Below the pieces are notes generated by a model. It was not told the DNA's origin. It saw only the letters and a program-made list of their open reading frames with translations, and did not search any database. A stretch of 64,000 bases of DNA from Sulfobacillus thermosulfidooxidans. GTDB lineage: Bacteria; Bacillota; Sulfobacillia; Sulfobacillales; Sulfobacillaceae. Positions 1 to 64,000 of this stretch are shown one piece after another. The position numbers and the translations under genes are program-made. The stretch is taken from NCBI RefSeq assembly GCF_001280565.1, contig NZ_LGRO01000001.1:2790001-2854000 (forward strand), read 5' to 3'. The stretch's first letter is position 1. Every line of letters starts with the position of its first letter.

Positions 1-486
1 CTGTTAGCACATCCCCACGGTTTGCCTTTTTCTACCGACGTCTTAGGATTTGCCCTCTATACCCTTCATAATATTTTTTACGCCGCTTCGTCCTATCCCG
101 CCGGATTAATGGCTGATCACGGGCATCCAAAATTGGCGACGGTGACCGGCTACATTTTGTGGACGCTAAGTCTGTTAGGCTTTGCAGATTTTCACGCCTT
201 ACCGGTCCTTTTCTGGCCCGTGTTGTTTATCTTTTCTGGTTTGGCCACGGGCCTTATCGAAACGGGCCAAAAAACCATGACAGTAGCCATGTTACCATCT
301 CAGGCCCGCGGGGTGGGGCTTGGACAAATTGCGGGACTTAAAGGACTGAGTCAACTGATAGGAACTCTCGTGATTGGCGCTTTGTGGACGCTGCAGCAAC
401 CGGCCTGGGGATTTCTAGTTTTAAGCGTGGCGGCCGCCTTAGGGATTGGGAATATGATGCTGGTGAGAATGTCATCTGCTGACTGA
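1..486 (+). CDS. MFS transporter, C-terminal part (cut by window start)
   Basis: The frame is open from base 1 to the TGA at 484-486, so this is the C-terminal ~161 residues of a longer protein. It is hydrophobic, with about four membrane-spanning stretches (for example a segment around bases 205-270 and one near 355-460) and short charged loops. The glycine-rich loop about residue 85 (bases ~240-270, GLATGLIETGQK) and the R-G-x-G-x-G turn near base 310 are typical of the C-terminal half of major facilitator superfamily permeases. Substrate cannot be told from this fragment. It reads towards the convergent gene ending at 559. Confidence 0.75.
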   Translation: MLAHPHGLPFSTDVLGFALYTLHNIFYAASSYPAGLMADHGHPKLATVTGYILWTLSLLGFADFHALPVLFWPVLFIFSGLATGLIETGQKTMTVAMLPSQARGVGLGQIAGLKGLSQLIGTLVIGALWTLQQPAWGFLVLSVAAALGIGNMMLVRMSSAD

Positions 487-558
487 TAAGAGTCATCCAC
501 CACTTATAAGTCCGTGCACAAAAAGATAGCATCAATATTTCGTGTCTCTTCAGCCAAG

Positions 559-1839
559 CTATTCGTGAGAGACAATCAGATCATAAGGCCATATAATATT
601 AAGTATCGAAGCGAAATGCTCTTCAATGGTTTCGGCGGGGTGTATGTGTCCGCTCGCATCCATTATGGATAACCATAAGGGTAAGGTCCAAATGCCAAAC
701 GCATCGAGGTGTTGTTGTTCTAGCCAGTGATTAATTTGTTCCAGGTAACGGCTGACACCTTCATCGGTCATTAATGCGGTTCCATCGTTCCATGGTTTGA
801 TCAATTGATGTAACCATTGTGCTTGAATGATGCCGCCATGGGACTCAGGATCATAAATCCAGCGGGGCACAAAGGGTTCTTGACCGGTAATAAAGAGAAG
901 AAATGCCCCCAGATTATAATTTTGCTCCCAATCTGCGCTATCCTCGGCAAAGCGTAATAAACGCGTACTGCGAGATCCTTTATCTGCGATCAGCCGGAGA
1001 ATGTGTTCTAAATCGGGAATTTCCGGTTCGAAAATTTGAGCAATCACATCATCAGAACATTGTAGAGCATATAATAAACGAACGGTGAGAGCCGATTGCT
1101 CTAGTAATCTTTCATAGTTGACTTGCACTAATGGATAAATGGCCTCATGAATCCAGGCATGACTTCCCCTCGCCATATTAAAAGGCATTTTCAAAATATG
1201 GCAGGGCGTACGGGGCAACGCCAGTTGCGCGGGCAAATAAGTCCAGGCGGCGGATTCGCTGGGACGAGACAAAATATCGGTTAACGATCGTAGACGAATA
1301 TCACCCATCCGAATATCCATGGCCTGTAATGATGGATGCACGATTCCATTGGCTTCGACAACGGGCGTGTGCGCTAAATCAACACGGACAACCTTGTTAT
1401 CGGCGAAATGACAAAGAACTTCATTATTCTCGTCACTTTGGACGTTTTTCACCCAGAATGTGTTGAGTTCTTGTTCACAGGCCAATTGACTGGGAACCGC
1501 ATGCAGCACCTGAGCATGACCCTTTAGGGGCAACTGTTCGTCGATTAATATCGTCACTGGCTTCGATATAAAATGCATCCAGTGACTATCTTCTTGTGGC
1601 GATCCCTGCCATTGCAAGATGATTTCAAGCGGTGATTCATCGGAACCGTGACTTAAACCATAATCCAATACGGTACCTAGGTCTTGATACATGGGACAAG
1701 GATCTTGCACGATGACCCACAAAATCGCATGGTCAATTCGGCGCAACTCAGAAATGATATGGAAGGCGTCGGCAAGCTGCCATGGGGTTTTCATATCCCC
1801 ATGGGTTAAATCCCATATCAATGTCGGTCTGAGTTGCAT
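559..1839 (-). CDS. Uncharacterised 426-aa protein paired with a radical SAM enzyme
   Basis: I do not recognise this protein. It is soluble, rich in Trp, His, Leu and acidic residues, with no signal peptide or membrane helix. It begins MQLRPTLIWDLTHGD; the opening resembles an ordered alpha/beta domain, and the C-terminal half (from about residue 230) is alpha-helical with several W-x-x-Q/H patterns. The ATG at 1839 follows a GGAGCGAGAG-type ribosome binding site. Only 33 bases separate it from the upstream radical SAM gene on the same strand, so the two are very probably co-transcribed. A substrate-binding or accessory role for the radical SAM enzyme is inference only. Confidence 0.7.
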   Translation of the reverse strand: MQLRPTLIWDLTHGDMKTPWQLADAFHIISELRRIDHAILWVIVQDPCPMYQDLGTVLDYGLSHGSDESPLEIILQWQGSPQEDSHWMHFISKPVTILIDEQLPLKGHAQVLHAVPSQLACEQELNTFWVKNVQSDENNEVLCHFADNKVVRVDLAHTPVVEANGIVHPSLQAMDIRMGDIRLRSLTDILSRPSESAAWTYLPAQLALPRTPCHILKMPFNMARGSHAWIHEAIYPLVQVNYERLLEQSALTVRLLYALQCSDDVIAQIFEPEIPDLEHILRLIADKGSRSTRLLRFAEDSADWEQNYNLGAFLLFITGQEPFVPRWIYDPESHGGIIQAQWLHQLIKPWNDGTALMTDEGVSRYLEQINHWLEQQHLDAFGIWTLPLWLSIMDASGHIHPAETIEEHFASILNIIWPYDLIVSHE

Positions 1840-1872
1840 AACTCTCGCTCCTTGTGTTCTTTTTATCTCTTA

Positions 1873-2895
1873 TTATACGGTTTGCATGGATTGTGCGAGC
1901 TCGGTTCCGGGACAACCGGGATCTTCCGCTAAATAATTACCCGTTACGGCGTAGGCTCTCGCCCGGGAGCCACCACAAATCGCACGATAGGCACATTGAC
2001 CACAGCGTCCTTCTAATTTGTCGGGATTGCGCAAATCACAGAATAAAGGGGATTCCCGGTAGATTTCGCTAAAACGTTGGCGTTTCACATTACCCGCTGA
2101 TACCGGCAAGTAACCTGATGGGAACACATCTCCATAATGACTGATAAAAGCAAATCCCTGCGCTTCCCGAATGGTCGGGCTTTGATCCAGTGGCCTTTCC
2201 ATCACCCGGGAGAATTGCGGCGCTCCTACGGCTGTCACCCGGAACGACACGCGTTTTGCGTAATCTTTTAGCCATTCCAAGGAGGATTCGATATGGTTGG
2301 CATCGAGGCTTTCTGATAAACGAGCCCGGCCGGTAGGAATGACAAAAAAGACTTCCCAGCTTTTGGCTTTGAGAATTTGTACCAGACGACCCATTTTGGG
2401 CAAATCTTGTAGGGTAAATGGGGAGACCGACGTGTTAATTTGAAGATCCATGCCTTGATTGACCACAGCTTCGGCGATTTCTACACTGCGAGCAAACGTC
2501 CCTAACACGCCGCGGAAACGGTCATGTACGGCTTGTGTCGCGCCATCGAGACTAATGGAAACCGCTTGGACACCAAGGGTTTTCCAAATTTTAATAATTT
2601 GTGGGGTTAATGAGGGCGTGACACTGGGGGCGATGGCCGTACGAATCTTACGGCTAACAGATGCTTTAATAATGTCGGATAAATCGTCGCGTTCAAGCGG
2701 GTCTCCTCCCGTAAAAATAATCATGGGTTTAGGCCGCATAGTCGCGATATCATCTAAAACATTCTCAATTTGTGACAAAGTTAATTCTCGAAAGTCACGG
2801 CGTGGAATAGCCCGAGCTCGGCAGTGTCGGCAATGTAATTGGCAAGCCCGGGTTAATTCCCAGGTAATGATGTGTGGTGCTTCATTAAAATTCAT
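1873..2895 (-). CDS. Radical SAM/SPASM-domain protein
   Basis: This 340-residue enzyme carries the radical SAM cluster motif CxxxCxxC (C-Q-L-H-C-R-H-C, residues 18-25), a GGDP SAM-binding motif near residue 63, and a C-terminal cysteine cluster (C-x2-C-x5-C-G-G then a further Cys about 20 residues on) that matches SPASM/Twitch auxiliary Fe-S domains. Family relatives include NirJ/AhbC/AhbD haem-pathway enzymes and PqqE-like peptide-modifying enzymes. No haem-pathway gene or obvious precursor peptide lies beside it, so the substrate is open. The start has a GGGAGG site 8-9 bases upstream. It is the first gene of a pair with the 426-aa protein. Confidence 0.85.
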   Translation of the reverse strand: MNFNEAPHIITWELTRACQLHCRHCRARAIPRRDFRELTLSQIENVLDDIATMRPKPMIIFTGGDPLERDDLSDIIKASVSRKIRTAIAPSVTPSLTPQIIKIWKTLGVQAVSISLDGATQAVHDRFRGVLGTFARSVEIAEAVVNQGMDLQINTSVSPFTLQDLPKMGRLVQILKAKSWEVFFVIPTGRARLSESLDANHIESSLEWLKDYAKRVSFRVTAVGAPQFSRVMERPLDQSPTIREAQGFAFISHYGDVFPSGYLPVSAGNVKRQRFSEIYRESPLFCDLRNPDKLEGRCGQCAYRAICGGSRARAYAVTGNYLAEDPGCPGTELAQSMQTV

Positions 2896-3000
2896 GATGT
2901 GTTCCCTCCCCTGGCGGTCTAATTGTATTATGACGGGAAAACCGGGAGGGGGTTAGGACCATTAGGATCTCCTGATGGTGACCAAATGGTCCTAACTGCT

Positions 3001-3864
3001 TTACTCGAAATGCTCAAGAATTTGATTCCATAATGTGGAATCGACATGCCAATTTTGATGAACAATGGGTTGTTTGGAAAAACCCGGGATTTGATCTTCA
3101 TAGGGAACAGAAGGTTCTTGATAGATGAGACCTGTCACCAGTTCATCGGTTTCTTCCAAACGCGCTAGGGCAATGGCCCGGGATGTGGGACGATAACTGG
3201 GATCGTCATCTAAATTGACTAAAGTTTTCTTATACCACTCATAAGTATTAATGCGGTTATAGGTCACACATGGTGAAATAACATTAATCATCGCAAACCC
3301 CGGATGTTTTATGCCTTCGACAATTAAACGGGCTAACTGGGGTTGCCAACTTGAAAACCCCTGCGCAACAAAAGTGGCACCGCCGGCGACGGCTAGCATC
3401 AAAGGGTGCACAGGTGTATCAATACTGCCATCGGGTGAGGTTTTGGTATGAAACCCTATTTCGGATGTGGGCGATGTTTGCCCTTTGGTCAAACCATAGA
3501 CGTGATTATCCATCACGATGTAGGTCATGTTGACATTGCGCCTTAAGGCATGCATAAAATGGCCCATTCCGATAGCATAAGCATCGCCATCGCCGCCGAC
3601 GGCCAGAACCGTTAAGTCGCGATTGGCCAATTTGACGCCCATGGCAGAGGGCAAGGTGCGTCCATGCGTCACGTGCAGATTGTAAGAATTGATGTAATTG
3701 CCAATTTTTCCCGAACATCCAATACCCGCAATAATGGCGGTTGTCGAAGGATCAGCCCCCACCTCTACCAAGGCTTTTTCCAACGCCGCGAGTACGCCGA
3801 AGTCGCCACAGCCTGGACACCACCATGACTTTTCCTGGGTCTTAAAGTCGTGTAACGTCGCCAT
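3001..3864 (-). CDS. 2-oxoacid:ferredoxin oxidoreductase, beta subunit
   Basis: This 287-residue subunit binds thiamine diphosphate and one 4Fe-4S cluster. The sequence shows WCPGCGDFG (residues 15-23), a further Cys in GIGCSGKIG, the GDGD...N thiamine-diphosphate motif (from residue ~91) and a fourth Cys in SPCVTYN; these four Cys are the usual cluster ligands. The enzyme decarboxylates 2-oxoglutarate or pyruvate to the acyl-CoA with reduction of ferredoxin; which substrate is preferred cannot be read off. Its ATG overlaps the TAA of the alpha gene by one base (TAATG), implying translational coupling. Confidence 0.93.
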   Translation of the reverse strand: MATLHDFKTQEKSWWCPGCGDFGVLAALEKALVEVGADPSTTAIIAGIGCSGKIGNYINSYNLHVTHGRTLPSAMGVKLANRDLTVLAVGGDGDAYAIGMGHFMHALRRNVNMTYIVMDNHVYGLTKGQTSPTSEIGFHTKTSPDGSIDTPVHPLMLAVAGGATFVAQGFSSWQPQLARLIVEGIKHPGFAMINVISPCVTYNRINTYEWYKKTLVNLDDDPSYRPTSRAIALARLEETDELVTGLIYQEPSVPYEDQIPGFSKQPIVHQNWHVDSTLWNQILEHFE

Positions 3865-5612
3865 TAGTGATTCACCTCGAGTTGGGTTAATAAGTTTTGG
3901 GTTTCTTCTGCGACTTCTTCAGGTAAGAAGGGCACACCATCATATTTCAATAAGGAGTGGTAACGCCCATCAAATAATTCTGCGCTCTTAAGGAGATGGG
4001 CAACTTGGCCCGTGGCATTTTGTTCGACCACGAGAATATGGCGCGCTTTGGCGAAGAGTTTTTGGCACTGATCTTTGGGAAAGGGAGAAAGGGTTCGTAG
4101 CCACGCGACCGCCGCACGCACCCCCGATTTTTCCAATATCTCTTTCGCCTCTTTATTGATGCCGACGGTTGATCCAATGGCTAATAAGACCACATCGGCA
4201 TCTTCTGGCCCCTCATACCGCACTGGGGTTCTGAGTTGATGAATTTGGAGCACTTTGTTGAGTCGTTTGTCCATCATATGTTGACGATTAATAGGATCTT
4301 CAGAGACCTTTCCATTTTGTCCATGTTCCACACCCGTTGCTAAATATTGTCCGTGAGACATACCAGGCAGGGTTCGAGGAGAAATGTCGTCGAGGGTAAA
4401 GGCATAACGTCTAAACGAATCGGCCATGGCACTGAGATCTTGCGCCGAATAAATGGCACCCCGGTCAATGGGGACATGAGGCCCGTCGACAGCCTGGCGG
4501 TCTACAGTTTGTTGCCACAAGGCCAAAGAAAGATCGGTGGCAATGATTACAGGGGTTTGAAAGTGATCGGCTAGATTAAAGGCCTCATAAGCATCTTCAA
4601 ACGCTTCTTCCACCGACGATGGGGTAATGACAATCCGTGGTGCTTCCCCATGTCCTCCATAGATCAAAGCCAACAAGTCGGATTGTTCTTGTTTGGTGGG
4701 CATTCCCGTGCTCGGACCGGCTCGTTGGGTATCGATAATTACCACCGGAGTTTCGGTCATAGCGGCAAGCCCGATGGCTTCTTGCATTAACGACAAGCCA
4801 GGGCCTGAAGTGGCCGTCATGGCCCGAGCCCCAGCAAAGCCGGCGCCAATGGCCGCCGTGATGGAAGCCAGCTCATCTTCCATTTGCATGACCACGCCGC
4901 CTACCAAGGGAAAATACTTCGCTAGGGCTTCCATAATATCGGTGGCAGGAGTAATTGGGTAACCGCACATAATCCGGCAGCCAGCAGCCAGTGCTCCAAG
5001 AGCCGTGGCGTCATTGCCGGTTAGCACAATGCGGTCACCGGGAATAGGTGTACCCAAAGCGGGAAGCGACGGAATTTGGTCAAATTGTGCCATGATGGCG
5101 TCATATCCCATCGAAAGAGCGCGCTGGTTGGCGTTTACGACACTCTCTCCCTTTTTGGCAAAACGTCTGGCAATATATTGGCCAAATGCCGCTAACGGCA
5201 ATCCAAGAAGGGCGGCCGAAGCGCCCACTGCAATCATATTACGCATTAATAATGAGCCAGCATCTTTGGCCATTTGGCTCATGGCTAAAGGGACTAAATA
5301 AGCCTTGGAGTCCTCGGGCAGTTGAGGAGAAAACGCACTGTCAGCGAGGATAATGCCTCCGTGCAGTTCACGGTGATTGAGATTGATGGTTTCTTGATTT
5401 AAGGCAATTAAGATATCCGTTCTCTCGGTGGTCGCATGGATAGGATGATTGGCAATACGCACTTTGTAATTGGTATGACCGCCTTTGATCCGGGATGAAA
5501 AAGATTTATACCCGTACACATAATAGCCTAAGTGATTTGCGACGTGAATGACGATGTCTCCCGTGGAATCAATGCCTTCGCCTTGATCTCCACCAATCTT
5601 CCAAGCCAACAT
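3864..5612 (-). CDS. 2-oxoacid:ferredoxin oxidoreductase, fused gamma-alpha subunit
   Basis: The protein has 582 residues from the ATG at 5612, which follows GGAGGAGG by seven bases; a longer open frame reaches 5681 but lacks such a site. The N-terminal ~180 residues form the gamma domain (GGDQGEGIDSTG...FSSRIKGGHTNY), followed by the alpha domain with the CoA/substrate motif YPITPATDIME and a long Gly/Ala-rich thiamine-binding face. A fused gamma-alpha with separate beta is the two-subunit form known from Sulfolobus-type 2-oxoacid oxidoreductases and KorAB. It forms an operon with the beta gene and is divergent from a LysR regulator. Confidence 0.93.
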   Translation of the reverse strand: MLAWKIGGDQGEGIDSTGDIVIHVANHLGYYVYGYKSFSSRIKGGHTNYKVRIANHPIHATTERTDILIALNQETINLNHRELHGGIILADSAFSPQLPEDSKAYLVPLAMSQMAKDAGSLLMRNMIAVGASAALLGLPLAAFGQYIARRFAKKGESVVNANQRALSMGYDAIMAQFDQIPSLPALGTPIPGDRIVLTGNDATALGALAAGCRIMCGYPITPATDIMEALAKYFPLVGGVVMQMEDELASITAAIGAGFAGARAMTATSGPGLSLMQEAIGLAAMTETPVVIIDTQRAGPSTGMPTKQEQSDLLALIYGGHGEAPRIVITPSSVEEAFEDAYEAFNLADHFQTPVIIATDLSLALWQQTVDRQAVDGPHVPIDRGAIYSAQDLSAMADSFRRYAFTLDDISPRTLPGMSHGQYLATGVEHGQNGKVSEDPINRQHMMDKRLNKVLQIHQLRTPVRYEGPEDADVVLLAIGSTVGINKEAKEILEKSGVRAAVAWLRTLSPFPKDQCQKLFAKARHILVVEQNATGQVAHLLKSAELFDGRYHSLLKYDGVPFLPEEVAEETQNLLTQLEVNH

Positions 5613-5783
5613 AATAGATGCCTCCTCCAATAGGGTGCGTCGAACGCATTTGGCGCTGTCTTTACTGTAGACCTGGTACAAAAAGTTTGAAAATGAAAAA
5701 TATTTATCCTAGACATAACCCATTGGAATATCAAAATCGCTTGGAGTACAATGACGAAGATAAATTAAAGAGAGGCGTCGCGC

Positions 5784-6773
5784 ATGATTTTGTCCCATCT
5801 CAAAACCTTTGTGCGGATTATTGATGCGGGCAGCTTGACCCGAGCTGCGGAACAATTATCGTTGACCCAGCCTGCAGTGACCAAGCAATTAGCCGCATTG
5901 GAAGAAACTTTTCAGACCCGCCTCGTTATCCGGCAAGGTCGGAGACTGCGTCTGACTCCGAGTGGTGAGGTGTTATACCATTATGCTAAACGCATTTTAG
6001 CCTTGGTTGACCAAACTTATGAAGCGATTGCTGAAATTGAACGACCGGGGCAGGGAGAAATTGATCTTGGAGCGGTCTCTACTATTGCCGTGTTTTCACT
6101 GCCGAAAGTTCTGGCCATTTTTACCCGGAACTTCCCGAGTCTTAGAGTACGCGTTCATATCGGGGAAATTCAAGATACGTTAGACAAAGTCATTCGCCAG
6201 GATATTGCCGTTGGCCTGGTGACTATACCTATTGTCCATCCCCAGATCGATTCGGTGCCTCTGTTCCAAGATCCGGTACGTTTAGTGGTAAGTCCTGAGA
6301 AAGCGAAAAAGCTACCTCGGGAACTCGATTTAGAAGAATTGGCTCATATGGAGTTTATTTCCTATCAAACTCCATCGAGATTTCGAGCCTTCATGGACGG
6401 GGTCCTCGAACAACATGGGATTATTCCTCATGTCCTGATGGAATTTAATAGTCACGATTTGGTGAAAAGTATGGTCAAAGTGGGCCTCGGGGTGGCTTTT
6501 GTGCCGGAATCGGTCGTCGCCGAGGATCTGGCCAATGGCAGCTTGGAGACCATTACGGTGAAGAATTTGCCGCCGTTGGCCCGCACAACATCGTTAATCC
6601 TGGCCAAAGATCCCCCTCGGAGCGGGGGATTGATGGCTCTGTTGACGACCTTTTTTGATCACTATCAGGTAGAGCCTCGGTTATGGCCGCCGTGGTACTG
6701 GGAAACCCGGGCTTATGAAGCGGCTTTGCCCTGGAACCCGCATCAAAAGGAATCCAAAGAGCGCAAACCGTAA
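5784..6773 (+). CDS. LysR-family transcriptional regulator
   Basis: This 329-residue protein begins with a LysR winged helix-turn-helix (residues 1-60: LKTFVRIIDAGSLTRAAEQL, then SQPAVTKQLAALE-type recognition helix). A LysR substrate-binding domain follows, with the usual DLGAVSTIA and GLGVAFVPE signatures. The 171-bp gap to the divergent oxidoreductase operon is where its operator would be expected; I could not pick out a clear T-N11-A box. Control of the oxidoreductase genes is therefore inferred from the divergent layout only. The C-terminal tail is somewhat long and charged. It ends four bases before the convergent thioesterase gene. Confidence 0.9.
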   Translation: MILSHLKTFVRIIDAGSLTRAAEQLSLTQPAVTKQLAALEETFQTRLVIRQGRRLRLTPSGEVLYHYAKRILALVDQTYEAIAEIERPGQGEIDLGAVSTIAVFSLPKVLAIFTRNFPSLRVRVHIGEIQDTLDKVIRQDIAVGLVTIPIVHPQIDSVPLFQDPVRLVVSPEKAKKLPRELDLEELAHMEFISYQTPSRFRAFMDGVLEQHGIIPHVLMEFNSHDLVKSMVKVGLGVAFVPESVVAEDLANGSLETITVKNLPPLARTTSLILAKDPPRSGGLMALLTTFFDHYQVEPRLWPPWYWETRAYEAALPWNPHQKESKERKP

Positions 6774-6777
6774 GATC

Positions 6778-7188
6778 TTACCGATGCATTTTCGCTTGGA
6801 GCCGACGTTCTAATGCTTTTTGCGATATGACCGCCGATGTTAAACGGACCTGGACAATGTCGCCAAAACCATCATGGCCGCTAATGTCCCAAGTGAATTT
6901 ATTGCCATCGCGCGAGGCGAGTCTCACGTGAATGGTGACTGTCGAACCCACAGGAGTCGGACTGTGATGAGTGAGGGACACATTGACGCCGACGATGAGG
7001 CATTGGTCATCCAGAAACGGGAGCAACGCTTCGGCGGCTGCCTTTTCGCACAGTCCTAGCAGCACCGGGGTTGCCAAAACTGGGACTGGCGTAGGATTTC
7101 CCACGGCTTGGGCTGTCATGCTCTCTGTTACCTGAGCTGTTAAGTCATGGGTCAGGTTCTCGGGGATGTTGTCTAATGAACAGGTCAT
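6778..7188 (-). CDS. FlK-like hot-dog thioesterase
   Basis: The 136-residue sequence resembles the fluoroacetyl-CoA-specific thioesterase (FlK) family. It shows LATPVLLGLCEKAA (Thr and Glu of the FlK triad), then V-N-V-S-L-T-H-H-S-P-T-P-V-G with the catalytic-type His and the family signature TPVG, and a C-terminal strand ending in an R-x-x-Q/S motif. Most family members are not fluoroacetate enzymes but general acyl-CoA thioesterases, so substrate is unknown. Its ATG overlaps the stop of the upstream DUF1054 gene by four bases (ATGA), so both are one transcript. Confidence 0.82.
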   Translation of the reverse strand: MTCSLDNIPENLTHDLTAQVTESMTAQAVGNPTPVPVLATPVLLGLCEKAAAEALLPFLDDQCLIVGVNVSLTHHSPTPVGSTVTIHVRLASRDGNKFTWDISGHDGFGDIVQVRLTSAVISQKALERRLQAKMHR

Positions 7189-7832
7189 TTGCTTAACGCC
7201 TCGCTGGGCACAGAGCCCAAGTATAATGGAGAGAGATGGACAATGGCATTGTATGCCCGGGTGACGAGTTCGGCCTTGCCGACGATAGGATTGGTTCGTT
7301 CAAAGATGACACCGACAGTAAACCCATGACTTTTGACTTCTGTATGACGAATGATCTCTTGCATTTTTTCAGCCGTGATATGTTCTATAGGAAACGGGTC
7401 GACGCCGTGGTCGTCTTTATACCAATAAATTGTCGACGGATCGGATAGTTGGAAGGCGTCTCGACCACGACTTTTAAGATATTGTAACAGAATGGGTTTG
7501 TCGTCTTCGCCTTCGCGCTTGACGACAAAGCGGACAAACACATAATCTAAGGTAATGCCGACTTCAAAATGGGCAAACCGTTTATAACCGCGTTCATTGC
7601 GCGAAAACGAGACCCAGGTATCATCTGGCGGATTCACCCGTCGTCTCGCATGAGACGCTGTATGAGGATATATAGGATGGTGCAGGAGTTCTGACAATTT
7701 GGGCGCTAAATCGTCTCCAATCATGGCGAGTTTAGGACGGATGCGGGTTCGAACAGCGCTCATACGGTCGTGAAATTCGGGAATGAGAAAAATATTAAAA
7801 TCATCTTGAGTAAATCCTGTGAATTGATACAT
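7185..7832 (-). CDS. DUF1054/UPF0637 family protein (YktB-like)
   Basis: The 215-residue protein matches the UPF0637 family of Firmicutes: it opens with TGFTQDDFNIFLIPEFHDRM, has HARRRVNPPDDTWVSFS and RGYKRFAHFEVGI blocks, and is close to the ~210 residues usual for the family. Family function is unknown. It is a soluble alpha/beta protein with no membrane segment. The start at 7832 has an AAAGGATCC site at the right distance. It overlaps the downstream thioesterase gene by four bases. Confidence 0.9.
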   Translation of the reverse strand: MYQFTGFTQDDFNIFLIPEFHDRMSAVRTRIRPKLAMIGDDLAPKLSELLHHPIYPHTASHARRRVNPPDDTWVSFSRNERGYKRFAHFEVGITLDYVFVRFVVKREGEDDKPILLQYLKSRGRDAFQLSDPSTIYWYKDDHGVDPFPIEHITAEKMQEIIRHTEVKSHGFTVGVIFERTNPIVGKAELVTRAYNAIVHLSPLYLGSVPSEALSK

Positions 7833-8014
7833 GTTGGATCCTTTCTACAATTTTAGATTGTATAGGGTAATGGTAGCACAGCTTGATCGCTCGGCCAAAT
7901 GACAGTGGCAGGGCAGATGACACAAAATTCGAGATATCCTGCCAGGATGTGACATTCTAAGGGGAAGGATTATCGCGGTAAGATGGCGAATTAGCAAGGT
8001 TGAGGAGGATCAGT

Positions 8015-8794
8015 GTGGAATCATGGCATGAAATTGCATGGCAAAAATGGCAGGATGACATGACGAGCGGATTACCCGAAAATGTTCGTCACGCGTTGGA
8101 GGAAATGGATGGATCCTCTAGGGCCAAGTGGATAGCGCGCCTCCGGCACAATATCACTCCCTGTGCCAAGATTATGGCGCAATATCTGAAAACTGGTGAC
8201 AAGCCATGGGTGATTGCTCCCGGATTACAATGGGATATTGTGGAAACCGCTCACATGGTGTTTATCGCCTATCCCGAATATTTGGGGGAAGATCCCTTAG
8301 CCATGGCGGCTATTGGTTTATTATGGGCATCGTCAGACGTTACGCGGATTGAGGCTATTGTCAAAAAACTGGGCCCGACGGCCTTGTATGCATGCTATGA
8401 AGGACAGTTGCCGTCGTCGTTGCATACGCTCTTCGGCGTATTATGGCAAAATTACATCCAGAATTTTGGACTTGATGAAATCCGATCTGAGGTGCGACAA
8501 TTTTTTTCGCAGGTTACCGTGACGGAGACGCCCTTTGTTACGATTTCGTTGGGGTCAATGCCCGCGTACGCCATGTATTTAGAGGAACTTACCTATGGCG
8601 TCGTGCCACATGAAACCTCCGGTGAGAGTCCCAAAGATGTCCCGGCGGTCTTGACGGCTCTTCATTATGTCCCGGCTGCTGAGCGCCCAGGAGCGGCCCT
8701 TTTAGCCTTTAAGGCCATTGAGGGACGGATTTTAACCGACCAATGGCAACGAGCGGCGCTAATGGAAAAACGAGATGGGGTGGACCGATGGTAA
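8015..8794 (+). CDS. Uncharacterised 259-aa protein upstream of dcd
   Basis: I do not recognise this protein. The GTG at 8015 is chosen because GAGGAGG lies six bases before it; the frame is open a little further upstream. The sequence is soluble and mainly alpha-helical, Trp-rich at the N-terminus (ESWHEIAWQKWQDD), with an acidic Pro-containing stretch near residue 200. Its last seven bases overlap the start of dcd, so it is translated together with dCTP deaminase. No enzymatic motif is visible. Confidence 0.75.
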   Translation: MESWHEIAWQKWQDDMTSGLPENVRHALEEMDGSSRAKWIARLRHNITPCAKIMAQYLKTGDKPWVIAPGLQWDIVETAHMVFIAYPEYLGEDPLAMAAIGLLWASSDVTRIEAIVKKLGPTALYACYEGQLPSSLHTLFGVLWQNYIQNFGLDEIRSEVRQFFSQVTVTETPFVTISLGSMPAYAMYLEELTYGVVPHETSGESPKDVPAVLTALHYVPAAERPGAALLAFKAIEGRILTDQWQRAALMEKRDGVDRW

Positions 8795-9405
8795 TTGGGG
8801 AACAAGTATTAAAAGAGCGTATGGAAAAATCTTTACCGGAACGTCTTATTGTTACCCCCCTTTTGAGTCCTGAGCAGATCAAGGGAGGATCGGTGGACGT
8901 TCGTTTAGGGACGGAATTCATTTTGATGAAACGATCGGCACGGGGGCCTATTGACCCGATGAATATGGATACAGGATCTTCGGGCGATTATCAGGAACGA
9001 GTGCATGTAGATGTCGGCGACAAAATGATTTTGCACCCTAACCAGTTAGTCTTGGGGGTGACCTTAGAGTTTATCCAGGTGCCAGCGGATTTGATGGCCT
9101 ATGTGATTGGACGGTCATCGTGGGGACGGTTGGGCTTGATGGTAGCGACAGCGGTAATGGTTTCGCCAGGATACCGTGGCAGTTTGACTCTGGAATTAGC
9201 CAATTTGGCTGACACCCCGGTTTACTTATATCCAGGAACTCGGGTGGCTCAGCTCGTGTTTCACCAGGTGGAAGGCAGCCATGCCGCCTACGCTCAACAA
9301 GGCGGGAAATATACCGGGCCTGTTGGTCCCGAATTCTCCAAATTGTCACTGGATCAAGATTGGCGTGCTATTAAACTCATGGGTGCTGACAGGGTTAGGG
9401 CATGA
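8788..9405 (+). CDS. dcd: dCTP deaminase
   Basis: The protein (205 residues from the ATG at 8788, behind a GGGGTGG site) converts dCTP to dUTP, feeding dTMP synthesis; some relatives also hydrolyse dUTP. It has the family signatures SVDVRLGTEF, the catalytic-site block VIGRSSWGRLGL with the Arg-Ser-Ser, and PGYRGSLTLELANL, ending with the nucleotide-closing tail GGKYTGPVGPEFSKL. The N-terminus overlaps the preceding unknown gene and the C-terminus overlaps the next gene by ATGA, giving a tight three-gene operon. Confidence 0.93.
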   Translation: MVIGEQVLKERMEKSLPERLIVTPLLSPEQIKGGSVDVRLGTEFILMKRSARGPIDPMNMDTGSSGDYQERVHVDVGDKMILHPNQLVLGVTLEFIQVPADLMAYVIGRSSWGRLGLMVATAVMVSPGYRGSLTLELANLADTPVYLYPGTRVAQLVFHQVEGSHAAYAQQGGKYTGPVGPEFSKLSLDQDWRAIKLMGADRVRA

Positions 9406-10535
9406 GGGTCCTCAAAACACCAACTGCTGTTTGGATTACCTATATAGCCTTTAGCCTGGTCGAATTGTGGCTTGCCATCCATTTTCGAGAAAATGATGTA
9501 GGCGAATACCACCGTTACGCCCTTCTCGCTTTAACGCCACCGCTGTTGCACCATTGGCCCAAAGAGTACCCCGCGATGTCGCAATTTATTTTTTTGTTGC
9601 CCTTGCTTCTGCCGTTTTCCTACCGATTCAGTTTTGCGCTTCTGACATTGGTGGCGCTCGCTCTACTACTTAGTAAGGGCATGAAACGTTATGGCACACA
9701 ATGGGGTATTAGAGTATTAGGGTATCTAAGCTTGGGTACAATTGGCCTCTTTTCCGAACGCTATGATATTTTTGCGGCGCTTTTTGGATTTTTGGCTATT
9801 GACCAAGCCTTACAAAAACACTGGTCTTGGGCCTGGACGTTTTCGGTTATTGGATTTTTGTTGAAATTGTTTCCTGCGGTTTTTTGGCCGGTATTTCTTA
9901 TCGCGGAATGGCGAGAGACTCGCCGCATTCGGTGGGACAGGTTGGTTTTAAGCCTGTTAGCTGGTCTTGCTATGGTCGGCTTTCAAGCCTTGTTAGCTTC
10001 CCATCAAGCTTTTACCTCTTACCGGTACTTGTTAAATCGTCCTGTGGAAATTGGCTCGTTAGCAGCGAGTTTAACCGCTTTGTTATCGCACCCGCATCTG
10101 TTTTATGCCTTTGGTTCGGTCGATGTGAAAGCGCACGGTTTAGCGCATATCATAGGAGACACTCTAACCGTTGTTGGTATTATCAGCTGGTTAGCGGTGT
10201 TTTGGGCTCAGTGGCGGGGATCATTGGATATGGTAGAGGCAGCTATTTTAACATTGGGTATCTTGTTACTCACGACCAAGGTGTTTTCCGCCCAGTACCT
10301 CATTTGGTTAGCGCCCATAATAGCGCTGAAACCAGGGAATCTATCCTTTGTCTTAGCTTATCTTCTCACCTCATTGGGCTATCCGGTAGGCTACGCGATC
10401 CCGGGATTGTTTCCTTGGGTCATTTATATTTTTGCGGCACGCAATTTATTGCTGACATCAGGATTTGTTCTATTTGTCTGGAGACAAATACATTTTGTTT
10501 CATCAACTATGCTTAAGCAAAGTCTTACCCGATAA
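9402..10535 (+). CDS. Polytopic membrane protein, GT87/DUF2029 mannosyltransferase-like
   Basis: The 377-residue protein has roughly nine to ten hydrophobic helices. The N-terminal region carries a loop with acidic residues (FRENDVGEYHRYA) and an ERYDIFAALFGF motif. Layout and sequence resemble GT-C fold, GT87-like polyprenol-phosphate-dependent mannosyltransferases, which act outside the membrane; assignment to that fold is by pattern and not certain. It overlaps dcd by four bases (ATGA) and is the last gene of that operon. Confidence 0.65.
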   Translation: MRVLKTPTAVWITYIAFSLVELWLAIHFRENDVGEYHRYALLALTPPLLHHWPKEYPAMSQFIFLLPLLLPFSYRFSFALLTLVALALLLSKGMKRYGTQWGIRVLGYLSLGTIGLFSERYDIFAALFGFLAIDQALQKHWSWAWTFSVIGFLLKLFPAVFWPVFLIAEWRETRRIRWDRLVLSLLAGLAMVGFQALLASHQAFTSYRYLLNRPVEIGSLAASLTALLSHPHLFYAFGSVDVKAHGLAHIIGDTLTVVGIISWLAVFWAQWRGSLDMVEAAILTLGILLLTTKVFSAQYLIWLAPIIALKPGNLSFVLAYLLTSLGYPVGYAIPGLFPWVIYIFAARNLLLTSGFVLFVWRQIHFVSSTMLKQSLTR

Positions 10536-10553
10536 CGTAGAGAAAAGTTCTGA

Positions 10554-10766
10554 TTATGGTATGGGCAGATTTTCTACAGGAACATTTTGGACAGGAATGC
10601 TAAATGAATAATAAGAAGGAATAATGCCAAGTGTCGAGGCAATGACGTGATAGTGGCATAGTGGGTTGTGATGGGCCTGTGACCCATGTCCAGCGAAACA
10701 AATCTCCATCACCACACATTCTTGTTGACAACGCCATAACTCCAATGCGTGAAATGGTTTGTGCAT
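10554..10766 (-). CDS. Possible small His/Cys-containing protein
   Basis: An open frame of 70 codons lies 54 bases after the DoxX-like gene on the same strand. The reading frame is in fact open further upstream to 10812, without an ATG, and the product contains several His and Cys residues (CQQECVVMEIC, AHHNPLCHYH) followed by a Pro-rich tail. No ribosome binding site is evident at either possible start. It may be a real small protein or a remnant; I do not recognise it. Confidence 0.25.
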   Translation of the reverse strand: MHKPFHALELWRCQQECVVMEICFAGHGSQAHHNPLCHYHVIASTLGIIPSYYSFSIPVQNVPVENLPIP

Positions 10767-10820
10767 TGGAGGTTTGTGAAAACCGAGCCAGGCTTCAATG
10801 TCATGGAAAGATTGTTAATT

Positions 10821-11885
10821 CTAGCCTGCGGATTTTTTGAACTGAGTATGCTGCTCGACTGCACGGTGCCATAAAGAAAGTCTCAGCAATTGTGCATAAG
10901 TGATTAAGATGACCAGGAGAATCGCTCCCGTATTGGGGTCGGTGCCCATGCCGCCTAAAACGCCAAAATCTTGCCCGAACCACCAGGTACTAAAGGTGAT
11001 CAAGAGACTTAGCCACCAGGTCAATTGTGAGCTTGGCGCAAATGTCCATAGGAAGCCGAGTAGGGAGAATGTGAGAGTAAGTGTTATATTCCACAACAAG
11101 GGGTATTGTGCCAAGGAGTGAACCCATATGTAAAGAGGTAAGGAAAAGAGATGAGGTTGGGGCATTTCCGCCATGCTAAGAATATAAGACGACAACATCC
11201 CGCGGTTCCACCAACCAGAGGAGGGAAGTGCTTGCAACAGGGCAACAAAAAACCAAAGGCCAGCCATGAACCGTTGCAGCATCTTAATGGGCCGCGGGGA
11301 ATGCCAAAATTGCTCCGGAGCCAATAAAAAGATGGCGGCGAGCACATAGAGTAATACGGAACCAGGTGCGCCTTCCAGTATGCTGCCACCCACAAAAATG
11401 CCACCCAAGGCCTCGCCGCCAACCCATACGGCAGTGCCCCAAAACACCGAGATCCACAAACCAATCCGACGATATGGACCATGTCCACCAAGTAAAATGG
11501 CGAGCCCAATGCCGATTTGTAGCCATGTCGCCAACTCATTCCACAAGACGGGATTAAACGACCACAAGGTCATGGACCATTTGATCACGATATTGAGAGG
11601 CCATGGCTGTCCGCTAATTAAAGGGGCTAATACGCCACCAAGGAAGCGCGTAATCATCGACGGCTGGGCCTGCAAAAAGCCATCTAACAGCCATAACGAG
11701 CCTAATGCACGTGCTAGCCATTCATAGGCAGGAGGAAACGTGTTTTTCTGAGGCAATGGGGAAAGGAGTTGTCGTTTTCGTGTGAGCCATATGATGGTCA
11801 CGATGATGAAAACTACGGCGGCAATGATTAAAAAAAGAGTGTAAAATGTCGCTTGCTCATGGCTCGGTGGCAGAAAAGATCCCAT
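10821..11885 (-). CDS. DoxX-like polytopic membrane protein (paralog 1)
   Basis: This is a 354-residue membrane protein with about eight helices, started at the ATG at 11885 behind GGAGGTGG. It shares a set of motifs in the same order with the protein at 14781-15707: LWLLDGFLQAQPSM, WVGGEALGGIFVG, an S/A-PGS-x-x-x-Y turn, LPSSGWW, and G-T-D-P near the C-terminus. The two are clearly paralogs, this one with an extra ~50-residue N-terminal segment containing an additional helix. The fold resembles DoxX/DoxD-type quinone-associated membrane proteins, but I cannot name a function. It is monocistronic or followed by the small frame at 10554. Confidence 0.8.
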   Translation of the reverse strand: MGSFLPPSHEQATFYTLFLIIAAVVFIIVTIIWLTRKRQLLSPLPQKNTFPPAYEWLARALGSLWLLDGFLQAQPSMITRFLGGVLAPLISGQPWPLNIVIKWSMTLWSFNPVLWNELATWLQIGIGLAILLGGHGPYRRIGLWISVFWGTAVWVGGEALGGIFVGGSILEGAPGSVLLYVLAAIFLLAPEQFWHSPRPIKMLQRFMAGLWFFVALLQALPSSGWWNRGMLSSYILSMAEMPQPHLFSLPLYIWVHSLAQYPLLWNITLTLTFSLLGFLWTFAPSSQLTWWLSLLITFSTWWFGQDFGVLGGMGTDPNTGAILLVILITYAQLLRLSLWHRAVEQHTQFKKSAG

Positions 11886-11912
11886 CTTGGACCCACCTCC
11901 GCGATTAGGCAT

Positions 11913-12105
11913 GATTTAGATTCCCATTACCAAAAATCTATGATGACATGAAAAAGTTCGCGTAGTACTATATTTCACAGGTTAATTCAATGTTTATGGC
12001 CACGGTAGCATACTTATCATCTTAAGGACATGGTGAATTATCACTAGTAATGTTGATGACAATAGTTAAAGAATTAAAACAATAAAAAGTTGTGCAGGTA
12101 AAATA
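11913..12105. other. Intergenic, AT-rich, no gene seen
   Basis: The stretch upstream of the DoxX-like gene holds no open frame with a credible start. It is AT-rich and presumably contains that gene's promoter; I could not choose a convincing -35/-10 pair. Confidence 0.5.
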
Positions 12106-12130
12106 ACCGTTCCGAAATATCCGGAACGGT
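12106..12130 (-). terminator. Rho-independent terminator
   Basis: A 9-bp perfect inverted repeat (ACCGTTCCG at 12106-12114, CGGAACGGT at 12122-12130) with a 7-base loop lies just after the stop of the thiamine-binding protein gene. On the minus strand it is followed by a T-rich run (TTATTTTA), fitting termination of that gene. Confidence 0.8.
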
Positions 12131-12150
12131 AAGAGAAGGCTTAAGCGCTA

Positions 12151-12456
12151 TTACGCCTCCAAATTATTGATAACACTGTCAACCATATCTTCCATGTGCT
12201 CCTCACGATCTTGGCGTTCATCAATGGTGATGGTTGTGACCACACGTTCACAGCCGAGATCAAAAGGTGCATCATGCATAGCTCGGGCTACGGACATTAT
12301 TGACGGTAGAGGACCTTCCAAAATGGTTGAAGTCGGCGTTAAGACCGCTTCAACATCTTCATTATTTTCAGCGATACGAAAGCATTGGCGAATATAAGAA
12401 GAGACACTGGCATCATCGGTCCCGACCGGCCAAACCTTTATTTCCGCAATAGCCAT
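12151..12456 (-). CDS. MTH1187-family thiamine-binding protein (YqgV-like)
   Basis: The 101-residue protein belongs to the small MTH1187/DUF77 family whose ferredoxin-like fold binds thiamine or hydroxymethylpyrimidine. The motif AIAEIKVWPVGTDDASVSSYI at the N-terminus and the TPTSTILEGPL segment are the family hallmarks. The ATG at 12456 follows AAGGAGG with nine bases; an ATG eight codons earlier has no such site. It is monocistronic, with its own terminator. No TPP riboswitch is visible upstream. Confidence 0.88.
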   Translation of the reverse strand: MAIAEIKVWPVGTDDASVSSYIRQCFRIAENNEDVEAVLTPTSTILEGPLPSIMSVARAMHDAPFDLGCERVVTTITIDERQDREEHMEDMVDSVINNLEA

Positions 12457-12691
12457 AGGACAATACCTCCTTAATATCACGTTTTTGTTGGTGATTTCTG
12501 CTGTTCTGGTCTGTTTTGTTATCCAGGAGCAGATTCACGATAGGGACAAGAGATCAGAAATTACCTTGCCCTGATCAAAGGTTTTCAACGCAGGGAAATG
12601 TTGGTGCCTAGGGATTTAGGTATGGTAGTTATTGACCCTGATCATACTACCTATAACAAGGACAATAAGCCCAGAACAAGGAGGGACCAAG

Positions 12692-13045
12692 ATGGAACAA
12701 GATAAGTCATATCATTCAGAGCATGGGAATCAGAACCAAGGGCACCAAAATGAGGAGAAAGATCAAACTCACAAAGAATCTTCTCATCAATCCTCACAAA
12801 CTCAAGACCGATATGCTACCGAATCGGTGAATTCGCTCAATGAAGCTATTCGCAAAGAACTGGGATATTTAGATATCGTGATTGCGACACCGTTCCGTGC
12901 TGTTCGCCGCACGATGGGAGCAGGATCTTCCCCTTGGGCAAAAAGTCTCGATGAACTGACATGGGCTCTTGAGGGCATGGCCCGGGTTCCGGTAAAAATG
13001 TTGCAATCAGCTTTCGGAGAAAATTTTTCTCAAAAAGGTCGTTAA
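12692..13045 (+). CDS. Small hydrophilic protein, unknown function
   Basis: This 117-residue protein starts at the ATG at 12692 behind AAGGAGGG. Residues 1-45 are extremely rich in Gln, His, Glu and Lys and are probably disordered; residues 50-117 look helical and contain a conserved-looking core (LDIVIATPFRAVRRTMGAG, then a Trp-containing helix). A charged disordered head with a helical tail is common in stress-linked small proteins, but I do not recognise the family. It stands alone, 104 bases ahead of an MFS gene. Confidence 0.65.
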   Translation: MEQDKSYHSEHGNQNQGHQNEEKDQTHKESSHQSSQTQDRYATESVNSLNEAIRKELGYLDIVIATPFRAVRRTMGAGSSPWAKSLDELTWALEGMARVPVKMLQSAFGENFSQKGR

Positions 13046-13149
13046 CAATTTTTGAAGTGGTCTAGCCTCCGTTATCCCCGCGTAGAGGTGTAAGGACACG
13101 ACGTGGACGGTATGGATCTTACGTCTGTCTATGCCGGGGAGGGACAGAC

Positions 13150-14328
13150 ATGGGCAAAAAATTGGGAATGACCCATGACCTGTGGTGGTTAACTCTCTCC
13201 ATGGGGTTGTGGGGATTAGGCTTTGGATTATATGGGATTCTATGGCCATTATATATCGAGAAATTGGGAGGCAATGCCGTTTCGGTTGGCATCATGTCGA
13301 CAATAGCCGGGATTGCCACGGCGCTCGTCGTGTTTCCAGGCGGATATTTGGCCGACCGCATCGATCGCCGGACAATTGTTTTGTGGGGTTGGATTTTGGG
13401 GGTGCCCGTGCCTTTTTTATTTGCGTGGGCGCCGTCATGGCAATGGCTTATACCCGGCGTCTTATTGTATTTTGGATCGGCGTTTTCGACACCCGCTTTG
13501 CAAGCCGTGGTAGTCGAAGAAGCACAAACCGACCACCTATCCACAGCATACAATATCGTGATGAGTGTCTTTGGCGCGGGAATGGTTGTCGGACCGCCTA
13601 TTGGTGCCTATTTGGCCACGCATTGGTCATACCAGACGGTTTTTATTCTTAGCGGTTTCTTATATTTCCTTTCAACTTTGGCGATCGTACCCGTTAAGAG
13701 CCATCCGCCTCAAAAATCCTTCAAGCCCCAGCGACCCAGATGGACTCCCAAAGGGCGTCCCCGACTTTTTCAATGGATGATGTTTGCCGCGGGATTGGCG
13801 ATTGTTCAAGGCATGGCTTTTCCCTATGTGGTACCGTTTTGGAAATCAGTGAGTCATTTTTCCTTGCAGACTATTGGCTATTTAGGAAGCGTGGGCATTT
13901 TGTGCGGAACTTTAACGGGACCAATCTGGGGAAAAATCGGTGAAAAATATGGGATTACCAACACTATTGGATGGGGACTCGGGTTGGTGACTTTAGGTTG
14001 GCTCGCCATTTTATGGTCCCCCACGAGTGTGACCTGGGCCTTCATCTCCGGAATTTTTCGGGGAACTGGCGAATCCGCACGGGGTTTGCAAGGGGTGGCT
14101 GTCGGAAGGGTCGTGCGGCGTGAAGAAGCGGGAACGGCTTATGGCCTGTTTAATTTGGTGACAGAAAGTGCGGGAGCCTTGGCTCCCTTACCTGGCGGGC
14201 TTCTTTATACGCATTGGCCTTATGCACCATTAATCTTGGCCACATTCTTGACCGGATTAATTGCATGGTGGCTTGTTAATGGATTACCAGGACGTCCTTT
14301 ACCTCCACCTCCTGTGACAGAGTCTTAA
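13150..14328 (+). CDS. MFS transporter
   Basis: The 392-residue protein has twelve hydrophobic segments in the major facilitator pattern. The cytoplasmic loop 2-3 signature is present as G-G-Y-L-A-D-R-I-D-R-R (residues ~67-77), and the second half repeats the arrangement after a basic central loop (KPQRPRWTPKGRPR). Drug/H+ antiporter-like or metabolite exporter; the substrate is not evident. GGGGAGGG precedes the ATG by five bases. Confidence 0.9.
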   Translation: MGKKLGMTHDLWWLTLSMGLWGLGFGLYGILWPLYIEKLGGNAVSVGIMSTIAGIATALVVFPGGYLADRIDRRTIVLWGWILGVPVPFLFAWAPSWQWLIPGVLLYFGSAFSTPALQAVVVEEAQTDHLSTAYNIVMSVFGAGMVVGPPIGAYLATHWSYQTVFILSGFLYFLSTLAIVPVKSHPPQKSFKPQRPRWTPKGRPRLFQWMMFAAGLAIVQGMAFPYVVPFWKSVSHFSLQTIGYLGSVGILCGTLTGPIWGKIGEKYGITNTIGWGLGLVTLGWLAILWSPTSVTWAFISGIFRGTGESARGLQGVAVGRVVRREEAGTAYGLFNLVTESAGALAPLPGGLLYTHWPYAPLILATFLTGLIAWWLVNGLPGRPLPPPPVTES

Positions 14329-14403
14329 GCGTGGTACACTAGAAGAAGATACCATTTGACGCAGATCGTGAAGGCATGTGCACAAGGGAAGGAGAGATTG
14401 AAA

Positions 14404-14784
14404 ATGCTCAAACGGCTTTTGGCTCTCTTCTTAGTTGTCCCGTTAGTGGAATTATTTTTGTTATTTCTCATTGCCCATTACCTTGGCTGGGGTTGGACCA
14501 TTGGCATTACTTTGGTGTCATCGCTGTTAGGGGCGTACTTGGCCAAAATTAGCGGCAAACAGTGGTGGGAAACCGTCAAACGAGAATGGGCGTCTGAAGG
14601 TTTCCCTGTTCACCGGTTAGGAGAAGGGGCATTGCTGTTAATTTCCATGGCATTTATGATTACTCCGGGACCCCTAACCGGTATTATAGGCTTGTTATTT
14701 ATGATTCCGAAAATTCGTTTGGGCGCGGCCAGACTCATCGCCCGCTGGGTGTCCAACCGTTTCATAGAACGGCTCTGGCGTTAA
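14404..14784 (+). CDS. fxsA: FxsA-family membrane protein
   Basis: The 126-residue protein has the FxsA layout: two N-terminal helices (PLVELFLLFLIAHYLGWGWT), the G-x-Y-L-A-K/x-x-G-x-x-W turn, an amphipathic segment, and a C-terminal hydrophobic pair with TPGPLTGIIGLLFMIP. FxsA modulates F-plasmid exclusion of phage T7 in E. coli; its normal role is unclear. The ATG at 14404 has GGAGA upstream; a longer frame from 14356 lacks a site. It converges on, and overlaps by four bases, the DoxX-like paralog 2. Confidence 0.9.
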   Translation: MLKRLLALFLVVPLVELFLLFLIAHYLGWGWTIGITLVSSLLGAYLAKISGKQWWETVKREWASEGFPVHRLGEGALLLISMAFMITPGPLTGIIGLLFMIPKIRLGAARLIARWVSNRFIERLWR

Positions 14785-15707
14785 GATGCTTGTTTGGAGT
14801 GGGTAAAATTTTGCCGCATAAAAGGGAATTGCGAACCGAGTAAGGTCCAAATGAGCAGGGCAAAGGGCAAGATCATTCCGGGATCGGTCCCTGTCCCACT
14901 AAATAGCGTACCAAAAGCTTGAGGAATAGCCCAAATAAAGAATAGCCATGCACCCGTTAATATCCATGTCCACCGGGATTGCGGCCGGAACAAACTTAAG
15001 AGCGCCAATGTTAACAAGATGGCGCTGTAGATGGCATTTTCCAGCACGGGATGTAATTGACTGGTAATAACCATCGCATTTATGGCCATTTGGAGAATAG
15101 TGGGTTCATTACCGTTCATGGTGATGTCACCAAATTGGGCTGCGAGTCCCTGCGGAGTCCAAAAACCTGATGAAGGGAGCACTTCCCAAATGAAAGTGAT
15201 AAACCAAAAGATGGCTAACCCGTAACGCGCCAGATTATAAACATGTTCTTCGGTCCACCAATCCTTACGAAGTAACAATAAAATGGCGGCCATGGCATAA
15301 AAAGGAATAGACCCTGGAGATCCTTGAACAAAACTTGGCGAACCAGATACCAATCCTCCTAAACCTTCGGCAAAAATCCAGACGACTACACCCCACAATA
15401 AGGATACCCACAGTCCCAGTCTTCCTGCTCGGCTATCGGGGCCTTTGAGAATGAGAATGCCAATGAGGGCTTCGATGATAAATAATAAGACATTGGATAA
15501 CATGCCTAATGAAATCCAAAGACGGGCTCCTTCTGTCATGATGTGAAACAGCCACGGAGGTTGGGAATCTGTGGCAGCAGGAGCTAGGACGTTAGCTATG
15601 AGCAGCGCGTGAAACATATCAGGCTGGATTTTCAATAGGGCATCAAAAATCCATAGAATTCCGAGTCCATAAGTTAACGCGCGTCTGCGGTCAAATGGCA
15701 TTGTCAT
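14781..15707 (-). CDS. DoxX-like polytopic membrane protein (paralog 2)
   Basis: This 308-residue protein has about eight membrane helices and is a paralog of the protein at 10821-11885. The shared motifs are ILWIFDALLKIQPDM, WIFAEGLGGLVSG, the S/G-x-PGS-x-x-x-Y-A-M-A-A-I-L-L-L turn, LPSSGFW and GTGTDPGM. It sits 42 bases after an SCO-family gene on the same strand, so the pair is likely co-transcribed; that context suggests a link to copper delivery or a respiratory oxidase, which is inference. GGAGGATTATCT leads into the ATG. Confidence 0.8.
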   Translation of the reverse strand: MTMPFDRRRALTYGLGILWIFDALLKIQPDMFHALLIANVLAPAATDSQPPWLFHIMTEGARLWISLGMLSNVLLFIIEALIGILILKGPDSRAGRLGLWVSLLWGVVVWIFAEGLGGLVSGSPSFVQGSPGSIPFYAMAAILLLLRKDWWTEEHVYNLARYGLAIFWFITFIWEVLPSSGFWTPQGLAAQFGDITMNGNEPTILQMAINAMVITSQLHPVLENAIYSAILLTLALLSLFRPQSRWTWILTGAWLFFIWAIPQAFGTLFSGTGTDPGMILPFALLIWTLLGSQFPFMRQNFTHSKQAS

Positions 15708-15749
15708 AGATAATCCTCCTACACTCTTGAACGAATGAAATGTGAACCA

Positions 15750-16403
15750 TCATGAATGTTGGGCCAAGGCTCTAGCATATTGCACAATGAGTGCCGTGTA
15801 TGACGTGCTTAAGGACTTATCGGCCGATCCGCCGACTAACCACCGTTCATGACCGTGAGGGCCGATAAAATAGATATAGCTGGCATGGTTGACGCTTTTT
15901 TGTTTGGGTAAGCGCTGGACCCAAATATAATACTTCCGCCACAAAGCTTCTAACTCCGGTGTCGTCCCGGTTACGAAATACCAGTTTTTCATGGTGGTTA
16001 GACCATGTTCTTGATCAAATTTTTGCAAGGACTGGATGGATTCCCAATACGGATCGACGTTGAAACCCACAAATACAACATGATTTGAGAGAGAGCCTAA
16101 TTGCTGATTAGCTGCCACAATTTCTCCTGCTAACACCGGACATACTGTGGTGCAGGTGGGATCCATCGGAGTAAGGACCACAACTTTTCCGCGAAATTGG
16201 CTTAAACGAATTATTTGTCCGTTTTGATCGGGCAGCGCGAAATTGGGAGCTATTTTTCCTTGTAATGGCGTTAAGATCCCCGCGTTAGCCGCTTTTTTAG
16301 CCTTCTGCGAGGGTTTTAGCGACGTGAGTTGTACATTGGCGTGTGTGGCAGGACGAGGGGGTGTCCTTCTCATTCCCCACCACAATCCTGCCGAGAGCGC
16401 CAA
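15750..16403 (-). CDS. SCO1/SenC-family copper chaperone
   Basis: The protein has a thioredoxin fold with the SCO metal-binding motif CxxxC (DPTCTTVCPVL, about residue 80) and the third ligand His in VNHASYIYFIGPHG about 100 residues later. SCO proteins carry copper to the CuA site of cytochrome oxidase and sit outside the membrane. The N-terminus is odd: the open frame starts at a TTG (16403) inside what looks like a signal-anchor helix, and an in-frame TAA lies only eight codons upstream, right before a coherent hydrophobic stretch. A frame error or a rare start nearby is possible. Confidence 0.85.
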   Translation of the reverse strand: MALSAGLWWGMRRTPPRPATHANVQLTSLKPSQKAKKAANAGILTPLQGKIAPNFALPDQNGQIIRLSQFRGKVVVLTPMDPTCTTVCPVLAGEIVAANQQLGSLSNHVVFVGFNVDPYWESIQSLQKFDQEHGLTTMKNWYFVTGTTPELEALWRKYYIWVQRLPKQKSVNHASYIYFIGPHGHERWLVGGSADKSLSTSYTALIVQYARALAQHS

Positions 16404-16816
16404 GAGCGATCCCGCAACAGCTATCCATTACGTGAGTTTTTTATTCGCTGTGTTGTGATTCGCACCATCTGTCGGTGTTTGCATTCTCTTCACGTCCCTA
16501 AAGTCGTTGTGATGCTATCCAGGATCAACCCGGTCTTTGACCGGGTTTTCTCTCATAGCCTGCTTGACATAGATTCCGTCCACAATTCTTCTCTAAGTCT
16601 ATTGTACCCAAACCGTTTCGGTAAGGCAAAAATGAAGAAATTCTCTGAGGTAAAAAGAGGAATTTTGTCGAATTAGAGAGAAAGCAAACTTTCGGGGATG
16701 TTCTAGGATATTGCAGACACAGAGAAAACAAACAATCCCAAGATTTTTAGGAAGAACAACGCATTTTAAGATATCTTGATGTTCTTCTCGCAAGGGAATC
16801 GGAAGGAGGGATGATG
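16404..16816. other. Divergent intergenic region ahead of the flagellar block
   Basis: About 400 bases separate the SCO gene from the first flagellar gene. Apart from the hairpin at 16527-16547 I see no gene; short frames on both strands have no ribosome binding site. AT-rich sequence from 16590 to 16780 probably holds the flagellar promoter, but I could not identify a sigma-D (TAAA-N15-GCCGATAT) box with confidence. Confidence 0.4.
16527..16553 (+). terminator. Strong hairpin with short U-tract, possible attenuator
   Basis: AACCCGGTC (16527-16535) pairs perfectly with GACCGGGTT (16539-16547) around a TTT loop, followed by TTCTCTC. The T-rich side is on the plus strand, yet no plus-strand gene ends nearby. 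It may terminate a leader or small RNA ahead of the flagellar operon. Confidence 0.5.
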
Positions 16817-17275
16817 ATGAGTGATGAACCCTTATCACAAGAAGAAATTGACAAGTTGCTTCAGGCTGTCTTGTCTAAGGAAAATGAAAAATCGCCGGAA
16901 ACAGAAGAGAAGGAATCCGTGCCGGAAGAGCACCTTGCCACGGAACCAACAGTTCCTGAAACACCTGTGGCACCTACTCCTGCTCAAGGAACGCATGACA
17001 GCTTCGATACAGTAAAGGTGCCTGCCCAAATTCTTGAGAAATGGGCACCACTGGGTTCACTGCAATTACGATTTACGGCCGAAATTGGGACAGCCCCATT
17101 AAAGGTTGGGGATATTATGCAGATTGGCATTGGTTCCCGGGTACCGCTTAAGACACGGTGGATGGAGCCTTTAGTGTTAAAACTGAATGGCAAAACGGTC
17201 GGGTATGGACGGGTTGTTCTGGTTGGCAATAAGTTTGGCGTTCAGGTGACGAAGTGGGGACGCCTGACTCACTAA
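16817..17275 (+). CDS. FliN/FliY-like C-ring protein with CheY-binding-type N-terminus
   Basis: The 152-residue protein begins MSDEPLSQEEIDKLL, matching the CheY-P-binding peptide at the N-terminus of FliM and FliY (LSQ-x-EID-x-LL). A ~55-residue acidic, Pro-rich linker follows, then a C-terminal SpoA/FliN domain (about residues 70-150, with GDIMQIG, G-x-x-V-G-x-G-R-V-V-L-V and FGVQVTKW). It lacks the CheC-type phosphatase domain of Bacillus FliY. ATG 16817 is preferred over 16811 and 16814 by spacing from GGAGG. It is the first gene of the flagellar block and likely a switch-complex component. Confidence 0.82.
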   Translation: MSDEPLSQEEIDKLLQAVLSKENEKSPETEEKESVPEEHLATEPTVPETPVAPTPAQGTHDSFDTVKVPAQILEKWAPLGSLQLRFTAEIGTAPLKVGDIMQIGIGSRVPLKTRWMEPLVLKLNGKTVGYGRVVLVGNKFGVQVTKWGRLTH

Positions 17276-17289
17276 AAGGCGGAGATTTG

Positions 17290-18462
17290 ATGGACGAGTA
17301 TCAATGGACGGTTATTGTCAATACTTGGGCTTATGACGAGACCCAAATCGAAGAGACAAGTGCTCCCTTTATTGGGTGGGCGAATCGGATTGTGTTCGTG
17401 GAATTAGGGCCATGGCATCGTCAACTTGACCTTTCGCTTTGGAGTGAAGGAGTTGAAATTGTCCAGGACTGGCCAGGATCTTTTCGTTTGCAATATGACC
17501 AGATTTTACGGCGAGAACAAGATTTAGACACGGACATGATTCTTTTCCTGGAAGGAAATGAAATCATTCGCCGTATGGATCTTCATGATTTGAATCATTA
17601 CACCAGTAAACATGTGGCGGCTTACCGGCTGCCCGTCCTGCGTTCAGGAAGCGATGAATCAAAAAAAGAACTTCGCATATTAAGACTCTCGCGTTGGCAT
17701 GGGTTTCACGGGGTTTATAAAGCCGATCCTTATCCCGAACTCACCGCTTTCAGTGAACCTATCCTTGAGGGCGAAATACCTATTGTGAGAACAGGCGAGG
17801 GTATAAAGCATGGTCCTAGGCTTGAAGGGATTATGCGTGAAGCTAAAGATATCGATTTGTTGGTAAGAGCCCGGTGGCTTCTTGACACACGGGAATTCCA
17901 GACCGCTTTACGATTACTGAAAAAGGACGGGACGAAAAGTCTTTATAACAATGAAAAAAGCCTTCTTGTACGTACAATGATGGCCGAGGCACTTATGGGC
18001 TTAAAGAAACCGCAGGAGGCATTACAAGTACTGGCGTCTTTGATGGCCCGTTTTCCGAATGCCGACAGATCTTATCTCATGGGACGCGTGCTCTATGCAT
18101 TGGACCGGTTTGACGAAGCGTCGACCTATTTTTATCAAGCCGGCACAGGAGCTTACGGGTTACGAGAATCCCAGGAACCTGGTGCTGATGGGTACCGGGC
18201 CTTGTTATGGGCGGCCCAATCACTGCATCTTGCTAAACGGCCCAAAGATAGTTTTATGATGGTGACTCGTCTGTTAGAAGATTTCCCATTTTTTCGTGAG
18301 GGCTGGAAATTTTTCTTTGCCTTACTCGGCGACGCCAAGCCGGAGGAATTATATGAGTTAATGACGCAAATTGTTTCCCCGCAAACGGTCCATGAAGTGT
18401 TTGAACGGATGGGAGAGACCGAAGGGCCAGAGCAAGCGTTTCAACAATGGCTGTTTCGGTGA
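17290..18462 (+). CDS. Glycosyltransferase-like/TPR protein
   Basis: The protein has 390 residues from the ATG at 17290 (site GGCGGAGA). Residues 1-180 resemble a GT2-type GT-A domain (VIVNTWAYDETQIE...), but where an active enzyme has DxD the sequence reads LFLEGNEII, so catalysis is doubtful. Residues 195-390 are TPR-like helical repeats (FQTALRLLK, PQEALQVLASLM, FDEASTYFYQAGTGAY). It lies 14 bases after the FliN-like gene in the flagellar operon. A role in flagellar glycosylation or as a scaffold is inferred from place. Confidence 0.7.
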   Translation: MDEYQWTVIVNTWAYDETQIEETSAPFIGWANRIVFVELGPWHRQLDLSLWSEGVEIVQDWPGSFRLQYDQILRREQDLDTDMILFLEGNEIIRRMDLHDLNHYTSKHVAAYRLPVLRSGSDESKKELRILRLSRWHGFHGVYKADPYPELTAFSEPILEGEIPIVRTGEGIKHGPRLEGIMREAKDIDLLVRARWLLDTREFQTALRLLKKDGTKSLYNNEKSLLVRTMMAEALMGLKKPQEALQVLASLMARFPNADRSYLMGRVLYALDRFDEASTYFYQAGTGAYGLRESQEPGADGYRALLWAAQSLHLAKRPKDSFMMVTRLLEDFPFFREGWKFFFALLGDAKPEELYELMTQIVSPQTVHEVFERMGETEGPEQAFQQWLFR

Positions 18463-18559
18463 AAACATGTCTCGCTCGTAAATTGTTGTCAGCAAAAGAA
18501 GGAATTGGAAAGAGACTGTCGAAACGTGCATGACAAAGAGAATGGAAGGGGGGGTGACA

Positions 18560-19135
18560 TTGGTTAATAAAACGCTGGCCTTTTTCCAAAATGGTCAAGT
18601 CGTTCCGTTGACCACACCCATTTTTCAAGGGCCTAAGACGAGGCGCCGCGGACGAAGACGTGAACAAGACCGTTATTTTCCCAGTGGTGAATTAATTCCA
18701 ACCCGTGAAGAATTGATTCAATATATTCTTAACCATGTCCTCTACCAAATCGATCCGGTGTTAGGGGAACCCATTTTTTGCAAGCACATTATCAAACCTA
18801 ACCGGGAACGGAATCGGGAAAGTATGTATCACGTTGTCCTCGGACCGCCATCATGGACCGGGGTCTGGGAAGTTATTGGCAATCGCCGGATGTTTGACAT
18901 TCATGCCGAATATGTCCCCGAAGAACGAACATGGCTTCCCCAGATTACGGTGTCGCCGGGAAATTTTATCGGGGTCGATAATTTGAATGGTATTGAGCTG
19001 GATCCCATTTGTTTACGGCGCGAGATTATTCGCCGGAAATTTGTAACGGCCGACGAATATGACTGGTTTGCCAGTCCCTATGCTTCGATACGGCGCATGG
19101 CGATCGCAAAGGCTCAACGCGGTATTTGGATGTAA
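18560..19135 (+). CDS. Unknown protein in the flagellar operon
   Basis: I do not recognise this ~191-residue protein. A start near the TTG at 18560 is favoured by the GGAAGGGGGG site six or so bases before it; GTG 18554 and ATG 18542 are alternatives. It has a strongly basic stretch early on (KTRRRGRRREQDR), a central block containing C-K-H and R-x-R-x-R-E, and a Trp-rich C-terminal domain. No signal peptide or membrane segment. It lies between a glycosyltransferase-like gene and motA, 41 bases ahead of the latter, so may act in motility. Confidence 0.55.
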   Translation: MVNKTLAFFQNGQVVPLTTPIFQGPKTRRRGRRREQDRYFPSGELIPTREELIQYILNHVLYQIDPVLGEPIFCKHIIKPNRERNRESMYHVVLGPPSWTGVWEVIGNRRMFDIHAEYVPEERTWLPQITVSPGNFIGVDNLNGIELDPICLRREIIRRKFVTADEYDWFASPYASIRRMAIAKAQRGIWM

Positions 19136-19176
19136 AACAGGATGGAATAGACCACGAATGAACCCAAGGAGGAGCT

Positions 19177-20010
19177 ATGCGTTTAGATGTCACGGCCATA
19201 GGCGGCATTATTTTCGGAGTGCTGGCGCTCGTTACCGGATTTGTCTTGGAAGGCGGGCGCGCTGGGGCTTTGCTCCAAGGGACCGCAGCACTGATTGTGT
19301 TTGGAGGCACAATCGGTGCCACTGCCGTGTCCTTCTCCGTCGATGAATTGAAAAAAGTCCCGACATTATTTCGTATGGGATTGACGCGAAAAAAATTTGA
19401 TCCCATTGTCCTGATTGACCAATTGGCCAGGTATGCAGACATTGCCAGGCGTCAACAACCTTTGGCATTAGAGCCTGAGATTGAATTAACCCATGATGAG
19501 TTTTTGAGTAAAGGCTTACAACTCATCGTGGATAACGCGGACCCGACCTTAATGCGGCAAATGCTGGAATCTGATATTTATGCCCGCTATTCCCAACAGA
19601 AAATGGGAGCGAGTATTTTTGAGCAAGCGGGCGGATATGCTCCCACGATGGGCATTGTGGGTACGATTATGGGATTAGTCCATGTGTTAGGGGAATTATC
19701 AGGTAATCCCAACGACTTGGCTTCAGCTATTGGTCTAGCGTTTATTGCCACGCTTTATGGCGTCTCGAGTGCCAATTTATTGTGGCTTCCCATGGCTACG
19801 AATCTTAAGAATAAGGCCAAACACGATCTGTTGATGCGGCAAATTAGTCTTGAAGGCCTGTTAGCCATCAGTCAAGGCATGGCTCCTAGCTTGCTAAAAG
19901 ACAAACTCATGACGATTATTCGTCCATCGGGATCCCCTGCAGCCCAGGATAGTTCGGCTCATGCTGAGGGTGACAGCGAGGCAAAATCGGGAGCACAGGA
20001 GGCATCATGA
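19177..20010 (+). CDS. motA: Flagellar motor stator protein MotA
   Basis: The 277-residue protein has four membrane helices, two near the N-terminus (IIFGVLALVTGFVLEGG; TAALIVFGGTIGATAVSFS) and two after a ~120-residue cytoplasmic loop (PTMGIVGTIMGLVHVLGEL with the two channel-lining Pro; AIGLAFIATLYGVSSANLLWLP). MotA with MotB forms the proton- or sodium-driven stator; the ion is not clear from this sequence. The charged loop carries Arg and Glu residues that contact FliG in relatives. GGAGGAGC precedes the ATG, and the stop overlaps motB by four bases. Confidence 0.93.
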   Translation: MRLDVTAIGGIIFGVLALVTGFVLEGGRAGALLQGTAALIVFGGTIGATAVSFSVDELKKVPTLFRMGLTRKKFDPIVLIDQLARYADIARRQQPLALEPEIELTHDEFLSKGLQLIVDNADPTLMRQMLESDIYARYSQQKMGASIFEQAGGYAPTMGIVGTIMGLVHVLGELSGNPNDLASAIGLAFIATLYGVSSANLLWLPMATNLKNKAKHDLLMRQISLEGLLAISQGMAPSLLKDKLMTIIRPSGSPAAQDSSAHAEGDSEAKSGAQEAS

Positions 20011-20756
20011 ACGAAATCTGGGAAAAGGAGACAGAAAACGAAGACGGTGGCAATGAAAATGCCGGGATGATGCGATGGCTCATTACCTATGCCGACTTAA
20101 TTACGTTGTTGCTGGCCTTTTTCATTGTGCTTTATGCCATGAACCGGACCGAACAGGTCAAGTTTTCCTTGGTGTCTCAAGCGTTGGCAAACCAGTTTGA
20201 CTCCAAAAGCATTATTGGCAAATCGCCCGGTCCTTCCATTATTAATGGATTATCGGGGACGCATGCCGAACTTGCGAGTTTAAACCGGCTAGAAGATGAA
20301 TTGCAGCAGAAAATCAATCAGGCCCACTTAAGTTCATCCGTATCTGTGACCAGCAATGAGCGGGGAGTGGAAGTGAGCTTGAATGCCTCGCTGCTCTTTG
20401 CGCCTGGATCGGCTAAAGTTTCACCCCAAGCGGCGTCGTTATTATTGCAGTTGGGAAATATCCTAAAAACTGTGCCCAATGATATTGAGGTTGCCGGCTA
20501 TACCGATTCGACCCCTATTCGCACGGTCAAGTATCCCAGCAACTGGCAATTGTCGGCAGCGCGGGCGGCAAATGTCGTCTATATTTTGGCGCATGTGCCG
20601 GGTATTAATCCTAGTCGCCTATCGATCGCGGCTTTTGGTCATTACCACCCTATTGCGACCAATAAGACGCCTCAGGGGCGCCAACTTAATCGCCGAGTGA
20701 ATATCTTAATTCTTCGCTCGACGGTTGGCCAAGTGGCGATTGGCAATGGTCCCTAA
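20007..20756 (+). CDS. motB: Flagellar motor stator protein MotB
   Basis: The 249-residue partner of MotA has a short acidic cytoplasmic head and a single helix containing the ion-binding Asp in WLITYADLITLLLAFF. A linker and an OmpA-like peptidoglycan-binding domain follow (FAPGSAKVSPQAA, VAGYTDSTPI, SNWQLSAARA, GRQLNRRV). It anchors the stator to the cell wall. Its start overlaps the motA stop (ATGA). A short hairpin (AAGTCT/AGACTT, 20786-20800) follows the gene without a T-run, so transcription may continue to flgB. Confidence 0.95.
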   Translation: MNEIWEKETENEDGGNENAGMMRWLITYADLITLLLAFFIVLYAMNRTEQVKFSLVSQALANQFDSKSIIGKSPGPSIINGLSGTHAELASLNRLEDELQQKINQAHLSSSVSVTSNERGVEVSLNASLLFAPGSAKVSPQAASLLLQLGNILKTVPNDIEVAGYTDSTPIRTVKYPSNWQLSAARAANVVYILAHVPGINPSRLSIAAFGHYHPIATNKTPQGRQLNRRVNILILRSTVGQVAIGNGP

Positions 20757-20873
20757 ATGTTAAACATCTTGACCCTTCAAATTTAAAGTCTTTCAGACTT
20801 CTTGGAGCATGACACAGGAAAAGATTGTGTTATTGTCATTCGGTTATGGTTACTGAGGTAAGGAGATGACATC

Positions 20874-21236
20874 ATGGGATTATTTGACACTACCGCATCA
20901 CAAAGTATTATCACGACCTTAAATTTGTCTCAAAAAGCCGAAACCATCATTGCCAATAACTTGGCGAATTATGACACCCCAGGATACAAAAGTGAGAGCT
21001 TGTCTTTTCAGCATCAGTTAGCGGCCGCTATCGCCCAAGGTCCAGCAGCCATTGCCCAGGTGAAAGGCCAGGTGGTGGTCAACACCATGTCCTTACAGCC
21101 CGATTTGAACAGTGTCTCCATGACGCAACAAACCACGGACTTGGCTAAGACGCAACTGTTGTACCAAACCGCGGTGCAAGCATTTAATTATAAAACCACA
21201 GAAATCAAAATTGTTAGCGAAGGAAGGGCGTTATAA
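20874..21236 (+). CDS. flgB: Flagellar proximal rod protein FlgB
   Basis: The 120-residue protein shows the flagellar rod N-terminal motif (ANNLANYDTPGYKSESL) and a C-terminal coiled-coil helix with QLLYQTAVQAFNYKTTEIK, as in FlgB. It forms part of the proximal rod, exported by the flagellar secretion system. A good AAGGAG site is seven bases before the ATG. The 117 bp gap after motB could hold a promoter for the flgB-onward operon, none of which I can define. Confidence 0.93.
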   Translation: MGLFDTTASQSIITTLNLSQKAETIIANNLANYDTPGYKSESLSFQHQLAAAIAQGPAAIAQVKGQVVVNTMSLQPDLNSVSMTQQTTDLAKTQLLYQTAVQAFNYKTTEIKIVSEGRAL

Positions 21237-21239
21237 GTC

Positions 21240-21653
21240 ATGTTTGATGCCTTGAATATTACCGCCTCAGCTCTTAGTGCCGAATCCTTACGTTTAGATC
21301 TCGTGGCCAATAACTTAGCCAATGCGACTACGACCAAAACGGTGACGGGCTTCCCGTATCAAAGTGAATCGGCGGTGTTGGCACAAATCCCGGCACCATC
21401 AAATGGGCCTTACCGTGGCATTGGCCAAGGTGTGGTGGTCAAAGCCATTTTAGCCAGCCAAGCGCCCTTTCCCAAAGTTTATGATCCCACCAGTCCCTTG
21501 GCGAATGCACAAGGCTATGTTTTGGAATCGAATGTCAACTTATCGACACAAATGGTGGATATGGCCGAAGCATCCCAAGCCTATCAAGCGAATGCGAATG
21601 CCTTTTCGGCCGACAAAAACATGATCTTAAAAGCCTTAACGTTGGGAGCGTAG
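21240..21653 (+). CDS. flgC: Flagellar proximal rod protein FlgC
   Basis: The 137-residue rod protein has the typical N-terminal AESLRLDLVANNLANATT segment, an intermediate region, and the C-terminal signature YVLESNVNLSTQMVDMAEASQAYQANANAF. Three bases follow the flgB stop, and flgB-flgC-fliE are in the order found in all Firmicutes. Slightly shorter than some family members but with both conserved ends present. Confidence 0.95.
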   Translation: MFDALNITASALSAESLRLDLVANNLANATTTKTVTGFPYQSESAVLAQIPAPSNGPYRGIGQGVVVKAILASQAPFPKVYDPTSPLANAQGYVLESNVNLSTQMVDMAEASQAYQANANAFSADKNMILKALTLGA

Positions 21654-21660
21654 ATTTGAT

Positions 21661-21963
21661 ATGAATCCTGTGGGATTAACCTTAACCAATCTGGCTAATT
21701 TAAATCCTTCTGGGTCATCTTTAGGTGGCCATGGTGCTGGTTCCACGACGTTTGGGGCGCTATTAAAAGGAGCGATTAACCAATTAGAATCGACTCAAGC
21801 CCAGGCCAATCAGCAAATTACCGGAGCCATGACCGGCCAAGTGACCATTACCGGAGCCATGGTGGCGATTGCCGAAGCGCAAAGCACATTAGATGTGGCA
21901 ACATCTATCCGGAACAACGTGGTGCAAGCCTATCAAACCATCATGAATATGTCTGTGGGATAA
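21661..21963 (+). CDS. fliE: MS ring-rod junction protein FliE
   Basis: The 100-residue protein has a Gly/Ser/Asn-rich N-terminal half and the FliE C-terminal signature: MVAIAEAQSTLDVATSIRNNVVQAYQTIMNMSVG, read here as separate blocks around residues 66-100. FliE links the FliF ring to the rod and is one of the first export substrates. Seven bases follow flgC and 15 precede fliF. Confidence 0.92.
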   Translation: MNPVGLTLTNLANLNPSGSSLGGHGAGSTTFGALLKGAINQLESTQAQANQQITGAMTGQVTITGAMVAIAEAQSTLDVATSIRNNVVQAYQTIMNMSVG

Positions 21964-21978
21964 GATTAGGGGCGGACA

Positions 21979-23541
21979 ATGAATCAACGAGTCAAACAAT
22001 ATAGTCAACAGGCTCTTCAGTGGTGGCAACAAAAGACCCTGACCCAGCGCCTGCGCCTTGGTGTCGTCGCGGCGTTGGTCTTCAGTGTGCTGTTAGTGGC
22101 TGTGCACCTGGTAACCAGTCCCGATTGGCAGCCCTTATATACCAATTTAAGTCCTCGCAGTGCAGGACAAATCACAACGCAATTGACGCAGATGAAAATT
22201 CCCTATCAGCTCGCTGACCAAGGACGGACGGTGCTGGTGCCCAAAAAAGATGTAGACCAGGTACGGGTGGATCTAGCGGATTTGAATATCCCATCTAGCA
22301 CGGTCGGTTTACCGCAGCCGCTAAATTTTAGCTTGGGAGAAACGAATCAGGAGATTACTCTGACGCAATTGGCGGATTTAGAAGCGACGCTGGCGCAAAC
22401 CATTAATTCGATTAATGGCGTACACGATTCCCGTGTTCTCATTAATGAACCACCTCCGGCTCTATTTGGCGAAAGCACAGCGAGTCCCACGGCGTCGGTC
22501 TTTTTAGATTTGAATCCAGGTGCTTCATTGAGTCCTTCGCAAGTGCGGGGGATTATGAATTTGGTGGCGCACTCTGTGGCCGGTTTGTCGCCCAATCAAG
22601 TAACGGTGGTCGATCAACAAGGGACGTTGCTGTCGCAAAATGCCCTGAATAATCAACCGGGATCGCAAATCACGGGCACGAATCAAGCAGAACTGCAAGC
22701 CGAAGATCAGGTTGATAACCAGATTGCGCAAAATGTGACGTCCATGTTGGATCAAGTATTAGGACCGGGTGCCGCGGTCGTTAGGGTCAATGCCACGTTG
22801 AATTTTGACCAGTCGACGGTGAACTCGACTCAATATGGGAAAGCGGTTTTGTCTTCGCAGTCTGTTACGACCCAAAGTAGCTCGCAAGCGGCTGGTAACG
22901 CCACCCCGGCCGGGGCTGCAGGCAATACGCCAACATACCCGGTCACCACAGGGGCTTTGGGACCCTCAAAATCCCAAAGCAATTCCACCACGTCGCATTG
23001 GCTCGTCGATACCACAAACACCCATCAAGTGATTCCCTCAGGAAGCATTAGCCGAATGACCGTGGCGGTTGCCGTCGACAAGCCCCTCAGTGCCAGCCAG
23101 CGCACCGCGCTTAAAAATTTGGTGGCGTCAGCAGCGGGTATTAACCCCGCACGGGGAGATGTGGTGACGATTTTAGGCCAACCCTTCAACCGGTCGCAGG
23201 TGAATCAAGCCTTAAAACAAATGGCGCAGGCGCAAAAAGCTCAGCAAATTCGGCGCGATATTATGGAAGGAATTCTGGCCTTGTTAGGCATTGTCCTCGC
23301 AATCATTGTGTGGCGCGGATTGGCTAAGATTAGGCGACAAACTCCGGCTCCCAGTTTCGAACCGGCCTTGGCAAGCCCAGGGGGCCAATCGTTATCCGTG
23401 ACCGATTTGCTCAATGAAATTCGCCAGGCCAAGGAACCTACTCTGGCGGAAACGGCCAAGAGTTACTTGCAAGACATGTTACAAAAAGATCCCGAAGGGG
23501 CAGCACGCTTAATCCGGGCTTGGATTCAGGAGGATGAATAA
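21979..23541 (+). CDS. fliF: Flagellar MS-ring protein FliF
   Basis: The 520-residue protein has an N-terminal helix (residues ~28-45), a YscJ-like periplasmic domain with YTNLSPRSAGQI and NGVHDSRVLINEPP, a variable low-complexity Ser/Thr/Gln region around residues 290-340, a second membrane helix (ILALLGIVLAIIVWRGLAKI) and a C-terminal FliG-binding tail. It forms the MS ring in the membrane, base of the motor. AGGGGCGG precedes the ATG. Its stop overlaps the upstream part of the fliG frame. Confidence 0.95.
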   Translation: MNQRVKQYSQQALQWWQQKTLTQRLRLGVVAALVFSVLLVAVHLVTSPDWQPLYTNLSPRSAGQITTQLTQMKIPYQLADQGRTVLVPKKDVDQVRVDLADLNIPSSTVGLPQPLNFSLGETNQEITLTQLADLEATLAQTINSINGVHDSRVLINEPPPALFGESTASPTASVFLDLNPGASLSPSQVRGIMNLVAHSVAGLSPNQVTVVDQQGTLLSQNALNNQPGSQITGTNQAELQAEDQVDNQIAQNVTSMLDQVLGPGAAVVRVNATLNFDQSTVNSTQYGKAVLSSQSVTTQSSSQAAGNATPAGAAGNTPTYPVTTGALGPSKSQSNSTTSHWLVDTTNTHQVIPSGSISRMTVAVAVDKPLSASQRTALKNLVASAAGINPARGDVVTILGQPFNRSQVNQALKQMAQAQKAQQIRRDIMEGILALLGIVLAIIVWRGLAKIRRQTPAPSFEPALASPGGQSLSVTDLLNEIRQAKEPTLAETAKSYLQDMLQKDPEGAARLIRAWIQEDE

Positions 23542-23542
23542 A

Positions 23543-24541
23543 TTGCGGATGTCAGGTGCTCGCAAAGCCGCGGTGCTTTTGATGTCGATGGGAACTGAAC
23601 AGGCCGCGACGCTTCTACGCTATCTCAGACGCTCGGAAGTGGAAGCAATTACCATGGAAATTGCCAATCTTAAGCGGGTGGATGCCCAAGTGGTCGATGA
23701 GGTTGTGACCGAATTCTATGAGATGTCCAAAGCCGAGAAGCAACTGGCAGAGGGCGGGATTGACATGGCCCGAGATATGCTGGAGCGGGCGTTTGATGGT
23801 CCGAGAGCCCAAGAAATTTTGCAGCGGTTAACGGGATTTTTGCAGCGGCGGCCCTTTGAAGTGTTGCGCAAGGCCGATCCCAGTCAAGTGATGACCTTAA
23901 TGATGAATGAACATCCTCAAACCATTGCGGTGGTGTTAGCCTATATGGATCCTACGCAAGCCTCCCAGGTATTGTCGTCTTTGGATCCTGAATTACAAAG
24001 TGATGTGGCCCGGCGCATTGCCGTCATGGGCCGAGCTGCCCCGGAAGTGATCAAAGAGATTGAACAACTCATGGAGAAAAAACTAACCAATCTGGCTGCT
24101 GAGGAAATATCAGGTGCGGGAGGGATTAATGCGATTGTGCCGATTTTGAATAATACAGACCGCACCTCCGAGCGCTTGATTTTACAGCGCCTTGAAGAAT
24201 TTGATCCGGAACTTGCTGATGAAATTCGAAACCGCATGTTTGTCTTTGAGAATATTGTGCAAATTGATGACCGGGCCATGCAAAAAGTGCTGCGGCGTGT
24301 CGATAACAAGACCTTAGCACTGGCCCTTAAAGGCACGCCGCCTGATGTCTCGCAAAAAGTTATGCGCAATCTGTCGCAAAAAGCTGCAGAGTTACTCAAG
24401 GAAGACATTGATGTCTTAGGACCCGTGCGGATTCGTGATGTGGAACAAGCCCAACGGGAAATTGTCAATGTCATTCGTCAGTTAGAAGATCAGGGAGAAT
24501 TGGTCATTTCTCGGGGGGAGCGTGATGACTTTGTCGTCTAA
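23543..24541 (+). CDS. fliG: Flagellar motor switch protein FliG
   Basis: The protein has about 332 residues and three FliG domains in order: N-terminal FliF-binding (KAAVLLMSMGTEQAATLLRYL), middle domain with the MNEHPQTIAVVLAYMDP block (EHPQ motif), and C-terminal torque domain with FVFENIVQIDDRAMQKVLR. It binds FliF and transmits torque from MotA. The ATG at 23534 directly abuts AGGAGG and is unlikely; TTG 23543 (nine bases from the site) or ATG 23549 fit better. Confidence 0.95.
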   Translation: MRMSGARKAAVLLMSMGTEQAATLLRYLRRSEVEAITMEIANLKRVDAQVVDEVVTEFYEMSKAEKQLAEGGIDMARDMLERAFDGPRAQEILQRLTGFLQRRPFEVLRKADPSQVMTLMMNEHPQTIAVVLAYMDPTQASQVLSSLDPELQSDVARRIAVMGRAAPEVIKEIEQLMEKKLTNLAAEEISGAGGINAIVPILNNTDRTSERLILQRLEEFDPELADEIRNRMFVFENIVQIDDRAMQKVLRRVDNKTLALALKGTPPDVSQKVMRNLSQKAAELLKEDIDVLGPVRIRDVEQAQREIVNVIRQLEDQGELVISRGERDDFVV

Positions 24542-25226
24542 CGTGCTTAAAGCATGGACTGTGAAAAATGGAACTCAACCCATTCGACTTGATCCGCAAG
24601 ATGATGGCAAAGGCCAAGTGCAAGTCGCTTTAACGGACGCAAAAGAAGCTGCCCTGAATATTGTGACCCGGGCCAAAGAAGAAGCTCAGGCCATTATTGA
24701 GGAAGCGGAAACTGAAGCCGATCAGATTCGAAAGCAAGCCCAGGCTCAAGGATATGAACAAGGCCGCCAACAGGGCGTGAAGGAAGGCAAGAATCAGGTG
24801 ATGAATCAGTGGTCCGAGATGGCACAGCAGGTTCAGCAAGTATTGAATAAAATAGAACAGCTCAAGGGATTCACTAGGCTGTTGGAGCCGGAATTGGTAC
24901 TGGCTCAAGCGGCGGCACTCGCCGCAAAATTTGTCGAAAATGAGGGATTAAATCATCCCGATTCGTTACGGACGTATTTGACTGACGTTATTGAGAGTTT
25001 GTCCGATCATCAAGTGACCCTGTTTTTATCGCCCGAATTTCACAATACTCTTGAACACCTGACCAAAAATTGGGGGGATTTGTGGTCGCAGGTCAAAGTG
25101 GCCGTTGACCGGTCCTTAGAGCATCTCGGGATGCGCATAGAGACAGGAGACGGCCAGGAATTTCTTGCGGGTCCCATTCACGCATTGAGCAAGATGCTCG
25201 ATGAGGTGCTCTATGGAAGTGTGTGA
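24525..25226 (+). CDS. fliH: Flagellar export ATPase regulator FliH
   Basis: The ~233-residue protein has an N-terminal region, then a long Ala/Glu/Gln/Lys coiled coil (residues ~35-115: EEAQAIIEEAETEADQI, QGYEQGRQQGVKEGKNQ) with the G-x-x-x-G repeats typical of FliH. A C-terminal domain that binds FliI follows. It regulates and tethers the FliI ATPase. The start is ATG 24525 behind GGGGGAG; it overlaps fliG by 17 bases and fliI by 14. Confidence 0.9.
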   Translation: MTLSSNVLKAWTVKNGTQPIRLDPQDDGKGQVQVALTDAKEAALNIVTRAKEEAQAIIEEAETEADQIRKQAQAQGYEQGRQQGVKEGKNQVMNQWSEMAQQVQQVLNKIEQLKGFTRLLEPELVLAQAAALAAKFVENEGLNHPDSLRTYLTDVIESLSDHQVTLFLSPEFHNTLEHLTKNWGDLWSQVKVAVDRSLEHLGMRIETGDGQEFLAGPIHALSKMLDEVLYGSV

Positions 25227-26568
25227 AAAGATTAAACAATTTCCGGCGTCACACCTACTGGTGCCCATCGGACACATTACGGCCGTGCGGGGGCAAAGCC
25301 TTATTGCTCAAGGTGTCCGCATGGCGGTAGGGGAAGTCGGAAAAATTCAGCTCGCTGAATCCCAGACGGTTGATGTGGAATGCGTCGGATTTCTTGAAGA
25401 TCAGCGGGTTTTATTGACGCCCTATCATGATGTCGTAGGCATAAGGCCAGGTCTTACCGTGATTGCCAAAGGACGGCCTTTCAGCATGGTCACGGGTCAA
25501 GAGGTGTTAGGACGCCTCCTTGACGGCATTGGCAAGCCTTTGGATGCTGGACCTATGCCGATTGGACCCCGGCGTCTTTTGATGACGACCCCGATATCGC
25601 CATTAAGCCGCCGCAAGGTCGAAAAAATTTTATGGACGGGAATTAAAGCCATTGATGGGCTTTTAACATTAGGCCAGGGACAACGCGTTGGCGTGTTTGC
25701 GGGGGCAGGCTTTGGGAAGACCACGTTATTACAAGAGATTTTAAATGGTACCGAAGCGGATATCGTGGTCGTCGGCTTAATCGGCGAACGGGGCAGGGAA
25801 GTCGCCGAATTCTTTCGACATCTCGGGCCTGAGGCCAAAAAACGGACGGTTATTATTGCGGCGACATCAGATATGCCGGCCATCATGCGGTTAAAAGCGG
25901 CCTGGTCAGCGACATTAATTGCGGAAGATTTTCGTGATCAGGGACATCAGGTGTTGCTGGTCATGGATTCCTTGACCCGTGTGGCGTTAGCTCAGCGGGA
26001 AATTGGAATGGAAACGGGAGAACTCCCATCGGCTCGGGGATATACCCCCTCGGTGCTGCATTTGTTGCCCCGATTGCTTGAACGGGCGGGCGCGACCGAA
26101 ACGGGGTCGATTACAGGCATTTATACGGTGTTGGTTGATGGGGATGATCCTTATGAAGATCCCTTATCTGATATCCTTCGAGGATTATTAGATGGCCATA
26201 TTATTTTGTCTCGGAAATTAGCCAATAGTGGTCATTTTCCAGCCATTGACGTGGTCTCCAGTCTCTCTCGTCTAATGCCCGACATCATCTCTGATAAGCA
26301 CCTGCAAATGGCTCGATCCTTCAAAGAAATTGTCGCGCGGGTCAAAGAGGCGGAAGACTTATTGGATGTCGGGGCCTATACTCCGGGACGGGATGTGTTA
26401 CTGGATAAAGCACTTCATCTCTACCCCAGAATTCAAGCATTTTTGGATCAAAAACGTGGGGAGCGTTGTTCACCGCCAGAGCTTTTTAGTCAGATGGAGA
26501 GCATTGATGAGACGATTACGCATTGGCAAGAGGAGAATCACGCCAATGAAGGAGAAGACGATGGCTAG
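25213..26568 (+). CDS. fliI: Flagellum-specific ATPase FliI
   Basis: The ~451-residue enzyme is homologous to F1-ATPase beta. It has the Walker A GAGFGKTT at about residue 170, GERGREVAEF, Walker B LLVMDSLTRVALAQREIG, and the FliI-type GELPSARGYTPSVLHLLPRLLERAG motif. It energises protein export with FliH and FliJ in the cytoplasm. ATG 25213 is favoured by a GAGGTG site; ATG 25201 is further upstream in frame. The last eight bases overlap fliJ. Confidence 0.95.
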   Translation: MEVCEKIKQFPASHLLVPIGHITAVRGQSLIAQGVRMAVGEVGKIQLAESQTVDVECVGFLEDQRVLLTPYHDVVGIRPGLTVIAKGRPFSMVTGQEVLGRLLDGIGKPLDAGPMPIGPRRLLMTTPISPLSRRKVEKILWTGIKAIDGLLTLGQGQRVGVFAGAGFGKTTLLQEILNGTEADIVVVGLIGERGREVAEFFRHLGPEAKKRTVIIAATSDMPAIMRLKAAWSATLIAEDFRDQGHQVLLVMDSLTRVALAQREIGMETGELPSARGYTPSVLHLLPRLLERAGATETGSITGIYTVLVDGDDPYEDPLSDILRGLLDGHIILSRKLANSGHFPAIDVVSSLSRLMPDIISDKHLQMARSFKEIVARVKEAEDLLDVGAYTPGRDVLLDKALHLYPRIQAFLDQKRGERCSPPELFSQMESIDETITHWQEENHANEGEDDG

Positions 26569-27070
26569 TCAAAAGGTTTTACAAAAGTATTTAAGTAACG
26601 TCATGAAAACGATAAAGACAAAGACTCATGAGATAGACAGTTGGGAACAGAGATTGCAAGTTTTGCAAAGGACACGTACGGACCTCGAGCATGTACCGCT
26701 GAATATGGGCCAAGAAGTCATAAGCATCGCTGATTTGGAGGCCTATTATGCACATTACGCGATAATTCAGCGGCAAATTACTAGTTTACAAAAAGAGGAA
26801 TTGCTTATCTTACAGCGAATTGAAAAATATCGGGAGGAAATTATCTCCTTACGCCAATCTCTGAAACAAGTTGAGCGCCTGATGGCCCGTCGGAAAGCTC
26901 GACAGATCGACCGACAAAATCGCCTGCAGGCCGAAGGGAATTTGGCACTAGGACTCTCCCACAAGCTCATAAGTAGGGAGGACTCTTTGCTCCGTGTCCC
27001 TTTTGGAGTCACATCAATCCGTATATCTCGTCGTGCGGCCCGGAAAATTGGTCAGCACGCGCGTCATTAG
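26561..27070 (+). CDS. fliJ: Flagellar export chaperone FliJ
   Basis: This 169-residue, largely coiled-coil protein sits in the fliJ position right after fliI and starts at the ATG at 26561 behind GGAG. It is rich in Lys, Arg, Gln and Leu heptads (RTRTDLEHVPL; IIQRQITSLQKEELLILQ; EEIISLRQSLKQVERLMARRKARQ). FliJ is the central stalk-like escort of the export apparatus. Sequence conservation is low in this family, so the call leans on place and structure. Its C-terminal 77 bases overlap the next gene, which is unusually long; see there. Confidence 0.82.
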   Translation: MASQKVLQKYLSNVMKTIKTKTHEIDSWEQRLQVLQRTRTDLEHVPLNMGQEVISIADLEAYYAHYAIIQRQITSLQKEELLILQRIEKYREEIISLRQSLKQVERLMARRKARQIDRQNRLQAEGNLALGLSHKLISREDSLLRVPFGVTSIRISRRAARKIGQHARH

Positions 27071-27620
27071 ACGGGTACGCCAAGAAGTCTATTTGGATGC
27101 CTTAAAAGACCATGATATGGAATTGACGCCCTTACCGGGAACGACAATTGCCATACGCTGGCCTTATGACGATTTATTGTATGAACAACAAGGGGTCATC
27201 ACGGAAGTCTTAGATCCCGTGCCAATCATTGTGGTGAAGTTGCAGGGACATTCGCAAGTCATTGAACAACGTGGCAGTTTGCGGGTCAAGGTGCAAGTCC
27301 CATTGGAGTATGGGTTGGTTCGTCCTGATTCCGAAATCCTCATGACCACAACTTTTGACCTCTCGGCAACGGGTTTGCGTTTTCCCAGTGCCGTTGAGCT
27401 GTGGCGGGGATTACATTTGAAGATGCGATTGCGGCTTGGAACTCATGAAGTCATTCTTTTGTCCCAAGTCACGCGGGTTGCACCGAAGCCGCGTGAAATT
27501 CGGGGGAAAAAAACGTGGGAGAGTGCTGTGACCTTTATTCAAGTAAAGCCTAAAGATCGGGTTTTGATTGAGCAGTTTGTCAGAGGACAACATCACCGGC
27601 ACCAAACGCGACGGGATTAA
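26994..27620 (+). CDS. PilZ-domain c-di-GMP-binding protein (YcgR-like)
   Basis: The 208-residue protein has an N-terminal YcgR-type domain (about residues 40-95) and a C-terminal PilZ domain with both c-di-GMP motifs: RxxxR as R-G-S-L-R (residues ~93-97) and D-x-S-x-x-G as DLSATG (residues ~122-127). Such proteins brake the flagellar motor when c-di-GMP is high. The start is drawn at GTG 26994 behind AGGGAGG, overlapping fliJ by 77 bases; a later start at ATG 27117 would remove the overlap but has no clear site. Confidence 0.88.
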   Translation: MSLLESHQSVYLVVRPGKLVSTRVIRRVRQEVYLDALKDHDMELTPLPGTTIAIRWPYDDLLYEQQGVITEVLDPVPIIVVKLQGHSQVIEQRGSLRVKVQVPLEYGLVRPDSEILMTTTFDLSATGLRFPSAVELWRGLHLKMRLRLGTHEVILLSQVTRVAPKPREIRGKKTWESAVTFIQVKPKDRVLIEQFVRGQHHRHQTRRD

Positions 27621-27656
27621 GGTTGATGAGATTCACGACAAGGAGGTGAATACGAT

Positions 27657-29009
27657 ATGCTACCCATCCACATGTCAGCAATGAGCATGACACCGAGCGA
27701 AAAAAATGCAGATTCACGGAGAAAATCTCGTCCCCATCAGTCGTCATTCTCCCAGGTTGTTGCGCACAAGCTGACCAGAACAAAACAGCCGCGTATCCTA
27801 CGCTTAAGCGGATCATTCAAGAAGGTTGTGACGAGCAAAAAAGATTTGAAAGTTGCCGCGGGCGCTTTAAAACGCAAAAGAAGCCAAGCACATCACCAGT
27901 TTGTGCCTACTCAAGCAGATTTGCATCGCACTGACCGTCTTCATACGACACTTTCAAAAGGAAATCCGAAAGATCGTCACCGCCACAAACGGCATCTTTC
28001 GTCTCATGCGGGAATCGCGGGTGTCATTACGGCAGCCGCATTCATAGAGCCTATCTCGATGGGAAGTCAATTACAAAAAAGTGGGGACGTGAAAAAACTC
28101 CAGCAATCCTTGAGGGTGTCGAAGAGGAATACCAGACTCAGTGGGGTAATGAGTCAAAGCACGAAAAAATTGGGGCATGCAGTTCCTCCCTTTACCTCGT
28201 TGCGTTCCGCGATGAATACGCATGCGATGACCTATTCAGAAAAGGCCGACGCCCGGGGGCGTCAATCGGAGATTGCGGCTATAAACCCGTCCCATAAACT
28301 GGTGTTTGCCCGTGAATTCAAGATGAAGACGGTGAAGTCCCGATTATCGTCCGCACGGAAGACTGCATTAGGGATTTCATCAGGATTGAGAAGCAAGGCA
28401 ACAAAATCTTTGGGAGGCAATCAAAAACAGAGAATTTCCTCTCACGGAATTGACGGCCTGATGAACGTCATGCAGGCCAATTCCTTTGCAGCCCTCTCCA
28501 AAACCGGCGAAATATCTCCAGGAAACACCTCGCCCGTACAAAATGTATTAGCTCACGCGGTTCACCGGGGAATATTGCAAAAACACCCAGGCGGTTGGGT
28601 CATCAAACCCATCCACTGGAAATCTCCGGGGGCTATGCCTGTGAGTCAATGGACCCTGACGGCACCAAAGCAATCCGGACCTTTAATTCTCACGCTCATC
28701 CACATGCAAAATAGTTGGAAGGTTCATTTGGAGGTGAGTTCTTTAGGACTGGCTGGGGCCTTGGCGGAAAATTTGGGACAAGTGCAAAACATGACCGCGG
28801 CGTCACTTCCGGTCTCTCAAGTCTCGATATTTTTAGGTATGGGACAGCATGCCATGGGTCAAGGAAATTCTTCGGGGAATAGTGGCTCCTTTGGACGTCC
28901 TCAAGATCCGTCCCCGCCTTCGAGGCCGTGGCGTCATTCTCCGTTATCGTCCCCTGTTCTTGGACGGCCACTGCTTTCGGCCAATACCGTGGTGGATTAT
29001 CAGGCGTAG
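27657..29009 (+). CDS. fliK: Flagellar hook-length control protein FliK
   Basis: The protein has 450 residues. The N-terminal ~320 are highly basic and low in complexity (Lys, Arg, Ser, His), the usual variable ruler region; the C-terminal ~130 hold the Flg_hook domain (VSQWTLTAPKQSGPLILTLIHM..WKVHLEVSSLGLAGALAENL blocks). FliK measures hook length and switches export specificity. The ATG follows AAGGAGG by ten bases. It lies in the usual spot ahead of flgD. Confidence 0.88.
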   Translation: MLPIHMSAMSMTPSEKNADSRRKSRPHQSSFSQVVAHKLTRTKQPRILRLSGSFKKVVTSKKDLKVAAGALKRKRSQAHHQFVPTQADLHRTDRLHTTLSKGNPKDRHRHKRHLSSHAGIAGVITAAAFIEPISMGSQLQKSGDVKKLQQSLRVSKRNTRLSGVMSQSTKKLGHAVPPFTSLRSAMNTHAMTYSEKADARGRQSEIAAINPSHKLVFAREFKMKTVKSRLSSARKTALGISSGLRSKATKSLGGNQKQRISSHGIDGLMNVMQANSFAALSKTGEISPGNTSPVQNVLAHAVHRGILQKHPGGWVIKPIHWKSPGAMPVSQWTLTAPKQSGPLILTLIHMQNSWKVHLEVSSLGLAGALAENLGQVQNMTAASLPVSQVSIFLGMGQHAMGQGNSSGNSGSFGRPQDPSPPSRPWRHSPLSSPVLGRPLLSANTVVDYQA

Positions 29010-29077
29010 TTCTAGACAATGTGACAAAGATCATCAACGATCGCAGAGTTTTAGTGAGAAAGGATGGCAAAGAACGA

Positions 29078-29500
29078 ATGAGTACACCGTTAACCAACTT
29101 ATTAAGTTCGGGAACGAATTCTGGCTTGGCATCACAGGCGACGTCAACGACTCCGGGAGGAAATTTAGGGGAGTCGGCGTTTCTCACCCTGTTAGCGGCA
29201 GAATTGCAGTATCAGAATCCTTTGCAACCCATGGATAACACACAATTCGTAGCGCAATTGGCACAGTTTTCTAGCCTTGCTGCGGTAACCAAACAATCGA
29301 CGACACTGAACGACATTCTCTCCACCCTCCAGCAACAAAATCCGGTGGTGCAATTGTCGCAACTGATTGGCAAGACGGTGAGTACCCAACAGGGAAGCGG
29401 TGTGGTGACAGCGGTGTCACAACAAGGACAAAATTTGTTGGTGGACGTTAAAGGGCTCGGCAGTGTACCGGTTAGTGACATTACCCAGGTGCAAGCATAA
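29078..29500 (+). CDS. flgD: Flagellar hook-cap protein FlgD
   Basis: The protein has 140 residues from the ATG at 29078. The FlgD signature is clear: L-G-E-S-A-F-L-T-L-L-A-A-E-L-Q-Y-Q-N-P-L-Q-P (residues ~26-47, quoted loosely) with NTQFVAQLAQFSSL, then a short C-terminal region. It is the scaffold for hook assembly. The long C-terminal domain of many FlgD proteins is absent, as in Bacillus. The stop overlaps the next ATG by one base. Confidence 0.92.
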   Translation: MSTPLTNLLSSGTNSGLASQATSTTPGGNLGESAFLTLLAAELQYQNPLQPMDNTQFVAQLAQFSSLAAVTKQSTTLNDILSTLQQQNPVVQLSQLIGKTVSTQQGSGVVTAVSQQGQNLLVDVKGLGSVPVSDITQVQA

Positions 29501-29997
29501 TGTCGGACTCACCTCATCCAATTGGTTCATCACACGGTATTCCAGGTATCACCGAGACTTCCCGGAGGCCAGCTGTTTCAGAAAAGCCTAGTCGATTTGA
29601 CACGCTGTTGCAGCAAAAACTGATAGTCAGCCAGCATGCTCAAGACCGGATGCAGACCCGGGATATTCATCTTAGTGCTAGGGATGCGAATCAACTCAGC
29701 CAAGCCATTGACGAGGTGAACAAAAAAGGATCACGGCAGGCCGCTATTATCATGGGATCTCACATCTTTATTGTGGCGCCGCCGTCACGAACGATTATTA
29801 CGAGTCTTGAATCTCCTGAAAATGGCATGAAAGTCATTACGCAAGTGGACGCGGTGGTTTATGTAAGCCGGACCTCGGATATAGCGAATAGCGCAAGGCA
29901 TTTAAATTTAGAGGAAGCTTCGAGTACTCGACAGACTGCGAGTACTCCCACCCCGTTGCACTGGAGTTTGTTGTCTATGCCAAACGCCGAAGAGTGA
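29500..29997 (+). CDS. Flagellar operon protein (TIGR02530-type)
   Basis: The 165-residue protein carries the TIGR02530 core: VSQHAQDRMQTRDIHLS, LSQAIDEVNKKGSRQAAIIM, and IVAPPSRTIITSLE, found in small proteins between flgD and flgE in Firmicutes. Function is not established; it may be a flagellar assembly factor. The N-terminal 40 and C-terminal 35 residues are Ser/Thr/Pro-rich and probably disordered. One base overlaps flgD, and flgE follows after 58 bases. Confidence 0.85.
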   Translation: MSDSPHPIGSSHGIPGITETSRRPAVSEKPSRFDTLLQQKLIVSQHAQDRMQTRDIHLSARDANQLSQAIDEVNKKGSRQAAIIMGSHIFIVAPPSRTIITSLESPENGMKVITQVDAVVYVSRTSDIANSARHLNLEEASSTRQTASTPTPLHWSLLSMPNAEE

Positions 29998-30055
29998 TCC
30001 TTTCTCTCTTGGGGGATCAGCGTGCAATCAAATTTGGAAATAGGAGGAAGATTTT

Positions 30056-31318
30056 ATGTCCGGAACACTCTATGCGGCTATATCAGGACTTAATGCCGAA
30101 CAAGCGCTTTTGGGTGTTGTGTCCCAAAATATCGCGAACGTTAACACTACAGGGTATAAGAGCAGCAACATGAGTTTTGCCCAGACTATGGAACAAACGT
30201 TATCGGGAGGAACAAGTCCCACGGCAACTCTAGGAGGAACTAATCCCGAACAATTGTCTGCAGGCGCCGCCGTAGGTATTGGGGCTGTGGATGTCAACAT
30301 GAGTCAAGGAAGTCTTCAAACGACGGGCATCAAAACCAATATGGCGATTTCTGGGCATGGATTTTTTGTGATTAAAACGCCCACGGGCTATGCGTATAGC
30401 CGGAGTGGCGATTTTACTTTAGATGCGCAAGGGCAACTGGTTAATCCACAAGGCTATTTTGTGATGGGGTGGACCGCACAAAATGGGAAGTTGACAGGAG
30501 AAACGGCTGGAAACATCGCCCCCATAACAATTCAGCCTGATATGACCATGTTGCCATCTGCAACGACCACGATGACCGTCACAGGTAATCTGAATGCGTC
30601 TTTGGCGACTCCAGCGGGGACCTCAAATACGACTAGCAGAACAGTTCCTGTAACGGTTTATGATTCTTTAGGAAACCCGGTCACTTTGAATGTTACCTTC
30701 TCTGATCCTCAGGCGACGACCAACAATGGAGTGTCTTGGACGGTAAATGTTACCGATCCGCCGTCTACCACCTCATTGGGATCGGGAACGGTCACCTTTA
30801 ACAGTAATGGTAGCATTGCCAGTGGTAGTACTGTGACTGTGCAACTGACGACAACGGATGGGTCAACATCGCCTCAACAAATAACGTTAAACCTGCAAGG
30901 ATTAACGTCTGATGTCGCGTCTACGTCATTATCAGGAACAGCAGATGGTTATCCTCAAGGAACCTTGGCTAATTACACGATTGGGTCAAATGGCGTCATT
31001 ACCGGGACATTTTCCAATGGGCAGACGCAACCTATTGCACAAGTCGCTTTGGCAAACTTCAATAATGATGCCGGACTTGTGAATATTGGTAACAGTCTAT
31101 GGCAGCAATCTGCAAATTCAGGCACTGCTAAGATTGGACAACCCGCTTCAGGTGGATTTGGTTCTATTGCATCGGGTGCTCTTGAAGAATCCAATGTGTC
31201 TTTGGCCAATCAATTTGTGAGTATGATTATGGCGCAACAGGGCTATCAAGCTAATGCCAAGGTCATTTCTGTTGATCAAGCCTTAGATACCACCTTAGTG
31301 AATACGATTGCACCCTAA
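30056..31318 (+). CDS. flgE: Flagellar hook protein FlgE
   Basis: The 420-residue protein has the N-terminal hook/rod motif (SQNIANVNTTGYKSSNMSF), the FlgE/F/G block ISGHGFFVIKTPTGYAYSRSGDF, a large Thr/Ser/Gly-rich central domain (residues ~180-320), and the C-terminal ESNVSLANQFVSMIMAQQGYQANAKVISV. It builds the extracellular hook. AGGAGG stands eight bases before the ATG. A terminator follows, closing flagellar block 1. Confidence 0.95.
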   Translation: MSGTLYAAISGLNAEQALLGVVSQNIANVNTTGYKSSNMSFAQTMEQTLSGGTSPTATLGGTNPEQLSAGAAVGIGAVDVNMSQGSLQTTGIKTNMAISGHGFFVIKTPTGYAYSRSGDFTLDAQGQLVNPQGYFVMGWTAQNGKLTGETAGNIAPITIQPDMTMLPSATTTMTVTGNLNASLATPAGTSNTTSRTVPVTVYDSLGNPVTLNVTFSDPQATTNNGVSWTVNVTDPPSTTSLGSGTVTFNSNGSIASGSTVTVQLTTTDGSTSPQQITLNLQGLTSDVASTSLSGTADGYPQGTLANYTIGSNGVITGTFSNGQTQPIAQVALANFNNDAGLVNIGNSLWQQSANSGTAKIGQPASGGFGSIASGALEESNVSLANQFVSMIMAQQGYQANAKVISVDQALDTTLVNTIAP

Positions 31319-31345
31319 CTCCCTATTTTTTCTACTTTAAACAGA

Positions 31346-31389
31346 AGGACTCCGTCTTAGAAATTCTTTGGCGGAGTTCTTTTGTTATT
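31346..31389 (+). terminator. Rho-independent terminator after flgE
   Basis: AGGACTCCG (31346-31354) pairs with CGGAGTTCT (31372-31380), with one G-T wobble, over a 17-base loop, and is followed by TTTTGTTATT. It closes the first flagellar transcript. Confidence 0.8.
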
Positions 31390-31917
31390 ATCGTGCAAGT
31401 GGATGGCTAATGTGGGACAAGACGATTCAGCTGCAAGGGATTTCTTCAAGAAAAAAGTGATGTTTTCAAGAAGAGAAAACTAGAAGCCGTGCCAATTGGG
31501 ACAAGTACGGTCTATCAATAACCGATCCCAAATAAACGATCCACTAGATTATGCCGCAGATTTAACATAACAAGAGAGTGACCTATGTGATTCCAATTCC
31601 TCGGAAGATGAGCCAGGAGAGAATCCATCTCTTTCCTTATTTTAAAGATGGGAAGATAAAGTCACATCGTTCGAAACACATTCGTCTACATCTTATGATA
31701 AACCAAGGACTTTGTGGATAATCGGGAAGCATTGTATTCTGTAGCTCAAACGAGTCTTCAGCAGCTATTTTTGAGGTCCCAGTAATGGAAGAGATCGTTG
31801 CCTTAGGCATCTTCGAACACGGCCTGATGCCGTGTGGGCGTTTATTTGCTGCTCATCAACATAGTGTTTGTTGCCAGTCGCATTTTAACGTCCTCTTGAT
31901 GAACAGATTATGTTATT
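31390..31917. other. Gene-free stretch between flgE and the ArsR gene
   Basis: No frame above about 30 codons with a ribosome binding site is seen on either strand. It has a small palindrome (ACACGGC/GCCGTGT, 31817-31835) and otherwise mixed AT-rich sequence that looks like decayed DNA. The last 70 bases hold the arsR-type promoter. Confidence 0.4.
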
Positions 31918-31935
31918 ATATCGATAGATATCGAT
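31918..31935 (+). promoter_or_regulatory. ArsR-type operator 1 (ATCGAT-N4-ATCGAT)
   Basis: ATCGATAGATATCGAT at 31920-31935 is a near-palindrome of two ATCGAT half-sites, ten bases apart, right in front of the ArsR gene's ribosome binding site. The same arrangement recurs at 32302-32317 before the next gene, so autoregulation and co-regulation are likely. Confidence 0.75.
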
Positions 31936-31950
31936 GAAGGAGGGCGGTTT

Positions 31951-32286
31951 ATGAATCCCGTAGCGATTTTTAAAGCGCTCGGCCATGACATGCGATATCG
32001 ATTATTTTGTGATCTGTTTGGGCCGTCTACCTCGACATGTGAGGGACAAGACGAAGTGCCAGCGTGCTGTGTCACGGATTTGATGGAGAAATATCCATTG
32101 TCTCAATCCACAATTTCGCACCACTTAAAGATTTTGGTTGAGGCGGAATTAGTGGAGCAAGAAACTTATGGTACCTATCATTACTATCATGTCAACGTGA
32201 ACATGTGGAATGCTTTTCGCGATTATCTCAGCACTCTCAATTTGAATTGTGGCAATCCGGCGTGTCCACCCCAGGGACGCATCTAA
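31951..32286 (+). CDS. ArsR/SmtB-family metalloregulator
   Basis: The 111-residue protein has the ArsR winged helix: an early KALGHDMRYRLFCDLFG helix, then LSQSTISHHLKILVEAELVEQ as the recognition segment. Five or more Cys could sense metal or sulfur: one at STCEGQ, a C-C pair in ACCVTD before the recognition helix (an ArsR CxC/CC-like site), and two at the C-terminus (NCGNPAC). What it senses is unknown. GGAGGG stands before the ATG; operator 1 overlaps its promoter. Confidence 0.88.
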   Translation: MNPVAIFKALGHDMRYRLFCDLFGPSTSTCEGQDEVPACCVTDLMEKYPLSQSTISHHLKILVEAELVEQETYGTYHYYHVNVNMWNAFRDYLSTLNLNCGNPACPPQGRI

Positions 32287-32301
32287 TTTTTTGGATGATA
32301 A

Positions 32302-32317
32302 ATCGATAAATATCGAT
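32302..32317 (+). promoter_or_regulatory. ArsR-type operator 2 (ATCGAT-N4-ATCGAT)
   Basis: ATCGATAAATATCGAT repeats the half-sites and spacing of operator 1, immediately ahead of the Cys-containing protein gene (its AAGGAG site begins three bases on). Confidence 0.75.
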
Positions 32318-32332
32318 ATAAGGAGAATGATC

Positions 32333-32623
32333 ATGAGTCAGATCAAACAAGCCGGTAAGGTCATCGAAGAAGGTGGCGAAGTTCAGATTGTTTTCCCCCA
32401 TGCCTTTTCGCTCAACGTCATCCAAGAGGCGGTGGAAGCGTGTCAAGACGGGCAGTGTAGCTGTCATGATTCCGAAGCTTGGGACAAGATCAAGGATATT
32501 GAAGTTCGAGATCATAATGGAGAAGTGCGTATTCATGTGAAAGGCGAGAATTTATCGCGCGACATCGTTGAGGCCTGTTTCAACGATTGCGATCAAGAAG
32601 TGCTTGCCCCAGAAAACGATTAA
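32333..32623 (+). CDS. Small Cys-rich protein under ArsR-type control
   Basis: I do not recognise this 96-residue acidic protein. It begins MSQIKQAGKVIEEGGE (ATG 32333, AAGGAG; ATG 32327 is too close to the site) and has six Cys: ACQDGQCSCHD near residue 45 and EACFNDCDQE near the C-terminus. It could bind metal or thiol ligands. It lies 46 bases after the ArsR gene with its own copy of the operator, so it is the regulator's most likely target. It is followed by a hairpin at 32645-32690. Confidence 0.6.
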   Translation: MSQIKQAGKVIEEGGEVQIVFPHAFSLNVIQEAVEACQDGQCSCHDSEAWDKIKDIEVRDHNGEVRIHVKGENLSRDIVEACFNDCDQEVLAPEND

Positions 32624-32644
32624 AGAGAAGCTCCAATACCACAA

Positions 32645-32690
32645 AGCGAAGCCTCGCTGAGATGATGACAGGATCTGAGGAGGCTCCGCT
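32645..32690. terminator. Imperfect hairpin between convergent genes
   Basis: AGCG-A-AGCCTC...(32645-32658) pairs with GAGGCT-C-CGCT (ending 32690) with small bulges. No T-run follows on either strand, so efficiency as a terminator is doubtful; it sits between the convergent Cys-rich and ABC genes. Confidence 0.45.
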
Positions 32691-32735
32691 AGTAAGGATC
32701 TAGAAGTTTGCTATCGGCGCGTTTTGTCCCTGTTA

Positions 32736-34046
32736 TTATTGATAGGTGCCGTCTTTTTGTGCGAGAGATACGGCTTGTTGATAAGCACTATGCATGGCCT
32801 GGACCGGCGTTTCCTTATTGAGCAACACCGCGATAATGGCATTGAGGAGAACCTCGTGGGAGAATTGATCCCACCAAGCTACTTTGGGTTCGGCAATCGC
32901 GGTATTGAGGACACTTAGTGACACTTGTTGGGCAGGATGGGTACTCAAAAACTGGCTAGCTTGGGCTGCCACATCACTGCGGACGGGAAGATAGCCTTCA
33001 CTGTGTTCCATCCAATACGTCTGTCCGGCTTTCGATGTGAGATATTTGATAAAGGCAAATCCCGCTTGTTGCTGGGCAGGAGTCGCTTTAGAAAACATAC
33101 CCAAATATCCGCCGAAAAGAGATGTTGCCTGTTTCACGTTGTGAGGTAACGGGGCTTCCGCGATGGTAAATTTGTTGCCTACGGCTTGTTGCAGATAGGG
33201 ATAAAATCCGGTTGTGCCGATTAAGATGAAACTGGTTTCGTTCGCAAAATCGGTTTGAGATGCATATCCATGGGTTAATATTGCCGAACCATTTTTCACC
33301 ATATTACTCCACAGCGTTAAGGCCTTGACGGCAGGGCCGTTGGAAGCGAATGCGGCTGGATTGGGCATGCCGTTTGAGCCTACGAAATTGCCTCCGGCCT
33401 GATCAAAGAAGGCGAGCCAGGGATAAGTATGCACCAGGGTGATGGCAAAGGCTTGCTTACCCGGTCCCGACAATTTGCTGGCATCTTGGGCAAATTGTGT
33501 CCAAGTTGTGGGTGGTGTCGTAATGCCCGCATTGGTGAATGCATTTTTGTTGTAATACATAATGGCAGCGCCAAGATTAAAGGGCATCAAATACTGATCG
33601 CCATTGGGCCACTTTCCCGGTTTGAGCATATTGGGATAAAACGAAGCCAAAGAGAAACCATGGGGACCAGAAATGAAGGGATTGAGATTGACCAAGCTGC
33701 CAGTTTGGATGAAACCGGTCGCCCAGGGGGGATTCATTTGGGATAATGTCGGAGGATCACCAGCCACCACTGCGGCTAATAATTTGGGTTCTAATGCGGC
33801 ATCATTGGGTACGACCACATCCTTGACGGTAATATTGGGATGAAGTTTTTCAAATTGCTGAATTTCACCCGATAGGGCCGTTTCATAAGGTCCCGTCATT
33901 TCATTCCAAAACGTTATGGTGACAGGCCCTTTGCTAGAGGAAGAGGGTTCCGAAGGTGTTGCCGTTTGGTTCCCACAACCCGCTAAAAATGAAGATAAAA
34001 GCACTGCGCTGATAAGTGGAGCCGCAATATGTGATTTCTTAATCAT
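32736..34046 (-). CDS. ABC transporter sugar-binding lipoprotein
   Basis: The protein has 436 residues from the ATG at 34046 behind GGAGGAAG. A lipoprotein signal peptide is clear: charged start MIKKSH, hydrophobic core, and lipobox LAGC with Cys ~26, followed by a Ser/Thr linker. The rest resembles family-1 extracellular solute-binding proteins (VTITFWNEMTGPYE, A-G-D-P-P, W-A-T-G-F). It delivers a sugar or polyol to the two permeases encoded upstream. No ATPase is encoded in the operon, so a shared MsmK/UgpC-type ATPase is assumed. Confidence 0.9.
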   Translation of the reverse strand: MIKKSHIAAPLISAVLLSSFLAGCGNQTATPSEPSSSSKGPVTITFWNEMTGPYETALSGEIQQFEKLHPNITVKDVVVPNDAALEPKLLAAVVAGDPPTLSQMNPPWATGFIQTGSLVNLNPFISGPHGFSLASFYPNMLKPGKWPNGDQYLMPFNLGAAIMYYNKNAFTNAGITTPPTTWTQFAQDASKLSGPGKQAFAITLVHTYPWLAFFDQAGGNFVGSNGMPNPAAFASNGPAVKALTLWSNMVKNGSAILTHGYASQTDFANETSFILIGTTGFYPYLQQAVGNKFTIAEAPLPHNVKQATSLFGGYLGMFSKATPAQQQAGFAFIKYLTSKAGQTYWMEHSEGYLPVRSDVAAQASQFLSTHPAQQVSLSVLNTAIAEPKVAWWDQFSHEVLLNAIIAVLLNKETPVQAMHSAYQQAVSLAQKDGTYQ

Positions 34047-34146
34047 CAATGACTTCCTCCTTATTCGTGTTTTTCTCGCTTTTTGATTTCTCGTTCTTTG
34101 TTTGCTTATCATCCGATAACGTGCATGAACGGATACTGATTGAAAA

Positions 34147-34980
34147 TTAGCCTTTGATACCGCTGCGGCTAACTGACTCCACAATTTGTCTTTGGGCAAT
34201 CATGTAAAGAATCAGCACGGGCACGGTGGTGATGGCCGCAGCAGCGGACAAAACCGTCCAGTCCGTACCGTTAGCGGTGGATAAAAAGTTGGCCAGACCC
34301 ACTTGGATGGGTTGAACTTGTGGGCCATTGGTGACAATCAGAGGCCATAAAAATGCGTTCCAACTCAGGAGAAACAAGTAAATGCTGACGGTGGCAATGG
34401 CCGGCATCAAATTGGGGACGACGACATGCCATAGATAACCCCAATCTGTAATGCCATCGATACGTGCGGCATCACGCAGCTCTTTAGGAAGAGAGCGCAT
34501 AAATTGCACCAGCATAAAGACCGCGAATCCATTGGCGGCAAATGGCACAATTTGTGCCGTATAGGTATTGAGCCAGCCCAAATCCTTGACGATTAAGTAA
34601 TCCGGCACGATGATGGAATAAAATGGTATCATCATTGTCGACAAAATCACCACCAAGAGATATTGGGTTAGGCGGCTGGACAAAAAGACAATACCGTATG
34701 CCGCCAAGAGTGAGGTCAATAAGGCTAACACAGTGGTCACGATGCCGATGCCGAGAGAGTTGAGAAGAAATCGCAACCATGGGGCTAAATGCCATGCCGC
34801 AATATAATTACTCAACACACCTTGGGGGATCAACGCTCCAGGAAAGCTATAGGCCCGCGCTGATGTTTCTAATGATGTGGCAAAGATCCACCATATCGGA
34901 AAGATGGTGATTACCGCACAGACGCTTAAAAAGAGATAAATGAGAAGTCGTGCGCCTTTTTTCACGGTATTAGCCTCCAT
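34147..34980 (-). CDS. Sugar ABC transporter permease (MalG-like)
   Basis: The 277-residue protein has six helices and the binding-protein-dependent transport signature EAA (here ELRDAARIDGITDWGYLWHVVVPNLMPAI, residues ~185-215, with D-A-A replaced in the usual position). MalG-like permeases end in a C-terminal tail with a short IVE-S-x-x-R motif, as here. It overlaps the upstream permease gene by 11 bases and lies 100 bases before the binding protein gene. Confidence 0.9.
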   Translation of the reverse strand: MEANTVKKGARLLIYLFLSVCAVITIFPIWWIFATSLETSARAYSFPGALIPQGVLSNYIAAWHLAPWLRFLLNSLGIGIVTTVLALLTSLLAAYGIVFLSSRLTQYLLVVILSTMMIPFYSIIVPDYLIVKDLGWLNTYTAQIVPFAANGFAVFMLVQFMRSLPKELRDAARIDGITDWGYLWHVVVPNLMPAIATVSIYLFLLSWNAFLWPLIVTNGPQVQPIQVGLANFLSTANGTDWTVLSAAAAITTVPVLILYMIAQRQIVESVSRSGIKG

Positions 34981-35853
34981 AATAAATGGACTTGCGTGAT
35001 ACCCAAAACTGCAGTCCGGTCAGGCCTAAAATGAGCACGAAGAATATCACAGCCTGTGAAGACGCCTCACCAAAGTGAAAATAATTAAACGCCGTTTCGT
35101 AAATCAGATAAGTCAGGGTCGTCGTGCCATTTAAGGGTCCTCCCCGTGTTAACGCATAGATCTGGGTGAACGTTTGAAAAGCATTAATGGTGTTAATGAC
35201 AATGACAAAGAGTGTTGTAGGCGACAATAAAGGCCAGGTGATATGCCAAAACTGGGCCCAGCCACTGGCACCGTCAACTTGAGCTGCTTCAAGCAATTCC
35301 CTGGGGATATTGGTCAAACCGGCTAAGAAGAGTAGCATGGTAAAGCCAAAACTAAACCAGATGGTGTAGATAATGACACTAATCAGCGCCAAAGTGGGTT
35401 CATTAACCCAGCCAATGTTATTAGGAAGACCAATGAGACCGAAAATTCGGTCGATTATTCCAACATTAGGCTGATACATCCACAACCAAACCGTCGAGGT
35501 GGCAACAACGGGCATGACATAAGGCAGAAAGAACAATGCGCGAAATAGCCCGACCGCGCGAATGCCTTGATATAACAACACCGCAAAAATAGTGACACAG
35601 CACTCCCGAGAATCACAACGCCTATCGCGAAGAGAAAGGTCACTTTCAGCGATTGCCAAAAAAGTCCCGTCTCAAATAATTGTTGGTACTGCGTGAGCCC
35701 GACGAAATGGGGATGGGTGCCATATGTGAAATGGAAAAAGCTATATCCAATGACGAGAAATAGCGGAATAATCCAAAACACGGTGAATACACTGAGTGAC
35801 GGTACCAGATACCAAAATCCTAGACGAGGCATATAAGACGCCTTGGCATTCAC
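34970..35853 (-). pseudogene. Sugar ABC transporter permease (MalF-like), frameshifted
   Basis: Two overlapping frames encode one permease of about 294 residues. The N-terminal frame (from 35853) reads MNAKASYMPRLGFWYLVPSL... and runs through three helices up to GSAVSLF. The C-terminal frame resumes at AVLLYQGIRAVGLFRALFFL and holds the EAA-type loop (LLEAAQVDGASGWAQFWHI). The break is at an A5 run (35585-35589; T5 in the coding strand); one extra T would restore the frame. A sequencing error, an inactive gene or slippage are all possible. It overlaps the GntR gene by four bases. Confidence 0.82.
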
Positions 35854-36590
35854 GGTTCTGACCTCTCTTTGAATTCTGTGTGTCGGGTGATGGTGTATGA
35901 AATGAAACCTTCCCGGTGATATCCCACACTATAGATGGCAGGGATTTGCGATTGTGTATAGGCCACCTGTTGGAGAAAGAGTACCGCTTCATGAGGCTCA
36001 ATGCCTAGTGCTTGAGCTGCTTCCTCACTACTGCGTTTGATCGAAATACGGGTTGTGGCATAGGCGATGACAATCCCTAACTGTGCTAATGCGGGCATCA
36101 TTTTGTCTGAAAAACCTGATAAATCGACGACGGTTGACCCGATGTGTGTCGGTAAATAATCGATTAAGAAAACAGCCGGTTCGCCGTCCGCGAGGACGGT
36201 GCGAGTGACCCGGTAACCGGATGTGGGTTGAGACAATGACAAGGCTTCTAAGACATGTTTGGGTAAATCTAAGGGTTGAATATGAATGTCAATGACTGAG
36301 GGTTCATATCCATTTTCGCGCACAATATCAGCTACGCTGTTCAGGATTTGCAATGAAGCATTCATAGTTCTGGGAGGACGACTCGCAAATGTGCCGACTC
36401 CATGCTTTCGAATCACCAAACCTTCTTGCTCGAGGGCACTGAGAGCAGAACGAATGGTGGGGCGACTCATGCCGAGTTGCTTGGCTAGTTGATCTTCCGA
36501 GGGCAATCGCTCCCCCGGCGCTGTCGCCATCAAGATTTCCTCAATGCTTTCCCGGGCGAGGCGTTGGCGGGGAATGAACCGACTGGTCAC
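35850..36590 (-). CDS. GntR-family regulator with UTRA domain
   Basis: The 246-residue protein from GTG 36590 (site GGGAGGA) has an N-terminal winged helix of the GntR/HutC type (ESIEEILMATAPGERLPSEDQLAKQ, MSRPTIRSALSALEQEGLV) and a C-terminal UTRA effector domain (V-x-D-I-H-I...FLIDYLPTH). UTRA domains bind a sugar or related ligand. It is the first gene of the ABC operon: its last bases overlap the permease start by ATGA. The palindrome at 36610-36626, upstream of the start, is its probable operator. Confidence 0.92.
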   Translation of the reverse strand: MTSRFIPRQRLARESIEEILMATAPGERLPSEDQLAKQLGMSRPTIRSALSALEQEGLVIRKHGVGTFASRPPRTMNASLQILNSVADIVRENGYEPSVIDIHIQPLDLPKHVLEALSLSQPTSGYRVTRTVLADGEPAVFLIDYLPTHIGSTVVDLSGFSDKMMPALAQLGIVIAYATTRISIKRSSEEAAQALGIEPHEAVLFLQQVAYTQSQIPAIYSVGYHREGFISYTITRHTEFKERSEP

Positions 36591-36609
36591 AATTCTTCCT
36601 CCCAAAGGT

Positions 36610-36626
36610 AAGACGTTTTACGTCTT
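36610..36626 (-). promoter_or_regulatory. Palindromic operator of the GntR/ABC operon
   Basis: AAGACGT-TTT-ACGTCTT is a perfect 7-bp inverted repeat with a 3-base spacer 20 bases upstream of the GntR start. This is the expected size and position of a GntR/HutC-type operator controlling the whole operon. Confidence 0.75.
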
Positions 36627-36803
36627 CAGATTATAGCAAGTTTTGTTGAAAATGGTGCAACAACATTTCTGTCAAATTCTACAAATGTTAGCTAGGATTT
36701 TTTCGGGCAGCATCGAGACAGTTTAAGAAATATGGGGATGGTTTATCAGGAACATGATAAAATCCCGACACGGGTGGATCATAAGCTCGACGCATGCCTC
36801 TTC

Positions 36804-37055
36804 TTAGGCGATGGCCAAGAGGGGATCAAGCGGGATATGTCACAAGTTCATGCCCCCGCCGATTTTCTCGACGAACTCGACAGTGGCCAGTCCCCGAGCG
36901 GTGCAGAACTGTTCCAACACCAACCGCGGGTTCTTTAAATCCGGTCGCTGGCTTTGGGTGCTGACGCGCCAATACGCTACGATCTTCCGCGTCCGGGGTG
37001 GCCGGGACTGCTGATGGCGGAAGGCCTGGATCTCTTTTGGGCATAGGGGAGCAAT
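36804..37055 (-). pseudogene. Decayed IS607-type serine recombinase (TnpA-like) fragment
   Basis: Read on the minus strand without regard to start, the frame from 37055 to 36843 gives KIVAYWRVSTQSQRPDLK (the Y-x-R-V-S active-site segment of serine recombinases), NPRLVLEQFCTARGLA, and EFVEKIGGGMNL, in the order seen in IS607-family TnpA. It is bounded by an in-frame TAG at the N-terminal side and TGA, then TAA, at the C-terminal side, and lacks the MerR-like head and most of the catalytic domain. It marks an old insertion in the gap between the flagellar blocks. Confidence 0.72.
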
Positions 37056-37446
37056 CTAGACTACAACTCCCCGAATTAATTTAGCATCACGGTACTCAAG
37101 CTCATCTGATGGTCATGTATCCAGGAGCTCACTTGCTGTCTGTCGCACTTCCTGCTTGGGCCGCGCATAAGGACTTTCACAATGAAATTTCCATAATCTC
37201 ATCCTTATTGTGGCCGGGACAATAAATTTGGCAGACGCTCCCGTGCAGAGGTTCGGATTATATTGCCAGGTATTTGGTGTTTGTGGTTTATCAGCACTTC
37301 AGACATTTTTCACCACTCTTAAGAATTAGCAAAGAGATTGCTTGTCGTGGTTATTTTCCCATGTGCCTCATGCAACAACATCTAATGGACACAAAACTTT
37401 TTTGAATAAAATCGTTCTTGTTATTTCCTGTCGAACCATGGAAATT

Positions 37447-37482
37447 TATATAATACCCCATGAAGTTAGGGGGATTAGGGCT
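37447..37482 (+). promoter_or_regulatory. Possible promoter of flagellar block 2
   Basis: TATAAT at 37449-37454 lies about 28 bases upstream of the fliO start; a TTGTTA at 37418 is too far (25 bases) to be a normal -35, so the call rests on the -10 element only. Confidence 0.3.
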
Positions 37483-37842
37483 GTGAATTCTGTTGGAGTC
37501 TTTTTAAATTTTCTCTGGGCGATGGCGTTAGTGGTCGCTTTGGCTTACTTTGCGGCCCGGCTATTAAAGAAAATTGGCTGGGGGCGGGTCAGTCAGGCCC
37601 ATTATCTTCAACAGATTGACTATCTGCCACTGGGTCCCAAAAGAGGGATTGCCCTCGTCCAAATTGCGGACAAGACAGTGGCTTTAGGTATTACCGAGCA
37701 AAACATTTCCTTACTGCTGGAAGTAGACGAAGAGGTTATTGCCCAGCAAGCCCCAGCAATTATTGCCATGCAAGAAACGACCTTATCGCAATTTGCGGAG
37801 GATTTGTGGCATAAGATTCGGCGTAACGAGGGAAAGTCATGA
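37483..37842 (+). CDS. fliO: Flagellar export protein FliO
   Basis: The protein has 119 residues from GTG 37483 (site AGGGGG). One N-terminal membrane helix (VGVFLNFLWAMALVVALAYFAARLL, residues 4-28 approximately) is followed by a soluble domain with QIDYLPLGPKRGIALVQI, the most conserved FliO segment, and an acidic tail. FliO assists FliP ring assembly. It overlaps fliP by four bases, so the order is fliO-fliP-fliQ-fliR-flhB-flhA. Confidence 0.85.
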   Translation: MNSVGVFLNFLWAMALVVALAYFAARLLKKIGWGRVSQAHYLQQIDYLPLGPKRGIALVQIADKTVALGITEQNISLLLEVDEEVIAQQAPAIIAMQETTLSQFAEDLWHKIRRNEGKS

Positions 37843-38603
37843 AAACACGCATCAAAAGAACGCTTTGGGTGCTGGCTACGGTCACCTTAGCCATTTCAAC
37901 GGGACCATTGGCTTTTGCTCAAGGTCCCCTGATTCCACAAATTTCAGTGAGCACCCACGGGGCAAGTTCGCCGTCTCAGGTCATTAGCATCCTAGCGCTT
38001 TTGACCCTGTTGTCGTTTCTACCCGCTATTTTGCTGACGATGACCGCGTTTACGCGGGTGATTACGGTATTGGCTTTTGTGCGCAGTGCTTTAGGACTCC
38101 AGCAGACTCCTCCTAATCAAGTGTTAATCGGCTTGGCTCTCTTTCTGACTTTTTTTATTATGGCCCCGACGTTTGGCCAAATTGATCACCAAGCCTTAAT
38201 CCCTTACTTACATGGACAAATTGGACTTAACCGGGCGGCCATCAAAGCTTTAGATCCTTTACGTGTGTTTATGTATCACCAAACTCGTCCCAGTGATTTG
38301 GCCCTATTTTTGCATCTAGACCATGTGCCGCCCCCAAAGAACCTGAGTCAGGTTCCCACGGTGGCCCTTATTCCGGCATTTATCATTTCCGAATTGAAAA
38401 CAGCCTTTGAAATTGGTGTGTATATTTTTATTCCTTTTATGATTGTCGATCTGGTGGTATCGACCGTGTTGATGTCGTTGGGAATGATGATGGTTCCGCC
38501 CACGTTAATTTCACTGCCATTGAAATTATTGTTATTCGTGTTAGCGAATGGATGGAATTTAGTGGTGCAGTCCTTGGTCATGTCCTTTCATGGGGTTAGG
38601 TAG
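37839..38603 (+). CDS. fliP: Flagellar export gate protein FliP
   Basis: The 254-residue protein has a cleavable signal peptide (residues 1-~25, ending near GPLAFAQGP), then four membrane helices. FliP signatures are present: L-L-T-M-T-A-F-T-R-V and QTPPNQVLIGLALFLTFF, plus FIPFMIVDLVVSTVLMSLGM and LIS-L-P-x-K-L. FliP with FliQ and FliR forms the export gate. GTG-free ATGA overlap with fliO. Confidence 0.96.
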   Translation: MKTRIKRTLWVLATVTLAISTGPLAFAQGPLIPQISVSTHGASSPSQVISILALLTLLSFLPAILLTMTAFTRVITVLAFVRSALGLQQTPPNQVLIGLALFLTFFIMAPTFGQIDHQALIPYLHGQIGLNRAAIKALDPLRVFMYHQTRPSDLALFLHLDHVPPPKNLSQVPTVALIPAFIISELKTAFEIGVYIFIPFMIVDLVVSTVLMSLGMMMVPPTLISLPLKLLLFVLANGWNLVVQSLVMSFHGVR

Positions 38604-38614
38604 GGGGGATATCG

Positions 38615-38887
38615 ATGTTTGACCATGCCATTGCCTTAAGCCAGTCGGCCATGATGACGACGGGGATTATTTTGGCGCCGATATTAATTGCCGCACTTGT
38701 CGTTGGTCTATTAGTCGGAATTTTTCAAGCGACCACGCAGATTCAAGAACTCACGCTGTCATTTATGCCCAAATTGATTGTTGTGGGAATCATGCTCTAT
38801 TTGGCAGGACCATGGTTTCTGAGACTTTTGGTGACCTTTACCCAAAATGATTTATCAACGTTTTGGCATGTGGCATATCTGCCCTAA
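38615..38887 (+). CDS. fliQ: Flagellar export gate protein FliQ
   Basis: The 90-residue protein has two membrane helices linked by the conserved turn G-I-F-Q-A-T-T-Q-I-Q-E, ending in a second hydrophobic stretch that carries PKLIVVG. It is the usual size for FliQ. It lies 12 bases after fliP and 55 before fliR. Confidence 0.95.
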   Translation: MFDHAIALSQSAMMTTGIILAPILIAALVVGLLVGIFQATTQIQELTLSFMPKLIVVGIMLYLAGPWFLRLLVTFTQNDLSTFWHVAYLP

Positions 38888-38941
38888 CATACGTACAGAG
38901 ACAAGGACAAAGGGGTCATAGGCAAGGTCTGTGAGAACGCA

Positions 38942-39718
38942 ATGACATTAACGGTGAGTGCTCAAACTTTAACCCAAGAATATTTTTTGATTGCGGCGCG
39001 CATTAGCGGCTTGGTTTTTAGCGCGCCCGTACTCAGTTCCGCCTACTTGCCGAGGATGCTCAAAGTGGCCATTATTATTATGCTCGCAGCCGTGCTGGCG
39101 CCGACCCTAAAAATTACAGTCATGCCCTCGTTATTGTGGACTCTGGGACTCGTGATTCAGTTTGCCATTGGGGTTTTAATTGGTCTGATTTTATCCCTAT
39201 TCCTTTCTGTTTTCGGTATGGCAGGACAGGTGGTCACCTACGAACTGGGCTTAGGGCTCGCCATTACCTCAAATCCTTCGTTGGATACGAGCGGGTCATT
39301 CCTATCTGAATGGCAAACGCTTTTGGCCTTATTCGTATTTGTGGGCTCAGGAGGTTTGGAATTGTCTGTCATTGCGCTCCATGCCTCGTTTCAGGCGATT
39401 GGTCTTAATGTTATAACCTTTCCTATCCCTGCCTTGTCCTTTGTGGTCGGATTGATGTCAAGCGCGTTGACCATGACGTTACTGGTGGCGTTCCCCTTGA
39501 TGTTAGCAGGGTTAGTGGTGAACATGGCTGTAGGAATTTTGTCACGCGCTTTTCCCCAAATGAACGCTTATTTCTTGTCTTTACCCGTTAATTTCGGGGT
39601 CAGTCTCCTGGTATTTGCGGCGATGATTCCTATATTAGTGGGTATCTTGCCAAACTTTTGGAATCATGCGTTTGTCGACGTGAGTCGGCTGTTGGCGATT
39701 TTGGAGGGAAAATCATGA
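38942..39718 (+). CDS. fliR: Flagellar export gate protein FliR
   Basis: The 258-residue protein has six to seven membrane helices with the FliR motifs ARISGLVFSAPVLSS, PRMLKVAIIIMLA, and A-G-Q-V-V-T-Y-E, and N-A-Y-F-L-S-L-P-V-N-F near the C-terminus. It completes the FliPQR gate. The ribosome binding site is weak. Its stop overlaps the flhB start (ATGA). Confidence 0.95.
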   Translation: MTLTVSAQTLTQEYFLIAARISGLVFSAPVLSSAYLPRMLKVAIIIMLAAVLAPTLKITVMPSLLWTLGLVIQFAIGVLIGLILSLFLSVFGMAGQVVTYELGLGLAITSNPSLDTSGSFLSEWQTLLALFVFVGSGGLELSVIALHASFQAIGLNVITFPIPALSFVVGLMSSALTMTLLVAFPLMLAGLVVNMAVGILSRAFPQMNAYFLSLPVNFGVSLLVFAAMIPILVGILPNFWNHAFVDVSRLLAILEGKS

Positions 39719-40812
39719 TGGTTTTGAGTCTTTACCTTCCTCGTCCTTATTTCGCGTCTGCTGGCGAAAAAAGTCAACAAGCCACTCCCCATAAAAAGCA
39801 GCAATTACAAAAACAGGGACAACACTGGAAAAGCCCAGATTTTCAGGCGGCCTTAGCTTTAGCCGTGGGTTTTGTCGTGATTCGTCACTATTTGCCATGG
39901 GCTGGAACCAGGTTAGGCGAGATGGAATCGACGGTACTGCAACTAGCCGAAAATCCGCAAGGGGCCATGGCTTCGGCATGGCTTTTAGCATTTTCGGTAA
40001 TGATCCGCATTCTATTACCCCTGACGCTTCCTTTACTTCTGGCGGGATTATTCGCTAGTAGTCTAGAAAAAGGCTTTAGACTGTCATTCAGCGCCCTTAA
40101 AGCGGATATGACCCGTTTGAACCCGGTTGAAGGACTCAAACGCATGTTTTCTCGAGATAGTGTTTGGCAGCTTTTTAAAGGTCTATTAAAAGTGGGAATC
40201 ATGGGGGCCTTAGCCGCCTGGGTTATTCGCCAACAATTGGCCAATTACGCGGGGCTCATGGTGGAATCCCTCGGTCAAGCGTTAAGTACGTCACTCAATA
40301 TGTTAAGTCAGGTCCTGTTAGTGATGTCCGTCGCCTTTTTCATCATTGGTGTCTTAGACATGGCTTATCAAGCCTATGCCTTTCAATTGAAAATTCGCAT
40401 GACCACCCAAGAGGTGCGGGATGAATTGAAAGAAACGGAAGGCAATCCCCAAGTTAAAGGCAAACGGCGGGAAATGGCGCGCCGCATTTGGCGTTCCGGG
40501 GTGCGGCAAGTGAAAAATGCACAAGTCGTCATCACCAACCCGACCCACTATGCCGTGGCATTGAAATGGGATGAGAAGATTATGCCGGCTCCCGTGGTGA
40601 TTGCCAAAGGGGCAGATGAAATGGCTTACAACATCCGCGAAATCGCTATCCGCCATGGGGTGCCGTTGGTGGAAAATCCTCCTCTGGCACGTTCACTTTA
40701 CGACGTGCCGATTGGCCATGTGATTTTAGAAGAACATTATCAGGCGGTGGCCGATATTTTGGCGTTTTTAATCCGGAAACGCCAGGCTCACCGCATGGAG
40801 AGGAGGCGTTAA
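39715..40812 (+). CDS. flhB: Flagellar export switch protein FlhB
   Basis: The protein has 365 residues from ATG 39715 (GGAGGG six bases before). The N-terminal segment is hydrophilic, then four membrane helices and a cytoplasmic domain with the autocleavage motif NPTH (VVITNPTHYAVALKW). FlhB interacts with FliK for the hook-to-filament switch. FlhB follows fliR and precedes flhA by three bases. Confidence 0.96.
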   Translation: MMVLSLYLPRPYFASAGEKSQQATPHKKQQLQKQGQHWKSPDFQAALALAVGFVVIRHYLPWAGTRLGEMESTVLQLAENPQGAMASAWLLAFSVMIRILLPLTLPLLLAGLFASSLEKGFRLSFSALKADMTRLNPVEGLKRMFSRDSVWQLFKGLLKVGIMGALAAWVIRQQLANYAGLMVESLGQALSTSLNMLSQVLLVMSVAFFIIGVLDMAYQAYAFQLKIRMTTQEVRDELKETEGNPQVKGKRREMARRIWRSGVRQVKNAQVVITNPTHYAVALKWDEKIMPAPVVIAKGADEMAYNIREIAIRHGVPLVENPPLARSLYDVPIGHVILEEHYQAVADILAFLIRKRQAHRMERRR

Positions 40813-40815
40813 TCC

Positions 40816-42852
40816 ATGGCCAAAAGTCGAGCGTTGTTAAAAGAAGCCTTCGTGCCGGTCGCTGCGGTCATTGCCATCTTAATGCTGGTGATTCCCATCC
40901 CTCCCTGGGCTCTTGATTTCTTTCTCATTATCAATATTGCTCTATCGATTGCAGTACTCGTGTCGACGATGTTTATTAATGAAGTGTTGGATTTGTCCGT
41001 GTTTCCTTCTCTTTTGCTCTTGACCACGTTATTCCGGTTGGCCCTTGAGGTGACGGCGACTCGCCTCATATTACTGTCAGGCGATCCCGGCTCGGTCATT
41101 CAGACCTTTGGCCGGCTCGTTGTGGGGAATAACGTGGTGGTCGGTATCATTATTTTCATCATTCTTATCGTCATCCAATTCATGGTCATTACTCGAGGGG
41201 CCGAAAGAGTGAGTGAAGTCGCTGCCCGGTTTACACTCGATGCCATGCCGGGGAAACAAATGGCCGTGGATGCGGAACTGAATGCCGGTTTAATTCGTGA
41301 GCAAGAGGCTAAAAAACGGCGTCAGGATATTGAGCGAGAGGCAGATTTTTACGGGGCCATGGATGGTGCCTCGAAATTTGTGCGCGGGGATGCCATCGCT
41401 GGAATCATCATCGTCTTTATCAATATTATCGGAGGCCTGATTATTGGTCTTTCGGAAAGACATTTAGCTATTGCTACCGCACTTAACACTTATACGATAT
41501 TAACGATTGGGGAAGGTATTACCACCCAAATTCCTGCGCTCTTATTATCCACCGCGACAGGAATTCTTGTCACCCGTTCGGGATCACAAGGGACCCTCAA
41601 CAAAGATGTCTTAAATCAGCTGACGCAATTGCCGCGGGTCTTATACATTGTCGCCATTGTGCTGTTTTTAATGGCCGCCTTAGGACTGCCGCCGTTTGTT
41701 CCGCTTTTGTTAGGATCTATAGCGTTTTATGGCGGATGGCAAATCGAACAGCGGCAAAAAGCACAAAAAGCTCAAGAAATTGCGCGGCAAAATCAGCAAA
41801 ATCAAGAATTGGCCAAGAAACCGGAAGCGGTCATGCAATTAATTGGCTTTGATGTGATTGAGCTCGAGGTCGGTGTGGGTTTGGTGCCCTTAGTCGGCGG
41901 CCAAGCCGGTCAAGACTTAAGAGACCGGATTATGGCGCTGAGACGGCAAATCACGGCCGAACTCGGCCTGGTTGTGCCCCCTGTCAGGGTCCGCGACAGT
42001 TTAGAACTCACCTTGAATCAATACCGCATCCGCATTCGGGGGGCGAGTGTCGCCACCTCTGAAGTCCGGCCCGATCGGTTTTTGGCAATGGGAGGCCAGG
42101 AACTTGGCATCGATGGCGCGATTCTCACCAAGGATCCGGTTTTTGGGCTGCCCGCCTATTGGATTCGTGAGGACGCCCGCGACCGGGCGGAATTGGCTGG
42201 AGCCACCGTCATTGATGCGGGATCGATTTTGGTGACACATTTAGCCGAAGTGATTCGTCACCACGCGCATGAAATTCTTGACCGTGAAGAAGTCAAGAAA
42301 CTGGTGGATTACGTTAAATTAACGCATCCTGTCGTTGTTTCCGAACTGATTCCTGATCTCCTGACACTGGGTGAAGTTGAACGTGTCTTAGCCAATTTAC
42401 TGAGGGAGAAAGTGTCCATTCGCGATATGCCGACCATTTTAGAAGCCTTGGCGGATGGAGCGAGGACGACACGGGATATCGATCTCTTAACCGAACAGGT
42501 AAGGCAGCAGCTATCCCGTCATATTACCGAACCGTTAATTAAGCAAGGATTTTTGCATGCGGTGGTGTTATCCCCGGCAATTGAGCAAGAAATGAAAGCG
42601 GCCTTAGAGCAAACCGACCGGGGGACTTATTTGAACCTCGATCCCACGATTGCCCAAAAAGTCGTAAATGCTCTCAATACCCAGCTTTCGAAGTTGCCGC
42701 AAGGCGTTCCCAAAGTGGTGATTTCATCACCCTATGTGCGCTTGTACTTTAAGCGTTTGACTGAACGGCTCTTTAAGGACTTGACCGTTTTGTCCTATGC
42801 CGAAATTCAAAGTGATGTCGGAATTAAGACAATGGGAGTGGTAGAAATATGA
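40816..42852 (+). CDS. flhA: Flagellar export protein FlhA
   Basis: The 678-residue protein has about eight N-terminal helices, the FHIPEP-type cytoplasmic signature region (R-x-A-E-x-A-A-R-F-T-L-D-A-M-P-G-K-Q near residue 150), and a ~330-residue C-terminal export domain (from about residue 350, LIGFDVIELEVGVGLVPL). It forms the nonameric export platform. GGAGGCG precedes the ATG. Its stop overlaps flhF by four bases. Confidence 0.96.
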   Translation: MAKSRALLKEAFVPVAAVIAILMLVIPIPPWALDFFLIINIALSIAVLVSTMFINEVLDLSVFPSLLLLTTLFRLALEVTATRLILLSGDPGSVIQTFGRLVVGNNVVVGIIIFIILIVIQFMVITRGAERVSEVAARFTLDAMPGKQMAVDAELNAGLIREQEAKKRRQDIEREADFYGAMDGASKFVRGDAIAGIIIVFINIIGGLIIGLSERHLAIATALNTYTILTIGEGITTQIPALLLSTATGILVTRSGSQGTLNKDVLNQLTQLPRVLYIVAIVLFLMAALGLPPFVPLLLGSIAFYGGWQIEQRQKAQKAQEIARQNQQNQELAKKPEAVMQLIGFDVIELEVGVGLVPLVGGQAGQDLRDRIMALRRQITAELGLVVPPVRVRDSLELTLNQYRIRIRGASVATSEVRPDRFLAMGGQELGIDGAILTKDPVFGLPAYWIREDARDRAELAGATVIDAGSILVTHLAEVIRHHAHEILDREEVKKLVDYVKLTHPVVVSELIPDLLTLGEVERVLANLLREKVSIRDMPTILEALADGARTTRDIDLLTEQVRQQLSRHITEPLIKQGFLHAVVLSPAIEQEMKAALEQTDRGTYLNLDPTIAQKVVNALNTQLSKLPQGVPKVVISSPYVRLYFKRLTERLFKDLTVLSYAEIQSDVGIKTMGVVEI

Positions 42853-43955
42853 TTGTGAAACGCTTTACGGGCCAAACTGTCGAAGAAGCCCTCATCCGGG
42901 CAAAATGGGAATTAGGCGATGAGGCCGTGCTATTATCTTCAGGTCCGGCCAAAGATCGCTGGTGGAAATTTTGGGAACGGGGTTATCAGGTGTTAGCAGC
43001 CACTGATTATCCTCTGCCCTCGTCAACAACGGCACCTGATCGCGTGCGGGACACCGAGAGTTCCCGGCCGGAAATTGCTGTAACCAGCACATCGTCCGAA
43101 CCAGAAATTCGTGATGAGCGGTTAGAAGAAATAATGGCTTTATTAACACAAATGGATAAAAAAATATCCCAGGTTAGTACGCCCCGTAAAGGCAAAGAAC
43201 ATCCGCTTTTTACGCATTTGTTATCGCTGGAAGTGGATGAGAAATGGGCGAGAGAATTAACGGGATTCCTGCCTAAGGGCGAAAAAGATGCGCAGTTAAG
43301 CAAGTTACTAGAGATTTTGAAAGAGCGTATTGTGCTCGCTCCTCCTCTAACTGGGGATACCCCACATATTGTCGTGTTTATTGGCCCGACAGGAGCCGGA
43401 AAAACCACGACGATTGCTAAGCTTGCTAGCAAATTGGGTTTAGAAGAGGGCAAGAGCGTTCTTCTGATCACGACAGACACCTTTCGGGTTGCAGCCTCCG
43501 AACAACTCCAGACCTTCGGCAGCATTTTAGATGTTCCCGTGGTGATTGCCAAACGACCTCAAGATGTTCCCAAGTTTATTCAAGATTATCCGGCCGATGT
43601 GGTCTTGATAGACACGCCCGGAAATAGCATTAGTGAACCGATGGGGATACGCTCGGGACTCAGTGTGGTGAAACATGCGAAAGCGACGGAAGTTCTCTTG
43701 TGCATGCCCGCAACCTATTCTCGTTCATTGTTTGTGGATACGGCGAAAAAACTGTCCCAAGATATTCCCGTCTCATTATGCTTAACCAAGGTCGATGAGG
43801 CCTTAGTTCCCGGTCCCATCCTTTCCGCTTTATTAGAGTTGAAAAAACCGGTGATGTATGTCACCACCGGTCAACAAGTTCCTCATGACATTGAAAGTGC
43901 CGAAGAAGGTCAGTTAATGTCGTGGTTGGTTAAAGGGGGCGCTTATCATGGCTGA
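42849..43955 (+). CDS. flhF: Flagellar biogenesis GTPase FlhF
   Basis: The 368-residue SRP-type GTPase has an N-terminal basic B domain (MIVKRFTGQTVEEAL, variable to ~residue 130), an N domain and the G domain with GPTGAGKTTTIAKLASKLG (P-loop), TTDTFRVAASEQL, D-T-P-G-N-S and L-T-K-V-D-E. It sets flagellar number or position together with FlhG. ATGA overlap with flhA and an 8-base overlap with flhG. Confidence 0.95.
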   Translation: MIVKRFTGQTVEEALIRAKWELGDEAVLLSSGPAKDRWWKFWERGYQVLAATDYPLPSSTTAPDRVRDTESSRPEIAVTSTSSEPEIRDERLEEIMALLTQMDKKISQVSTPRKGKEHPLFTHLLSLEVDEKWARELTGFLPKGEKDAQLSKLLEILKERIVLAPPLTGDTPHIVVFIGPTGAGKTTTIAKLASKLGLEEGKSVLLITTDTFRVAASEQLQTFGSILDVPVVIAKRPQDVPKFIQDYPADVVLIDTPGNSISEPMGIRSGLSVVKHAKATEVLLCMPATYSRSLFVDTAKKLSQDIPVSLCLTKVDEALVPGPILSALLELKKPVMYVTTGQQVPHDIESAEEGQLMSWLVKGGAYHG

Positions 43956-44856
43956 GCAGGCCGACCAGCTGCGCGCCTGGATAAAACGCCAAAGCGCCAA
44001 AGTGCAAGACGAGGTCTTCGAGCGGCGGAGTCAAGGTGGTCGTATTGTGGCTGTGACATCGGGAAAAGGAGGTGTCGGAAAAAGTCAACTGACCTTGAAT
44101 TTGGCTATCGCCTTACAACAAAGAGGACAACGGGTCGTGATATTAGATGCCGATTTGGGCCTTGCCAATATCAATATTCTCTTGGGCTATGAACCCAGCT
44201 TTACTTTATGGGATGTGGTGCAAAAACGCGTGCATATGAAAGATGTGCTCCAACAAGGGCCGCTAGGACTGCGCATTATTCCTGGAGCTTCAGGCATAAG
44301 TCAATTGGCCTCGCTCGATGAGGTGGAAATCTCCGACATCATAGAAGGATTTCAGGACCTGGAGGGCGAATGTGATTGGTTATTGGTGGACACAGGGGCT
44401 GGCATTGCTGCTAATGTGCTGTCATTTGTGCTAGCTGCGGATGAAGCATTAGTGGTAACCAACCCTGAACCTCCAGCATTGGCCGATGCCTATGGCTTGA
44501 TTAAATCGATTTGGGAGTCACAAGGACATGTTCGCTTGCAACTTGTGATGAACCGCAGCAAGTCCTTAAAACACGGAGAAGAAATGGGAATGCGTGTGAT
44601 TAACTTGGCGGAACGCATGTTAAATCAACCCGTGGGATTCTTTGGCGTTGTCCGGGAAGATATGCATGCTCAACAAGCTGTGTCCCGCCAGCAGCCCTTG
44701 ATTCTCTTGTACCCCAATTCTATGGCTGCGCAAGATATTGGAGATTTAGCCGATCAGATGATTTACCGCATTAAGCCGCCCAAACGGGGACGCTGGGGGC
44801 ACTTTGTCCACCGCATGAGCTCGTTGTGGTCTTCCTTGCCGAAGGAATTCGGATAA
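43948..44856 (+). CDS. flhG: FlhG/YlxH-type MinD-like ATPase
   Basis: The 302-residue ParA/MinD ATPase has the deviant Walker A SGKGGVGKSQLTLNLA, D-A-D-L-G-L-A-N-I-N-I, and L-L-V-D-T-G-A-G-I. A DQLR-like N-terminal helix (AEQADQLRAWIKRQ) matches the FlhF-activating segment. It controls flagellar number by stimulating FlhF. The C-terminal tail is basic and possibly membrane-binding. Confidence 0.94.
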   Translation: MAEQADQLRAWIKRQSAKVQDEVFERRSQGGRIVAVTSGKGGVGKSQLTLNLAIALQQRGQRVVILDADLGLANINILLGYEPSFTLWDVVQKRVHMKDVLQQGPLGLRIIPGASGISQLASLDEVEISDIIEGFQDLEGECDWLLVDTGAGIAANVLSFVLAADEALVVTNPEPPALADAYGLIKSIWESQGHVRLQLVMNRSKSLKHGEEMGMRVINLAERMLNQPVGFFGVVREDMHAQQAVSRQQPLILLYPNSMAAQDIGDLADQMIYRIKPPKRGRWGHFVHRMSSLWSSLPKEFG

Positions 44857-44942
44857 AGGGCGAATAGAGCTGGTTATGAGAAATTCACACAGCGATAGCA
44901 AGGGAAACCAGAAAAACGAGACGGATATGAAAGGTTGTGAGG

Positions 44943-45671
44943 ATGATGAATGCGCTCTATACCGGTGCCGCTGGTTTATTAACGCAGCATCAAGTGCTCG
45001 AAACGGTGGCAGGTAATCTGGCCAATCAAAATTCTTTGGGATATTTAGCCCAGCAGAGTCAAGTGGTCGGTCTATTACCGGAAACGGTGATGGGGCAAGG
45101 GCGCTTGGGTATGGTCCCCATTGGGCAGGTGATTACCGAGCAGGCTGTTGTATCGGGAGTGAATTTGACCCCGGGTCAGGTGCGAACGACGGGCCATTAT
45201 ACGGATTTGGCGATTATGGGCCAAGGCTTCTTTGTGGTTAAGACCCCAAAGGGATTGGCTTATACCCAAGACGGACGGTTCTCGGTCAATGCTCAAGGCC
45301 AGCTGGTTACGGCTTCGGGCGCTTTTGTATTGTCCTCTAATGGACAGCCGATTAACGTGGGCCTTACGCCGTTTTCGGTCAATGCTCAAGGACAAATTAC
45401 GCAAAACGGTCAGGTGGTGGCCACTCTAGGATTGGTTGATTTGCCCAATCAAGGTATTAAGGCGCTCGGCAATAGTCTGTACCAGGCGCCTAGACGCTTG
45501 CCTTTTACCGGTCAAGTGATGCAAGGAGCGGTTAATACATCCAATGGCAATATGACGCAAGAAACTATGACGATGTTGGAAGCTGAACAGACTTACCAGT
45601 CTTTAACCACCCTCATTAACGAAGAAAGCAGTCGCTTAAAGACGGCGGCGTCTCTCAGCATTATTGCCTAG
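44943..45671 (+). CDS. flhO: Flagellar rod protein, FlgF/FlhO-type
   Basis: The ~242-residue protein has the rod N-terminus (MMNALYTGAAGLLTQHQVLETVAGNLANQNS), the FlgE/F/G block LAIMGQGFFVVKTPKGLAYTQDG, and a C-terminal ETMTMLEAEQTYQSL instead of the FlgG ending. In Firmicutes this gene pairs with a second rod gene (FlhO-FlhP). The start is taken at ATG 44943; GTG 44937 and ATG 44946 are alternatives. Confidence 0.88.
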   Translation: MMNALYTGAAGLLTQHQVLETVAGNLANQNSLGYLAQQSQVVGLLPETVMGQGRLGMVPIGQVITEQAVVSGVNLTPGQVRTTGHYTDLAIMGQGFFVVKTPKGLAYTQDGRFSVNAQGQLVTASGAFVLSSNGQPINVGLTPFSVNAQGQITQNGQVVATLGLVDLPNQGIKALGNSLYQAPRRLPFTGQVMQGAVNTSNGNMTQETMTMLEAEQTYQSLTTLINEESSRLKTAASLSIIA

Positions 45672-45764
45672 TGAAGAGGAATTAAGGCGGAGAACGCCCA
45701 GTTCTTAAAGGTTCTGTTGTTGTCAAGCCGTAACAGATCTTGGGAGTTGAAGGAGGAATCAACC

Positions 45765-46541
45765 GTGTTTAGTGTCATGAGTGCGGGCACGAGTGGTCTA
45801 GAAAGCCAAAATTTGTGGCTTAATGCCATTGCTACGAATATCGCCAATAACCAGACGCCGGGATTTGGTGAACGCGTTAGCGTTCTTGCATCCAGTTCGG
45901 GAGAAAAGCTTAGATCGGCATTTCGATCCGTGGGTAATCAAATCATTGAGCCGTCATTGTCCCTGACCTCAGGAGCCCACCTTGAAGAAAATGTACCCGT
46001 TTTTTCCAATCAGGTAATGGCGACATCCAATCCCCATGATGTGGCTATTGATGGTAACGGGTTTTTTGTGGTGAAAACCGCCAATGGCTCTTTAGGTTAC
46101 ACGCGGGCAGGAACACTGCAAATCGACAGTCAAGGCCATTTGGAATTGCCTAACGGCAATGTGATGTATCCCCCCATCACCATTCCCGCTGGGTCGAGTT
46201 GGTATGTGACCCCAGATGGCACGGTGATGGCGGGGTTGCCGGGTCAAGCTTTTAAACCCGTGGGGCAGCTGCAAGTTGCTTTGATACCCAATCCGGCCGG
46301 GTTGATTAGCTCAGGCTACAATCTCTATGGTTTAAGCGTGGCGAGCGGTACGCCGGTGCTGGTCAAACCGGGCCAAAATGGGGCGGGGCTCTTGCAAACA
46401 TCTGCACTGAATGCCAGTGGGGTCAATATGGCTTCGGAATTAACCGATTTAATCCAAGCGCAAGGGGCCTATCAAATGAATGCCAAAATTCTCGCCATCT
46501 CCCAAAGTTTAGATAAGGGGTTGACCCAAATTATCACTTAG
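45765..46541 (+). CDS. flhP: Flagellar rod protein, FlgG/FlhP-type
   Basis: The protein has 258 residues from GTG 45765 (GGAGGAATCAACC). It begins VFSVMSAGTSGLESQ, has the NIANNQTPGFGER rod motif, the block AIDGNGFFVVKTANGSLGYTRAG, and ends with MNAKILAISQSLDKGL after LIQAQGAYQ, the FlgG-type tail. It forms the distal rod with its upstream partner; the ancestral tandem duplication is evident. It overlaps the convergent transglycosylase gene by four bases. Confidence 0.9.
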   Translation: MFSVMSAGTSGLESQNLWLNAIATNIANNQTPGFGERVSVLASSSGEKLRSAFRSVGNQIIEPSLSLTSGAHLEENVPVFSNQVMATSNPHDVAIDGNGFFVVKTANGSLGYTRAGTLQIDSQGHLELPNGNVMYPPITIPAGSSWYVTPDGTVMAGLPGQAFKPVGQLQVALIPNPAGLISSGYNLYGLSVASGTPVLVKPGQNGAGLLQTSALNASGVNMASELTDLIQAQGAYQMNAKILAISQSLDKGLTQIIT

Positions 46542-47095
46542 GTGCTTTCTGGCGAGGATGCCAAGGCTTGATAGGCGGACAAGACCTTTTGCACATAATC
46601 TTGGGTCTGTTGGTAAGGCGGAATGCCTCCAAAGTGGTCTACGGCTCCAGGACCGGCGTTATAAGCAGCAAGAGCTAAGGTCAAATCGCCGTGGAAATTG
46701 TCTAAAAGGCTCTTGAGATACTCGGCACCGCCTAAAATATTTTGTTCAGCATTATAGGGATTAACGCCTAAGGACTCAGCAGTTTGTGGCATGAGTTGCA
46801 TGACCCCAATGGCGCCCGCTGAGCTTATTGCCGCAGGATTTAACGACGATTCCACCATCGCTACGGCCTTTAACAAGGCAGGCGATAATCCGGTACTTAA
46901 AGCCGCTTGTTGGATGGCTTGGTCAATCCCAGCAGAATTATTGGCTCCTGAGAGGTTCGCTTGGGGAGATGGTGGCAAGACCTGATTGGTGATATCGGAT
47001 AACAGGTTTTGAAAGGGGGAATTGGAATTCGATGAGGATGGCTGAAACTCGTTAAACAATAATGTTTCCAAAGCCCAAAACAATAATGGTTCCAT
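46538..47095 (-). CDS. Soluble lytic transglycosylase (SLT family)
   Basis: The protein has 185 residues from the ATG at 47095 (site GGAGGAG). A hydrophobic N-terminal segment leads into an SLT domain: the catalytic Glu in MVESSLNPAAISSAGAIGVMQLMPQTAESLG, then NPYNAEQNILGGAEYLKSLL and LALAAYNAGPGAV. It cleaves peptidoglycan glycan strands, probably to let the rod pass the wall. Facing the opposite way to the flagellar genes but nested among them. Confidence 0.93.
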   Translation of the reverse strand: MEPLLFWALETLLFNEFQPSSSNSNSPFQNLLSDITNQVLPPSPQANLSGANNSAGIDQAIQQAALSTGLSPALLKAVAMVESSLNPAAISSAGAIGVMQLMPQTAESLGVNPYNAEQNILGGAEYLKSLLDNFHGDLTLALAAYNAGPGAVDHFGGIPPYQQTQDYVQKVLSAYQALASSPEST

Positions 47096-47184
47096 AATAC
47101 GTCTACTCCTCCTTGGTTTCAGTGTACAGGGAGTCATGACGGAACCTGTAAATTTTAGATGGATTTTTCAAGGAGGATTTCATT

Positions 47185-47661
47185 GTGAAAAAAATATTGA
47201 GCTATTTTTTAATTTTTCTTTTGGGTGCCGGTTCGGGGGCGGCCGCGCTGATTTTTGGTGATCCCTCATTGTTAAGCCATAGTCCCAAGCCCGTGGTGGC
47301 GTCTTTGCCTTACAATCCGCTTACGGCAATTTCTGTGACCGAGACAGGGATTGAAAGTAATCTCGGCAGTTCAGGGCATTATGTGAGTTTTAATGTGGAA
47401 TTCAACGTGACCAAACAGGCGTTAACGGCTCAAGGTGGGTCGCCTACGGCAGCTACAGGGGGAACGGGAACCGGTTCTCCAGAACTGGATGCCAAGATTC
47501 GCAATGATCTGATTACCTTGGCTCGGAGCACTTCGTATCAAGAATTTACGCAATCCGGTGGGATTTCGACTTTCAAAAATCAGGTGCGAGAGGTCTTGGA
47601 GTCCATTTTTGGTCCGGGAACCATTGGGCCGATTTATTTTTCATCACTGATGACGCAATAA
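47185..47661 (+). CDS. fliL: Flagellar basal-body-associated protein FliL
   Basis: The 158-residue protein starts at GTG 47185 behind AAGGAGG. It has a single N-terminal membrane helix, a Gly/Ala/Pro-rich linker, and a periplasmic domain with the FliL feature of a beta-strand N-VEFNVTK followed by a helical end (LDAKIRNDLITLARSTSYQEF...REVLESIFG). FliL stabilises the stator around the motor. It is first in the fliL-fliM-fliN set. Confidence 0.85.
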   Translation: MKKILSYFLIFLLGAGSGAAALIFGDPSLLSHSPKPVVASLPYNPLTAISVTETGIESNLGSSGHYVSFNVEFNVTKQALTAQGGSPTAATGGTGTGSPELDAKIRNDLITLARSTSYQEFTQSGGISTFKNQVREVLESIFGPGTIGPIYFSSLMTQ

Positions 47662-47706
47662 GTTTATTCAATCACCGAACAGTGATTTTTCAGGAGGAAC
47701 CCGCAA

Positions 47707-47748
47707 ATGAATAAAATCATGGGGAGAACCTGCAATAGAAGGGGATGA
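47707..47748 (+). CDS. 13-codon ORF overlapping the fliM start
   Basis: ATG 47707 (site AGGAGG eight or so bases before) opens a 13-residue frame, MNKIMGRTCNRRG, ending TGA at 47746-47748, which overlaps the fliM ATG at 47745 as ATGA. The strong site and the overlap suggest a leader ORF that couples translation to fliM, or the mark of a degraded longer gene. The peptide itself is unrecognised. Confidence 0.45.
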   Translation: MNKIMGRTCNRRG

Positions 47749-48659
47749 GATGGATGGGACTGGTCAAAGATCTCAAAGAGGTACGTCCCTACGATTTTCA
47801 AAGGCCACACCAGCTAAGCCGCCTACAACTTGACGCCATTACTTTAATGATGGAATCGTACCTGCGGATGGCTTCGAACTTCCTCTCCACCTATTTGAGG
47901 ACACCCGTGCAGATCCAACATATCAGTACTGAACAAATGCCTTATGAGCAGTATGTCGAAGGGGTTACTATTCCAAGCGTGCTGGCCTTATTTACTATCA
48001 ATCAATCGGGTTCTGGACTCCTCGAGAGTTCACCGGAAGTGACTTTAGCGATTATTGATCGTGCTTTAGGAGGCCCGGGTTTCGGTCATTTTCCCACTCG
48101 GGAATTAACCGAGATTGAACAGACGATTTACCGGCGGATTATGGAACGCTTGTTGAGCTTGCTGGGTCAAAGTTGGTCGTCTTTGATGCCGTTTGAAGCC
48201 CGTATCGATACCATTGAATATAATCCGGCGTTTACCCAAATATCCTCGGAAGGGGATTTAGTGGTCGTGCAGCAACAACAAATTTCTATTGACAGCCACA
48301 AAGGGATTTTGTCATGGGTGTGGCCATATCCGGCCATTGAGCCTTTTGCTCTCATGCTGGGACGCCATGCCTTGGGACGTGAAGACGATCAAGATGTCAA
48401 GCCGAAAACCCAAGAGATGCTAAAGCTCTTGAGCCGCAGTGCGGTTCGCGCCGATGTCGTTTTGGGCCGCACCACGATTTCTTTGGGCGAATTTCGCCAG
48501 TTGAAACCGGGTGATGTTATCATTTTAAAAAATCGTTATGACAAGCCGTTAACCTTGTCTTTGGCCAATCAAGAAAAATTCCATGTTGTGGCGGGTAAAG
48601 TGGGAGGCCATTTAGCTGTCCGAGTGACAGGACGCGTTAATCCAAATGACCAAGAATGA
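47745..48659 (+). CDS. fliM: Flagellar motor switch protein FliM (short N-terminus)
   Basis: The 304-residue protein has the FliM core (VRPYDFQRPHQLSRLQLDAI, residues 12-31, GSGLLESSPEVTLAIIDRALGG, the SpoA C-terminal domain with VVLGRTTISLGEFRQLKPGDVI). It lacks the ~30 residues before this core that in other FliM hold the LSQ-x-EID-x-LL CheY-binding peptide. The first two in-frame ATGs are at 47745 and 47754; the second has better spacing from GGGG. It forms the C-ring wall with FliG and FliN. Confidence 0.9.
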   Translation: MRWMGLVKDLKEVRPYDFQRPHQLSRLQLDAITLMMESYLRMASNFLSTYLRTPVQIQHISTEQMPYEQYVEGVTIPSVLALFTINQSGSGLLESSPEVTLAIIDRALGGPGFGHFPTRELTEIEQTIYRRIMERLLSLLGQSWSSLMPFEARIDTIEYNPAFTQISSEGDLVVVQQQQISIDSHKGILSWVWPYPAIEPFALMLGRHALGREDDQDVKPKTQEMLKLLSRSAVRADVVLGRTTISLGEFRQLKPGDVIILKNRYDKPLTLSLANQEKFHVVAGKVGGHLAVRVTGRVNPNDQE

Positions 48660-48701
48660 TGGCGAAACGGGGATGCAACAGAATAAAGGAGATTATCTCA
48701 T

Positions 48702-49103
48702 ATGAGTGAGAATAAGGGACGTTTAACCAAAGAAGAATTGCAGGCATTAACCGAAGGATTGGACGATCATTCAGGGCTTGAGGCCCGCCCGGTAGAATTT
48801 GCGGATTTAGATGTGCCTCCGAAACCGGACCGGCCTGTTTCGCCCGTGGATTTCCTTTGGGATGTTCCTATGGATGTTGAGGTGGTCTTAGGCAGTACCG
48901 ACTTATCCGTACAAGACGTCTTGGAAATTGGTCCGGGATCGGTCATTGAGTTAGAGCGGGCTTACGGGGAACCGGTTGATGTGTATTTAAATGGCCGCAT
49001 TGTCGCCAAGGGTGAAGTGGTCATTATCGGCGAACAATTTGGTGTGAAGATTACGGAGATTTTGGCTTCTTTTCCTGGGGACGAAGAGGAGTCTTCGGAT
49101 TAG
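48702..49103 (+). CDS. fliN: Flagellar motor switch protein FliN
   Basis: The 133-residue protein starts MSENKGRLTKEELQALTEG and ends in a SpoA domain (FLWDVPMDVEVVLGSTDLSVQDVLEIGPGSVIELERAYGEPVDVYLNG, blocks from residue ~49). FliN forms the base of the C ring. The N-terminal peptide distantly recalls EIDxLL but is not a clear CheY-binding motif. The terminal 53 bases overlap csrA tail-to-tail. Confidence 0.9.
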   Translation: MSENKGRLTKEELQALTEGLDDHSGLEARPVEFADLDVPPKPDRPVSPVDFLWDVPMDVEVVLGSTDLSVQDVLEIGPGSVIELERAYGEPVDVYLNGRIVAKGEVVIIGEQFGVKITEILASFPGDEEESSD

Positions 49104-49320
49104 AAGCCGTTAAATCGTTTAAAGTTTCGGGAGGCACAGACAACGACGCCATTTGATTATGTTGCTGGGCTTGAAAGAGCTCCTCGCGCATCACGGTGAT
49201 GTGGCGGGGAGCTTCAATACCTAATTTCACTTGATCGCCTTGAATGCCTAAAACAATAATGCGAATTTCTGCATTGCCAATTATGAGCGCTTCATCAATT
49301 TTACGGCTGAGCACCAGCAT
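49051..49320 (-). CDS. csrA: Carbon storage regulator CsrA
   Basis: The protein has 89 residues from ATG 49320 (GGGAGG). The conserved CsrA start MLVLSRKIDEALIIGNAEIRI and GIEAPRHITVMREEL are present. A ~25-residue Pro/Lys-rich extension after the conserved domain is longer than usual. CsrA represses flagellin translation and is inhibited by FliW, whose gene overlaps upstream by 20 bases. The gene ends inside fliN on the other strand. Confidence 0.95.
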   Translation of the reverse strand: MLVLSRKIDEALIIGNAEIRIIVLGIQGDQVKLGIEAPRHITVMREELFQAQQHNQMASLSVPPETLNDLTASNPKTPLRPQEKKPKSP

Positions 49321-49762
49321 TATTTTGGGCCTCCCCAAACAAGGGATATTCAAACGGATACGGTAAGGATAACACAAATTGGCCGCCATGCCGTGTCTGC
49401 CGATTAAAGATCAAAGGGCTTTTGAGATTGGCAGTGGCATAAAGTCCTTGGCCATTTTTTGATTGACCTACCGTACATATACATAGAATAGCCCAAAATT
49501 CGGGATTGCCCAATCCGGAAACTTCTTCCTCTGGTACCACATAATCGGGTTTAAATGTGAGCGGATCTATCACAATAAAGGCGAGTTGAGGATCGGTCAC
49601 CGATTGCAAATACAGGAAGGGACTCTCGGGATGATGGGGCAACAATACAAATTGGCGATGTTTAGCAAAGCCTAATATTTCTTGGTCCATCACCAAAATA
49701 TCTGATGCGGATATAGTTATTTCTCCATGAAACCGGGTTTGAATGGTCTCTTTGGTAATCAT
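49301..49762 (-). CDS. fliW: Flagellar assembly factor FliW
   Basis: The 153-residue protein shows FliW features: MITKETIQTRFHGEITI, D-Q-E-I-L-G-F, P-F-L-Y-L-Q-S-V-T-D-P-Q-L-A-F-I-V-I-D-P, then PLIFN in the C-terminal half. FliW binds CsrA and flagellin, balancing flagellin translation with secretion. The stop side overlaps csrA by 20 bases, so both are translated from one message. About 10 residues longer than many FliW at the C-terminus. Confidence 0.93.
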   Translation of the reverse strand: MITKETIQTRFHGEITISASDILVMDQEILGFAKHRQFVLLPHHPESPFLYLQSVTDPQLAFIVIDPLTFKPDYVVPEEEVSGLGNPEFWAILCICTVGQSKNGQGLYATANLKSPLIFNRQTRHGGQFVLSLPYPFEYPLFGEAQNNAGAQP

Positions 49763-49794
49763 CTGTAAGACTCCCTTTTGGCATCCCCTGAATT

Positions 49795-50694
49795 TTAGGG
49801 ATGAATGAAATTGAGCAGAGACAACGGCAAAATTTGCGCACCACTCTGTAACGCAGCCTGATAGGCTTGTTCCTCTTGGGCCAACTGAACTGTCACAGAC
49901 GCCATATTAGCCCCAGAAATTTGCGCAATGGTTTGATTGAGATTGAAACTCAAGCTTTGTAACTGGGTTTTCGTCTGGTTAACCCGTTCTAATCGTCCCC
50001 CAACAATGCTTTGAGCGGTAGAAAGATAGCCCTGATCAGTTTTTAGTGTGCTGATATAAGCTTGAGAGGTAGATGCTCCTTGGGTAATGGCAGATTGTAG
50101 CCCGCTGAGGTCGTTATAGATGGTAGCAAAATAATTGGAACCACTGGGCTGGCCGACGTTTTCATTCCCCGTTAGATTCACTGTGACCGAACTACTTTCA
50201 CCGATTTGAAATGTTTGAAGTTGCTGGGTGGTAGGAAAATTGGTTATTCCAGAAGAAGAAATCGGGGCTGTTTGGCCATTGTAACCGTTAAAAATGTATG
50301 TTCCTTCATAACGCGTGTTGAGAAGCTGCCCGAGTGCCTTTTGAGCTTGCTGAACTTGAATTGCTAACGCTTCCCGGTCTGTTGCTGTCAGCGTGTTATT
50401 AGAAGCTTCCACTGCGATATTTAAGATTTTTTGCCAAATTGTCTGCATGTTTTGTAATGCGCCACTGGTGGTGTTAAGCCAATTTTGAGCCTGGGTCGCC
50501 GCTGTTTCATAGGCTTTGGTTTGAGCTAAAGCAGTATTTAAATTCATGGTGGCTGTCACCCGGCTTGGACTGTCTGATGGGACTTGAAATCTTTGACCGG
50601 TGGACACTTCTTCTTGTAATTGCCCAATCCGTTGATATTGGGTTTGCACGTTTTGAAGTAACGTGTTCATTAAAACGATGGGGGTAATTTCCAT
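49795..50694 (-). CDS. flgL: Hook-filament junction protein FlgL
   Basis: The 299-residue flagellin-like protein has the D0/D1 N-terminal helix (NTLLQNVQTQYQRIGQLQEEVSTGQRF..PSDSP) and the C-terminal helix (GANMASVTVQLAQEEQAYQAALQSGAQIL), with a Thr/Asn-rich middle. It joins hook and filament. It follows flgK by 48 bases and precedes fliW by 32 on the same strand. Confidence 0.92.
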   Translation of the reverse strand: MEITPIVLMNTLLQNVQTQYQRIGQLQEEVSTGQRFQVPSDSPSRVTATMNLNTALAQTKAYETAATQAQNWLNTTSGALQNMQTIWQKILNIAVEASNNTLTATDREALAIQVQQAQKALGQLLNTRYEGTYIFNGYNGQTAPISSSGITNFPTTQQLQTFQIGESSSVTVNLTGNENVGQPSGSNYFATIYNDLSGLQSAITQGASTSQAYISTLKTDQGYLSTAQSIVGGRLERVNQTKTQLQSLSFNLNQTIAQISGANMASVTVQLAQEEQAYQAALQSGAQILPLSLLNFIHP

Positions 50695-50742
50695 GACACA
50701 TCGCTCCTATCAGAATGGTTTCGCATGACACGTGTATGAAAG

Positions 50743-52146
50743 TTAGCCAACTGCTTGTAGTAAGCTGGTCATGATCGTTTGTTCGACACTGACCAGCTGT
50801 GCGGCGGCCTGGTAACTTTGTTGTTCTTGAATGAGATGCGCCGACGACTGATTGAGATCGACCCCCGTTGCAGACTGCCTAGCATTTCTTAATGCCTGTA
50901 AGGTGGCATTGGCACTGTTATATTGGGTCTCGGCATGTTGGCCGTCATTGCCCACTTGTCCAACAAGATTCGTGTAATACTGGCTAAAAGTGTAATTGCC
51001 CAATGATGATTGGGTATCATAGACCAAATTGGCCATGGCCTCAGCGTTGCTGCCATCATTGGGAGCATTGGGATTTGACGCTGCTGCAATCCCTTGAATG
51101 GTCAGTTGGGGATTGACTTGAATATTACTGGCCGTAATGATTCCGGAAGCAGGAACCACAAAGAAATCACTACCTTTTTGATTACTGTTAAGCTGATAGC
51201 CCTGGGTTTGTTGACTGTTGACAGCATTGGCCACGGATTCGGCCAGTGTATTCAATTGAGATAAATAGTTGGGAATGTCGGTTCCTCCCGCCTGAAGAAG
51301 ACCCGCTAATTCACCATTGGTGAGCCCTGTTGAACTGTTTAGAGGCTGAGTCGTGTTATTCCAATAAACTTGATCGACCCCGGGGGGTGAGGCACTAGGT
51401 CCAGTGGAAAGGGAATAGGCCTTTTGATTAACAACTAACGCATTGCTCCCTAGGTAAATGTTTACCGTTTGATCAGGATTTACCGTATACGATATATTGA
51501 CCAATTGGCTTAATTGGTCCATTAAAAGCCCACGCTGATCAAGTAATGCATTGGCAGTTCCCCCTGATCCCGTAACGTTAGCTATTTCCGTATTGAGTTT
51601 TGCAATTTGGGTCGTGATGGTGTTGATTTTTCCCACCATGCTAGTCACGGAATTATTAAGATTTTGGATTTCTTGATTCAATTCGCTACTCATGGTGTTA
51701 AATGTACTGGCTAAAGATTTTCCCTGTTCGAGAACGGCTTGACGTGCGGAGAGACTACTCGGCGTTTGGGACAAGGTGAGCCAAGCATTAAAGAAGTTTG
51801 TCATTGCTTCCGATAAACCGCTAGCCGAAGGCTCTTGGAAGACATTTTGAATTTGGGACAGCGCAGTATTCAGGCTTTTCCAATAACCCATGGACCCAAA
51901 TTGGGTTCGAACGCTCCGCGATAAAAATGCATCTTGGGCGCGTAAAATGGCATCGACACTGACTCCTTGACCTTGTAAGGTGCCGTTTAGATTGGCGGAA
52001 GGAATAGGGGGTGTTTCAACCAGGTCGGCTGTCTCCCTGCGATAACCGGGCGTGGTGGCATTAGCCATGTTGTTGCCGGTTACTTCCATAGCCAGTTGTT
52101 CTGCAGCCAAACTGCGACCAGCAATATTCAAAATGGTAAAGGACAT
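50743..52146 (-). CDS. flgK: Hook-filament junction protein FlgK
   Basis: The 467-residue protein has the FlgK N-terminus (NIAGRSLAAEQLAMEVTGNNMANATTPGYRRE), a coiled region (NTMSSELNQEIQNLNNSVTS), a variable middle and the C-terminal SAHLIQEQQSYQAAAQLVSVEQTIMTSLLQAVG. It is the first hook-associated protein. It sits between flgN and flgL in the Firmicutes order. Confidence 0.94.
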   Translation of the reverse strand: MSFTILNIAGRSLAAEQLAMEVTGNNMANATTPGYRRETADLVETPPIPSANLNGTLQGQGVSVDAILRAQDAFLSRSVRTQFGSMGYWKSLNTALSQIQNVFQEPSASGLSEAMTNFFNAWLTLSQTPSSLSARQAVLEQGKSLASTFNTMSSELNQEIQNLNNSVTSMVGKINTITTQIAKLNTEIANVTGSGGTANALLDQRGLLMDQLSQLVNISYTVNPDQTVNIYLGSNALVVNQKAYSLSTGPSASPPGVDQVYWNNTTQPLNSSTGLTNGELAGLLQAGGTDIPNYLSQLNTLAESVANAVNSQQTQGYQLNSNQKGSDFFVVPASGIITASNIQVNPQLTIQGIAAASNPNAPNDGSNAEAMANLVYDTQSSLGNYTFSQYYTNLVGQVGNDGQHAETQYNSANATLQALRNARQSATGVDLNQSSAHLIQEQQSYQAAAQLVSVEQTIMTSLLQAVG

Positions 52147-52164
52147 GTCGAGGTCTTCTCCTTT

Positions 52165-52494
52165 TTACAAATCGATATTAATGGCTTGAGTATGGGAATT
52201 CCCGATGAGCATTCGCACAAAGTCACAATATCCTAATTGGGTTTGCAAAACGTCGTGCAAAAATTTTGTCCGCTCCTGCCACCGCATGGCATGTTGACCA
52301 ATAACTTTCCGTTGTGCCGGGCTTAATGTGGCGAGATCTAACAAATGTTGGTTGATGTAATTAAGGGAATCTAATTCCTCTTGTAACAACTGGACCAGGC
52401 GATTTGAATTACGACTTGTCGCTGCATCAATTTTTTGTTCAGTTAAGGCTTCTAAGGTCATGAGATGTTTCATTAAGGCATCGAATTCGTTCAT
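52165..52494 (-). CDS. flgN: Flagellar export chaperone FlgN
   Basis: The 109-residue helical, Gln/Leu-rich protein occupies the flgN place ahead of flgK. It has three predicted helices and the FlgN-like LEELDSLNYINQHLLDLATL pattern. FlgN escorts FlgK and FlgL. Sequence conservation is low so the call depends on place, size and helix content. Confidence 0.75.
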   Translation of the reverse strand: MNEFDALMKHLMTLEALTEQKIDAATSRNSNRLVQLLQEELDSLNYINQHLLDLATLSPAQRKVIGQHAMRWQERTKFLHDVLQTQLGYCDFVRMLIGNSHTQAINIDL

Positions 52495-52513
52495 GGCTCT
52501 CCTGTCCTGACAA

Positions 52514-52909
52514 TCACATCAAAATGTCACATAATAAACCGCGAATCAGTTCTAACCGTTTCATCACAATGTGAAGAGGTGACGGGCTCATTAACGATTG
52601 ACGTAAACGCTCTAATTCCTTATTGACGACCTGAACGCGCACTAGGTAGCGAAACTGGCCTAATGGAGAAAAATAGGCGCCAGCTTTAACCTGATGTGCC
52701 TTTAACGCTTCTTCCAAAAGATCCTTCACCGTCTTCACATACCGGTTCACACTCTCAAGACTCAACTGGGCAATGACTTGTTTTTCTTGGGCATCCAGTC
52801 TTGCCCAGATGGATGATTCATTAGACGACGCGAGTGGTCTCGAAACCATTTTGTCTGTCATTTGAGATTGAGTCATTCGTGAATTCATCGACAGTCTTTT
52901 GGCCTGCAT
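52514..52909 (-). CDS. YaaR-like (DUF327) protein
   Basis: The 131-residue protein resembles the DUF327/YaaR family: NRYVKTVKDLLEEALKAHQVK, GQFRYLVRVQVVNKELERL and the ending LELIRGLLCDILM, matching family ends such as EIRGLLLDL. In Firmicutes the anti-sigma factor FlgM is often found at this spot ahead of flgN; here a YaaR-like protein is. It is preceded by no clear ribosome binding site (ATG 52909). Confidence 0.7.
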   Translation of the reverse strand: MQAKRLSMNSRMTQSQMTDKMVSRPLASSNESSIWARLDAQEKQVIAQLSLESVNRYVKTVKDLLEEALKAHQVKAGAYFSPLGQFRYLVRVQVVNKELERLRQSLMSPSPLHIVMKRLELIRGLLCDILM

Positions 52910-53070
52910 AGATTCATTGTACGGGTAACCATAAGGAGAGTCGAAATTTAGCGGGGAATTTGGGGTAAAAAAAGTTGGTGAATGGTAGATTTTTGAAGGA
53001 AATCTGTCAAAAAATCGCGAATTCTAAAGGTTAATGAACAACACTACAACATAAAAAGAGGGTAATTCCG

Positions 53071-53271
53071 ATGAGAGAGGAAGCCGAGCAGATAATTCTC
53101 GATCGCATTGCAAAACTTAAACGAGAACTCGATCGAATTTATGCCAGGACTTTGGACATATATAATCGTGATTTGATAGCAGTGAGCAATGAAGTTGATC
53201 AATTATTGGTACGGTACCTGCGTAGGGAGCCGTTAATTGCCGACGAAACAGAATCAATGGCTAGTGACTAA
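53071..53271 (+). CDS. Spo0E-family aspartyl-phosphate phosphatase-like protein 1
   Basis: This 66-residue protein has the Spo0E layout: a helix, then a C-terminal helix with S-x-E-x-D (AVSNEVDQLLVRYL), the family's SQELD signature with S-N-E-V-D here. Spo0E proteins dephosphorylate response regulators such as Spo0A. The ATG is preceded by AGAGGG. It converges on a second Spo0E-like gene 22 bases further on. Confidence 0.7.
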   Translation: MREEAEQIILDRIAKLKRELDRIYARTLDIYNRDLIAVSNEVDQLLVRYLRREPLIADETESMASD

Positions 53272-53293
53272 TGTCTTTTAATTTGGGGAATGG

Positions 53294-53494
53294 CTACCCC
53301 AAAAGGGCTTCTTGACCATGCTTTTGCCAGTATTGTTGGACAGATACAACATATTCATCGATTTCCTGGCTTACAGCGAGGACATCAGGATCGAGATTGC
53401 CTTTAATTTTAGCTAAGGTACTTAGCACACCTTGTAGTAACCGGATATGCTCAATAGCCCGGCGATAATCGCTGGAATTCCGCAAGGGATACAC
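53294..53494 (-). CDS. Spo0E-family aspartyl-phosphate phosphatase-like protein 2
   Basis: The protein has 66 residues from GTG 53494, chosen because AAGGAGAG stands seven bases upstream; the frame is open to 53557 but passes through a 12-bp inverted repeat. The signature LAKIKGNLDPDVLAVSQEIDEYV contains the full SQEID motif. It is convergent with Spo0E-like protein 1. The pair may tune a phosphorelay that touches motility or sporulation, by inference. Confidence 0.75.
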   Translation of the reverse strand: MYPLRNSSDYRRAIEHIRLLQGVLSTLAKIKGNLDPDVLAVSQEIDEYVVSVQQYWQKHGQEALLG

Positions 53495-53531
53495 GGCTTG
53501 TCTCTCCTTTCGAATTATTGACTGAAAAGAG

Positions 53532-53569
53532 TATACCACGATCCCGGTAATAAGCAAGATCGTGGTATA
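53532..53569. repeat. Perfect 12-bp inverted repeat
   Basis: TATACCACGATC (53532-53543) and GATCGTGGTATA (53558-53569) are exact complements with a 14-base loop. No T-run follows on either side. It lies between two minus-strand genes (the upstream 71-aa gene and the Spo0E-like gene) and could be an operator, a terminator without U-tract, or an RNA structure. Confidence 0.8.
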
Positions 53570-53587
53570 TTTGGTATAATCTGTTAG

Positions 53588-53803
53588 TTATTTCATGCCG
53601 AGTTGTTGCTTGACCCAGTATGCGAAAATTTCGGCTGGTCCGACGCCGTTTTGACGTGCCGTCTTGCGGAATTGATCGAACATCTTAAAGACTTCCGCCT
53701 GAGCTTCTGCATGTCCTTCTGTCGGTTTGACAGACACATGAATACCTTCAGGATTTTTTTCTATACTAAAGTCATAGCCAGCAAGACGTGCCTTGCGGAT
53801 CAT
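53588..53803 (-). CDS. Small unknown protein (71 aa)
   Basis: This 71-residue basic protein begins MIRKARLAGYDFSIEKNPEG and ends WVKQQLGMK, with a strand-strand-helix look (residues 1-30 beta, 32-71 alpha). AAGGAGG is seven bases before the ATG. I do not recognise it. It stands apart from other genes, bounded by an inverted repeat and the tRNA operon. Confidence 0.6.
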   Translation of the reverse strand: MIRKARLAGYDFSIEKNPEGIHVSVKPTEGHAEAQAEVFKMFDQFRKTARQNGVGPAEIFAYWVKQQLGMK

Positions 53804-53911
53804 AGAATTCCCTCCTTATAAGCTTTGGATTCATGAGGTCGACTGTTGATAATAATTAGTGTAACATAGAAGATCCTAGATTGTGTGAGATGATTTTGAT
53901 ACCTTAAGTTG

Positions 53912-53940
53912 TTGACATTTTAAGGCTCTCTACCTATAAT
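53912..53940 (+). promoter_or_regulatory. Consensus sigma-A promoter of the tRNA operon
   Basis: TTGACA (53912-53917) and TATAAT (53935-53940), both exact consensus, are 17 bases apart and lie 28 bases before the first tRNA. Confidence 0.92.
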
Positions 53941-53968
53941 GATCGTTGTGCATTGAAGACATATCTGC

Positions 53969-54045
<77 letters not shown>

Positions 54046-54046
54046 T

Positions 54047-54123
54047 GGCGGCGTAGCTCAGTTGGTTAGAGCACACGGTTCATACCCGTGATGTCGGTGG
54101 TTCGAATCCACCCGCCGCTACCA
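54047..54123 (+). tRNA. tRNA-Met (CAT), elongator
   Basis: The 77-nt cloverleaf with acceptor GGCGGCG/CGCCGCT and CCA ending resembles the Firmicutes elongator Met tRNA (CGGTTCATACCCG anticodon arm). Anticodon CAT. A lysidine Ile tRNA also carries CAT but has a different acceptor stem. Confidence 0.9.
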
Positions 54124-54133
54124 TAAATGCTTT

Positions 54134-54209
<76 letters not shown>

Positions 54210-54223
54210 TACAAAACAAAACA

Positions 54224-54250
54224 CCGCAAGCGATTGCGGATTTTTTTATT
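54224..54250 (+). terminator. Rho-independent terminator of the tRNA operon
   Basis: CCGCAA (54224-54229) pairs with TTGCGG (54234-54239) around GCGA, followed by ATTTTTTTATTTT. Confidence 0.88.
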
Positions 54251-54808
54251 TTGCGCGGATTGGCCTCGAAAACCAATCCATCGACATGAGCGGATGAGCA
54301 AGGTGATTCAAGAGCCATTTTACGGATATGTCGTGACACTCTCTTATGGCATCAACTTGTCCACAAATTGCTAAGAATACAGACCGTTTGCTGGCTCTCC
54401 GGGTAATCTGGGAGTGCATGCATGTATGTTTGTTAGCTGTCTTCATGTCTTCATTGGACCAGAAAACCAAAATAAGCAGCCCTTCCCTGAGTGTCGCGCC
54501 CACGGGTATGGAGAATAATTAACCCGATATGGCGCAGGGTGTATTTCGTCGCCATGGCGTCAGCGCGTAATCCCTACGAACGAGATGGCTCTGCATTTCT
54601 ATCGGAAATGGGAACTCGGCAAGGTTAGGGAAGAACAGCCTCAACACGTCAGGTGGGGCTCGGCGAAGGCAGTATTCGGTTGTATTATGCAAGAGTTGAC
54701 ATAATCAATAAACTACAAGAATGCTCGCGCATCGGATATACATTCGTCCCCACTAGCGGTGACAGCAGAGGCAGATCATGACAAAATAGGTGGCAGAGAC
54801 TTCTATCA
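54251..54808. other. Gene-free stretch after the tRNA operon
   Basis: I see no supported gene in these 560 bases; the frames of 60-85 codons on the minus strand overlap the tRNA region or have no ribosome binding site. The sequence changes character here (more CG-rich patches), marking the start of the accessory region. Confidence 0.45.
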
Positions 54809-54826
54809 ATGACAAAGGTGGTTGCC

Positions 54827-55660
54827 ATGTCCTTAAACCGTCATCGCGCCCGCGATTTGGCGTTGCCGCAATATCGGGAGGATCTTCTTGCCGCTATTAC
54901 CCGCGACGTGACCAGCGATTCCCGAGTTCGTGCGGCGTTCGTGGGAGGCTCACTGGGGACAGGAGATACGGACCTTTACTCGGACATTGACCTGCGGGTT
55001 GTGGTAGATGCTGAGGATATCGAAAACTTTGTGGCGAACAAAATGGTGCGCCCTCAGCGGTGGGGGTCCGTCCTTTTCTACGAAGATTTGGGTCCGCACG
55101 TCGCCCATACAGTGGCGCATTTTGAAGGCTTCATCAAGGTCGATTGCTTCTATTACCGCGTGGCCCAGTTGACGCCATCTTTCACCTTGCAAAACGTCCG
55201 CATTCTCCACGATCCCGACGGTCTTGTACGAGACGTAACCCGTCGCTCCCAGTCGTTCACCTACTACCCGTCGGCAGCTGAAGTGGCACGCTGGCGCTAT
55301 AAAGTGCTGGCGTACGCTCATGAGGTCTACCGGGGGTGCCGGCGCGATGAATTATCCTATGCGCGGGAGATGCTCATTGGACTCGCCGGGTATGCGATGG
55401 CGGGATGGCATATGGAAGCCGGACGTTGGCCCGACCTGTGGGCGAACTGGGCGAAAGCGGAAGGTCCGCGGTCGGTTTTGACTGCGCGCCAACAAGCCTG
55501 GATTAGCGCGTGGCATCCACCGTGGAGCGGGCCGGCTATGATGGACATCATGGCCACGATGGAACCGGAACTGTCCCGCCTGAATGATCGGCTCAGCGAA
55601 TGGACCGGGTGCGATCCGGACCACCAGGTATGGCAGCAAGGGTGGGACATGGTGACATAA
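54827..55660 (+). CDS. Nucleotidyltransferase-domain protein
   Basis: The ~277-residue protein has a nucleotidyltransferase fold signature near the start: FVGGSLGTGDTDLYSDIDLRVVVD, i.e. GG/GS then D-x-x-S-D-x-D, the metal-binding acidic pair; a third acidic residue in FIKVDCFYYRV is the expected later carboxylate. A helical C-terminal domain follows, as in aminoglycoside or lincosamide adenylyltransferase-like proteins. The substrate is unknown and a resistance role is not shown. ATG 54827 has AGGTGG before it; 54809 is the other choice. Confidence 0.78.
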   Translation: MSLNRHRARDLALPQYREDLLAAITRDVTSDSRVRAAFVGGSLGTGDTDLYSDIDLRVVVDAEDIENFVANKMVRPQRWGSVLFYEDLGPHVAHTVAHFEGFIKVDCFYYRVAQLTPSFTLQNVRILHDPDGLVRDVTRRSQSFTYYPSAAEVARWRYKVLAYAHEVYRGCRRDELSYAREMLIGLAGYAMAGWHMEAGRWPDLWANWAKAEGPRSVLTARQQAWISAWHPPWSGPAMMDIMATMEPELSRLNDRLSEWTGCDPDHQVWQQGWDMVT

Positions 55661-56442
55661 TTGGCCGAGAATCCGCTACGCCTTGCTAATGCATTTTCGG
55701 CTGCAAGTCTCCTGCAAGGATTCTGGGAGCGACAGATCGAATGCAAGCAGGAACGCACGACTCTCGGATGCGTCGGACCGCGGGAACTCATGCATATCGG
55801 AGTGGACTTGGACAATACCGAGGTGGAAGGCACGACCGTGCATTTAGTCACTTATAATCGCGTGTCGGGTCAGGCGAAGACGGTGGCGGATGCCGATGAT
55901 TTTCACCTTATAGCGCTTCTTTTCCAGCGATAGCAGAACTGTCCAATGACGGCGTGGGTCGAACGGGCTTACAATGACCAGGTCATGAAAATGTTGGGCC
56001 CGTCTGGCTAAGAACCTTCCAGGTAATGGAAAAGAGGGTCCCCCGGTCGCGCCTGCGGGAGCAGTTTGACCCGAACGCCTTCGGGAGCCACAGATTGTCG
56101 CCTCTTCGGAGAGCACGTAGAGCAGAGTCGAGGTCCTTAGATGATCTTGAGCGGACCGGCGTATTCCGGCATCTAGCGAGTGGGAAGGCGGTGAACGTGC
56201 CGACGACCGCTATCGTCGAAACGAGAGGTAGCCATTTTTTTCGTGGGGCGATCTCTGAGTAGGTTTGCGCATCTATCGAGCACATCAACGGGTAGTACCT
56301 AGAAAGAGTTGAGTATACTACATAGTGTGTATGCAGGTCTTTCAGAGCATCAGAGCAGAGGATTCGATGCTAAGAGAACCTGGAAGGAACCATCGAAAAA
56401 ATTCTATACTCATAGCAACCTGAAAGGGGCGACCTCAACCCA
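55661..56442. other. Stretch without a convincing gene
   Basis: Frames of 75-100 codons exist on both strands (for example 55661-55933 and 56026-56262 on plus), but they start at TTG or ATG without a site and none resembles a known protein. Most likely decayed DNA in the accessory region. Confidence 0.4.
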
Positions 56443-56469
56443 TTGAGGGGAATAGGGACGGGAAGGCAT

Positions 56470-56718
56470 TTGACTGGAACAATCGTGCTGCTCTTCTGTC
56501 TATCGGTGTTTGCCTTGGTGTCAGGCTTTAACGAGGGAGGGAACCTTATCGCCACCTTTCGCAGCAGCAGAATCATTCCCCGGCGGCGCATAGCCCCACT
56601 TCTGCTTGTAGCGATTGGTATGGGGCCGGTCATCTTTGGCACCGCTGTTTCGAGGACGATGGCGCTAGAAGTGATTCACTTTCCCTGGACAGGTTCAATT
56701 TTCTTAGAGAAAGCCTAA
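56470..56718 (+). pseudogene. Truncated PiT-family phosphate transporter (N-terminal fragment)
   Basis: About 82 residues from a TTG near 56470 (site GGGAAGG) read LTGTIVLLFCLSVFALVSGFNEGGNLIATFRSSRII..., the first two helices and the G-F-x-x-G-N-x-x-A-T motif of PiT inorganic phosphate permeases. The frame ends at TAA 56716-56718 and no continuation is found before or after the insertion sequence at 56790. A normal PiT protein has about 330-500 residues, so this is a remnant. Confidence 0.65.
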
Positions 56719-56789
56719 GATTCACGGATCCTAGGGATCGCTGAAAAGGTGAAAGTTCCCCCGAATGAACAAGCCCAGAAACGTCATAT

Positions 56790-56806
56790 CTTACTTTCCG
56801 CACGTG
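56790..56806 (+). repeat. Left terminal inverted repeat of the IS
   Basis: Contains TTCCGCACGTG at 56796-56806, matched by the inverted copy at 58580-58590; the outer bases (CTTACT) agree only in part with the right end (CTCCTC). Confidence 0.82.
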
Positions 56807-56881
56807 GCGGGAACAAAAAAAATTATTTTTTTTGGGCTGATCGCAAAGGAGATTGTGTCTCGCATGGCGAAGTAATCTCTT

Positions 56882-58558
56882 ATGAACACACCCATGCCGA
56901 CACCCGTTGTTGTGGGGGCTGGACCGGTCATCCGAGCCCTCTGTGAGGAAATTGGATTCGTCGAGGCCATAAATCAGACCGTTGCGTGGGATTCGCAGCG
57001 TTGCCACCTGTCGCCCGGCGAACGGATTTTCGCGCTCGTCGTCAATTTGCTGACCGCTCGTCGACCTCTGTATCGCGTCCACGAGCCATTGCAGTTAACC
57101 GATGTGCCCTTGTTGTTTGGATCCGGCCGCACCGCGGCCGATTTTACGGATGATGCCCTCGGACGGGCTCTGGATAAAGTCGCCGCTGCCGGTGGCGCCA
57201 CCGTCTTCAGTGCCGTTGCAACGCGAGCGCTCTTGCACGACCACGTGTGGACGCCCGATAGTCCGGTGTTTGTCCACTGGGATAGTACGACCCGCTCGGT
57301 CTATGGCACGTATCCGGACACCGGATCCGAGACCGGAGTGCATCCCACCTATGGCCATTCCAAGGATCATCGTCCCGATCTGCGTCAAATTCTCCTGACG
57401 CTGTTGGGGACCCGAGAAGGCATTCCGGTGGTAGGCACGGTGCAAGACGGGAATCTGAGTGATAAAACCCTCAATGCCGAGATGATTGCGGCCTTAGACG
57501 ATTACTTTTCGCCTCAGCAACTGCAACAACTGGTCTACGTGGCCGATTCCGCTCTCATCACAGGTCCTAACTTAAAGGCAATGGCTGACCGTTCACTCCG
57601 CTTTCTCTCGCGTTGTCCGGAAACATTTCGGGCTGCGCACGATGCGAAGACGGCCGCCTTGGCGGCCAACGCCTGGGTTCCCCTCGGCAAAATCGGGGAG
57701 CGTGCCGATGCGGCCACCTACGCGGCCGCAGAACAGACCGGCGAAATTGAGGGCCGATCCTATCGGCTCGTGGTTTATCGCTCCGATCATCTAGCTGAGC
57801 GGAAAGCTCACACCATTGCCCGCCAGGTCGAACGGGCCCATAACCAGTTAACCCGGGCGGCGACTCGCCTCGCGGAGACCGTGTTTGCCTGTGCTCATGA
57901 TGCCGAAGCGGCCGTGGCCGCTTGGCGGGCCACCGCCCCATGGCATCATGTCGAGGCGACGGTTGTCGCGGAAACGCAGGTCCCCAAACGCACAACCCGC
58001 GGGCGTCCCCGCCACGATGCCCCCGAACCGGCTACCACCACGGTATACCGGGTCCATCCCACCATTGGGGCAGTCGATGCGCAACGCGTGCAGGCGGCAC
58101 AGGACCGGGCGGCGACGTTTGTCTTAATCACCAATCTGCCGGCCTCCTCCTTTGATGCCCGCCGATTACTCGAAGAATACAAAGGCCAGACGGTCATCGA
58201 ACACCGTTTTCGCTTTTTAAAAGACCCGGCCTTTGTGGATGCGCTCTATGTGCAAAAGCCGGAACGGGTGGAAGCCCTAGGTTATGTGCTCTTGCTCGCC
58301 GCCTTGGTGCTCAGTCTCATCGAACGTCGGGCCCGGCAGGCCCCGCCCCTTCCCACGCCGACTCGCGGTCTGTTGGCGCGGCCCACCGGGCAGGAGGTGT
58401 TACATCATCTGCGCGGACTGATTGTCGTGCCGCTGGATGCCCAGACTCGTCAACTCTTTGTTCCGGCGGTTCATACCCAATCGGTGGCGGCCATTTTGGC
58501 CGCATTAGGTTTTACGGACACGATTTACACGCAGGTGCCCCCTAGACCCTCGGGATAA
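56882..58558 (+). CDS. IS1634-family transposase
   Basis: The 558-residue protein has the IS4/IS1634 pattern: FVHWDSTTRSVYGTYP (first Asp), QLVYVADSALITG (second Asp), and a late Y-K-G-Q-T-V-I-E-H-R-F-R-F-L-K-D-P segment (Glu with the Y-x2-R-x3-E-like signature). The domain between is long, as is usual in the IS1634 group. The frame is uninterrupted, so the element may be active. Base composition is richer in GC than neighbouring genes, a sign of transfer. The ATG has no strong ribosome binding site. Confidence 0.93.
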   Translation: MNTPMPTPVVVGAGPVIRALCEEIGFVEAINQTVAWDSQRCHLSPGERIFALVVNLLTARRPLYRVHEPLQLTDVPLLFGSGRTAADFTDDALGRALDKVAAAGGATVFSAVATRALLHDHVWTPDSPVFVHWDSTTRSVYGTYPDTGSETGVHPTYGHSKDHRPDLRQILLTLLGTREGIPVVGTVQDGNLSDKTLNAEMIAALDDYFSPQQLQQLVYVADSALITGPNLKAMADRSLRFLSRCPETFRAAHDAKTAALAANAWVPLGKIGERADAATYAAAEQTGEIEGRSYRLVVYRSDHLAERKAHTIARQVERAHNQLTRAATRLAETVFACAHDAEAAVAAWRATAPWHHVEATVVAETQVPKRTTRGRPRHDAPEPATTTVYRVHPTIGAVDAQRVQAAQDRAATFVLITNLPASSFDARRLLEEYKGQTVIEHRFRFLKDPAFVDALYVQKPERVEALGYVLLLAALVLSLIERRARQAPPLPTPTRGLLARPTGQEVLHHLRGLIVVPLDAQTRQLFVPAVHTQSVAAILAALGFTDTIYTQVPPRPSG

Positions 58559-58579
58559 ATTCCACGGCTTTCACCCATC

Positions 58580-58596
58580 ACGTGCGGAAGAGGAGT
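58580..58596 (-). repeat. Right terminal inverted repeat of the IS
   Basis: CACGTGCGGAA at 58580-58590 is the reverse complement of the left core, followed by GAGGAG and the TCATAT duplication. Confidence 0.82.
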
Positions 58597-58816
58597 CATA
58601 TACCCTCTTATACAGATGTGAATATTCTGCGAGCCTCTGGTAACTTCAAAAGGGAATTAATTCATTCTTGTAGTTCTCACACCTGTGTGGTCCTCTTACA
58701 TGGTGTTCATAGCCACTTGACCGTAATCAATTATCACCGGCCCATCATCCGTGAAGGTTGATCTTTCGCAAAAATTGCGGCAAGATGCCCTCAGAGGAAT
58801 CGATCAAGGAGATGCT

Positions 58817-59485
58817 ATGGGACGCTGGGCACTGACATGGGAGCGCATACGCCGTAAGGCTTTGAGTCATTTGCGATTACTCGCGATGCAAGTCGAATGG
58901 CGACGGCGCAACGCGCACAATCTTACATTACCGGTTAATGTTTTTCCAATCGATCGGGTTACGGTAGGACATCATACTTATGGTTCTCTTCAAATTCACA
59001 CATGGGGCGATCCGTCAGAAACATTGTCGATTGGCAACTACGTCTCCATTGCACGTGGAGTACAGTTTCTTTTGGGTGGCAATCACGACTATAGGCGGCT
59101 CTCGACTTATCCCATGGAAACCATGGTGCTTCATTTGCGGTCCTTTGAAGCCTTGACGAAAGGTCCGATTCAAGTGGGAGATGATGTGTGGCTGGGAATG
59201 GATGCGATGATCCTGTCCGGTGTGACGATCGGTCAAGGCGCTGTGGTGGCGGCTCGTAGCGTGGTTACCCAAAGCATTCCTCCCTATGCTATTGTGGCCG
59301 GAAATCCTGCTCGTATTCTACGCTACCGCTTTCCTGACCATATCATCGCTATCCTATCAACCATCGACTATAGTCAGTTAGATGATGAGTTGATTAAAGA
59401 ACATTCGAGTCTGTTTACTGCTCCCGTCACCGAAGACACGCTTGTCCAGTTGGGAAAGCTGCCACGGCGAAGACCAACAGACTAA
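58817..59485 (+). CDS. Hexapeptide-repeat acyltransferase (LbH, CatB/WbbJ-like)
   Basis: The protein has about 222 residues from ATG 58817 (AAGGAG five bases before). It contains left-handed beta-helix repeats: LSIGNYVSIARGVQFLLGGNH, then GDDVWLGMDAMILSGVTIGQGAVVAARSVVTQSIPPYAIVAGNPAR. The catalytic-type His in GGNHDYR sits in the loop as in xenobiotic/CatB-like acetyltransferases, which also modify surface sugars. It precedes two glycosyltransferases, so a surface-polysaccharide role is inferred. Confidence 0.85.
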   Translation: MGRWALTWERIRRKALSHLRLLAMQVEWRRRNAHNLTLPVNVFPIDRVTVGHHTYGSLQIHTWGDPSETLSIGNYVSIARGVQFLLGGNHDYRRLSTYPMETMVLHLRSFEALTKGPIQVGDDVWLGMDAMILSGVTIGQGAVVAARSVVTQSIPPYAIVAGNPARILRYRFPDHIIAILSTIDYSQLDDELIKEHSSLFTAPVTEDTLVQLGKLPRRRPTD

Positions 59486-59761
59486 CAGGGATTAGTCCTG
59501 TAAATTTATGACATTTTATATCATGGTTTCCGTCGCTTAATTAGGCATGTGACGAATTGTATTGGATTCTGCCTTGTGCTTTAGTGTATTATGAATACTG
59601 ATATTATGACTGTTTGTCGTATAAAGTTAGGCCAAGAGCAAACTCAGGCGGGTAAAGTCGTTCAAAGATGATATGCTGAATTCAACGGGATGTTAGGAAT
59701 ATTAATCATGACTGAGATATTATGTCATAATGCGGTGAATTAGGAACATCGGGGAGAATTG

Positions 59762-60736
59762 ATGGTGGAATCCGTAAGTGTCGTCATTCCTATTTATAAC
59801 CAGGCACACCTAGTGGCGCGTACGATTGAATCATTAGCGGCGAATACCAGGCAGCCAGATGAAATCATCATTGTTGATGACGGATCGACAGATGATGTAC
59901 AAGAAGCCATTCGGTCATTTCAGACTAATAGTCCTTTGACTATCCGGTTGTTGAAAGTTCCCCATGGAGGTCCCGGACGGGCACGGGAAGCGGGATGGAA
60001 AGCTGCGCGGGGTAACATCGTCGCTTTTACGGATGCGGATGCTGTCCCGGCACGGGATTGGTTAGAGCAGGGATTGAAGGGATTTACAGATGAGCGGGTT
60101 GGTGGCGTGGAAGGCGCTGTAGAAAGCAGCGGCAATGCCACGATTTTTACGCATCAAGTTCATAATCGTTTTGGACGACAATTTATGACCGCTAATATGT
60201 TTTACCGGCGTTCGGTTATTGAAGCAGTTGGGGGATTTAAATCGCCGTACCGAGAAGATTCTGATTTGGCGTTTTCGGTTTTAGGTGCAGGTTACCGGAT
60301 TATTTTTGTACGGGACGCGGTTGTATTTCATCCGCCGAGGCAAGAAAGCTGGCGCTTTTATTTTTCTAAGGCGCACCGCAAACGCTATGAAGGATTTCTC
60401 TTTCGCAATCATCCCGATATTGCTCCCCAGTATCTTCCACGTTTTCAACCCACGGAACTTTTTATCATCCTAGGTGAATTGTTGTCTCTCTTAAGCCTAT
60501 GGCTCGGATCATGGGCATTGATTTTGGGGCTTTTGTCATTGCTCATTGGGTTACCCAAAAGATTAGCGGATTGGTTAGATGGTCGTAAATATAACGCACG
60601 CGATTACCTCATCGCATGGATTTTAACGCTGCTTTTAGTCCCGGTAGAGTTTTATTATCACTGGTTAGGCATCTTAAAACCTCCCCCGATTCCGCAAGAA
60701 TTACGCAAATCCACCGCCAAAGTGGAAACTCACTAG
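59762..60736 (+). CDS. GT2 glycosyltransferase with C-terminal membrane anchors
   Basis: The ~324-residue protein has the GT-A fold start VVIPIYNQAHLVARTIESL, D-D-G-S-T-D, the DxD motif as A-F-T-D-A-D-A, and the ED motif in F-K-S-P-Y-R-E-D-S-D-L-A-F. The last ~90 residues form two to three membrane helices. It probably extends a surface or secreted glycan from the cytoplasmic face. GGGGAG precedes ATG 59762; TTG 59759 is the other option. Confidence 0.9.
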   Translation: MVESVSVVIPIYNQAHLVARTIESLAANTRQPDEIIIVDDGSTDDVQEAIRSFQTNSPLTIRLLKVPHGGPGRAREAGWKAARGNIVAFTDADAVPARDWLEQGLKGFTDERVGGVEGAVESSGNATIFTHQVHNRFGRQFMTANMFYRRSVIEAVGGFKSPYREDSDLAFSVLGAGYRIIFVRDAVVFHPPRQESWRFYFSKAHRKRYEGFLFRNHPDIAPQYLPRFQPTELFIILGELLSLLSLWLGSWALILGLLSLLIGLPKRLADWLDGRKYNARDYLIAWILTLLLVPVEFYYHWLGILKPPPIPQELRKSTAKVETH

Positions 60737-60756
60737 CAATGGACGGGAGATGAAAT

Positions 60757-61356
60757 ATGGATAATGCGACAGTTGCTGTGACAATTCCGACGATGGGTGC
60801 GACGCACTTGGTGGATACGCTGGCTAGTTTGCCCCCGGGACTCCCTCTTTATCTTCGGGATAACCGGGAGGAGAACTGGGGAGTCGCCAAAAGCTGGAAT
60901 TGGGGAATTCGTGAAGCATTAAAGGATGGGGCCCAGTATGTGTTAGTGCTTAACGATGACGTCCGATTGGCACCAGGCTTTATCGAACGATTGGTGGAAG
61001 ATTTGCAACGGGATAACGTGATTTTGGCGAGTGGTCGTCCTGATCACGTCGAAGTGAGTCCGCCCACAAGGCGGCTTGCAATGAGTGCCTTTTTATGTGA
61101 TCACCGACTTTTTGATGAAATTGGGGAATTTGACGAATCGTTTTGGCCAGCATATTTTGAAGATGATGACATGTTGCAACGTATTCGCAATACGAACCGC
61201 TGGAAAACCTGGTTTGATAGTGACGCAGTGTTCCATCACTGGGTGAGCTCGACATTAAGTCAATTCCGGGATATTCGACGCATGAATCGTCGATATTTCA
61301 AGGAAAATCGCGAGCGATTTTTTCAAAAGTGGGGATTTTACCCTGACGGGAAGTAA
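60757..61356 (+). CDS. GT2-like glycosyltransferase, short
   Basis: The 199-residue protein is a compact GT2: it begins VAVTIPTMGATHLVDTLASL, contains NWGVAKSWNWGIREAL, the nucleotide-sugar motif V-L-N-D-D-V (residues ~68-73), and a second acidic pair F-E-D-D-D-M. It ends with an R/F-rich basic tail. GGGAGATG precedes the ATG. Twenty bases separate it from the previous glycosyltransferase, so both are one operon. Confidence 0.85.
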   Translation: MDNATVAVTIPTMGATHLVDTLASLPPGLPLYLRDNREENWGVAKSWNWGIREALKDGAQYVLVLNDDVRLAPGFIERLVEDLQRDNVILASGRPDHVEVSPPTRRLAMSAFLCDHRLFDEIGEFDESFWPAYFEDDDMLQRIRNTNRWKTWFDSDAVFHHWVSSTLSQFRDIRRMNRRYFKENRERFFQKWGFYPDGK

Positions 61357-61819
61357 TTTACCGTGAAAGATAGTAGGGATAGTGGTTAACGGGACTATCC
61401 CGTATTATGAAGACAGATTGGCATGCAGGCATCACCGATTTATGGTTCTTTGTTCATGGGCTGATGTTTCCGACATGGATACGAGTTCATGCGGCACGAT
61501 CAAAATCGGTGCTGAAAGCTTCTTCAAAGCTTTTTCTAATAAGGAAATCAATCGATTGGGATTCTCGCTAAACCCATACATAATCTGTAAGGCTCTGGTC
61601 CCCAGGGAACGATTATTGGGATAATTTGTTACATTGGACGTGACAATATTGAACTTCTCGGAAGCAGTGACTGTCGGTGGAAATGACAATCAAGGGCCAC
61701 GATAATAGACTCAGAAATCCATATCACCAGGAAATGACGTTTTCATGTTTACGGCGATGATATTTAAGTATCGGTAACGTATTCAACGCATTCAATGAGA
61801 TGACACGGAGTGATGCCAT
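61357..61819. other. Stretch between glycosyltransferase and TPR genes
   Basis: An 85-codon frame on minus (61432-61689) has some ordered sequence (LGTRALQIMYGF...LISLLEKALKKL), perhaps a fragment of a sugar-modifying protein, but it has no ribosome binding site and I do not recognise it. The 80-codon plus frame (61382-61624) is its shadow. Confidence 0.35.
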
Positions 61820-62749
61820 ATGTCGAAAAAATTTATGCCTGCTCTTCCGTTTTCGTTGTCTTTGGCACCTGCACCGATGTCTACGGAAGCGATGATGGCG
61901 AATATGACTCGATTTATTGAAAGATCAGGGAGGACTGGGGATTCTTTGGAGGAGATGAACCAATTACTTTTATCTCCTAAAGGACAGCAAGCCATCAATA
62001 ATATACCGCCAGAAAGCCCCCGTGAAGAGGCCCAACAAATGGTCATGGGAGCTTGGTCTCTTCAGCCTCCCACTCGGTATGAATGGGCGAAACAGGCTCT
62101 AACGATTGATCCGCATTGTAGTGATGCATATTTAATTCTTGCTGAAACCACATCGACATGGCGCAAACAACGCCGGTATTTTGAACAAGCAGTGGCTGCG
62201 TGTGATGCATGGATTGGCCCTTATCAAGAAACCCTAAAAAAAGAAGGCGCTCCGGCTTCATTATATGGCATCGTCGAAACGCGGCCCTGGTTTCGTAGCA
62301 AAATGGCCTTGGCTCGGATTTTGTATGAGGGCGGATTTTTTAGTGAAGCCTTAGACATTTATAACGAAATGCTCAAATGGGATCCTGAGGATCATTTGGC
62401 CGTGCGTTACGATTTGATTGAACTCTTTCATGACCAGGATGATATTGATAGGTTAGTTGCGTTGCTCGATCAATTTGCTGAAGACACGACGACGTTTATG
62501 GCCTATGAAAGATTATGGGTTGCTGTCTATTATCAAAGCGATGATATGTTAGAACAATTGAATCACGCTTACGAGGCCAATCCCTACTTCGTCGAGGTGA
62601 TAACTAATAGGGTATTGCCTTCGGATTCGCCTTATCTCACAGTTGGCAGTGTAGACGAAGCGGCGGCCTATTTTGATATGGCGGTACCGTGGTGGCTCAA
62701 ACGCCAAGATATATTAGCCTGGGTTGTGACGCATTGGCCGCGAACCTAG
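61820..62749 (+). CDS. TPR-repeat protein
   Basis: This 309-residue protein is soluble and helical. It has TPR-like units: YEWAKQALTIDPHCSDAYLILAETT, QRRYFEQAVAAC, SKMALARILYEGGFFSEALDIYNEMLKWDPEDHLAVRYDLIELF. No enzyme motif is seen. It resembles the C-terminal part of eukaryotic ST7-like TPR proteins found also in bacteria. It is followed by a hairpin terminator. Any part in surface-glycan assembly is inferred from place only. Confidence 0.75.
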   Translation: MSKKFMPALPFSLSLAPAPMSTEAMMANMTRFIERSGRTGDSLEEMNQLLLSPKGQQAINNIPPESPREEAQQMVMGAWSLQPPTRYEWAKQALTIDPHCSDAYLILAETTSTWRKQRRYFEQAVAACDAWIGPYQETLKKEGAPASLYGIVETRPWFRSKMALARILYEGGFFSEALDIYNEMLKWDPEDHLAVRYDLIELFHDQDDIDRLVALLDQFAEDTTTFMAYERLWVAVYYQSDDMLEQLNHAYEANPYFVEVITNRVLPSDSPYLTVGSVDEAAAYFDMAVPWWLKRQDILAWVVTHWPRT

Positions 62750-62755
62750 AATAAA

Positions 62756-62808
62756 ACACATGATCTCATGCTTTTTTTCGCATACCTTCGGCGATGAGAA
62801 TCATGTGT
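62756..62808 (+). terminator. Hairpin with T-run in the loop
   Basis: ACACATGATCTCAT (62756-62769) pairs with ATGAGAATCATGTGT (62794-62808), one base bulged, spanning a loop with seven T residues. Between the convergent TPR and nuclease-like genes, it probably acts in both directions. Confidence 0.65.
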
Positions 62809-62843
62809 CATTTAAAGTTTAAAACGTCTGCATCTTGACACAT

Positions 62844-63776
62844 TTACAATTGGCTCGTATCGGTAAGATCGGGTTTACGAAAACTTCTTAGTGAAAAATA
62901 TCGCTGATTTTGAAAAGGTTTACCATGATGAACCACATCACTAGCAAGAGTCAACGTGTCTTGATCGTTTGGTGACGACAGAAAATATATGTCATGTCGT
63001 TCGCCAAGACGCGAATCGTTCTGATTTTGCATTGCGTTTATCAAAGTATTCAAAGAGGCAGATGAATTAGGGCTCGGGGTCAATTCCACATTGGACAAAT
63101 GATTAAGAATCTTGGGGATTTGGTTTTTAATCGTTTTGTTCAAATAAAATCCCATATGGGAAGCCTCTCGAAATGTACGGTTTGGTTGGCAAATGTATGC
63201 ATGATAGTCATGATAGTCTTTCCATGCTACTCGAGCTGGCACAATGACCACCATCGGTTCGGAGTGATGAATCAGCCCTGCTTCTTCAAGAAATTCGGTA
63301 AATTCGACGAGCAAATACCGTTCAGTTGATGTTAATCGCAATGGTGATTCTTGTGGATCCAGAAGACCGACTAGGACATCATACAAGGTATTAAAGTTAC
63401 TCCAGACCACACCGTGGTGATGGTACTTGACTAACGCGGCTGGTTCAGTGGCATCCGGTGTGAGAACGATAAGGCGTTGAAGACTTGTTGCCGTATTATT
63501 TAAGAGTTGAATATGTGCTTGAATTTGTTTTTCATTTACCGCATTTGTGACGCGTTTGACTTCGAACCAGTAGCTAAATGAGCTCGATATTCGGGCATCA
63601 GGGCGAGACGTGTTTCCTTGGGGTTGATTTTCAAAGACTATCAAATCGGTTTCCGGTTCCTCAATGAGCGTTTGGATAATAAATTGCATAACTGGCATTC
63701 TTAATTGTTTTAATACCGCCAATAACGTGGATGTGATTTGGTTTTCAGGTTGACTATATGTGGAAAAGATTGACAT
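62844..63776 (-). CDS. PD-(D/E)XK nuclease-like protein
   Basis: The protein has 310 residues from ATG 63776 (GGGAGG). The N-terminal half holds a PD-(D/E)XK-type core: an early E in FIIQTLIEEPETDLIVFE, then R-P-D-A-R-I-S and Y-W-F-E-V-K-R, the P-D...E-x-K pattern (residues ~60-77). The C-terminal ~150 residues are a helical/beta domain of unknown kind. Such proteins occur in restriction, repair and defence islands. No methylase or partner gene is in the window. The activity is a prediction. Confidence 0.6.
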   Translation of the reverse strand: MSIFSTYSQPENQITSTLLAVLKQLRMPVMQFIIQTLIEEPETDLIVFENQPQGNTSRPDARISSSFSYWFEVKRVTNAVNEKQIQAHIQLLNNTATSLQRLIVLTPDATEPAALVKYHHHGVVWSNFNTLYDVLVGLLDPQESPLRLTSTERYLLVEFTEFLEEAGLIHHSEPMVVIVPARVAWKDYHDYHAYICQPNRTFREASHMGFYLNKTIKNQIPKILNHLSNVELTPSPNSSASLNTLINAMQNQNDSRLGERHDIYFLSSPNDQDTLTLASDVVHHGKPFQNQRYFSLRSFRKPDLTDTSQL

Positions 63777-64000
63777 AGTGACCTCCCTTTCCTTCAAAAT
63801 AAAATGTGGATTTTTACAAATTTGACATGATCATTATATCTTTATGGGTTTATCGAGCTAAAGAAGTTTTTTGGAAAAATCTATTATTTTTGCCGGTAGA
63901 TTACAAGTCATTCTCGGGAATCGCTTAAAAACAGTTCCATCTTGATGTCCATAACCATTTGGAACAGAAGCCCTATCTAGTAGACTTAGAAATATAGCGC
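63777..64000. other. AT-rich upstream region at window end
   Basis: No gene is seen; presumably the promoter region of the PD-(D/E)XK gene. The right edge of the window cuts further context. Confidence 0.4.

Follow-up and report, generated by a model that had tools for sequence, protein, structure and literature searches.

In the textbook flagellar switch, the tether that captures phosphorylated CheY (CheY-P) belongs to FliM, and docking and force transmission are therefore inseparable. For CheY of Salmonella and Escherichia coli, the reported binding sites are the N-terminus of FliM, the FliM middle domain and a patch on FliN (PMC11087270). By one description, the FliM peptide acts as a tether, priming CheY for additional sites on the basal ring (PMC7355467). 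Bacillus subtilis FliY is a switch component that hydrolyses CheY-P (Szurmant et al. 2003, 2004). The CheY-binding motif has been named as a feature of the FliY of Bacillus rather than that of Helicobacter pylori (PMC8809382), FliN homologs that lack CheC are already known, and it has been stated that having a CheC domain does not mark FliY proteins out as one family (PMC6946799).

The window examined here, a stretch of 64,000 nucleotides from the genome of Sulfobacillus thermosulfidooxidans (3.83 Mb, three contigs), includes a gene at 16817–17275 on the forward (+) strand that encodes a 152 aa SpoA protein, a probable FliN paralog and candidate CheY dock, and which we have named fliYl. The ORF extends from 16811 to 17275 (+) with in-frame ATGs at 16811, 16814 and 16817, and the last of these is the best start because a ribosome-binding site (AAGGAGG, 16803–16809, +) lies 7 nt 5′ of it and close orthologs start with MSDEPLSQ or MSDQPLSQ. 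The LSQEEIDKLL peptide (16832–16861, +), a canonical putative CheY-binding motif of the FliM/FliY type, is followed by a linker (16862–17056, +) that is acidic and Pro-rich as judged by inspection and largely predicted to be disordered, and by a SpoA (FliMN_C) domain (17057–17257, +), which is the sole Pfam match (PF01052, E 2.7e-15, residues 83–149). The Pfam search detected neither a CheC domain nor the FliM middle domain (PF02154) in the protein; the peptide was assessed by motif, no Pfam profile being reported for the FliM N-terminal peptide. The gene coordinates, the peptide, linker and SpoA domain, and the absence of CheC had all been put forward in the first-pass annotation, and all proved correct. 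At the DNA level, the pattern LSQx[ED]IDxL has one match in the whole genome, at fliYl, and none for the reversed-pattern control, and six-frame translation also finds it once in the window. An AlphaFold2 monomer model is weak (mean pLDDT 64, pTM 0.39) and supports only a SpoA-like C-terminus, with SpoA structures of FliN and FliM as the top Foldseek matches (E values of 1e-3 to 1e-2), and a helix at residues 10–24, in which the peptide lies; the linker is modelled as disordered, with pLDDT <50 across most of residues 31–67. A scan of 16380–16850 for sigma-70-type promoters found none on the + strand and one site, at chance level, on the − strand; no sigma-D pattern match adjoins fliYl.

Three SpoA proteins are encoded in this genome, namely FliN, a single FliM and the fliYl product. 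The fliM gene (47745–48659, +; Pfam FliM 8.9e-39) lies 30.5 kb downstream of fliYl, and its product starts MRWMGLVKDLKEVRPYDFQRP, with approximately 17 residues preceding YDFQRP. As the open frame has only 306 codons, FliM has neither the N-terminal peptide nor an in-frame upstream extension that could supply it. A mis-called fliM start was rejected for the same reason and because the peptide pattern matches the genome only at fliYl, and a second, peptide-bearing FliM elsewhere was rejected since only this FliM is encoded. Just 5′ of fliM, in a different frame, there is an ORF of 13 codons (47707–47748; MNKIMGRTCNRRG), which is preceded by a good ribosome-binding site and shows no similarity to the peptide. 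FliN (48702–49103, +; Pfam FliMN_C 2.6e-25) has a degenerate N-terminal motif, RLTKEELQALT, at about 48720–48752. The genes for FlhF and FlhG, identified by sequence and gene order, are also in the window (42849–44856, +), and one CheC-family protein is encoded approximately 290 kb from fliYl, at the cheA locus.

We consider it likely, from sequence comparison, that the fliYl product is a flagellar switch subunit given over to chemotaxis input, that is, a stand-alone CheY-P dock in the C-ring. At the C-ring base, its SpoA domain would join the ring formed by the SpoA domains of FliN and FliM, while the LSQEEIDKLL helix, on its flexible acidic linker, would capture CheY-P. Since FliM lacks the peptide, CheY-P would be held by the fliYl protein and would then act on FliM/FliN, with a presumed effect on rotation. 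Placed on a FliN-type subunit, the tether would do the same job as on FliM. The CheC phosphatase domain of Bacillus FliY is missing from the fliYl protein, and a separate CheC protein is encoded among the che genes. CheY-P binding, incorporation into the ring and an influence on rotation are all predicted properties. Counting against a CheY dock of this kind, the FliY of Thermotoga maritima is reported (PMC7355467) not to favour activated CheY over the inactive form.

The acid-loving family was examined using 34 genomes of the Sulfobacillus group (designated by G numbers), with named contigs including Sulfobacillus benefaciens, S. thermotolerans and S. acidophilus. SpoA proteins were found in 31 of the 34, mostly three in each, and FliM, FliN and a third SpoA protein could be read in most. 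A CheC domain was absent from the third SpoA protein of every family member read, and hence fliYl is not truncated; a truncated FliY was rejected on this ground. Among the family FliM proteins read, those of G003 and G004 alone carry the peptide or a remnant of it, and the rest lack it. Among 15 peptide-bearing third proteins, P7, S9, Q10, I13, D14 and L16 are invariant, whereas the linker is not alignable.

In both SpoA-domain trees, which rest on 79 columns and in which G003, G004 and G023 were too divergent to be placed, the third proteins of the family form one clade with 100/100 support, lying apart from the sampled CheC-bearing FliY and from the short SpoA proteins with a peptide that other families encode. 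The nearest neighbour in one tree is the family's own FliN, with weak support (82/66) and a long branch. The fliYl protein resembles FliN in its small size and single C-terminal SpoA domain, but it differs in carrying the canonical EIDxLL peptide, in scoring 48.2 bits against the NCBIfam FliN equivalog TIGR02480 (cut-off 84.05), in being encoded away from fliM and in coexisting with a true FliN. With the FliY of Bacillus and Thermotoga it shares an N-terminal LSQ[ED]EIDxLL peptide and a C-terminal SpoA domain, but those proteins include CheC, and here the protein coexists with FliN and FliM has no peptide of its own. The FliY/FliN pairs of Campylobacter, Helicobacter and Leptospira are similar in that two FliN-type proteins accompany FliM, but the FliY of these pairs has retained CheC, in a catalytically inactive form. 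Though the first-pass annotation treated the protein as the equivalent of Bacillus FliY minus CheC, the position of the clade, the lack of CheC throughout the family and the separate CheC protein in the che operon do not support this, and "FliN paralog" appears to fit better.

Other peptide-bearing SpoA proteins without CheC occur elsewhere in the class or phylum (G041, G431, G400, G401, G267, G242 and G129), a Pfam scan of the first three finding no CheC domain, and those placed in the trees fall outside the Sulfobacillus-family clade. FliM also lacks the peptide in G041 and G431, as in the window's genome, whereas G401, G267, G242 and G129 retain it on FliM as well. A peptide-less FliM with a peptide-bearing partner therefore recurs in other families of the class, and the arrangement is not unique. 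An extra dedicated subunit bearing the only canonical peptide, together with linkage to a che operon and association with CheA, appears to be new, as no published description was found in the literature searched.

As had been noted earlier from the letters alone, fliYl is a separate gene that leads a flagellar block. In the window's genus it heads a motility block, with the order glycosyltransferase/TPR–orf201–motA–motB–flgBC–fliE–fliF in the window. The genes between fliYl and motA (17254–19135) encode a glycosyltransferase/TPR-like protein and a 201 aa protein without a Pfam match, and this pair recurs in the window's genus and in G007 and G030. Several genera have fliYl as the last gene of the chemotaxis operon, just after cheR, to which it is directly 3′ in eight genomes (G011, G012, G020, G024, G025, G027, G029 and G031); the order in G011 is cheW-cheA-cheY-HD-cheC-cheB-cheR-fliYl. 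It is divergent from a che cluster in G001 and G002. The genes 5′ of it in G007 and G008 encode a response regulator and a protein of HD type, and motility genes follow in G007. A peptide-bearing SpoA protein from another family of the class (G400) also adjoins che genes and is outside the clade, and the linkage may thus have arisen more than once. Two further features of these operons were seen. Many include a gene for a protein with a partial HD domain between the che genes (L075:9877–10887 and L076:12275–13291; Pfam HD_5, scanned in L075), and in the window's genome and G018 a 167 aa protein with no Pfam match (L075:13778–14281) is encoded 3′ of cheR, the place where other genera carry the FliN paralog.

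The presence of a CheC-family protein in the same operon as fliYl in several genera, and the hydrolysis of CheY-P by B. subtilis FliY (Szurmant et al. 2003, 2004), would suit a protein that acts as a CheY-P sink or helps the free CheC phosphatase to dock, and so tunes the decay of the signal rather than feeding the switch, with the role of Bacillus FliY split over two proteins. We regard this as improbable, as the catalytic domain is absent from the fliYl protein and, with FliM lacking the peptide, the motor would then be left with no known high-affinity dock for CheY-P.

To compare the fate of the peptide with that of the chemotaxis system, each of the 34 family genomes was searched for CheA and CheW; the Pfam H-kinase_dim model is too weak a marker for CheA in this family, and the CheA protein together with CheW was used instead. 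A peptide was counted as intact whether carried by the third SpoA protein or by FliM, with the cut-off between intact and degenerate (both I and D of EID kept) chosen after the sequences had been seen. Both traits could be scored on a FliM+FliN tree for 24 genomes. Of these, 16 are CheA-positive, and the peptide is intact in every one, being carried by the third protein in 15 and by FliM in G003; in seven of the eight CheA-less genomes it is degenerate or lost, though the SpoA domain stays. Remnants are LSGPEADALL on FliM in G004, LTQEQVDELL in G007 and G008 and LSPDETNTLL in G026, and the peptide is lost in G006, G009 and G010. In the two genomes with FliM as the carrier, CheA-positive G003 has LSQSEIDALL and CheA-less G004 the remnant. 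The exception is G030, with neither CheA nor CheW in the assembly, where LSQEDIDALI is kept on one of two copies but is gone from the one in the motility block (L061/L105). Unscored genomes were G001 (gene cut by a contig end), G022 (third protein not found), those without a readable FliM, G023 (CheA present and no peptide on the SpoA proteins read, in a genome that is 59 % complete) and G029, which has an intact peptide on a contig that ends inside cheB, so that CheA may be in the gap.

The association has a Fisher p of 2e-5 over the 24 genomes, a value that ignores kinship. On the tree each trait changes four times, and three independent pairs lie on starred branches; random pairings yield about 2.7 concordant and 0 discordant pairs (sign test p 0.25), the number of independent pairs being too few for a kinship-aware test to reach significance. 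That relatives without chemotaxis have usually lost the peptide as well suggests that it is the entry point of the steering signal into the motor. The proposal in the first-pass annotation that signal input may come through this subunit thus gains good comparative support from the confinement of the peptide to fliYl in the genome, the che-operon placement in several relatives and the decay in most CheA-less relatives.

The CheA-less genomes keep the flagellar genes read, and the SpoA domain persists in G006, G009 and G010, where both the peptide and CheA are missing, which indicates that the fliYl protein has a role beyond chemotaxis. It could accordingly be taken for a structural C-ring or export subunit whose peptide is an ancestral leftover without a present role; this is hard to credit, given that the members with a peptide all share its core residues although their linkers cannot be aligned, and that the peptide decays along with CheA in several lineages. 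A different ligand for the peptide deserves somewhat more weight but is also unlikely, namely FlhG as the main partner in assembly or positioning of the C-ring, with CheY secondary. FlhG binds the FliY N-terminus (the first 36 residues) in Bacillus/Geobacillus and the FliM N-terminus in monotrichous bacteria (PMC12327844, PMC12826062), and flhF-flhG share the window with fliYl. However, flhF and flhG are present in CheA-less G006–G010, G026 and G030, and in G006, G007, G008, G009, G010 and G026 the peptide has been lost or degraded together with CheA, which argues against FlhG as its sole ligand. The motif on FliN, kept in those genomes, is a better candidate for FlhG.

The family's FliN starts with RLTxEE[IL]xAL or near variants in all members read except G003, G004 and G023, and this degenerate motif is kept both with and without CheA. 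Although this is no proof, the comparison suggests a motif on FliN that serves FlhG and a peptide on the third protein that serves CheY. A more tentative extension, possible but on balance doubtful, is that an ancestral FliN/FliY-type N-terminal peptide bound both CheY-P and FlhG and was divided over two paralogs, with RLTxEE[IL]xAL retained on FliN for FlhG-driven assembly and EIDxLL on the extra copy for CheY-P. If so, expression of a che-operon gene would determine, independently of FliM, how many signal inputs each motor has. The degenerate FliN motif might also bind CheY.

With the fliYl protein as the probable CheY-P dock, the Sulfobacillus family has its tether on a separate gene, often inside the chemotaxis operon, and several CheA-less relatives form a natural knock-out series. 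Such a system permits a test of whether the tether need only bring CheY to the ring, regardless of which subunit carries it, and also bears on whether the CheY and FlhG roles of the peptide are separable.

Two other loci merit mention. Between flgE and fliO, the run of flagellar genes in the window is broken by an ArsR-type regulator and a sugar ABC transporter cluster with a GntR-type regulator (31951–36605), identified by sequence, with a scan confined to the ArsR protein. The flagellar locus of G003 and G004 (L243/L242) is very divergent, with FlhF and FlhG not found in the stretches read; its FliM is about 22 % identical to that of the window, and the locus was possibly acquired horizontally.
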